From a virus: DNA of 28,608 nucleotides. The notes under the pieces were generated by a model, which saw nothing but the letters and a program-made list of their open reading frames with translations, searched no databases and was not told where the DNA came from. The DNA is taken from the IMG/VR virus record IMGVR_UViG_3300040751_002426, positions 1-28,608 of that record; one strand, 5' to 3'. Shown one piece after another: positions 1 through 28,608 of the stretch (position 1 is its first letter; every line of letters begins with the position of its first letter). The position numbers and the translations under genes were made by a program.

Positions 1-128
1 ACCCTTCTACAGCAAGACCCAGTGTAATGGTAGATGGCGCAATAGATTTTGGTGTAGGCAGATTCACAGCCGCATTAGTAAGAGGCGACCAGCACTTGAA
101 CGTTTGGCAATTACAAGCAAATAAATAA
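1..128 (+). CDS. C-terminal end of an unidentified upstream protein (partial)
   Basis: The frame beginning at base 3 is open from the window edge to a TAA at 126-128 and encodes the last 41 residues of a protein whose start lies outside the window. The visible part contains the stretch VDGAIDFGVGRF and ends with VWQLQANK. I do not recognise the family. Its place directly before packaging genes, and codon use like its neighbours, make a virion protein plausible, but that is inference only. The stop codon lies inside the late-promoter-like box that serves the next gene. Confidence 0.6.
   Translation, partial: PSTARPSVMVDGAIDFGVGRFTAALVRGDQHLNVWQLQANK
120..127 (+). promoter_or_regulatory. T4-type late promoter box (AATAAATA)
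   Basis: AATAAATA matches the T4 late consensus TATAAATA at seven of eight positions and the NATAAATA form seen at nine other sites in this window. It lies 9 nt before the ATG at 137, so transcription would begin at about 133-135, giving an almost leaderless mRNA. The stop codon of the upstream gene lies partly inside the box. Confidence 0.5.
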
Positions 129-136
129 ATGTATAT

Positions 137-877
137 ATGAAGTTATTAGTAGCAGGTGACAGTTTTGCACAATTTCCTAATGGTGAATGGTATAAAAGTT
201 TTGCTGAATCACATATAACAGATAAGCATTGGTGTCAACTAATCGATAAAAATGCTGTTTCGATTGGTTATGGAGCAGGAGATATGTACACAACTTCTTT
301 TGTCACAATACAACGTATTCTGCAAGACACTAGTTTTACTCATTGCATATTTTTTATTACATCTGTTGATCGAGATATTATACAAACAAATAGTAGAAGG
401 CATACAGATATTGCAGTAAGCACTACTCATAACAATTTTATAGATAATTATGAAAACAATTTTGCGGATTCAGGCGTAGCAAAAACAGATACAGAATATA
501 GTGATTATAAATTTGTAAACTTTGAAAATATTTTTAAAAATGAAGAAAATGATATTGTAAAAGGATACTTTCATACAAGTGCTGAATTTAAAAATTTACA
601 TACTAAATTAAGTTGTTTGTCTTTAATTAAAACTTTTTGCGATAGAAATAATATTAAATTATTATTTGTTGCACCATTTGACGATGCAAATATACAAGAG
701 CAATATAATTTTTTTACAAATACTCCTATGTTTGATTTTAGACATGCTGATATAAATTGGTTTGAATTTTTTGAATCAAAAGAATGTAACAATTATATTT
801 CTCACTTAACGAATGATATGCACTTAACAGTTGCAAATCATTTCCACAAAATCTATCCTAATTGGCTCGATAAATAG
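137..877 (+). CDS. SGNH/GDSL-hydrolase-like phage protein
   Basis: This 246-aa protein starts with a beta-strand followed by GDSF at residues 7-10, the block I nucleophile motif of SGNH/GDSL hydrolases. It ends with NDMHLTVANH, where D227 and H229 fit the catalytic Asp-His block. Members of the fold act as esterases or deacetylases on acyl or acetyl groups, often of polysaccharides. The substrate here is unknown. A second protein of the same architecture is encoded at 25293-25940, with a Cys in place of the Asp of GDS. A late-type box lies just upstream, so a late or virion role such as modification of surface glycan is possible but inferred. No signal peptide is seen. The region between the motifs is not recognisable. 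Confidence 0.6.
   Translation: MKLLVAGDSFAQFPNGEWYKSFAESHITDKHWCQLIDKNAVSIGYGAGDMYTTSFVTIQRILQDTSFTHCIFFITSVDRDIIQTNSRRHTDIAVSTTHNNFIDNYENNFADSGVAKTDTEYSDYKFVNFENIFKNEENDIVKGYFHTSAEFKNLHTKLSCLSLIKTFCDRNNIKLLFVAPFDDANIQEQYNFFTNTPMFDFRHADINWFEFFESKECNNYISHLTNDMHLTVANHFHKIYPNWLDK
869..876 (+). promoter_or_regulatory. T4-type late promoter box (GATAAATA)
   Basis: GATAAATA lies 5 nt before the ATG at 882. The codons GAT AAA TAG that end the SGNH-like gene make up the box itself, so the stop codon and promoter share bases. A start site 6-7 nt downstream would coincide with the initiation codon. Confidence 0.5.
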
Positions 878-881
878 AAGT

Positions 882-1361
882 ATGACTAAAAAATTAGAAG
901 AAGAGTTTAATTTACCTCCTATAGAAGAAGTTACTAAAACTGAAGAAGAAGTTATACCCACGGTTGAAGAAACTACAGAAGTCATACAAGAAACACAAGG
1001 TGCTCTTAGTGTTAGTGAAAAGATCAATGCGGCATTCAAAGAAATTAAAGGTTTAGAAGATCATGAAACTGAAATGTCAGACATTGGCAAAAAAGCATTA
1101 GAAAGTTATGAAACATTAATGCAATTAGGAATGAATGTAAGTGATATGGCGGCTGGTAAAGTATTTGCAGAAGCAAGTAATATGTTAAAAATTGCACTTG
1201 AGGCCAGTGATGCTAAAACAAAAGCAAAACTACAACAAATAGATTTAATGCTAAAAAAAGCCAGAATTGATAAATTTGATAATAAAGGTGCAGAAACAGA
1301 ATCAGTACAAGCAACAGTATTTGATAGAAACGATCTTTTAAAAATTATAAAAGGTAATTAG
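882..1361 (+). CDS. 16: terminase small subunit, gp16-like
   Basis: The 159-aa product resembles the small terminase of T4-like phages, which binds DNA and stimulates the gp17 ATPase during packaging. It has an acidic, Glu-rich N-terminus (residues about 4-50) followed by a predicted all-helical core containing the segments ALESYETLMQLGMNVSDMA and IDLMLKKARIDK. These helices resemble the central oligomerisation coiled coil of gp16. Size agrees with T4 gp16 (164 aa). The start at 882 is chosen over an in-frame upstream ATG at 831 because the latter lies inside the SGNH-like gene and because the late box lies directly before 882. The gp17 gene lies 2.2 kb downstream instead of immediately after, with three genes between them. 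The identification rests on helical pattern and position; no catalytic motif exists to confirm it. Confidence 0.7.
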   Translation: MTKKLEEEFNLPPIEEVTKTEEEVIPTVEETTEVIQETQGALSVSEKINAAFKEIKGLEDHETEMSDIGKKALESYETLMQLGMNVSDMAAGKVFAEASNMLKIALEASDAKTKAKLQQIDLMLKKARIDKFDNKGAETESVQATVFDRNDLLKIIKGN

Positions 1362-1990
1362 ACCCAAGTAACTAGTTTAAATCTTTCTTTGGGTAAGTTT
1401 AATTGTTCTGTAGTCCATTTACTTTGTCCAACAAAATCTAAGTCTTTCCAACTTTCTTTATTTTCTAATTTGTAGTTAGCAAATTCTTGCCAATCCATAC
1501 TAAAAATTAATTTTTCAATTTCCTCTTTTTTGACTAATACTTCATCTAAGTCGTTGCTATCCCATTCATAATGAAACAATTCCATAGTGTTGTATCTATT
1601 GCTATCAACATAATCTAAACTGATATCTATGCCCCACTTAGATTTAAGTTGAGTCATTTTGTGTATAAGATGATTGCCTTCTGCCCAATGCCCTAACTGT
1701 TCTAGAGCATATCCGTGATAACCTTTGCGTTCAAATAAGTAAGAATGATTGATGTGTGGTCCTGTTTTATTAGTCTCACTGAGTATCCAAGGTTTAGCAA
1801 TAGCACGTCTATAACGTATGTACTCTGCTTCTCCTATATTTGCTTTGGCGTATTCTTGCTCTAGTGGACATAAGTCATACCCTGATTGATCAAACAAGTG
1901 TAACATATCTGCATTAGGGCAATGCATTTGTTCTATTGCAGTACCCCAGGTAACTCTATTTGAAAATTCTTCTTGTGATAGTTTAAACAT
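1358..1990 (-). CDS. conserved hypothetical protein on the minus strand
   Basis: This gene encodes 210 residues and is one of only two convincing minus-strand genes here. It has its own late-type box (AATAAATA on the minus strand, 1996-2003) 5 nt before its ATG. The protein is rich in Trp, Tyr and His, with segments such as KPWILSETNKTGPHINHSY and WDSNDLDEVLVKKEEIEKL; it looks soluble, with no membrane segment or signal peptide. It has no motif I can assign. Its 3' end overlaps the end of the terminase small-subunit gene by 4 nt in convergent orientation. The late box suggests expression with virion genes. Function unknown. Confidence 0.75.
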   Translation of the reverse strand: MFKLSQEEFSNRVTWGTAIEQMHCPNADMLHLFDQSGYDLCPLEQEYAKANIGEAEYIRYRRAIAKPWILSETNKTGPHINHSYLFERKGYHGYALEQLGHWAEGNHLIHKMTQLKSKWGIDISLDYVDSNRYNTMELFHYEWDSNDLDEVLVKKEEIEKLIFSMDWQEFANYKLENKESWKDLDFVGQSKWTTEQLNLPKERFKLVTWV

Positions 1991-1995
1991 AGTAT

Positions 1996-2003
1996 TATTT
2001 ATT
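1996..2003 (-). promoter_or_regulatory. T4-type late promoter box on the minus strand (AATAAATA)
   Basis: Read on the minus strand the sequence is AATAAATA, 5 nt before the ATG of the minus-strand gene whose start is at base 1990. It forms a divergent pair with the plus-strand GATAAATA at 2025-2032. Confidence 0.5.
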
Positions 2004-2024
2004 TGATTTAAATTTTAGTTAGAT

Positions 2025-2032
2025 GATAAATA
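2025..2032 (+). promoter_or_regulatory. T4-type late promoter box (GATAAATA)
   Basis: GATAAATA upstream of the gene at 2057. The predicted leader of about 18 nt carries a GGAG ribosome-binding site at 2045-2048, so this promoter gives a normal leader, unlike several others in the window. Confidence 0.55.
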
Positions 2033-2056
2033 AGTACTATAATTGGAGTTAAGTAA

Positions 2057-2752
2057 ATGGAACTAAAAACTTATATAGCAGAAGCATTCAAAAAAGAGTA
2101 TGGCTTTAGAGTAAAAATAGCCGCAGATTGTGGTTCTGACCATATGGACATATTAGAAAAATGTCTAGCAAAATATAATGTAACAAGTATTGCACCGTTC
2201 AATAGAACACCAATACAAGAAAATCCACAGGAATTTCAGAGAGCCAAAGGTGCTACATTTACAAGTGAAGTATGCAGTACAGATATATCATTGAAATATC
2301 CAGTTAACGAAAGAATTTTAGAAGTATGGTTAGCAGTAAATTTAGGTTTAGATCATGAAAGAGTATTATGCTACAATGTGAAAGAACCTAGAAAACTTGA
2401 ATCAGACTTATCTGCAGAAAGATTAGTAAATGATGTAGATAGAACTGTAACTGGTGAAGATGCAGAACTGGCCAAAGAAGAAATGGCACATTACGAAAAC
2501 GAAAATGCAGAAATAGATTTAAAAGATGCGTTCTTTGGCGAAGAGTATAATAAAAAATTCCTAGAAGAATTAGCAAAAATTAAAGCAGAAAAAGGTGCTG
2601 ACTATTTTAGCAACTACCCAACTAAAGACGAATTAATGGGCGATAACTTAAAACCAACTTACGATGATCTCACAGGAAGACCTAATATGGGTAAAGGTGC
2701 TGAATCAACTAAGCAAGTTACTAACATTTTTCAAAGCGGCGGTAATTTATAA
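2057..2752 (+). CDS. conserved hypothetical late protein with capsid-targeting-like N-terminus
   Basis: The 231-aa protein has no enzyme motif I can assign. It begins MELKTYIAEAFKKEYG. The I-A-E-A at residues 7-10 resembles the N-terminal targeting peptides of T4 internal head proteins, which the prohead protease gp21 cuts after (I/L)-x-E. Residues 10-110 look like a compact alpha/beta domain with several Cys (C25, C32, C74 and C116 region). The C-terminal half is highly charged and helical (KEEMAHYENENAEIDLKDAF) and ends in a Gly/Ser-rich tail. The gene has a late box and a GGAG site, lies among packaging genes, and shares its stop codon with the next gene's ATG (TAATG), suggesting translational coupling. 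A structural or internal head protein is my inference. Confidence 0.75.
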   Translation: MELKTYIAEAFKKEYGFRVKIAADCGSDHMDILEKCLAKYNVTSIAPFNRTPIQENPQEFQRAKGATFTSEVCSTDISLKYPVNERILEVWLAVNLGLDHERVLCYNVKEPRKLESDLSAERLVNDVDRTVTGEDAELAKEEMAHYENENAEIDLKDAFFGEEYNKKFLEELAKIKAEKGADYFSNYPTKDELMGDNLKPTYDDLTGRPNMGKGAESTKQVTNIFQSGGNL

Positions 2753-3513
2753 TGAAAAAAGATATATTTGAAAGATACACCAACATGGTGCCAGATGACC
2801 TCGGGCGTGATCCAGAGTTTGTAAAACGCATTAATCAGCCTCAAGGAACAGCATCAGGATTTAATATGGGCAAAAAGGATGTCGGTGGACGTCATTCAGG
2901 TCAGATAGTTGCTAAAGGTTTAGATAACATTTCTCAAGGTAAGCAAGTTTCAGGTGAAGTACTAAAATCATTAGAACCGTATGCAAATATACTTAATGAC
3001 ATATTTTCTAATACAAAATATAGACAACGATTCTTACAATTAGTAAGACAAATGCATCAAGAGATGAAACCACAAGCAGAATCAGTTAACGAAGCAATGA
3101 GCGATGCTTATGGTGTTGTAAATGCAGAACCTGAAGTTGAAAGTTCAGTAGAATTCAAACAACATAAAAACACTGACAAAGGTTCAGTAAGTATAGAAGC
3201 AAGTGGTGAAGACATGCAAGAACTTGCAAGAGTTTTAAAACTTGCAGGACTTACACTACCAAAAGGTATGAATCCGGAAGAACCAGAAGCAGAAGAAGTA
3301 TGTGATGATTGTGGCAAGCCTGGATCAGAATGTGACTGTCCAGGACATGATCATGGTGATGAAGAATGCGATACATGTGCTGATGACAAACCTGAAGTTA
3401 AGGTATTAACACCTAATGCACAACCAATATCAGATTTAGATGCCGCATATACTACTGACAAAGAAACATTAGTTAATGTACTCAAAGACAAACTTAAAAA
3501 GTCTCTTTCTTAA
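2752..3513 (+). CDS. hypothetical late protein with Cys/His metal-binding cluster
   Basis: This 253-aa protein is translationally coupled to the gene before it (TAATG overlap). Residues 60-105 form a helical region ending in RQRFLQLVRQMHQEM. Residues 146-168 (SIEASGEDMQELARVLKLAG) look like a strand-helix unit that recurs in marine T4-like phage proteins of unknown role. Residues 184-209 hold C184, C187, C194, C196, H199, H201, C206 and C209 in an otherwise acidic stretch, a probable zinc-binding knuckle. The C-terminus is a short Lys-rich helix. It sits directly upstream of the large terminase. The context suggests a head-assembly or packaging accessory role. I cannot name the family. Confidence 0.7.
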   Translation: MKKDIFERYTNMVPDDLGRDPEFVKRINQPQGTASGFNMGKKDVGGRHSGQIVAKGLDNISQGKQVSGEVLKSLEPYANILNDIFSNTKYRQRFLQLVRQMHQEMKPQAESVNEAMSDAYGVVNAEPEVESSVEFKQHKNTDKGSVSIEASGEDMQELARVLKLAGLTLPKGMNPEEPEAEEVCDDCGKPGSECDCPGHDHGDEECDTCADDKPEVKVLTPNAQPISDLDAAYTTDKETLVNVLKDKLKKSLS

Positions 3514-3523
3514 ACTAAATCTT

Positions 3524-3531
3524 TATAAATA
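3524..3531 (+). promoter_or_regulatory. T4 late promoter, perfect consensus (TATAAATA)
   Basis: Perfect T4 late consensus TATAAATA, 6 nt before the ATG of the large terminase at 3538. Since sigma gp55-type promoters start about 6 nt after the box, the transcript would begin at or next to the ATG. No Shine-Dalgarno sequence precedes this start. Confidence 0.65.
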
Positions 3532-3537
3532 ACTATT

Positions 3538-5124
3538 ATGGCAAGAGGAACTGCGGATACCAGTCTGGTCAAACAAGGCTATAGTAGAATTGCCTATACA
3601 CCAGAAACATTAGAAGATTTTAAAAAGTGTGCTGATCTAGAATCAGGACCATTGCACTTTATGACAAATCATGTCAAAATTCAACATCCTACAAAGGGAG
3701 GCATGGATTTTGATCCATTTAGTTATCAATTAGATCTAATAGAAAACTACAATAATTACAGATACAGTATCAACATGCTGGGTAGACAGATGGGTAAAAC
3801 CACTGTAGCGGCAGGATACTTGCTGTGGTATGCTATGTTTAGACCCGACAGTACAATATTAGTTGCGGCTCACAAACAAGCAGGTGCTCAGGAAATTATG
3901 CAACGTATTAGGTATGCTTACGAAAGTGTACCAGATTACATTAGAGCAGGTGTAACAGAATATAATAAAGGTAGTATAAGTTTTGATAACGGTAGTAGAA
4001 TTGTAGCAAGTACAACAACCGAAAACACTGGTAGGGGTATGTCGCTTACATTAGTATACTTAGACGAGTTTGCTTTTGTGCCTCCTAGAATAGCCAGCGA
4101 GTTTTGGACATCACTATCACCCACACTAGCAACAGGTGGTAAGTGTATTATTACAAGCACACCAAATAGTGATGAAGATACCTTTGCTATGATTTGGAAT
4201 CAGGCAAACAAGTTGTTTGATGAGTTTGGAAATGAACAGGACGTAGGTGTAAACGGATTCAAGCCATTACTTGCAAAATGGGAAGAACACCCAGACAGAG
4301 ATTCAATTTGGGCAACAGAAGAACGTGGTAGAATTGGAGAAGAACGTTTTAGACGTGAACACGAATGCGAATTTATTATATATGACGAAACACTTATAGA
4401 TCCACTTGTATTAATAGAATTAAAAGGTGTCGACCCTCAAATTAAAATGGGGCAAGTTCGTTGGTACAGTCAACCTAATCAAGATAGCATTTACATAGTA
4501 ACTTTAGATCCAAGTACAGGAACAGGCGGAGATAATGCCGCTATACAAGTATTAGAATTACCTAGCATGAAACAGGTTGCAGAATGGAATCATAACAAAA
4601 CGCCTATAGAAGGCCAAGTAAAAGTTATGATGGAAATTATGTATTACATAAAAGAAACATGTAAATCTTCTATATACTGGACTGTAGAAAATAATGCCAT
4701 AGGTGAAGCGGCCTTAGTAGTTATAAGAGATACTGGAGAAGATCAGTTCCCAGGAGACTTTTTACACGAACCAAAAAAGATACAAGGTAAGAAAGGACGT
4801 AAAGGATTTCACACTACACACAAAAATAAAATGGAAGCCTGTTTGCAATTAAAAAGATTAGTAGAAAGCAATAAAATTTTTATTAAAAGTAAAGCACTAG
4901 TAAGTGAACTAAAGAATTTTGTTGCAACACATAATACATTTAGATCTAAGCCAGGACAAACAGATGATTTAGTAATGGCATTAGTTGTTGCAATTAGAAT
5001 GATAGAATATGTAAGTACTTTTGAAGATGATGTTTATAATGCTGTAAATAGTAGTTTAACATACAATCCACAAGACGATGATGACGATCCTGCTAACAGT
5101 CCGCTACCAATTGGTATCTTATGA
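3538..5124 (+). CDS. 17: terminase large subunit gp17 (packaging ATPase and nuclease)
   Basis: The 528-aa protein powers DNA translocation into the prohead and cuts the concatemer. The N-terminal ATPase domain has the Walker A motif GRQMGKTT at residues 82-89, Walker B LVYLDEFAF with D176 and catalytic E177, and the coupling motif ITSTPNS at 205-211. The C-terminal RNase H-like nuclease domain has D324 in VTLDPSTGTGG, E384 in VENNAIGEA, and D476/D477 in PGQTDDLVMAL, the expected acidic triad. It is shorter than T4 gp17 (610 aa), like other marine relatives. The C-terminus is acidic (five consecutive Asp near residue 513). The start at 3538 follows a perfect late promoter and has no ribosome-binding site. 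The stop at 5122-5124 overlaps the next late box. Confidence 0.96.
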   Translation: MARGTADTSLVKQGYSRIAYTPETLEDFKKCADLESGPLHFMTNHVKIQHPTKGGMDFDPFSYQLDLIENYNNYRYSINMLGRQMGKTTVAAGYLLWYAMFRPDSTILVAAHKQAGAQEIMQRIRYAYESVPDYIRAGVTEYNKGSISFDNGSRIVASTTTENTGRGMSLTLVYLDEFAFVPPRIASEFWTSLSPTLATGGKCIITSTPNSDEDTFAMIWNQANKLFDEFGNEQDVGVNGFKPLLAKWEEHPDRDSIWATEERGRIGEERFRREHECEFIIYDETLIDPLVLIELKGVDPQIKMGQVRWYSQPNQDSIYIVTLDPSTGTGGDNAAIQVLELPSMKQVAEWNHNKTPIEGQVKVMMEIMYYIKETCKSSIYWTVENNAIGEAALVVIRDTGEDQFPGDFLHEPKKIQGKKGRKGFHTTHKNKMEACLQLKRLVESNKIFIKSKALVSELKNFVATHNTFRSKPGQTDDLVMALVVAIRMIEYVSTFEDDVYNAVNSSLTYNPQDDDDDPANSPLPIGIL

Positions 5125-5130
5125 TAAATA
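5123..5130 (+). promoter_or_regulatory. T4-type late promoter box (GATAAATA)
   Basis: GATAAATA begins inside the TGA stop codon of gene 17. It drives the 418-aa gene at 5150; the predicted leader contains a strong AAGGAG site at 5136-5141. Confidence 0.55.
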
Positions 5131-5133
5131 GTA

Positions 5134-5148
5134 GTAAGGAGAAATCAT
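5134..5148 (+). promoter_or_regulatory. strong ribosome-binding site, 15-nt sequence shared with uvsX
   Basis: GTAAGGAGAAATCAT precedes the ATG at 5150 and recurs base for base at 7588-7602 over the uvsX start. The AAGGAG core is nearly perfectly complementary to the 3' end of 16S rRNA. The start at 6563 (gene 32) has a close variant. Confidence 0.6.
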
Positions 5149-5149
5149 A

Positions 5150-6406
5150 ATGCCAATTAGTTATAGTACAGTAGCAGAAAAAATTTATAATTCTTTAAAA
5201 GGTTTTGGGTACTCAGTACAATCTTTTAATGAAGATGGTGAATTAGTAATAGATCCTAGTCAAGGTTCTAGATTTGCTGTTGATTCGCCTAACATCATAG
5301 TTAGAGTTAATAAAGATAAAGACGAAGTATATATGGCTACTAGTGAAGATATTAATGCAGATGAGATAAGAATACGTCTTAAAGAACTAGCACAAGATTA
5401 CTTACTAGATTTTGATTATAAGGTATTTGATAAAAAATTAAAACCAAAAGGTGAGCAAATCGATATTAAGAGGAATGCGGAGAGAGACATGGCAGAAGTA
5501 ATGGAAGCCAACTACGGAAAAATGACAGGTAGCACCAAATCTAGTTACCAAGCATTAGAAAACATCAAACTAATAGTACGACATAAAAAAGCAGTAAACG
5601 AAGAAGTACGCGGTGCTAGAAGTAGAAATATACATAGTATACTAATACAACGTGGTGAAGAAAAGTTTAAAATGGCAGAAAATAACTTACAAGCCGCAAG
5701 AGCAATGGCAAGACATTTATATAATGGCGGTGAAGTTTACGATCAACAAGGCACAACAATTTCTAAAATGGCAGAAGATTATCGTCAATTAAGAGAATTT
5801 GTACGTTATGTAAAAAACTCTAAATTAGTTAACGAAAGCAATCAAGAATATGTAGATCTTGCTATTGAAAATATAAATGATATTAGAACTACATTTAAAA
5901 AATTGAGTGGTGTAAAAACTTATGCAAGTACCATTGAAAGTATATCAGATTATAATAATGTAGAAATTTTAGAAGATGATATAGATTTAGAAAGTAAATT
6001 TACTGAAACACATTTCGATAATAAAGTTTCAGATGTAATGGACAATTTAAAAACATTAGTAAACAAAAAGAAAAGTTTTGAAAGTAAAATTGTGTCAGCA
6101 ATAGAATCTGAATCATTTGCAACATTAAAAGATAAATTACAAGAGTCTGATTTAGTTGACTTTGCTTCACCACATGCAAGGCTTGGACATCAAGTAAGTC
6201 AATTAGGTTATTCTGCAAGTGATCCTGTATTGTCTAACTATTTACAAAGCATTAGTAGTAAACTTTCATCAGGCGGTAACTTAAATCAATTTGAATATGG
6301 CACTATTAAAAGTTGTTTATTAAGTGCTAATTCTAACAGTAAAAATGCATCACCTGTAGATGTTGCAGAAACATACGAAGCATTTTTGAACCAGTTTACA
6401 GACTAA
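5150..6406 (+). CDS. conserved marine T4-like protein, possibly virion-associated
   Basis: The 418-aa protein has an N-terminal domain of about 100 residues of mixed alpha/beta character. This is followed by a segment (about 150-200) with GARSRNIHSILIQRGEEKF and NNLQAARAMARHLYNGGEV, a pattern I associate with conserved uncharacterised proteins of T4-like marine phages. The remainder (200-418) is mainly helical, with charged coiled-coil-like stretches such as SDVMDNLKTLVNKKKSFESK. No membrane segment, signal peptide or enzyme motif is seen. The late box and very strong ribosome-binding site, just after gene 17, predict abundant late synthesis, which fits a structural protein. Function unknown. 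Confidence 0.75.
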   Translation: MPISYSTVAEKIYNSLKGFGYSVQSFNEDGELVIDPSQGSRFAVDSPNIIVRVNKDKDEVYMATSEDINADEIRIRLKELAQDYLLDFDYKVFDKKLKPKGEQIDIKRNAERDMAEVMEANYGKMTGSTKSSYQALENIKLIVRHKKAVNEEVRGARSRNIHSILIQRGEEKFKMAENNLQAARAMARHLYNGGEVYDQQGTTISKMAEDYRQLREFVRYVKNSKLVNESNQEYVDLAIENINDIRTTFKKLSGVKTYASTIESISDYNNVEILEDDIDLESKFTETHFDNKVSDVMDNLKTLVNKKKSFESKIVSAIESESFATLKDKLQESDLVDFASPHARLGHQVSQLGYSASDPVLSNYLQSISSKLSSGGNLNQFEYGTIKSCLLSANSNSKNASPVDVAETYEAFLNQFTD

Positions 6407-6420
6407 AAACACACTAACCA

Positions 6421-6428
6421 GATAAATA
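6421..6428 (+). promoter_or_regulatory. T4-type late promoter box (GATAAATA) upstream of gene 32
   Basis: GATAAATA with no gene start nearby; the next gene is 32 at 6563. Together with the sigma70-type promoter at 6470-6498 this would give gene 32 both early and late transcripts. T4 gene 32 likewise has more than one promoter class. Confidence 0.4.
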
Positions 6429-6434
6429 AATTTG

Positions 6435-6456
6435 TTAATAGAAAATCTATTAATAG
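6435..6456 (+). repeat. short inverted and direct repeat (TTAATAG / CTATTAA / TTAATAG)
   Basis: TTAATAG at 6435-6441 is followed by CTATTAA at 6447-6453, able to form a 7-bp stem with a 5-nt loop, and again by TTAATAG at 6450-6456, which makes the 10-bp palindrome CTATTAATAG. It lies 14 nt upstream of the -35 element of the gene 32 promoter. It could be an operator or chance AT-rich symmetry. Confidence 0.35.
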
Positions 6457-6469
6457 TTGTAAAAAGGTG

Positions 6470-6498
6470 TTGACTTTTTTACATCTTGGCTTTATAAT
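6470..6498 (+). promoter_or_regulatory. sigma70-type promoter for gene 32
   Basis: TTGACT (6470-6475), 17-bp spacer, perfect TATAAT (6493-6498). Predicted start is near 6505, giving a leader of about 58 nt before the gene 32 ATG. No MotA-type box is evident, so host RNA polymerase alone should recognise it. Confidence 0.8.
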
Positions 6499-6509
6499 AA
6501 AAAACAAGT

Positions 6510-6533
6510 GATACCCTAAACACAGAAGGTATT
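6510..6533 (+). promoter_or_regulatory. possible mRNA hairpin in the gene 32 leader
   Basis: GATACC (6510-6515) can pair with GGTATT (6528-6533) around a 12-nt loop. The 3' arm overlaps the GAAGG that would serve a short upstream reading frame at 6540. T4 gene 32 is autoregulated through a structured leader, so this element is a candidate counterpart; the pairing is short and unproven. Confidence 0.3.
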
Positions 6534-6539
6534 ACGAAC

Positions 6540-6575
6540 ATGGCAAATATAGGAGAAATATCATGGCCTCATTAG
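6540..6575 (+). CDS. possible 11-codon leader reading frame overlapping the gene 32 start
   Basis: ATG at 6540 opens a frame encoding MANIGEISWPH and stops at TAG 6573-6575, 13 nt past the first base of the gene 32 start codon, in a different frame. A GAAGG lies about 10 nt upstream. Ribosomes translating it would cross the gene 32 ribosome-binding site and terminate just past the start, an arrangement able to tune gene 32 initiation. Very short frames occur by chance, so confidence is low. Confidence 0.25.
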   Translation: MANIGEISWPH

Positions 6576-7591
6576 CAGAAATAAGAGCAAAGTTACAATC
6601 AATGGAAAACAATTCCAAAGGTAACAACACCGGCTCAAGCGATAACGCAATATACCCATTTTGGAACATAGACGAAGGAAGTAGTACAGTACTACGATTC
6701 CTACCTGACAATGATCCAAACAACACGTTCTTTTGGGTTGAACGACAAATGATCAGACTTACATTCCCAGGAGTAGTAGGCGGCGATCAAAAACCAACAA
6801 CTGTACAAGTTCCTTGTATGGAAATGTTTGGTGAAACATGTCCAGTATTAACTGAGGTAAGACCTTGGTTTAAAGATCCTTCACTAGAAGATATGGGCAG
6901 AAAGTATTGGAAGAAAAGAAGTTATATTTTCCAAGGCTTTGTAAATGAAAATCCACTTAACGAGGAATCACCAGAGAATCCAATTAGACGATTTGTTATT
7001 GGACCTCAAATCTTTAACATTATTAAATCAGCATTGATGGACCCAGAAATGGAAAACCTTCCAACTGATTATGTTGCAGGTACAGATTTCCGTTTATCAA
7101 AAACAACCAAAGGTCAATACGCAGACTATTCTACAAGTAAGTGGGCAAGAAAAGAAAGTGCTCTTACTGAAGAAAACTTAGCGGCAATTGATACACATGG
7201 TTTATTTGATCTCAATGACTTCCTTCCTGCTAAACCAACAGCAGAAGGCGTACAAGCAATAGCAGAAATGTTCCAAGCATCAGTAGATGGGGAGTTATAT
7301 GACCCTGCAAAATGGGGTAACTTTTTCAAACCCTATGGACTCGATGTTGGTACAAAAACACAGGCAACAGTTGCACCAGCACAAACTACTCCAGCAGTAT
7401 CACAACCTGCAACAGAGAGTGTGGCTCCTGTAACAGCACCTGCACCAGCAGTAGCAGAAACAACTGCACCAGCAGTAGAAACTCCTGCTCCAGCACCAGC
7501 GGCTGAGCCAGTTGCAAGTACTCCAGCAGAAGATACTGGTAAGAAATCAGCAGATGATATTCTTAACATGATCAGAAACAGACAGTCGTAA
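6563..7591 (+). CDS. 32: single-stranded DNA-binding protein gp32
   Basis: The 342-aa product is the T4-type ssDNA-binding protein coating single strands during replication, recombination and repair, and contacting UvsX/UvsY. The N-terminal basic region (LAEIRAKLQ) mediates cooperativity in the family. The core has NAIYPFWNIDEGSSTVLRFL at 28-47, conserved in gp32 of marine T4-like phages, and then the aromatic-rich strand FFWVERQMIRLTFPG. C85 and C93 lie where T4 gp32 has its zinc site, but the full T4 set of ligands is not evident. Residues about 265-325 form a long Pro/Ala/Thr-rich linker before a short charged tail ending DDILNMIRNRQS, unlike the compact acidic tail of T4. GGAGA at 6552-6556 precedes the ATG. 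uvsX follows after 9 nt. Confidence 0.93.
   Translation: MASLAEIRAKLQSMENNSKGNNTGSSDNAIYPFWNIDEGSSTVLRFLPDNDPNNTFFWVERQMIRLTFPGVVGGDQKPTTVQVPCMEMFGETCPVLTEVRPWFKDPSLEDMGRKYWKKRSYIFQGFVNENPLNEESPENPIRRFVIGPQIFNIIKSALMDPEMENLPTDYVAGTDFRLSKTTKGQYADYSTSKWARKESALTEENLAAIDTHGLFDLNDFLPAKPTAEGVQAIAEMFQASVDGELYDPAKWGNFFKPYGLDVGTKTQATVAPAQTTPAVSQPATESVAPVTAPAPAVAETTAPAVETPAPAPAAEPVASTPAEDTGKKSADDILNMIRNRQS
7441..7478 (+). repeat. internal 14-bp direct repeat in the Pro/Ala-coding segment of gene 32
   Basis: TGCACCAGCAGTAG occurs at 7441-7454 and 7465-7478, within a longer low-complexity tract (about 7365-7525) of GCA/CCA codons encoding a Pro/Ala linker. The repeat probably arose by slippage and may vary between relatives. 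Confidence 0.6.
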
Positions 7592-7602
7592 GGAGAAATC
7601 AT
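7588..7602 (+). promoter_or_regulatory. strong ribosome-binding site of uvsX
   Basis: GTAAGGAGAAATCAT, identical to 5134-5148, ends in the ATG at 7601. The gene 32 stop codon TAA lies inside it, so coupled translation of uvsX after gene 32 is likely. Confidence 0.6.
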
Positions 7603-8707
7603 GCAAAAACCATTTGACTTAACAAAGTTTAGAACTGGATTGACTAAAAGCATATCTGGTATTAGTGCTGGTTTCCATGACCCAAAGGATTGGATCAGTA
7701 CTGGTAACAAAACATTAGACTACTTAATAAGTGGAGACTTCAATGGAGGTATACCACTAGGTAAAGTTAGTGTGTTTGCAGGTGAATCAGGTTCTGGTAA
7801 ATCGTTTATATGTTCTGGAAACATTGTTAAAAATGCACAAGATCAAGGATGCCAAGTAGTATTATTTGACTCTGAAAACGCATTAGATGAACAATGGTTG
7901 CAGGCATTAGATGTTGATACATCACCGGAAAAACTATTAAAAATTAGTGTTTCAATGATTGACGATGTTGCTAAAGCAATAAGTGAATTTATGAAAGACT
8001 ATAAAAATAATTACGGTGATATGGAATATGAAGATATGCCAAAACTATTATTTGTTATAGATAGTTTAGGAATGTTATTAACCCCTACTGATGTAACACA
8101 ATTTGAAAAAGGTGACATGAAAGGTGACATGGGTAGAAAACCAAAGGCATTGGCGTCTTTAGTTAGAAACACAGTTAACCAAATTGCACCTTTTCCAATT
8201 GGAATTGTTGCAACTAACCATACATATGCATCACAAGATATGTTTGACCCAGATGACAAGATCTCAGGTGGTCAAGGCTTTATCTATGCAAGTAGTATTG
8301 TAGTTGCAATTAAAAAACTAAAACTAAAAGAAGATGCAGACGGAAACAAAGTATCTTCTGTGCAAGGCATCAGAGCCGCCTGTAAAGTTATGAAGTCTAG
8401 ATATAGTAAACCTTTTGAAGGTGTACAGATTAAGATTCCATATGAAACAGGAATGGACCCTTATAGCGGAATGGTAGAAATGCTAGAAGCAAAAGAAATA
8501 CTTACTAAAGTAGGTAACAAACTTTCTTATGTTTCTCCTGTTACAGGTGAAGAGATCAAAGAGTTCAGAAAAGGTTGGACAGATGATAAACTTCAAGTAA
8601 TTCTAGATGAATGGGGTCAAAATCCACTAGCACAAGGTGACATAGTAGAAGATTTAGACCCAGAGGTATTAGAACCAGAAATGGAGGATTATACAGATGA
8701 GTCCTGA
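7601..8707 (+). CDS. uvsX: UvsX, RecA-like recombinase
   Basis: The 368-aa protein is a RecA/Rad51-family strand-exchange ATPase that forms filaments on ssDNA with help from UvsY and gp32. Walker A GESGSGKS is at residues 61-68, after the RecA-like lead GNKTLDYLISG and GGIPLGKVSVFAG. The ATP-hydrolysis region has LFDSENALDEQW at 88-99. Walker B is LLFVIDSLGML near 149-159, and the DNA-binding loop region contains SGGQGFIYASSIVVAIKK. The tail is strongly acidic (DIVEDLDPEVLEPEMEDYTD), as in other RecA relatives where such tails moderate DNA binding. Length is close to T4 UvsX (391 aa). It lies between 32 and uvsY, its functional partners, and its 3' end overlaps the next gene by 11 nt. Confidence 0.96.
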   Translation: MQKPFDLTKFRTGLTKSISGISAGFHDPKDWISTGNKTLDYLISGDFNGGIPLGKVSVFAGESGSGKSFICSGNIVKNAQDQGCQVVLFDSENALDEQWLQALDVDTSPEKLLKISVSMIDDVAKAISEFMKDYKNNYGDMEYEDMPKLLFVIDSLGMLLTPTDVTQFEKGDMKGDMGRKPKALASLVRNTVNQIAPFPIGIVATNHTYASQDMFDPDDKISGGQGFIYASSIVVAIKKLKLKEDADGNKVSSVQGIRAACKVMKSRYSKPFEGVQIKIPYETGMDPYSGMVEMLEAKEILTKVGNKLSYVSPVTGEEIKEFRKGWTDDKLQVILDEWGQNPLAQGDIVEDLDPEVLEPEMEDYTDES

Positions 8708-8930
8708 AGTAGCACTACTATTAGACGCATGGGATACGGTTAAATCGTTTATCCCTGCAAAAGAACGACTACATGTAGCAGAAGAATTACTTAGGTCTTT
8801 TGAAGATCATGTAGATATTTCAGATGCAGAAGATAATGCTAACGAATTTGATTCTGTTATGAAAGCCGCATTAATCAGTCACTTTGACATCGGATTAAAC
8901 GATGATGATGACGAAGAAGATTGGGATTAA
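8697..8930 (+). CDS. small acidic protein between uvsX and uvsY
   Basis: This 77-aa protein starts inside the end of uvsX (11-nt overlap), which implies translational coupling. It has an amphipathic helical N-terminal half (SPEVALLLDAWDTVKSFIP, then AEELLRSFEDH) and a very acidic C-terminus, GLNDDDDEEDWD. The acidic tail resembles tails that contact ssDNA-binding or recombination proteins. Position between two recombination-mediator genes suggests a role with them. No named family is recognised. Confidence 0.75.
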   Translation: MSPEVALLLDAWDTVKSFIPAKERLHVAEELLRSFEDHVDISDAEDNANEFDSVMKAALISHFDIGLNDDDDEEDWD

Positions 8931-8934
8931 TTAA

Positions 8935-9396
8935 ATGGCTACCCATTACAATAAAATTGTTCAAGACTTAGGTAATATAGTTCCGGCGATCGAGTATTAC
9001 GAAAAAGAACTTGATGATGCTAGATGGGAAGTCAAAATTAAAGGGAGTTTAGAAAAGGCCTCTTCTTCACTACCCGGATTGACCGAGTATCGCTTTAATC
9101 AACTACAAGAGATTGAAGCGATACTTGAGCATTTAAATATTGAACTTAGGCGAGAACGTAGTAAAGTATTTAGAAAATATTTAGAAAGTTACAATAGAAC
9201 ACTTAGTAGTAGAGATGCAGATAAATTTGTAGACGGTGAAGATAGTGTTATTGATCTAACTCACCTTGTAAACCAATTTAGCCTTTTACGAAATAAATAT
9301 CTAGGCATAATGAAAGGATTGGATACTAAACAATGGCAGATAGGACACATAACGAGATTGAGAACAGCGGGAATGGAAGACATAGTGATCGACTAG
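8935..9396 (+). CDS. uvsY: UvsY recombination mediator
   Basis: The 153-aa, mostly helical protein matches UvsY, which loads UvsX on gp32-coated ssDNA. The C-terminal segment resembles the T4 protein: a hydrophobic helix (SLLRNKYLGIMKGLDTKQ) followed by WQIGHITRLRTAG, comparable to the T4 ending FAIKHIQDMRAFEAG. The basic segment ELRRERSKVFRKYLESYNR near 70-88 fits its DNA-binding region. Length agrees with T4 UvsY (137 aa). It follows uvsX and the small acidic gene with 4-nt spacing. Its last 64 nt overlap the start of the next frame. Confidence 0.8.
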   Translation: MATHYNKIVQDLGNIVPAIEYYEKELDDARWEVKIKGSLEKASSSLPGLTEYRFNQLQEIEAILEHLNIELRRERSKVFRKYLESYNRTLSSRDADKFVDGEDSVIDLTHLVNQFSLLRNKYLGIMKGLDTKQWQIGHITRLRTAGMEDIVID

Positions 9397-10535
9397 ATTC
9401 TCCTAAACGTCATTTTGTAAATTATGATATTATAAATTGTCAAGAGCGAGTATGGGACAATTTTGAAGATTTTACAAAAACTTTTCGTAAAGACATAGAT
9501 CAAAAATTAAGCGAGTTAGAGTCTCCTGAATATCTTTTTATAAAATTTTTATATTCTTGTGAAGCATCTAAATTTCTAATTAACGGCGAATGGTTTCCTA
9601 GAGCAATACACAATTTTTCAAACGACACAGGCATACCATTAGAAAATATTACATTCACTTCAGGTAATTTAAAATTCAAAGAATCATATGATAGATGGCA
9701 TTCACTTTATGTGCCTAATGACAAAAAGTTTAATTGTGAATACTATAATTTTGGTATTTGGTTATATTCAAAAGGCCATGTTCATCATGATAAACTTGTT
9801 TATAGTTCTGACCCAATAGATATCAAACGAAGTTTTAGATTTAATTGCTTAAATGCAAATATGTTAAAACATAGACAAGTGTTTATGTTAAAACTTTTTG
9901 AAAGTGGTATTTTAACCCAAACATTTTTAAATAACAATATTACAAGTTTTCATTATTGGCATGATGTAGATAATATGTTTCCATTACCAGAAAAGTTATT
10001 AGAAATGTTGCCTATACAGTATGATTTAAAAGGAGATTGGCAACAAGTGTTCGATCAAATTTTTCATATAGAAACTGATATGAATGGCACTGATTTTAAT
10101 AAAACTGGTGATTATAGATACATATATGATAGGTCATATATAACTATTACCACTGAAAGTGGTGAATGCCATGGGAATCTTGATGTTTGTAATGATGAAA
10201 AACTAGATAACTATTTTAGGCCTTTTCATAGAGAAACATTTTTAACTGAAAAAAGTACACGACCAATGTTAAATTTACATCCTCAAATAATTTATTCTGG
10301 TGCAGGTACATTAGAATATTATAAAGAAAAAGGGTTTAAAACATTTAGTAATTATTGGAACGAAGACTACGATAATGAAGAAAACGGTGAACGTAAATTA
10401 CAAATGATAATTGATCTCATCAATGAATTAAACAACAAACATATAGATGAGATACACGAAATGTATTGGGACATGATGCCTATATTAAAACATAACCAAA
10501 AACATTTAATTAATATGGATTTAAAGTATCAATGA
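9333..10535 (+). CDS. glycosyltransferase-like protein (GT10/exostosin-like C-terminal motif)
   Basis: This 400-aa protein ends with a set of motifs typical of a large family of marine phage and giant-virus proteins related to fucosyltransferase/exostosin-type glycosyltransferases. They are RETFLTEKSTRPMLNLHPQI, then GAGTLEYYKEKGFKTFSNYW, NEDYDNEENGERKLQMI, and a final helix with HNQKHLI. In the family the E-K-x-x-x-P segment lies at the nucleotide-sugar site. The N-terminal 250 residues are aromatic-rich and not recognisable. It may glycosylate a virion or host surface component. The start at 9333 lies 64 nt inside uvsY; no other in-frame ATG exists before about residue 175, so a nonstandard start near 9390 is the alternative. 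Its location in a recombination operon is odd and suggests an acquired gene. It has no promoter of its own. Confidence 0.55.
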   Translation: MADRTHNEIENSGNGRHSDRLDSPKRHFVNYDIINCQERVWDNFEDFTKTFRKDIDQKLSELESPEYLFIKFLYSCEASKFLINGEWFPRAIHNFSNDTGIPLENITFTSGNLKFKESYDRWHSLYVPNDKKFNCEYYNFGIWLYSKGHVHHDKLVYSSDPIDIKRSFRFNCLNANMLKHRQVFMLKLFESGILTQTFLNNNITSFHYWHDVDNMFPLPEKLLEMLPIQYDLKGDWQQVFDQIFHIETDMNGTDFNKTGDYRYIYDRSYITITTESGECHGNLDVCNDEKLDNYFRPFHRETFLTEKSTRPMLNLHPQIIYSGAGTLEYYKEKGFKTFSNYWNEDYDNEENGERKLQMIIDLINELNNKHIDEIHEMYWDMMPILKHNQKHLINMDLKYQ

Positions 10536-10741
10536 AATTAGATTTACATGGCGTAAGGCACCACGAAGTTGATTTAAAGGTAGAAAATTTTATACTAATG
10601 AATCAATCTCAAATACCCTTAACAATTATTTGTGGTAACAGCCAACGTATGATAGATTTAGTATTTGATGTTATAAGTAGAATAGGTTGTGAAACAGTTG
10701 TAATGGATAGTTATGGCATCATAGTTATTAGAAATGTTTAG
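10532..10741 (+). CDS. stand-alone mini Smr-domain protein
   Basis: The 69-aa protein matches the Smr (small MutS-related) fold: LDLHG at residues 3-7, then a helix (EVDLKVENFILMNQ), a strand (IPLTIICGNS), a helix (QRMIDLVFDVISRIGC) and a final strand pair. Smr domains bind or nick nucleic acids; in several systems they are RNA endonucleases acting on stalled ribosomes. The usual second motif HGxGxG is replaced by CGNSQRM, so catalysis by that residue set is doubtful. ATGA overlap with the gene before (4 nt) indicates coupling. A free Smr domain of this size is close to the smallest possible. Confidence 0.6.
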   Translation: MKLDLHGVRHHEVDLKVENFILMNQSQIPLTIICGNSQRMIDLVFDVISRIGCETVVMDSYGIIVIRNV

Positions 10742-10853
10742 AATTATAGGAAACATATATCATCAATTAACACTTCGATTTTATCTATATCGAGCAAAAC
10801 GTATCTGCAGGAAAGCAGATTCTCTTTTAATAAAGCATATTAAAAACTCTTGA
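10734..10853 (+). CDS. 39-residue basic hypothetical protein
   Basis: ATG at 10734 overlaps the end of the mini-Smr gene by 8 nt and runs to TGA at 10851-10853. The product, beginning MFRIIGNIYHQL, is very basic (eight Arg or Lys in the last 24 residues) and could form an amphipathic helix. The stop codon forms part of the -35 element of the next promoter. Support comes from gene packing and from filling an otherwise empty 140-nt gap; function unknown. Confidence 0.45.
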   Translation: MFRIIGNIYHQLTLRFYLYRAKRICRKADSLLIKHIKNS

Positions 10854-10877
10854 CAATTACAGTATTTTTGCTATAAT
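10850..10877 (+). promoter_or_regulatory. sigma70-type promoter (perfect hexamers)
   Basis: TTGACA (10850-10855), 16-bp spacer, TATAAT (10872-10877). The TGA of the preceding frame lies inside the -35. The ATG of the next gene is 6 nt after the -10, so initiation would occur at or beside the ATG at 10884, predicting a leaderless mRNA. Confidence 0.8.
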
Positions 10878-10883
10878 AATACT

Positions 10884-11096
10884 ATGTTAATTAATACAGT
10901 CTTTTTAATAGGTTTCATACTTCTAGCAGGTGTGATTATCGAAGGTGCCTGGAAGAACTTTAATATCGATCTTTCTGGTACTCCTATTTGGTTTCAACTT
11001 ATTATGCCCTTTGTAGCGGTCGGATTGTATTTTTGGATTATATATTTAATCTTTTCTGGTATTGGTAATTTTTTATATAATTTTACTTATGGTTGA
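10884..11096 (+). CDS. small two-helix membrane protein
   Basis: The 70-aa protein has two strong membrane segments, at about residues 3-22 (INTVFLIGFILLAGVIIEGA) and 38-62 (FQLIMPFVAVGLYFWIIYLI), separated by a short loop. No Shine-Dalgarno sequence is present, and the start coincides with the predicted transcription start of the promoter directly upstream. Its stop TGA is embedded in the -35 of the next promoter. An inner-membrane location and a host-takeover or lysis-control role are conceivable; nothing in the sequence decides. Confidence 0.65.
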   Translation: MLINTVFLIGFILLAGVIIEGAWKNFNIDLSGTPIWFQLIMPFVAVGLYFWIIYLIFSGIGNFLYNFTYG

Positions 11097-11120
11097 CAAT
11101 ATCAAAAACGATAGTATAAT
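11093..11120 (+). promoter_or_regulatory. sigma70-type promoter for the AAA+ ATPase gene
   Basis: TTGACA (11093-11098), 16-bp spacer, TATAAT (11115-11120). Again the TGA of the upstream gene (11094-11096) lies inside the -35. Predicted start near 11127 leaves a leader of about 34 nt with GGGAGG at 11146-11151. Confidence 0.8.
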
Positions 11121-11160
11121 ATAACTATATTTTAAATTAATGCTGTGGGAGGCAATCAAT

Positions 11161-12180
11161 ATGAAATCATTTGTTAAAATTAAAAAAGGTACTTACCGTA
11201 ATGCACCTATTAAAGATGCGGTTTTTCCAGTAGTTAAGCCACTTTCATTTGGTAAGAAAGGACCGTTTGTAACGGTTGATGGTTCTGCTTTAATGGGCAG
11301 TACTGCTAAAAAAATTAGAGTGTTAGTAGCATCACCATTAGATGTAACACCTAGTTCACAGGAAGAATACAAATCCTTGATGCCAGTTAAGGAAACTACT
11401 AAGAAAAAAGAAACTCCAGAACAGGCTATGGATAGAATCAAAGGTCGTTTTGAAGTATTAGATAAGATGACCGATGCAGTTGCTAATGGTAATGTAAGAG
11501 GACTTATTGTTAGTGGTCCTCCAGGAGTTGGTAAAAGTTTTGGTGTAGAAACTATACTTGATGAGTATGAAGCAATGGCTAAATTATCAGGTCAGTCTAG
11601 AACTGAAATGGTAAAAGGTGCAATGACACCGATTGGGTTATTTCAAACATTATTTAATAATTCGAATGCAGGAGACATTCTTGTATTTGATGACTGCGAT
11701 AGTATTTTATTTGATGAAGTTTGTTTAAACATGCTTAAGGCTGTTTTAGATTCTGGTAAAAAGAGAACTATTACTTGGAAAGCAGAGTCTAACGTTTTAA
11801 GAAGAGAAGGTATACCTGAAAGATTTGATTTTAAGGGTGGTTGTATTTTTATTACTAATGTCAACTTTGAAAATGTTAGAAGTAAAAAGATCAAAGATCA
11901 CTTAGACGCACTTATGTCAAGGTGCCATTATTTAGATTTAGGTATGGACTCTACAAGTGATAAGTTCTTAAGAATTAACCAAATCGTTAGAGATGGTATG
12001 CTTAAAGAATACGGATTCAGCAAAGAGTTCGAAAAAGAAATCATAGACTTTATGGTTTTGAAAAGTGCTAGACTTAGAGAGATAAGTTTAAGAATGGTAC
12101 TAAAAATTGCTGACTTGGCTAAGATGGATTTCGATAATTGGAAATCAATTGCTGAGTCAACATGTATGAGACGTTCATAG
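11161..12180 (+). CDS. AAA+ ATPase of unknown target
   Basis: The 339-aa protein carries a complete AAA+ module in its C-terminal two thirds: Walker A GPPGVGKS at 119-126, Walker B ILVFDDCD at 173-180, sensor 1 IFITN at 229-233, a candidate arginine finger at R254 (LMSRCHYLDL) and a sensor 2-like helix LREISLRM near 305-312. The N-terminal 90 residues are basic and beta-rich and could be a substrate- or DNA-binding domain. It lacks the SRC motif and overall pattern of clamp loader gp44, so I do not assign it there. The start at 11161 is preferred over an upstream ATG at 11140 because GGGAGG at 11146-11151 has proper spacing only to 11161. It is a single-gene unit between its own promoter and a strong terminator. 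Confidence 0.85.
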   Translation: MKSFVKIKKGTYRNAPIKDAVFPVVKPLSFGKKGPFVTVDGSALMGSTAKKIRVLVASPLDVTPSSQEEYKSLMPVKETTKKKETPEQAMDRIKGRFEVLDKMTDAVANGNVRGLIVSGPPGVGKSFGVETILDEYEAMAKLSGQSRTEMVKGAMTPIGLFQTLFNNSNAGDILVFDDCDSILFDEVCLNMLKAVLDSGKKRTITWKAESNVLRREGIPERFDFKGGCIFITNVNFENVRSKKIKDHLDALMSRCHYLDLGMDSTSDKFLRINQIVRDGMLKEYGFSKEFEKEIIDFMVLKSARLREISLRMVLKIADLAKMDFDNWKSIAESTCMRRS

Positions 12181-12227
12181 TTTCATACTCCCCCTAGTGT
12201 TCAAAACCCTCCCACTTTGAGCACTTT

Positions 12228-12260
12228 GAAACCCTCAAATTTATTTGGGGGTTTCTTTTT
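12228..12260 (+). terminator. rho-independent terminator after the AAA+ ATPase gene
   Basis: GAAACCCTCAAAT (12228-12240) pairs with ATTTGGGGGTTTC (12243-12255): 13 potential pairs with one G-U, the innermost opening to form the loop. Five T follow immediately at 12256-12260. It is the only convincing intrinsic terminator in the window and separates the replication block from the receptor-like gene. Confidence 0.9.
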
Positions 12261-12269
12261 ATAAAACTC

Positions 12270-12297
12270 TTGACAATACTTAAAAGTCATGTATAAT
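12270..12297 (+). promoter_or_regulatory. sigma70-type promoter for the TonB-dependent receptor-like gene
   Basis: TTGACA (12270-12275), 16-bp spacer, TATAAT (12292-12297), 9 nt after the terminator T-tract. Predicted start about 12304, giving a leader of about 30 nt with GGAGA at 12326-12330 before the ATG at 12334. Confidence 0.82.
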
Positions 12298-12333
12298 TAG
12301 TACTTAATGAACTATATCTTTTTTTGGAGAAAT

Positions 12334-14073
12334 ATGAATAAATTAGATAAGAACTTTCATATCAATATGTCTCCTTTATATTTAACATTTGTTTTCATGA
12401 TTTTTATGTTATGGGCAAGTGAAGTAAAAGGCGATGAGATAGAAGAAATTATTGTAACTGCTCAACAAGAGGAAACTGTGGTAGCAAATCCTGTTACATC
12501 AAGTAGCCTTATTAGTGCAATACAAGAAGACTTTACATACTCACAAGGTGGATATGGTGGTTTTGTAGGCTACAATGAGCGAGGTGCTCAAACAATACAT
12601 ACATCAGTTTATGTAAATGGTATACCAGCAAATGGCACAGGCAGTGGTTGGTATGATTTTGGACACGATTTTGCAAGTGGACAAACTGTAAAGGTTATTT
12701 CAGGTGCAAACGGAGTGTTATATGGCTCAGGTAGTATTGCTGGTGCAATACTTATTACTGATACAATTGATAGCGGTTTAACAGTACGGCTCGAAGACGA
12801 TATAAAATTTGCCAGAGTTGCACCTACTGATTCAATTGAATTTAGTATGATAAACGATGGCATGGATAGTGTTCGCAACGACAATGATGAAGAAGACAGT
12901 TACAAAAATAAAACTGCAAGGTTTGATGTTGATGCTGGAGACTTTAATCTAGTAGGCAAATATACAGATTACGAATATGATTATGACAACTGTTATACTT
13001 CAAGTTTCTCTCAAAGCAATGACTGTTTACAAGACGGCGAACGTTACAATGTTGCTATTAGAAACAACATACTAACATTAGGTAGAGCATACGAAAAATC
13101 AGAATACTTTACTGAAGGTGATTCAACATACGTGAATGAAAACTATAGAGACTTTCTTAGAGTTGGTAAGCAAATGATTCTAAGTAACAAACTAAATGTT
13201 ACATACGGTCTAGATGCAGAACAGCAACACTATAAAACATCATCTCCTTATAGTTCAAACATATATGAAGATGAGAACTTTGCTGTATTCATGTCTGCTA
13301 ATGCTGACTTTGTAATGAGTTACAACTTTGGATTTAGACTAGGTAACGATGATCAAAATGCTCTTAGACTTGGTATTGAAAATGGACCATGGTATTTTAA
13401 CATTGGTGACAGTTTTAGAAAACCTAACTTGTATGAAAAGTTTGGTGATGCCTATGTCGATGGCGACGAAGATCTAAAGCCTGAAGAAGGTATTGGATAT
13501 GAATTAGGCTTTGGCGTTATGAGTTTATTTAGATATGAGTTCGATGAAACAATTGAGTATGTAGCAGGATATTCTACTACTGTAGTTGTAGAACCAGAAG
13601 TAAGTGTAACAGATCCTGACACAGGTGAAGTTACTGTAACACCTGCTGTAACAGAAGATGTGTACACAAATGCCACGTACGCAAATGGTGGTGATTACAT
13701 CACACAAGGTTTTAGATTTGCTAATAACTTTGGACCAGTGTATTTAAGTTTAAAGTATACAGATACTGAACAACCTAGAGTACCAAAAATATCAGGTGCT
13801 GTACAATACAGTAAAGATGTTTATGGTGTAAATCTTAGAATTAAGTATGCAGTACAACTAGATAGAGAACCTAGTCAATATGATGTACTACCAGAAGGAC
13901 AAACAAAGTTAGATGATCTTAAGAAGTTAAATTTTTATGCTACTAAAGATTTCAATAACGGATTTGTTTTATCGTTTAAGGTAGAAAATATCACAGACGA
14001 AGATGTTGAAGTAGTTCCTTTCTATGGAGTTGAAGGTACTGAATATTATTTGACATTAGGCTATAAGTGGTAG
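12334..14073 (+). CDS. TonB-dependent outer-membrane receptor-like protein
   Basis: The 579-aa protein has the plan of a TonB-dependent receptor, which imports scarce ligands (metal chelates, cobalamin, sugars) across the outer membrane. Residues 1-33 look like a signal peptide, with core YLTFVFMIFMLWAS and likely cleavage after KG. The mature N-terminus, DEIEEIIVTAQ, contains a TonB-box-like stretch. Residues about 50-142 resemble the plug, including NERGAQTIHTSVYVNGIP and ISGANGVLYGSGSIAGAI. The rest is beta-barrel-like with alternating hydrophobic strands, the conserved FRKPNLYEKFGD...DEDLKPEEGIGYELGF region near 360-392, VENITDEDVE near the end, and a C-terminal aromatic residue (YKW). 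The only cysteines seen, C220 and C231, could close a loop disulfide. It is as short as BtuB. Start chosen for GGAGA; an in-frame ATG at 12307 would be nearly leaderless. Ligand and purpose in a phage are unknown. Confidence 0.85.
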   Translation: MNKLDKNFHINMSPLYLTFVFMIFMLWASEVKGDEIEEIIVTAQQEETVVANPVTSSSLISAIQEDFTYSQGGYGGFVGYNERGAQTIHTSVYVNGIPANGTGSGWYDFGHDFASGQTVKVISGANGVLYGSGSIAGAILITDTIDSGLTVRLEDDIKFARVAPTDSIEFSMINDGMDSVRNDNDEEDSYKNKTARFDVDAGDFNLVGKYTDYEYDYDNCYTSSFSQSNDCLQDGERYNVAIRNNILTLGRAYEKSEYFTEGDSTYVNENYRDFLRVGKQMILSNKLNVTYGLDAEQQHYKTSSPYSSNIYEDENFAVFMSANADFVMSYNFGFRLGNDDQNALRLGIENGPWYFNIGDSFRKPNLYEKFGDAYVDGDEDLKPEEGIGYELGFGVMSLFRYEFDETIEYVAGYSTTVVVEPEVSVTDPDTGEVTVTPAVTEDVYTNATYANGGDYITQGFRFANNFGPVYLSLKYTDTEQPRVPKISGAVQYSKDVYGVNLRIKYAVQLDREPSQYDVLPEGQTKLDDLKKLNFYATKDFNNGFVLSFKVENITDEDVEVVPFYGVEGTEYYLTLGYKW

Positions 14074-14079
14074 TATAAT
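14050..14079 (+). promoter_or_regulatory. sigma70-type promoter for uvsW inside the receptor-like gene end
   Basis: TTGACA (14050-14055) lies in the last codons of the receptor-like gene and TATAAT (14074-14079) directly follows its stop, with an 18-bp spacer. The uvsW ATG at 14085 is 5 nt after the -10, predicting a leaderless transcript. Confidence 0.7.
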
Positions 14080-14084
14080 AAATT

Positions 14085-15542
14085 ATGGGTAAATGTGTTT
14101 TAGAAATTAGAGACGAAGTAAATGTTCGTTTCACAGGACTTGATGTTAAAACAAGGCGTAAAATTTCAGATGAAGTAAAATACTTTTTACCTTATGCCTA
14201 TCATATGCCTGCTTATAAATTGGGCAGATGGGACGGCTGTATTAGATATTGTGATATAGGCGGTAGAACATATTTTCATTTATTAGAAAGATTACTGCCT
14301 ATTGTTACTGGTGACGGATACGAAATAGAAGTAGTTGACAACAGAACAAAATGGGATTTCAGTTTTACTTCTGTAAAACAAGATAGTTATAGTCACGTAA
14401 CTTGGCCTAAAGGTCATACTGTAGCAGGAACACCAATTCAGTTAAGAGATTATCAAGTAGATATTGTAAATAAATTTTTAGAAAATCCACAATGTTTACA
14501 AGAAATTGCCACAGGTGCAGGTAAAACTCTTGTTACAGCAGTACTTAGTGAAAAATGTGAGGAGTACGGCAGAACAGTAGTTATTGTACCTAACAAAGAT
14601 CTTGTTGTGCAAACAGAAAAAGATTACAAAAACTTAGGACTTGACGTAGGTGTCCTTTATGGCGACAGGAAAGAGTATGACAAAACACATACAATTTGTA
14701 CATGGCAAAGTTTAGCAGTATTAGAAAAGAAAACTAAGTCATATGAAGCAGAAGTAGACATTGATGTATTCTTAGATAACGTTGTTTGTGTAATGGTCGA
14801 CGAAGTTCATAAGGCAAAAGCAGATGTATTACAAAAACTTCTTAGCGGAGTGTTTGCCAATGTCCCTATTAGATGGGGACTAACTGGCACTATACCAAAA
14901 GACGAACATGAAGCAATTGGTTGTTTGGTGAGTTTAGGCCCAGTTGAAGGTAAGATGAGCAGTAAAGAATTACAGGATATGGGTGTACTAGCAGATTTAG
15001 ATATTACTATTCTACAACTACAAGATGGAATGATGGGATTCAGCACATACGCACAAGAACTTAAATGGTTAGTTACAGACCCAAAAAGAATAGATCAGTT
15101 AAGTAACATTATCTCAGGCTATGCTAATAACGGTAATACACTAGTTCTTATAGATAGAATTGCTACAGGAGAAATGTTAGCAGAAAGAAATAAAGATTGG
15201 GTTTTTGTAAGTGGGTCTATGAAGACTCAAGATAGACAAGATGAATATGCAGAAATCAGCGAAATGGATAATAAAGTCATTGTTGCTACATACGGTGTAG
15301 CGGCAGTAGGTATCAACATACCAAGAATATTTAATCTTATAATGTTGGAACCAGGTAAGAGTTTTGTGAGAGTAATACAAAGCATTGGAAGAGGTATTAG
15401 AAAAGCACAGGATAAAGATTATGTCAATGTGGTTGACATAACGAGTAATTTAAAGTATAGTAAGAGACACTTGACTAAAAGGAAAGCCTTTTACCGAGAG
15501 CAGAATTTTAGACATACAGTAACTAAAGTGGAGTATAAATGA
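14085..15542 (+). CDS. uvsW: UvsW, recombination/repair helicase
   Basis: The 485-aa protein is a superfamily 2 helicase of the UvsW type, which remodels branched DNA and R-loops and controls the switch to recombination-dependent replication. A small N-terminal domain (1-100) holds the family-typical KLGRWDGCIRY near 45-55. The helicase core has the Q-like QLRDYQ at 119-124, Walker A ATGAGKT at 142-148, DEVH at 239-242, GLTGT at 265-269, and motif VI SIGRGIRKA near 438. Length agrees with T4 UvsW (about 500 aa). No Shine-Dalgarno sequence precedes the ATG. The 3' end overlaps the next gene by 4 nt. Confidence 0.95.
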   Translation: MGKCVLEIRDEVNVRFTGLDVKTRRKISDEVKYFLPYAYHMPAYKLGRWDGCIRYCDIGGRTYFHLLERLLPIVTGDGYEIEVVDNRTKWDFSFTSVKQDSYSHVTWPKGHTVAGTPIQLRDYQVDIVNKFLENPQCLQEIATGAGKTLVTAVLSEKCEEYGRTVVIVPNKDLVVQTEKDYKNLGLDVGVLYGDRKEYDKTHTICTWQSLAVLEKKTKSYEAEVDIDVFLDNVVCVMVDEVHKAKADVLQKLLSGVFANVPIRWGLTGTIPKDEHEAIGCLVSLGPVEGKMSSKELQDMGVLADLDITILQLQDGMMGFSTYAQELKWLVTDPKRIDQLSNIISGYANNGNTLVLIDRIATGEMLAERNKDWVFVSGSMKTQDRQDEYAEISEMDNKVIVATYGVAAVGINIPRIFNLIMLEPGKSFVRVIQSIGRGIRKAQDKDYVNVVDITSNLKYSKRHLTKRKAFYREQNFRHTVTKVEYK

Positions 15543-16036
15543 AAATATTAACAATAGAAAATGATACATACGATATAGATTGTGTACCAGATGAGATAGA
15601 TGACATACGATATTGTGTTCTTGATGGCGGCGATCCAGAGTGGGTAGACTTTTTCTTCTTACCATTAATATTTTTAGAAAGTTTCTATGCACCTGCAATT
15701 TGTTTGCAGATAGGAGAATATAAAATTCAAATGCCTATGGATTGGAGTGTATTGTTATGTGACGAAGAATTAGATGGTATAGAGGTAATTCCTTTAGCAA
15801 GTTTAAATAATCGAGGTTTTAGGGTTTTAGCAATGAATCCATTTACATCAAAAATACCTGGTAGTGAAGAAGTTAGTATTACAAACGTATATCAAGATGT
15901 AAAATGGTTTTTTCCAAAACTTAAAAATGGACATTTATTAGCAATACCTCTTGAAGATGGCCCTAACCCTAAATGTGCATACTTTGTAAAAGATGCAAAT
16001 AAAGTTAAAGATTTTGAAATAGGCGATTTAATGTAA
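15539..16036 (+). CDS. conserved hypothetical protein after uvsW
   Basis: The 165-aa protein overlaps uvsW by 4 nt (ATGA) and has a GGAG upstream. It is acidic at the N-terminus, with a hydrophobic stretch (FFFLPLIFLESFYAPAICLQ) that looks like buried beta strands rather than a membrane helix. Then come MPMDWSVLLCDEELDGIEVI and LNNRGFRVLAMNPFTSKIPG, and a C-terminal LLAIPLEDGPNPKCAYFVKD. It appears to be a compact alpha/beta or beta-barrel domain of a phage-specific family that I cannot name. Coupled translation with uvsW suggests co-expression but no specific role. Confidence 0.75.
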   Translation: MKILTIENDTYDIDCVPDEIDDIRYCVLDGGDPEWVDFFFLPLIFLESFYAPAICLQIGEYKIQMPMDWSVLLCDEELDGIEVIPLASLNNRGFRVLAMNPFTSKIPGSEEVSITNVYQDVKWFFPKLKNGHLLAIPLEDGPNPKCAYFVKDANKVKDFEIGDLM

Positions 16037-16131
16037 TGTTTGAAATATTATTTTGGAGTTTAATTGTAATTACATGGGCGTCAGTAGGCTTACATGTAAT
16101 AAAAGAGTTTGTGAGAAATCACATAGAATAG
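16036..16131 (+). CDS. 31-residue single-span membrane protein
   Basis: A TAATG overlap with the preceding stop opens a frame of 31 codons encoding FEILFWSLIVITWASVGLHV as one membrane helix, followed by a charged tail (IKEFVRNHIE). It stops at TAG 16129-16131, directly before the AGGAG site of the next gene. The overlap and the lack of any gap support it as a real gene. It is the first of three consecutive small membrane proteins. Confidence 0.55.
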   Translation: MFEILFWSLIVITWASVGLHVIKEFVRNHIE

Positions 16132-16140
16132 GAGAATAAA

Positions 16141-16551
16141 ATGATAGAACCAAGTATTAACAAACCTAGTCTATTTAGAAGAACTGTAATGGGACTTGTA
16201 AATGGCTGGAGACGTGTAATGGATGTGAGATTTAATCCATTAAGAGTAATCAAAGACCCAAGTTTACAAACATACTTTATGCTAGTACTGTTTACTGTAT
16301 GGAGTGTGTTCTTTGGCTTCTTAGCGGCAAACTATCTAGGGTTCTTTAACTACAATACAGTTATAAGTATCTTTATTCATGTTGCTGTATTGTTACCACT
16401 AGCATTCACCAATGCAATCTTTGTTGATGCAGAACGTGATGGGCATAAATGGTTAAAAGAATGGAAAGCAGAGCAGAATAGATATACTATTATAACAAAC
16501 AGACTGAGAAAGAAAAACTTAGTTATGTGGGATCCAAACAAGGAGGCATGA
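16141..16551 (+). CDS. two-span membrane protein
   Basis: The 136-aa protein has a basic N-terminal half (RRTVMGLVNGWRRVMDVRFN), two membrane segments at about 46-69 (YFMLVLFTVWSVFFGFLAAN) and 75-95 (ISIFIHVAVLLPLAFTNAIF), and a charged C-terminal helix (WLKEWKAEQNRYTIITNRLR). By the positive-inside rule both ends should face the cytoplasm. AGGAG precedes the ATG. It overlaps the following gene in a GGAGGCATGATG junction. Function unknown; a conserved inner-membrane protein of marine T4-like phages is likely. Confidence 0.75.
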   Translation: MIEPSINKPSLFRRTVMGLVNGWRRVMDVRFNPLRVIKDPSLQTYFMLVLFTVWSVFFGFLAANYLGFFNYNTVISIFIHVAVLLPLAFTNAIFVDAERDGHKWLKEWKAEQNRYTIITNRLRKKNLVMWDPNKEA

Positions 16552-16739
16552 TGAGAAGTATATGGGATTTTATTGTGAAACACGAGTTTTGGTTTACCAT
16601 ACTACCAGTGATTGGTTTATATATTGGTGAATACCTAACTCGCACAGATTGGATGGGTGGTCTCGGATTTTTGTTATTTTTAATTGCAATAACACGATTA
16701 GCATCACATCCAATGTGGAAAAAGGATAAGGAGGCGTAA
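16551..16739 (+). CDS. small two-span membrane protein
   Basis: The 62-aa protein has two hydrophobic segments, FWFTILPVIGLYIGEYL and GGLGFLLFLIAITRLAS, joined by a short loop (TRTDWM), and a Lys-rich tail KKDKEA. Two adjacent ATGs (16548 and 16551) are possible. I choose 16551 because GGAGG at 16542-16546 is then 4 nt away instead of 1. It shares bases with the stop of the previous gene, and its own stop overlaps the next ATG. Confidence 0.7.
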   Translation: MRSIWDFIVKHEFWFTILPVIGLYIGEYLTRTDWMGGLGFLLFLIAITRLASHPMWKKDKEA

Positions 16740-16921
16740 TGGCAATATCAGATGAAATGAGAGAACAACTTGAAATGGTTGTTCAGTATGGTGACCAAAT
16801 AAAAGCAATGTTCAAAGAACAAGATGACGTTGACTATGAGATTGGTGACTACGATGAACCTATCACACAACTGTTAGGTCATATGAATGAAGTAATGGAA
16901 ACAATTGACGGAGGTTGGTAA
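16739..16921 (+). CDS. small acidic hypothetical protein
   Basis: The 60-aa protein starts in a TAATG overlap with GGAGG upstream. It is helical and acidic, with two amphipathic segments (MREQLEMVVQYGDQIKAMF and ITQLLGHMNEVMETID) around an acidic turn (DDVDYEIGDYDEP). No membrane segment. It has no recognisable family. Tight coupling to the membrane genes before and the very acidic protein after suggests one transcript. Confidence 0.65.
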   Translation: MAISDEMREQLEMVVQYGDQIKAMFKEQDDVDYEIGDYDEPITQLLGHMNEVMETIDGGW

Positions 16922-16923
16922 AA

Positions 16924-17697
16924 ATGTCAAAAAGAAAATTTAGAATAGAAGGCGGAAGATACGGAGGAGAACTTGTTTTAGGAGAAGTTAATCCAATATT
17001 TGCAAGTTATTATGCAGAACTAGATGATACTAGTGAACTTATAGATGCAGTATTAGAATCAGAAGATTGGGAAGAAGGAGATGATAATTCAGATGCATTA
17101 TTAGATCCTGAAGGTCCACCTCATCCTGCACTACCAGGTGAAGATTTTTATATGTGGGAAAACGATGAATTTGAACACATTAATAGTGCCTACGCAGATG
17201 GAGGCTTTACAGTATATGAAGTTCCGGCAGATGGTTCCGATGATTGGGACTACGAAAATGAAGTATATGAAGGAGAAGCAATTCATGTTTATGGCAGAGA
17301 AGGCGGCCTCTTTAATACCGATGAAGAACCGGAAGTAATCAATGAAGAAGATGAAGACGGCAACAAATATGTGCCTGTTTTAATGTTCCACAGTTGTGAG
17401 AAAGGTTCTTTTGGTGCTTGGTTTGTAGAAACAGATGGCGAAGATTTTGATGAGTTTAAATTAGGTATGGGTGTAGTAGAAACAAATTTAGGTGAATTTG
17501 TTGATGCTGTATTTTACAATAAAGTAGAATTAGACTGTGATTACGATTACAATGACACTACCGGTAAAAGTTATGATGCACAAGTAGGTTGGTTAAATAC
17601 TAAGTGGCATGACAGTCAAGATCTTATTCATGAAAACTTAGATGAATACCTTGCAGAGTTTGACGATAATGCAGAATGGGAAAGAGAAAATAGATGA
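16924..17697 (+). CDS. very acidic hypothetical protein
   Basis: The 257-aa protein has roughly 71 Asp/Glu against about 15 Lys/Arg by my count, so it is strongly negative. Only the first residues are basic (MSKRKFRIEGGRYGG). The middle (about 65-160) alternates acidic and aromatic residues, and VPVLMFHSCEKGSFGAWFVE suggests a folded beta-rich core. Such charge could mimic DNA or reflect a structural protein; this is inference. The start at 16924 is set by GGAGG at 16910-16914, at 9-nt spacing. The 3' end overlaps the next gene by 4 nt. Confidence 0.75.
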   Translation: MSKRKFRIEGGRYGGELVLGEVNPIFASYYAELDDTSELIDAVLESEDWEEGDDNSDALLDPEGPPHPALPGEDFYMWENDEFEHINSAYADGGFTVYEVPADGSDDWDYENEVYEGEAIHVYGREGGLFNTDEEPEVINEEDEDGNKYVPVLMFHSCEKGSFGAWFVETDGEDFDEFKLGMGVVETNLGEFVDAVFYNKVELDCDYDYNDTTGKSYDAQVGWLNTKWHDSQDLIHENLDEYLAEFDDNAEWERENR

Positions 17698-18494
17698 AAA
17701 GAATTTTAATTTGTGGTTTACCTGGTTCAGGTAAATCTACTCTAGCAAAACGTCTTGTTGAAACATTAGGTAATGCAATGTGGCATAATGCTGATGATAT
17801 CAGGGAACTTTTTAATGATTGGGATTTTTCGCCGCAAGGTAGAGAAAGACAAATGAAAAGAATGACCGATTATTGTTTGAAAACTGTAGGTAATGGTAAT
17901 TATGCTGTTGCTGATTTTGTTTGCCCTACTAATGAATTAAGAAGAAAATTTAATCCTGAGTATGTAATATGGATGGATACTATTGAAGAAGGTAGATTTG
18001 AAGATACAAATAAAATTTTTGAAAAACCAGATGCAACTATTAATGTAGATGTTGTAATTAGAAAAGAAGATTGGTGGACTCAAGAAGCAGTAGAAAAAAT
18101 AGCAAGGCTAATTGCTGTAGATATAAAAGACCCTAATTTTCATCCTAAGAAACCTACTACCCAAATGCTAGGGCGATTTCAACCATTTCATGAAGGTCAT
18201 AAAAAGTTATTTGAAAGAGCATTAGCAAAACATGGCCAAGTGGCAATACTGGTCAGAGACATGCCTTTAAGTGATAGTAATCCCTGGACCCCTGAAGATA
18301 TTTGTGAAAATATAGAACAAGAACTCTATGAACATGCAGGTAAATTTAGGTGCTATCCTGTGCCAAATATTATGAATATTACTTACGGCAGAGGCGTAGG
18401 TTATAAGATTGAAGAGGAAGTTCTCGATGAGGAAACACAACAAATTAGTGCAACTAAGATTCGAGAGCAGATGAGAAAGGATGGAGAACTATAA
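17694..18494 (+). CDS. APS-kinase-like / nucleotidyltransferase fusion protein
   Basis: The 266-aa protein combines two domains. Residues 1-115 are a P-loop kinase resembling APS kinase (CysC): Walker A GLPGSGKST at 8-16, then HNADDIRELFNDWDFSPQGR at 31-50, matching the CysC lead DGDNVRxxL...DFSxxxR, and YVIWMDTIEEGRFEDTN. Residues about 155-262 are an HxGH nucleotidyltransferase: GRFQPFHEGHKKLFERAL (H166, H169) and the closing ISATKIREQM. Kinase followed by adenylyltransferase is also the order in animal PAPS synthases, but the second domain here is a small NMN/cytidylyl-type one, not a full ATP sulfurylase. NadR has the same two activities in reverse order. Substrates are therefore uncertain. 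It overlaps both neighbouring genes and lies beside metK, apt and a sulfotransferase-like gene. Confidence 0.75.
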   Translation: MKRILICGLPGSGKSTLAKRLVETLGNAMWHNADDIRELFNDWDFSPQGRERQMKRMTDYCLKTVGNGNYAVADFVCPTNELRRKFNPEYVIWMDTIEEGRFEDTNKIFEKPDATINVDVVIRKEDWWTQEAVEKIARLIAVDIKDPNFHPKKPTTQMLGRFQPFHEGHKKLFERALAKHGQVAILVRDMPLSDSNPWTPEDICENIEQELYEHAGKFRCYPVPNIMNITYGRGVGYKIEEEVLDEETQQISATKIREQMRKDGEL

Positions 18495-18738
18495 CCATCC
18501 TGCTTATACAAGGTATCCACATTTGAAACCATTACCCACTGAAGCAGAATATACAGATTGGGTTAAATGGTTTGCTTGGAAACCTGTAACTTTGCTTTCT
18601 GGAAAGAAAGTATGGCTACAAAAAATATATAAAAGAGAAAGGACGGTACAATGGGTACCTCCTACTTTCCCTGAAGGATCGTTTGATCGTATTGAATATT
18701 CTACTTGGGAAGACATAATGGAAAACAAATTTAAATAA
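18481..18738 (+). CDS. small hypothetical protein
   Basis: The 85-aa protein starts 14 nt inside the previous gene, behind an AAAGG. It is rich in Trp and Tyr (WVKWFAWKPVTLLSGKKVWL, then YKRERTVQWVPPTFPEGSF), suggesting a small beta domain. No motif identifies a family. It lies between the kinase/nucleotidyltransferase fusion and metK and is probably co-transcribed with them. Confidence 0.65.
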   Translation: MENYNHPAYTRYPHLKPLPTEAEYTDWVKWFAWKPVTLLSGKKVWLQKIYKRERTVQWVPPTFPEGSFDRIEYSTWEDIMENKFK

Positions 18739-18750
18739 GGAAAACAAAAT

Positions 18751-19848
18751 ATGTATCAATTTACAAGTGAAAGTGTCAGTGAAGGGCATCCAGATAAAAT
18801 AGCAGACTTGATATCCGATAAAGTAGCAACATACTTGCTGAATAATGAAATTAATAATAGGACAGCAATTGAAACGTTAGTTACAACCAATATGGTTACA
18901 TTGGCAGGAGAATATAAAACTAATATAGAAGTTGATAATAACTACATAGACGAAATCGTTAGACAAACAGTTAAAGAAATAGGTTACGAACAAACAGGGT
19001 TTCATTGGAAGAATTTAAAAATCTATAATGAACTACATGGCCAAAGCGAAGACATTGCATTAGGTACAGACTCATTTGGGGCAGGCGATCAAGGAATAAT
19101 GTTTGGATATGCATGTAATGAAAATGAACATTACATGCCATCACCACTAATATACTGTCATAAAATTTTAGAATCTTTAAGTGATAGTAGAAAAAATGAT
19201 TCTGAATATAGCATTATTAGACCAGACAGCAAAGCACAGATAACATTTAACTATGCAAATACAGGCGAACCTATCGACATTGATAAAGTATTAGTTAGTA
19301 CTCAACACAGCGAAGATAGTACACAGGATCAAGTAAAAGAACTAGTTCACAAAACAATTAGTAAAGTAGTACCAAATGAATTACTAAAAAATGCTGAGTA
19401 CTTAATAAATCCAACTGGTAGATTTGTTATCGGTGGACCAGATGGAGATACTGGACTTACTGGAAGAAAAATTATTGTTGATACTTATGGAGGAGCCGCA
19501 CCTCATGGTGGCGGAGCATTTAGTGGTAAAGATCCTTCTAAAGTTGATAGAAGTGCGGCTTATATGGCTAGATGGATAGCAAAAAATATTGTTAAACGAT
19601 ATAATTTTAAGAATGTATTAGTTCAAATAAGTTATGCTATAGGAGTTGTGCAACCAACATCATTAGTAATCTTTACTGATGGTAAGATAAATGAAAATAT
19701 AATCCAACAGGTAAAAGATCAAGTAGATTTATCTCCGTTAGGTATTATACAAAGATTTGGATTAGGTTGTCCTACACCACTAGACATTAGTACTAACTAT
19801 GGACATTTTGGTAAAGATCATTTACCATGGGAAAGAGATGATTTATAA
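18751..19848 (+). CDS. metK: S-adenosylmethionine synthetase (MetK)
   Basis: The 365-aa enzyme makes S-adenosylmethionine from methionine and ATP. It aligns along its whole length with bacterial MetK: TSESVSEGHPDKIADLISDK (residues 5-24), GAGDQGIMFGYACNE (110-124), STQHSED (183-189), INPTGRFVIGGPDGDTGLTG (219-238), and GGGAFSGKDPSKVDRSAAYM (253-272). These cover the ATP, methionine and metal sites. It ends at YGHFGKDHLPWERDD, about a dozen residues short of E. coli MetK (384 aa), with no catalytic part missing. AAGGAAA precedes the ATG. Its last codons overlap apt. The enzyme could sustain SAM for DNA or RNA methylation during infection. Clearly of bacterial origin, with codon use adapted to the phage. 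Confidence 0.96.
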   Translation: MYQFTSESVSEGHPDKIADLISDKVATYLLNNEINNRTAIETLVTTNMVTLAGEYKTNIEVDNNYIDEIVRQTVKEIGYEQTGFHWKNLKIYNELHGQSEDIALGTDSFGAGDQGIMFGYACNENEHYMPSPLIYCHKILESLSDSRKNDSEYSIIRPDSKAQITFNYANTGEPIDIDKVLVSTQHSEDSTQDQVKELVHKTISKVVPNELLKNAEYLINPTGRFVIGGPDGDTGLTGRKIIVDTYGGAAPHGGGAFSGKDPSKVDRSAAYMARWIAKNIVKRYNFKNVLVQISYAIGVVQPTSLVIFTDGKINENIIQQVKDQVDLSPLGIIQRFGLGCPTPLDISTNYGHFGKDHLPWERDDL

Positions 19849-20377
19849 TTTAAAAGATATTATACGCACAGTACCTGACTATCCTATACCAGGAATACAG
19901 TTTAGAGATATTACAAGTATTACAGATAATGCCGACGCATTTAGTAGTACAATTATACAATTATCAGTTGCTACAGCAAAATTTAATGCTAACACTATAA
20001 TTGGTATTGAAAGTAGAGGATTTGTTTTTGGAGCACCAGTTGCCGCAAAATTTCATTTACCGCATATACTTGCTAGAAAACCTAGCAAATTGCCTAACGA
20101 AACATTTAGTAAACCCTTTAAATTAGAATATGGAGAAACAGAAATACATATACAAAAAATTTCTCCTATAAAAGGTAATGTTGTAATTATAGATGACTTG
20201 ATTGCAACAGGTGGTACTGCTATTGCAACAGCAGACTTAGTTCATGAAAATTGGGGTATACCAAAAGAACATATTCTAATACTTGCAGTAATAGATCTAC
20301 CAGACCTTAAAGGAAGTACTATTATTAAAGATCAAGGATACAATGTCGAAACACTTATAGAATTTGATGGAGAATAA
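19838..20377 (+). CDS. apt: adenine phosphoribosyltransferase (Apt)
   Basis: The 179-aa enzyme converts adenine and PRPP to AMP. It has the typical N-terminal motif IRTVPDYPIPGIQFRDIT at 9-26, the flexible-loop region IIGIESRGFVFGAPVA at 54-69, ARKPSKLP, and the PRPP loop VVIIDDLIATGGTA at 115-128. Length equals the family norm (about 180 aa). The start at 19838 lies 11 nt inside metK; an upstream in-frame ATG at 19799 would add a tail without family similarity. Adenine is released when SAM-derived by-products (methylthioadenosine, S-adenosylhomocysteine) are cleaved by the host nucleosidase, so coupling apt to metK makes metabolic sense. Confidence 0.95.
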   Translation: MIYNLKDIIRTVPDYPIPGIQFRDITSITDNADAFSSTIIQLSVATAKFNANTIIGIESRGFVFGAPVAAKFHLPHILARKPSKLPNETFSKPFKLEYGETEIHIQKISPIKGNVVIIDDLIATGGTAIATADLVHENWGIPKEHILILAVIDLPDLKGSTIIKDQGYNVETLIEFDGE

Positions 20378-20948
20378 AATATTGCTAATAGGTTCTCCTA
20401 GAACGGGAGGACATAGTGTATTAGAAAACTTAACAAGCAATGAACATAGAAACTTTGGCGAAATTTTATTTTGTAAAGAACAAGAAGATTGTAAAAGTAT
20501 TATCGAAAGTAGAATACAAGAATATAATTTAAGCAAAAAATGTATAGCAAAAGTTATACCCGGCCAAACACCATTTGATAGAAAATTTATTAAACGACAA
20601 TGTTTTAAATTATGTGAAATGGCAGATACACTATATTATACTCAACGAGAGTCGATAACAGATCAAGTAATTAGTTATGCAGTAGCATGTAAACAATTTG
20701 ATATCAATGATGTTAGTCCATGGAGATCTAATAGAAAGTTGTATAGCGAACAGTTATCGAATAATGATTTAGATAAAGCATTTGACAATTTAAGTTTTTA
20801 TAGTAAACTAGTATTAGAGATATATAAAGAATATCCTGGTCAAGTTTTTACATTAGAAGATGATTTAGAATATAACCCGTACCCAAATAGGTACACATAT
20901 AATGGAGACTGGCAACCTCCGTATAATTTTAGGATGTTAGATGGCTAA
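20367..20948 (+). CDS. sulfotransferase-like P-loop protein
   Basis: The 193-aa protein begins with ILLIGSPRTGGHSVLENL. The GSPRTGG at residues 9-15 resembles the 5'-phosphosulfate-binding loop of PAPS-dependent sulfotransferases. A following TLYYTQRESITDQVISYA segment resembles the family's strand-helix with an Arg and Ser that bind the 3'-phosphate. The middle and C-terminal parts are not diagnostic. If active, it would transfer sulfate from PAPS to an unknown acceptor, which connects it to the APS-kinase-like gene 2 kb upstream. A nucleotide-binding protein of another type is possible. It overlaps apt by 11 nt and gp62 by 8 nt. Confidence 0.55.
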   Translation: MENKILLIGSPRTGGHSVLENLTSNEHRNFGEILFCKEQEDCKSIIESRIQEYNLSKKCIAKVIPGQTPFDRKFIKRQCFKLCEMADTLYYTQRESITDQVISYAVACKQFDINDVSPWRSNRKLYSEQLSNNDLDKAFDNLSFYSKLVLEIYKEYPGQVFTLEDDLEYNPYPNRYTYNGDWQPPYNFRMLDG

Positions 20949-21408
20949 GAAACCACAACTACCGCTAAAAGATGTAATGGCGGCAATAGATAAAAAAAAT
21001 AAAAGTTTTTACACAAATCTTAGTGATGAACAAAAGAAAGCCTTTAGTGCCTGGATGATGATGAGATACTGTAGTAGTGTACAAGGTAAACATGCGGCCA
21101 ATTACATTTATATGACAAATGAATTAGTTAATTTACAATTTAGTGAAGTTAGCAAACATCCAGAATTGCAGTGGTTATTATTAAGTGCATGTGGTAGCGG
21201 AAAAGTTGAATTTCACCCTTATATAAAACCTCCACATTCAAAAAAGAAAAAGAACAAAGTATTTAATTTTATGAAAGAACTATTACCAGATGTAAAAGAT
21301 GATGACTTAGAAGTTCTTATCAGTATCAATGTAAAAGATGATTTAAAAGAATTTGCTAAAAGAAATGGCTGTGATGATAAAACAATAAAAGATGTCTTTG
21401 GAAAGTAA
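20941..21408 (+). CDS. 62: probable clamp-loader small subunit gp62-like
   Basis: The 155-aa protein has the pattern I associate with the phage clamp loader A subunit (gp62) of marine T4-like phages. The features are LPLKDVMAAIDKKNKSFYTN at 7-26, DEQKKAFSAWMMMRYCSSVQ at 29-48, the helix-ending segment KHPELQWLLLSACGSGK at 77-93, a basic linker PPHSKKKKNK, and a terminal helical part with LPDVKDDDLEVLI. gp62 and the gp44 ATPase load the sliding clamp gp45. Similarity to T4 gp62 itself is too weak to see by eye, so I rely on memory of the marine family and on replication context. gp44 and gp45 are not in the window. Confidence 0.55.
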   Translation: MAKKPQLPLKDVMAAIDKKNKSFYTNLSDEQKKAFSAWMMMRYCSSVQGKHAANYIYMTNELVNLQFSEVSKHPELQWLLLSACGSGKVEFHPYIKPPHSKKKKNKVFNFMKELLPDVKDDDLEVLISINVKDDLKEFAKRNGCDDKTIKDVFGK

Positions 21409-22075
21409 TAAATGTAAATGGTGCAGTAAGTCGTTTATGAACGAACGCACTCTATCGGCTCATATGTGCGTCAAAAAAAGACGTTGGGCAGATAAAGATC
21501 TTACACATACAAGATTAGCATTTAGGGTATTTCAAATGTTTTATGATTTAAATACATCAGCAACAAAAATAAAAACACAGGAAGAGTTCATACAGAGTCA
21601 GTACTATGAAGGTTTTGTAAAATTTGGTAGAAGTTGTGTTACAAATGAATATTTAAATCCAGAGCAGTTTGCAGAATGGTTAATAAAAAATGGTAAGAAA
21701 TTAGCAGACTGGAGCAAAGACAAACTATATGATGAATATCTATTAGCATACATTAAAAAAGAGCCAGGCATGAAAGCATTAGAACGAACAATTATGTATT
21801 TGGCAAAATGGAGTGAAGAAAATAATTTAGATTGGACTGAATATTTTAAAGAAGTGTCTACACCTAGAGCAGTCTATGATATTAGAAGTGCAAAAGTATC
21901 TCCTTGGATGTTATACTTATGTGACACCGGTGATGAATTACTTACAAGATTTAGTGACGAGCAAGTAAAAATAATAGAGGATATAATTAGTGCGCCGTTT
22001 TGGATGAAACTCTTTACACAAAATAAAGAAGAAGTTTCAGAAGTAAAACAAGCATGTTCAATAGCAGGTATATAA
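21392..22075 (+). CDS. conserved phage protein with N-terminal C2HC zinc finger
   Basis: The 227-aa protein starts with a zinc-finger motif: C8, C11, H24 and C26 in CKWCSKSFMNERTLSAHMC, of the kind seen in HNH-like or DNA-binding phage proteins. The rest (about 40-227) is helical and without known motif. It contains RVFQMFYDLNTSATKIKTQE and the Trp-rich LADWSKDKLYDEYLLAYIKK, resembling conserved unknowns next to clamp-loader genes in marine T4-like phages. It starts 17 nt inside the previous gene. A nucleic-acid-binding regulator is plausible (RegA occupies this neighbourhood in T4), but there is no direct similarity to RegA. Confidence 0.75.
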   Translation: MSLESNKCKWCSKSFMNERTLSAHMCVKKRRWADKDLTHTRLAFRVFQMFYDLNTSATKIKTQEEFIQSQYYEGFVKFGRSCVTNEYLNPEQFAEWLIKNGKKLADWSKDKLYDEYLLAYIKKEPGMKALERTIMYLAKWSEENNLDWTEYFKEVSTPRAVYDIRSAKVSPWMLYLCDTGDELLTRFSDEQVKIIEDIISAPFWMKLFTQNKEEVSEVKQACSIAGI

Positions 22076-22327
22076 ATGAAAAAACGAGAAGAAATGTTAG
22101 TAATCACAATGGAAGAATGTGGAGAACTCATTCAAGCATGTAGCAAAATGATAAGATTTGACGAACCATGTGATTATAAACAATTACAAGATGAAATCGG
22201 TGATGTCATGTGTATGATAGATATACTTAAAAATGGCGGCCTTGTTACTGATGAGCAAATACAAAAACGTATGGCAGTTAAAAAAGAAAAACTAATGAAG
22301 TGGAGTTTATTGTTCAGTGAAGATTGA
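22076..22327 (+). CDS. MazG-like NTP pyrophosphohydrolase
   Basis: The 83-aa protein fits the minimal all-alpha NTP pyrophosphatase (MazG/dUTPase-2) fold: ITMEECGELIQACSK at 10-24 gives the E-E-x-x-E metal site, and DEIGDVMCMIDIL at 39-51 gives the second E-x-x-D site. Family members hydrolyse (d)NTPs or alarmones to monophosphates; MazG-like proteins are common in marine phages. The start directly follows the preceding stop. Its end overlaps the next gene, which uses GTG. Substrate unknown. Confidence 0.8.
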   Translation: MKKREEMLVITMEECGELIQACSKMIRFDEPCDYKQLQDEIGDVMCMIDILKNGGLVTDEQIQKRMAVKKEKLMKWSLLFSED

Positions 22328-22901
22328 TTTTGATGTAGATATCGATATGGCTAACAGAGATGACTTTCTCAAGTTAGTTAATGTCACACCTGCAAGTATT
22401 GAAAAGGATGGTAAGTTTACCAAGCACAATACTGGTGTCTACTTTCAAAATATTCCAAAGTTTCCACTAGAAGGCTATAGTACAATAGATCATAAACAAG
22501 CAGAACAAGACGGCTGGTTTAAATTAGATGTACTTAATAACCATGTTTATAAAGAAATAGAGAATGAGCAACACTTAGATAAACTGATAGAAACAGAACC
22601 TATGTGGGAATTATTCCAGCATAAGGAAATAGTTGACCAACTGTTCCATATAAACAAACATTTTGATATTATACAACAACATTTACCTAACAGCATAGAG
22701 CAACTAGCAATGATACTTGCTATGATAAGACCAGGTAAACGTCATTTGGTTGGAAAGGATTGGAAGGATATTGAAAAAGATGTTTGGGTCAAACCAGCAG
22801 ATGATAGTTACTTTTTTAAGAAAAGTCATAGTTATGGATATGCTTTAGCAATAATAGTACAATTAAATTTGATTGTTGAGACTGCTAGTCAATCTTCCTA
22901 A
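22317..22901 (+). CDS. miniature DnaE-like (DNA polymerase III alpha) core protein
   Basis: The 194-aa protein shows, in order, several signatures of the bacterial replicative polymerase DnaE in a fraction of its length. DFDVDIDMANRDD (4-16) matches the active-site strand PDFDVDF...RDQ. KHNTGVYFQNIP (36-47) matches KHAGGVVI. DGWFKLDVLNN (65-75) matches AGLVKFDFLGL. IEQLAMILAMIRPGK (127-141) matches the ALVALFRPGP region. FFKKSHSYGYAL (166-177) matches GFNKSHSAAYAL. D6, D8 and D71 occupy the positions of the three catalytic aspartates of DnaE. The PHP, thumb, beta-binding and most finger parts are missing. Start is GTG with GGAG at 22302-22305, overlapping the MazG-like gene by 11 nt. Activity is unknown; it could be a regulator or a minimal polymerase or primase. 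It ends convergent with a minus-strand gene, overlapping by 17 nt. Confidence 0.75.
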   Translation: MKIDFDVDIDMANRDDFLKLVNVTPASIEKDGKFTKHNTGVYFQNIPKFPLEGYSTIDHKQAEQDGWFKLDVLNNHVYKEIENEQHLDKLIETEPMWELFQHKEIVDQLFHINKHFDIIQQHLPNSIEQLAMILAMIRPGKRHLVGKDWKDIEKDVWVKPADDSYFFKKSHSYGYALAIIVQLNLIVETASQSS

Positions 22902-23265
22902 TTAGTTGAATACCTCTTCGCTTTATTCTTTTTCTAATTAAATTTTGTAGGCTTGTAGTTGGACCAAAGATAATTTCTATATCTTTCATTATAAATGTTC
23001 GCAAGTACTTTTTAAATGGTTGCATCTCATGATGTAAAAAAACATCAATAGGTAACTGTCTATTAGACTCCCACCACCATACTTCACCTAACTCTAAAAA
23101 AAGTTTTTTAATTTCTTTATCTTGTATTCGATCTAGATCATAAAATGTCATAATAGAATTATCATGATTAATTACTATGCCTATGAATTCTTGGTCACTA
23201 TATGTAATACCGGTTAGGAAAGGATATCGTTCTTGCGTTTCTTTTATTAAAGTCTCTTTATCCAC
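22885..23265 (-). CDS. conserved hypothetical protein on the minus strand
   Basis: The 126-aa protein begins at GTG (23265), 5 nt after a perfect minus-strand late promoter; a stop codon precedes the box in this frame, so a start further upstream is excluded. Features are an acidic N-terminal part with NHDNSIMTFYDLDRIQDKEI, then EVWWWESNRQLPIDVFLHHE near 62-81, and a very basic C-terminal tail (LIRKRIKRRGIQLIRK). The Trp-rich core and basic tail suggest a small DNA-associated or virion protein. It overlaps the DnaE-like gene by 17 nt in convergent orientation. Family known to me only as a phage hypothetical. Confidence 0.75.
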   Translation of the reverse strand: MDKETLIKETQERYPFLTGITYSDQEFIGIVINHDNSIMTFYDLDRIQDKEIKKLFLELGEVWWWESNRQLPIDVFLHHEMQPFKKYLRTFIMKDIEIIFGPTTSLQNLIRKRIKRRGIQLIRKID

Positions 23266-23270
23266 AAAAG

Positions 23271-23278
23271 TATTTATA
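23271..23278 (-). promoter_or_regulatory. T4 late promoter on the minus strand, perfect consensus (TATAAATA)
   Basis: Read on the minus strand, TATAAATA lies 5 nt before the GTG start at 23265. Initiation about 6 nt after the box would fall on the start codon. It is divergent from the GATAAATA at 23288-23295, 9 bp away. Confidence 0.6.
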
Positions 23279-23287
23279 ATCTAGAAT

Positions 23288-23295
23288 GATAAATA
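23288..23295 (+). promoter_or_regulatory. T4-type late promoter box (GATAAATA)
   Basis: GATAAATA 24 nt before the ATG at 23320; the short leader carries an AAAGAG at about 23305-23310. Confidence 0.55.
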
Positions 23296-23319
23296 CTGTA
23301 ATATAAAGAGTTTAAATTT

Positions 23320-24123
23320 ATGAGTTTTAGCGATAATAGATTATATCTTTACGAAGATTACATTGATTTGGTTATCGATACCAACGGATTATATGTGGAT
23401 AATAGGCCTATGAACAATAGAAAATTAATTGCCCATAAGGGATTAAGCAACGAAATATTTTTTAATATTAGAAATAGAGATAGAAAGTTACAAAATGTGT
23501 TTAGCGACATATTAACTGCAACACTAATAAATCCTACAACTAAAAGAAGATTTTTTTATAAAACATTAGAACATACAAGTGATGTAGGTATATCAAAATT
23601 AGTTTTAGACGAAGGAGATCTCAGAGATATTGATGCAGGGTTATACACAATTTACATTGCTAGAAGGCAATCTGATAGTTCAGATTATCCTGTATACTCT
23701 GATCAAAACAGCAATTTAGTATTTAATATAGAAATATCAGAACAAATAGATCAAAGTCCAGTTGAAACACAAATAGGGAATACTTTTTTACAAACATCGA
23801 GTACATCGGCAGGCGACGCCGCTAATGTATTTGTGAGTTCTGCATTTAAAGGCAACCAAGATCGAAACTTTTCACATGCATTACATTCTATAGCAATATA
23901 TCCAGATACTTATACTGGTAAATTTGACGTTCAGGCAAGTTGCATAGAAAATGCACCAAGTAGCGATGAAACAAGTAGTGATTGGTTTAATATAGAAAGT
24001 AATATAAGTATATCCGCTTCTAGTGATATCTACCATAAAACATTTACTATAAATGCAAATTGGATTAGAATTAAACATACACCAACCTCTGGTAATATCT
24101 CCCAAGTACAAGTTAGAAACTAG
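23320..24123 (+). CDS. putative virion structural protein
   Basis: The 267-aa protein is beta-rich and Ser/Thr/Asn-rich with almost no Cys. The N-terminal part (DNRLYLYEDYIDLVIDTNGL) and the middle segment (LDEGDLRDIDAGLYTIYIAR) resemble domains of tail or neck-associated proteins in marine T4-like phages. The end, FTINANWIRIKHTPTSGNIS, resembles a jelly-roll or Ig-like C-terminal domain with the typical I-R-I/V-K-x-x-P closing strand. A late promoter and an isolated position as a single-gene unit support a structural role, perhaps tail fibre, whisker or head decoration. The precise identity cannot be read. Confidence 0.65.
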   Translation: MSFSDNRLYLYEDYIDLVIDTNGLYVDNRPMNNRKLIAHKGLSNEIFFNIRNRDRKLQNVFSDILTATLINPTTKRRFFYKTLEHTSDVGISKLVLDEGDLRDIDAGLYTIYIARRQSDSSDYPVYSDQNSNLVFNIEISEQIDQSPVETQIGNTFLQTSSTSAGDAANVFVSSAFKGNQDRNFSHALHSIAIYPDTYTGKFDVQASCIENAPSSDETSSDWFNIESNISISASSDIYHKTFTINANWIRIKHTPTSGNISQVQVRN

Positions 24124-24152
24124 TTGACTTTTCTCTAATATTCCTGTATAAT
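24124..24152 (+). promoter_or_regulatory. sigma70-type promoter for the primase gene
   Basis: TTGACT (24124-24129) follows the upstream stop codon directly; 17-bp spacer; TATAAT (24147-24152). The primase ATG at 24159 is 6 nt after the -10, predicting a leaderless transcript. Confidence 0.8.
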
Positions 24153-24158
24153 ACACTT

Positions 24159-25136
24159 ATGGATATAGACTTTCTCGTAGAACGAGTACATCGCCTTCTT
24201 TTAGATAACTTGCCTGTAAAAACAAGCAGAACGCCTAGTGGATGGATGACAATGAACTGTCCTATGTGTAATGATAAAAGAAAAAGAGGCGGCATAATTA
24301 CTAGTGGTGCGAGAATAAGTTATAACTGTTTTAATTGTAATTTCTCTACTGGATGGGCACCTGGGCCAAGTTTAGGTAAAAAATATAAAGATCTTGCAGG
24401 ACAATTAGGTGTAACAACAGATGAAATACATAAAGTTACAATTGAACTGCTTAAACACAGCGAACTTTTAGAAACAGAAGAAACCACAGATTATATCTAC
24501 AATTTACAAAAGTTTAAAACAGAAGACTTACCAGCAAATGCTATGGCAGTTGATGATTTAGAAGACAATCATCCTGTTAAAATGTATGCGGTAAAAAGGG
24601 GACTACTAGGACTATATCCACTTTTATATTTTAATGAAAATTTATATAAAAAAAGACTAGTAGTGCCCTTTACTTATAATAACGAATTAGTAGGCTGGAC
24701 TGCAAGGCATATAAGTCCGCCAGACAAAAGTACACCTAAATACTTACATAAAATACAGCCTGGATATGTTTTTAATATTGATAGATTTGCTGACAGCAAA
24801 AGAGAAATAGTTGTTGTAACAGAAGGTGTGTTTGATGCTATACAATTAGATGGTGTAAGTATACAAGGCAATAGTGTAACACCAGAACAAGCACACTTAA
24901 TTGACAAACTAGGTAAACGTGTTATACTTTGTCCGGATAGAGATAATGCAGGTAAAGAATTAATTAATCAAGCATTAGAACTAGGTTGGGAAGTTAGTTT
25001 TCCGCCATGGCATGCCGATATAAAAGATGCCGATGAAGCAGTAACAATGTATGGTAGATTATTAACATTATCTAGTATTATAAAACATGCTACAGATAAT
25101 AAATTAAAAGTTCAAGTAAAGGCAAAAATGTTATGA
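24159..25136 (+). CDS. 61: DNA primase gp61
   Basis: The 325-aa protein is the DnaG-type primase of the phage primosome, making RNA primers for the lagging strand with helicase gp41. The N-terminal zinc-binding domain has C34-P-M-C37 and C57-F-N-C60. The TOPRIM domain has VVTEGVFDAIQLDG near 216-229 (catalytic Glu) and VILCPDRDNAGKEL near 252-265 (D-x-D). VVPFTYNNELVGWTARHI fits the RNA polymerase basic motif region. Length matches T4 gp61 (342 aa). No ribosome-binding site precedes the ATG, which lies at the predicted transcription start. The stop overlaps the next ATG (ATGA). Confidence 0.93.
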   Translation: MDIDFLVERVHRLLLDNLPVKTSRTPSGWMTMNCPMCNDKRKRGGIITSGARISYNCFNCNFSTGWAPGPSLGKKYKDLAGQLGVTTDEIHKVTIELLKHSELLETEETTDYIYNLQKFKTEDLPANAMAVDDLEDNHPVKMYAVKRGLLGLYPLLYFNENLYKKRLVVPFTYNNELVGWTARHISPPDKSTPKYLHKIQPGYVFNIDRFADSKREIVVVTEGVFDAIQLDGVSIQGNSVTPEQAHLIDKLGKRVILCPDRDNAGKELINQALELGWEVSFPPWHADIKDADEAVTMYGRLLTLSSIIKHATDNKLKVQVKAKML

Positions 25137-25291
25137 GAGAAAAAATTAAAAATTGGGCAAATGTTTGTAAATTACATTGGAAAGAAATAGTAACACTATC
25201 TATTGCATTACATTGGATAGTAGATCTATTAATTCTAGGTCCAATAGTTTTCTTTTTAGGATATATGTTTGGATTGTATACAGGACATTAA
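25133..25291 (+). CDS. 52-residue membrane protein
   Basis: An ATGA overlap with primase opens a frame of 52 codons that ends one base before the ATG of the next gene. The product has a basic N-terminus (MREKIKNWANVCKLHWKE) and one long or two short membrane segments (IVTLSIALHWIVDLLILGPI and VFFLGYMFGLY). The overlap, packing and membrane pattern support a real gene. Function unknown. Confidence 0.6.
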   Translation: MREKIKNWANVCKLHWKEIVTLSIALHWIVDLLILGPIVFFLGYMFGLYTGH

Positions 25292-25292
25292 T

Positions 25293-25940
25293 ATGAAGTT
25301 ATATGTAAACGGTTGTAGTTTTAGTTACGGTAATACTTTAGAAAACAAATCTGCTTGGCCAGATTTTATGGAAGGTTATGAAGTTATTAATGAAAGTTGG
25401 ATAGGTAGCAGTAATAAAAGGATACTTAGACGAACAAAAGAATATATAAAAACTCATGCAGTAAATGATACTATGTTTGTAATACAATTATCAGATTGGT
25501 TTAGAGATGAATGGTATGATTCAGAATTTGATACTTGGATAGGTATGTGTAAAAATGATGTTGTATTAGATGATTTATCTTATAATAGAAGTGATATTGA
25601 TATAGATGAACTTAATAAAAAAGTTACAAGTTTTGTACATCATTCTCTACTACATAGAAGTATTAAGACTGTAGAAGAAGAAACATATAACCTTATTAAT
25701 TCAATGGTAGCATTCTTCAATCAACATGAGATACCTTACATGTTTACAGGAATGAGTTCACGTTGTATGCCTGCAGAAAATAATGTAGACATAATTGTAC
25801 CTACGCATTTTGTAAAACCTATAAGTATAATAGCAGGTAATAATGTAATAAGCACCAGCGATAGCCATCCAGACGATGCAGGACATAAACTATTTGCTAG
25901 ATATATAACTAATGAGATAAAGAATTATGAGCGATATTAA
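25293..25940 (+). CDS. SGNH-hydrolase-like protein, Cys variant
   Basis: The 215-aa protein starts MKLYVNGCSFSYGNTLE; its G-C-S-F at residues 7-10 sits exactly where the protein encoded at 137-877 has G-D-S-F. The C-terminal TSDSHPDDAGHKLFARYI is a good SGNH block V (D-x-H-P...GH). The NGCSF variant is frequent in phage proteins of this type. AGGA lies before the ATG at 25293; an upstream in-frame ATG at 25269 falls inside the small membrane gene and is disfavoured. An esterase/acetyl-hydrolase function is family-based. It lies between the primase and helicase genes, overlapping helicase by 14 nt. Confidence 0.6.
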   Translation: MKLYVNGCSFSYGNTLENKSAWPDFMEGYEVINESWIGSSNKRILRRTKEYIKTHAVNDTMFVIQLSDWFRDEWYDSEFDTWIGMCKNDVVLDDLSYNRSDIDIDELNKKVTSFVHHSLLHRSIKTVEEETYNLINSMVAFFNQHEIPYMFTGMSSRCMPAENNVDIIVPTHFVKPISIIAGNNVISTSDSHPDDAGHKLFARYITNEIKNYERY

Positions 25941-27309
25941 AGAGTACAACGAAGAAACACAGGAACTATTTTTAAGATTTTTACTTAGCGACAATGACTT
26001 GTTTGCTAGATGTCAAAACATAGTTAAGCCTGAGTTTTTTAATTTAAAATATAGAAAAGCAGTAGATCTTTTTATTAGCCATAGTGTAAGCCATAATGCT
26101 ATCCCTACGCCTGAACAAGTTAGTGCAGTAGCAGGTATAAAACTAGAACCTATTCCAAATGTAACACCCGATCATCACAACTGGTTTATGAATGAGTTCG
26201 AGACATTCTGCAGACACAAAGCATTAGAAAAAGCAATTATTGAAAGCACAGACTTGTTAGAAAAACAAGACTATGGTACTGTGGAAAATAAAATTAAAGA
26301 AGCAAGCCAGGTAGGCTTAGTAAAAGATTTAGGTTTAGATTATTTTGAAAATCCGAAAGAAAGACTTGAATGGATCAAAGCACAGGCTGGTGCTATTAGC
26401 ACAGGCTGGAAAGCAATAGATCAAAAACTATATGGTGGCGTTAATAGAGGAGAAATGTCAATATTTGCAGGAGGGTCAGGAGCGGGTAAAAGTTTATTCT
26501 TACAGAATTTTGCTGTTAATTGGGTACTTGCAGGATATAATGTAGTTTATATTAGTTTAGAACTTAGTGAGCAACTTATTAGTATGAGACTAGACAGTAT
26601 GGTTTCCGGCTATGGCGTGAAAGAAGTTATGAAAAACATCAGTGATGTAGATCTAAAAGTTCGTATGAAAGCCAAAGGTGCAGGTAGACTTAGAGTAAAA
26701 CAGATGCCTAATGGTGTTACATCAAATGATCTCAGAACATTTTTACGTGAATATGAAATATCCTGTGGTGAAAAAGTAGATTGTTTACTTGTAGATTATC
26801 TAGATTTGATGATGCCTATAAGTACAAAAGTAAGTGGCAGTGATTTGTTTATCAAAGACAAATATGTATCTGAAGAATTACGTAATTTAGCAGTAGAAAG
26901 AGACTTATTATTTGTTACAGCATCGCAGTTAAATAGAGGTGCAGTAGAAGAAATAGAATTTGATCATCACCACATAGCAGGTGGTATCAGTAAAGTACAA
27001 ACAGCAGACAATGTTGTAGGTATATTTACTTCAAATGCTATGCGAGAAAAAGGCAGATATCAAATACAGTTTATGAAAACACGTTCTAGTAGTGGTGTTG
27101 GCACTAAAGTAGATTTAAGATTTGATCCTGACACACTAAGAATAGAAGACTTACAAGATGGTGACGAAGATGCAATGACTATTACTACAGGTTCACTAGT
27201 AGATCAACTTAAACGTAATAATAGTATCAAAGCAGACGAACCTGAAGCACAAGACACAGTTAGCCAAGCAATGAATATGCGTGAGTTCTTGAAAAAGAAT
27301 GACTTATAA
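25927..27309 (+). CDS. 41: replicative DNA helicase gp41 (DnaB family)
   Basis: The 460-aa protein is the ring helicase that unwinds the fork and recruits primase gp61. The N-terminal helical domain spans 1-130. The RecA-like motor has the lead STGWKAIDQKLYGGVNRGEM, Walker A GGSGAGKS at 182-189, VVYISLELSEQLISMRLDSM at 207-226 (motif H1a with catalytic Glu), Walker B CLLVDYLDLM at 286-295, and an H3-like FVTASQLNRGAVEE. Length equals T4 gp41 (475 aa). It begins inside the SGNH-like gene, and its end is followed at once by a late promoter. Confidence 0.96.
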   Translation: MSDIKEYNEETQELFLRFLLSDNDLFARCQNIVKPEFFNLKYRKAVDLFISHSVSHNAIPTPEQVSAVAGIKLEPIPNVTPDHHNWFMNEFETFCRHKALEKAIIESTDLLEKQDYGTVENKIKEASQVGLVKDLGLDYFENPKERLEWIKAQAGAISTGWKAIDQKLYGGVNRGEMSIFAGGSGAGKSLFLQNFAVNWVLAGYNVVYISLELSEQLISMRLDSMVSGYGVKEVMKNISDVDLKVRMKAKGAGRLRVKQMPNGVTSNDLRTFLREYEISCGEKVDCLLVDYLDLMMPISTKVSGSDLFIKDKYVSEELRNLAVERDLLFVTASQLNRGAVEEIEFDHHHIAGGISKVQTADNVVGIFTSNAMREKGRYQIQFMKTRSSSGVGTKVDLRFDPDTLRIEDLQDGDEDAMTITTGSLVDQLKRNNSIKADEPEAQDTVSQAMNMREFLKKNDL

Positions 27310-27310
27310 T

Positions 27311-27318
27311 GATAAATA
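27311..27318 (+). promoter_or_regulatory. T4-type late promoter box (GATAAATA)
   Basis: GATAAATA directly after the helicase stop codon. The leader has GGAG at 27338-27341 before the GTG start at 27347, and the promoter probably drives the last three genes of the window. Confidence 0.55.
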
Positions 27319-27346
27319 GCATTATACGTTTTTATTTGGAGAAGCG

Positions 27347-27613
27347 GTGAGAAGAAGTATATTAGAAGAACTTAATCAGATATCTGTAGATAGAGATAGA
27401 GATCATGTTGTTTCTAATAGAGGAGAGCATGTAATTAATAGTGCAATTAATCTTATCGAGCAAATAGAAGAATATTATGATGAATCAACTGCTAAAGATC
27501 TAACAAACAGAATTATCAATAGTATTAAAGGCCGAGACGGCAAAAAATTCTCCAGAGGTATTACAAAGATTATAAAAGAATCTCAACGAGAAAAAGAAAA
27601 TGCTGATAAATGA
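27347..27613 (+). CDS. small helical late protein
   Basis: The 88-aa protein starts with GTG, set by GGAG at 27338-27341 with 5-nt spacing. It begins MRRSILEELNQ and is charged and helical throughout (SAINLIEQIEEYYDESTAKD, then KFSRGITKIIKESQREKE). The I-L-E at residues 5-7 resembles a prohead-protease site, as in the two genes that follow. No known family. It overlaps the next gene by 14 nt. Confidence 0.7.
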   Translation: MRRSILEELNQISVDRDRDHVVSNRGEHVINSAINLIEQIEEYYDESTAKDLTNRIINSIKGRDGKKFSRGITKIIKESQREKENADK

Positions 27614-28220
27614 AATTATTGAAGGTATTGTAGAAGCACCACAAGGAAATACTGCCTCCCCTTTGGATGCTAAAACACGTGACGACATTGCTGACAGAAA
27701 AACATACAGTATTAATGGTAGAAAATACATTTGGGTTAAAGAAGTTAGTGCCTGGTACAGTCAAAATGATAGAGCATACGTTAGACCCGGGTCAGAATCT
27801 GATTATGTTCTAACTACTTCAGTACTTAACATAATGAATCCAAGGAAAAAAATTACATTAAATCCTTTTAAATTAGCAAATGATTTAATAGCAAAACCAA
27901 TTGCAAAAAGACTTGGATTAAGAGGTATAGGCAAAGCAACTAGAACTGATCCAAACGCAAGTATTATGAAAAAAACAGGCACAATGATAGGTGGAGCAAT
28001 TGGAAGAGGTTTAGATAAAATGACAGGCGACGGTGGTTATAAATTTAATAGACGTGGAAAACTAGACGATCCAGAACTATCAAATACTCCTGATACTCCT
28101 AATACTTTCGACGAACCTAAGACTAAAAAACCGAATATTATAAATTTAGATAAAAAACGTAAAAAATCAAATAAAAAATCAAGTATCTTAATGCCAGGTG
28201 ATCCTGACTTTAGAAAATAG
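27600..28220 (+). CDS. basic late protein with capsid-targeting-like N-terminus
   Basis: The 206-aa protein starts MLINEIIEGIVEAPQGN; I10-V-E-A13 fits the prohead protease consensus (I/L)-x-E followed by a small residue. Residues 30-60 hold a small beta unit (TYSINGRKYIWVKEVSAWYS). Residues 80-150 are basic with Gly-rich helices (NDLIAKPIAKRLGLRGIGKA). The C-terminus is disordered and strongly basic (NLDKKRKKSNKKSS). Basic charge plus a possible cleavable leader fits a DNA-associated internal head protein; this is inference. It is translated from within the end of the previous gene. Confidence 0.7.
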   Translation: MLINEIIEGIVEAPQGNTASPLDAKTRDDIADRKTYSINGRKYIWVKEVSAWYSQNDRAYVRPGSESDYVLTTSVLNIMNPRKKITLNPFKLANDLIAKPIAKRLGLRGIGKATRTDPNASIMKKTGTMIGGAIGRGLDKMTGDGGYKFNRRGKLDDPELSNTPDTPNTFDEPKTKKPNIINLDKKRKKSNKKSSILMPGDPDFRK

Positions 28221-28225
28221 TACAA

Positions 28226-28608
28226 ATGAAATTCAACGAAATTTCACAAGGATATGTTACTGAACTTATACTTGAAGCAGTAGGCAAAAACACTCATCTC
28301 GAGCATCTCGAAGATCATATTTTTAATAAAGGCTTTGAAGGAGCCAAAGAAGCAATAAATTATCTATCTAGTCTACACGAAATGCTAGAAGGAAATTCTA
28401 AAACTCCTATCAGCATGACAACAAAATGGGATGGTGCTCCGGCAATCATTGCAGGCAGAGATCCAGAAACTGGTAAATTTTTTGTAGGCACCAAGGGAGT
28501 GTTTGCTACTAGAAAGCCTAAAATAAACTTTACAGAAAAAGACATAGATGAAAATCATCCTGCAGAAGGCTTACGAGACAAATTAAAACTTGCATTAAGG
28601 ACTTTGAG
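28226..28608 (+). CDS. KxDG-motif nucleotidyltransferase (ligase)-like protein, 3' end beyond the window
   Basis: ATG at 28226 opens a frame that remains open to the window edge (127 codons seen). It begins MKFNEISQGYVTELILEAVG; I15-L-E-A18 resembles a capsid-targeting/protease site. Residues 63-78 contain SMTTKWDGAPAIIAG, where K67-W-D-G70 is the motif I (K-x-D-G) of DNA/RNA ligases and mRNA capping enzymes, followed by KFFVGTKGVF, comparable to a later strand of the fold. Homologues with KWDGAP are widespread in marine T4-like phages, with no proven activity known to me. The remaining motifs (III-V) lie outside the window, so a full ligase cannot be confirmed. Confidence 0.65.
   Translation, partial: MKFNEISQGYVTELILEAVGKNTHLEHLEDHIFNKGFEGAKEAINYLSSLHEMLEGNSKTPISMTTKWDGAPAIIAGRDPETGKFFVGTKGVFATRKPKINFTEKDIDENHPAEGLRDKLKLALRTL

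Follow-up and report, generated by a model that had tools for sequence, protein, structure and literature searches.

Outer-membrane receptors are textbook phage targets, and here one is encoded by a conserved phage gene with its own promoter, which raises the question of what such a receptor does in a virus. The gene lies in a linear IMG/VR record of 28.6 kb, a metagenomic contig that was analysed over its whole length (28,608 nucleotides; hereafter the window). T4-type genes of the window include those for the terminase large subunit, gp32-like and UvsX-like proteins, UvsW, a gp41-like helicase and primase, some of these names having been assigned from sequence and gene order without a family scan. 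The terminase has its nearest match, at 59%, in Pseudomonas phage PA5oct and related phages of about 287 kb, and contigs of the window's relatives reach 340 kb. No receptor is annotated ahead of the uvsW-like gene of PA5oct.

The receptor gene and its relation to BtuB

The first-pass annotation had described a complete gene for a protein resembling TonB-dependent receptors (TBDRs), and its coordinates, frame and length hold (Table 1). The longest open reading frame begins at 12307, a start that was disfavoured against 12334 given the GGAG 4 nt before the latter and the end of the -10 box (12292-12297), from which a transcript start near 12304 is expected. The signal peptide, TonB box, FRKPNLYEKFGD...LKPEE motif, two cysteines and C-terminal Trp listed in that annotation are all present in the encoded protein. 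As a family feature the Trp does not stand, since just 53 of 101 complete members end with it, the last residue of the others being mostly P, K or R. The cysteines (C220 and C231) are the only two in the receptor, and the loop-3 motif that contains them is a family feature found in 111 of 114 distinct members. Residues E37, E38 and V41 of the TonB box are invariant in an alignment of 26 representatives, and the pattern of the box is present in 89 of the 114. The cleavage site of the signal peptide was placed by eye. An unusual n-region, DKNFHINMSPLY (window positions 12340-12381), lies ahead of the hydrophobic core of the signal peptide and is kept across deep divergence; some branches carry another leader (MEEFFHKHIIK...).

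Table 1. Features of the receptor gene and its flanks (positions in the window)
Feature	Position	Strand	Basis or remark
AAA ATPase (phrog_1250), upstream neighbour	11140..12180	+	Pfam AAA 9.6e-6, phrog_1250 5.7e-85; syntenic in relatives
Intrinsic terminator, 12 pairs, T-run	12228..12255	+	terminator scan; separates AAA gene from receptor gene
Sigma-70 promoter TTGACA-16-TATAAT of receptor gene	12270..12297	+	12/12 hexamer bases
Ribosome-binding site GGAG	12326..12329	+	sequence; 4 nt 5' of ATG 12334
BtuB-like TBDR	12334..14073	+	intact frame, 579 codons; Pfam Plug, profiles, predicted fold
Signal-peptide-like N-terminus, residues 1-33, conserved n-region DKNFHIN.SPLY	12334..12432	+	sequence and alignment
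TonB box IEEIIVTA, residues 36-43	12439..12462	+	alignment
Plug domain, about residues 44-143	12463..12762	+	Pfam Plug
Predicted 22-strand barrel, residues 148-579	12775..14070	+	AlphaFold model, Foldseek
Loop 2 acidic motif RNDNDEEDSY	12874..12903	+	aligned with BtuB calcium loop
Loop 3 YEYDYDNC...NDCL with Cys pair C220, C231	12970..13029	+	sequence/alignment
Loop 7 motif RKPNLYEKFGDAYVDGDEDLKPE, BtuB type	13417..13485	+	alignment with BtuB
Variable loop 8 (contains VTDPDTGEVTVTPAV)	13564..13683	+	conservation by region
uvsW promoter TTGACATTAGGCTATAAGTGGTAGTATAAT	14050..14079	+	within receptor's last codons (LTLGYKW-stop)
UvsW-type helicase, downstream neighbour	14085..15542	+	phrog_16 2.3e-74

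Searches with Pfam models supported the proposal in part: Plug matched the receptor above its cut-off (E=4.7e-7; 30.7 bits versus a gathering score of 23.9), whereas the barrel model TonB_dep_Rec, which describes sequence and sets no criterion for structure, gave no match at E<=1; support for the barrel comes from the predicted fold and from BtuB profiles. An AlphaFold2 model computed from the alignment of 26 family members (pLDDT 78.6, pTM 0.73) contains a plug followed by 22 barrel strands, counted manually in its DSSP string. A predicted fold without plug or barrel would have refuted the first reading; the model has both, and its best structural match is indeed a TBDR, the top Foldseek match in the PDB being BtuB bound to TonB (E=3.7e-19, TM about 0.7).

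Profiles pointed in the same direction as the fold. A PDB search with the 26-member phage profile matched six sequences, all of them BtuB (E=2e-10), and neither siderophore nor haem receptors reached E=0.01. When five E. coli receptors were scored with the family profile, BtuB obtained 42.2 bits, followed by CirA (11.3), FepA (6.5), FhuA (-0.7) and FecA (-0.8). TIGR01779, the NCBIfam model for the B12 receptor, matched the window receptor (1.7e-6, 26.9 bits) and, over nearly full length, two distant relatives (L055, 1.2e-11; L079, 1.8e-12); its equivalog cut-off of 599.7 bits was reached neither by the window receptor nor by the best relative (46.6 bits). B12-receptor models were the sole full-length NCBIfam matches, and such a model was also the top NCBIfam match of all ten cellular relatives examined, which came from 399 Pseudomonadota genomes. 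Thus, by profile and predicted fold, the closest known family of the phage receptor is BtuB, to which it is about 21% identical.

At that identity TBDR ligands are hard to predict, and a siderophore, haem, a metal or another chelate could pass through the same fold. The plug part weakly matches haem/haemoglobin receptor models, and PirA and FepA-type siderophore receptors come close behind BtuB in the Foldseek ranking. However, the lack of siderophore and haem receptors in the PDB profile search, together with the restriction of full-length matches to B12-receptor models and the top rank of these models for the ten cellular relatives, speaks against a ligand of this kind, which we consider unlikely.

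The calcium-cage aspartates of BtuB, which we take to be residues 179, 193, 195, 230 and 241, were located in four alignments with the phage family. Asp193 and Asp195 paired with invariant acidic phage residues in all four and Tyr229-Asp230 with an invariant Tyr-Asp in three; Asp179 had no consistent acidic counterpart, and the match of Asp241 varied with the alignment. Across alignments, p for the acidic matches ranged from 0.017 to 0.22. In BtuB itself, two calcium ions bound by five aspartates increase the affinity for cobalamin about 1000-fold, and the ligand is touched by loop 3 (PMC7360065). The alignments are suggestive of a BtuB-like cage in the phage receptor and do not prove one.

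Locus, spread and variation of the family

Outer-membrane receptors are abundant host genes and the window is a metagenomic contig, so the gene might have entered it by chimeric assembly or contamination, or might be a decaying host gene. Synteny refutes these readings, including the chimeric assembly that would have undone the first-pass annotation. Two IMG/VR scans with family members gave 125 and 130 matching stretches, in overlapping sets, and the fetched loci contained at least 114 distinct receptor sequences, of which 101 were complete. Most members lie directly between the AAA ATPase gene and uvsW; this order was observed in tens of independent contigs with 36-100% TBDR identity, the first-pass annotation having proposed to look for the gene at the same locus in related phage contigs, and receptor-bearing contigs with conserved gene order include ones of 217-340 kb. 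So that loci would not be chosen by the receptor itself, a scan with the UvsW protein was also run and the 80 loci nearest the window were taken, 78 of them informative, i.e. with enough upstream sequence. The receptor preceded uvsW in 68 (87%; near clade only). The other ten were empty, reading AAA gene, terminator, uvsW promoter and uvsW with nothing between, an absence that concerns the locus only, as the contigs are fragments; terminator-like stems also sit before uvsW in these relatives. Such empty sites, the completeness of 101 of 114 distinct sequences and dN/dS values of 0.08-0.37 in the closest receptor pairs, from which the gene is judged to evolve under purifying selection, argue against chimerism and decay alike. 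These readings are further countered by the failure to find a close cellular copy or donor: two GTDB genome scans gave only enterobacterial BtuB, at about 22%, and in the 399 Pseudomonadota genomes no score exceeded 60 bits, versus more than 700 for phage members. We regard an artefact or a relic as practically ruled out.

In a tree with cellular receptors, the phage receptors formed one clade with full support and a long stem. The phylogeny suggested at the outset was informative to that extent only, since the clade was not placed with BtuB and its cellular sister was left unresolved by long branches.

A second genomic home of the receptor lies in the baseplate region, where a gene resembling MTA/SAH nucleosidases ends 5 nt before it. 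This arrangement was observed at 9453-11983 of L010 and also in L013, L014, L025, L027, L031, L044 and others, and receptors of the L010 type and of the L025/L031 type branch separately in the receptor tree. A 250 kb relative (L244-L256) carries, at about 88.7-93.1 kb, a cluster of exported-protein genes that by eye resembles a curli operon (CsgA-like repeats, a CsgG-like lipoprotein and a CsgF-like protein), as well as a plastocyanin/azurin-family protein at 3.7 kb (Pfam Copper-bind 4.2e-18) and a CHASE2/cyclase-like protein at 83.3 kb.

Perfect TTGACA/TATAAT sites occur four times in the window, versus 0.04 expected from shuffles. All four are on the + strand within 10850-14079 (3.2 kb), and none is found elsewhere in the window. 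Of 38 relatives checked, 22 have a comparable promoter ahead of the receptor gene, those without it belonging mostly to more distant clades or to the second locus, and the uvsW promoter inside the receptor 3' end is retained in many relatives. As far as promoter sequence allows a judgement, 10850-14079 reads as an early-type transcription region.

Conservation differs along the protein. Within the barrel, conservation is highest in loops 2, 3 and 7, mean pairwise identity being 0.74 for loop 2 (the highest) and 0.73 for loop 3, compared with 0.66 for the plug. The long charged loop to which the first-pass annotation drew attention is real and corresponds to loop 8, the least conserved region (0.38, with 32% gaps). 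Differences between close relatives are uneven along the locus. Compared with the window, L008 is 98-100% identical in the AAA gene and 90-99% in most of uvsW, yet identity falls to 61-78% over the greater part of the receptor gene; L043 behaves similarly, with about 90-99% in uvsW against about 60-78% across most of the receptor; and L003 is identical from the second half of the receptor gene on and diverged upstream. Based on these identity patterns, receptor alleles are inferred to be swapped by recombination between otherwise nearly identical phages.

Possible role in the infected cell

The reading we favour, at about an even chance of being right, is that the gene encodes a functional BtuB-type transporter through which cobalamin, or a corrinoid close to it, is taken up with the help of host TonB, the ligand being inferred. 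Host RNA polymerase with sigma-70 would transcribe the gene from its own promoter, early action again being an inference. The product is presumed to be exported by the Sec and Bam routes and to become part of the infected cell's outer membrane, where it would engage host TonB. Energisation by TonB is likewise inferred, and the host protein would be needed because no TonB_C match was obtained in 13 phage records. Acidic, probably calcium-binding outer loops would be used as in BtuB, and the corrinoid would be brought into the periplasm.

The supposed benefit is a supply of cobalamin to enzymes of host or phage in the course of a large phage's long infection; possible consumers are radical-SAM proteins that bind B12 and the methionine synthase of the S-adenosylmethionine cycle. 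Radical-SAM proteins matching a B12-binding domain were noted in the largest relatives, the receptor-carrying contigs L259, L260 and L261; only two of these contigs, whose proteins are near-identical, exceed the curated cut-off for the domain, and the third falls short of it. In the window, metK overlaps apt (adenine phosphoribosyltransferase) at 18751-20377, a pair for S-adenosylmethionine and adenine salvage. A demand from the S-adenosylmethionine cycle is conceivable because of the radical-SAM/B12-binding proteins of the relatives and of metK and apt in the window. Both metK and apt also occur in relatives without the receptor, so a receptor-specific link to them was dropped. A class II, B12-dependent ribonucleotide reductase was also rejected as consumer: matches of about 770 aa fell far below the NrdJ cut-off, and the phage enzyme reads as class I-like, hence not B12-dependent. 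Rfam found no cobalamin riboswitch in the window. These points weigh against the cobalamin reading, as do the low identity to BtuB, the score far below the equivalog cut-off, the clade's failure to group with BtuB and the unreliable matches of Asp179 and Asp241.

Exclusion of rivals is the main alternative to uptake and may operate alongside it. The phage receptor could replace or outcompete host receptors, or tie up TonB, and thereby shut out TonB-dependent phages and colicin-like bacteriocins, with uptake secondary. BtuB does serve as a phage receptor, e.g. for Yersinia phage phiR2-01 (PMC8624392), and a related idea has been published for a phage S-layer protein (PMC9004378). An own promoter would suit early expression, the allele swapping seen with L008 and L043 fits, and strong variation of surface loop 8 is expected if it is targeted by others. 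Yet no other part of the barrel is conserved as strongly as loops 2, 3 and 7 on the ligand side, and TonB box and plug are kept, not all of which a decoy needs; moreover, a receptor on the infected cell could equally let competitors in. Defence of the surface as principal function seems to us rather unlikely. Among the roles initially listed (uptake of a metal chelate, cobalamin or sugar, interference with competing phages and colicin-like toxins, or change of the host surface), the sequence evidence leads to the cobalamin receptor family, and exclusion of phages or colicins is not ruled out.

With regard to the uptake reading, a broader proposal can be made only tentatively, its chances being slightly below even: that a lineage of large T4-type phages adopted a TBDR as a near-core early gene that remodels cobalamin uptake, its alleles being exchanged by homologous recombination like those of tail-fibre genes. 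Vitamin B12 limits many aquatic microbes. Infected cells may import it, or exclude rivals, through a virus-made receptor, and virus-made B12 receptors would tie infection to vitamin traffic. If true, virus-encoded, TonB-energised vitamin uptake would represent a novel type of auxiliary function. The receptor family makes the question testable, as it offers one gene with natural alleles for comparison.

Comparison with known systems

The phage receptor shares with BtuB (TIGR01779; PDB 1nqh, 2gsk) the plug, the 22-strand barrel, the TonB box, the FRKP..LKPEE motif of loop 7 and acidic loops 2 and 3, and the two are of similar length (579 codons versus 614). Unlike BtuB, it is phage-borne, has only 21% identity and scores far below the equivalog cut-off, carries a Cys pair in loop 3, leaves one calcium Asp unmatched, and has a sigma-70 promoter and no detected riboswitch. 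The Lc porin of phage PA-2, a temperate phage, is a phage-encoded porin that replaces host porins. It is thus another phage-encoded outer-membrane barrel that alters the host surface; in contrast to the receptor described here, it is a porin without plug or TonB box and is borne by a temperate phage.

Other phages with TBDRs are on record. Marine megaphage Mar_Mega_1, marine and very large, carries a SusC-like TBDR, in the accessible part of whose description no family, locus or promoter analysis was found (PMC9723777). BFVD entry A0A8D9FQQ5 (SusC, uncultured marine phage) is probably this protein or a near relative. The SusC-type phage TBDR differs from ours in being longer (805-residue model), with 11% identity and a TM of merely 0.41-0.55. 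Pelagiphage Skadi-1, also a marine phage, has an annotated TBDR between tail tube and capsid genes, which its authors take as a hint to the adsorption receptor (PMC10504331). A search of INPHARED phages with two family members returned nothing but two Salmonella records holding chromosomal BtuB, and in the open-access literature searched no BtuB-like family was found that occupies one fixed locus throughout a phage lineage. Phage-borne TBDRs are hence not wholly new, the BtuB-like family appears to be undescribed, and the findings suggest that a widespread group of large T4-type phages re-equips the surface of the infected cell with an uptake receptor of its own.
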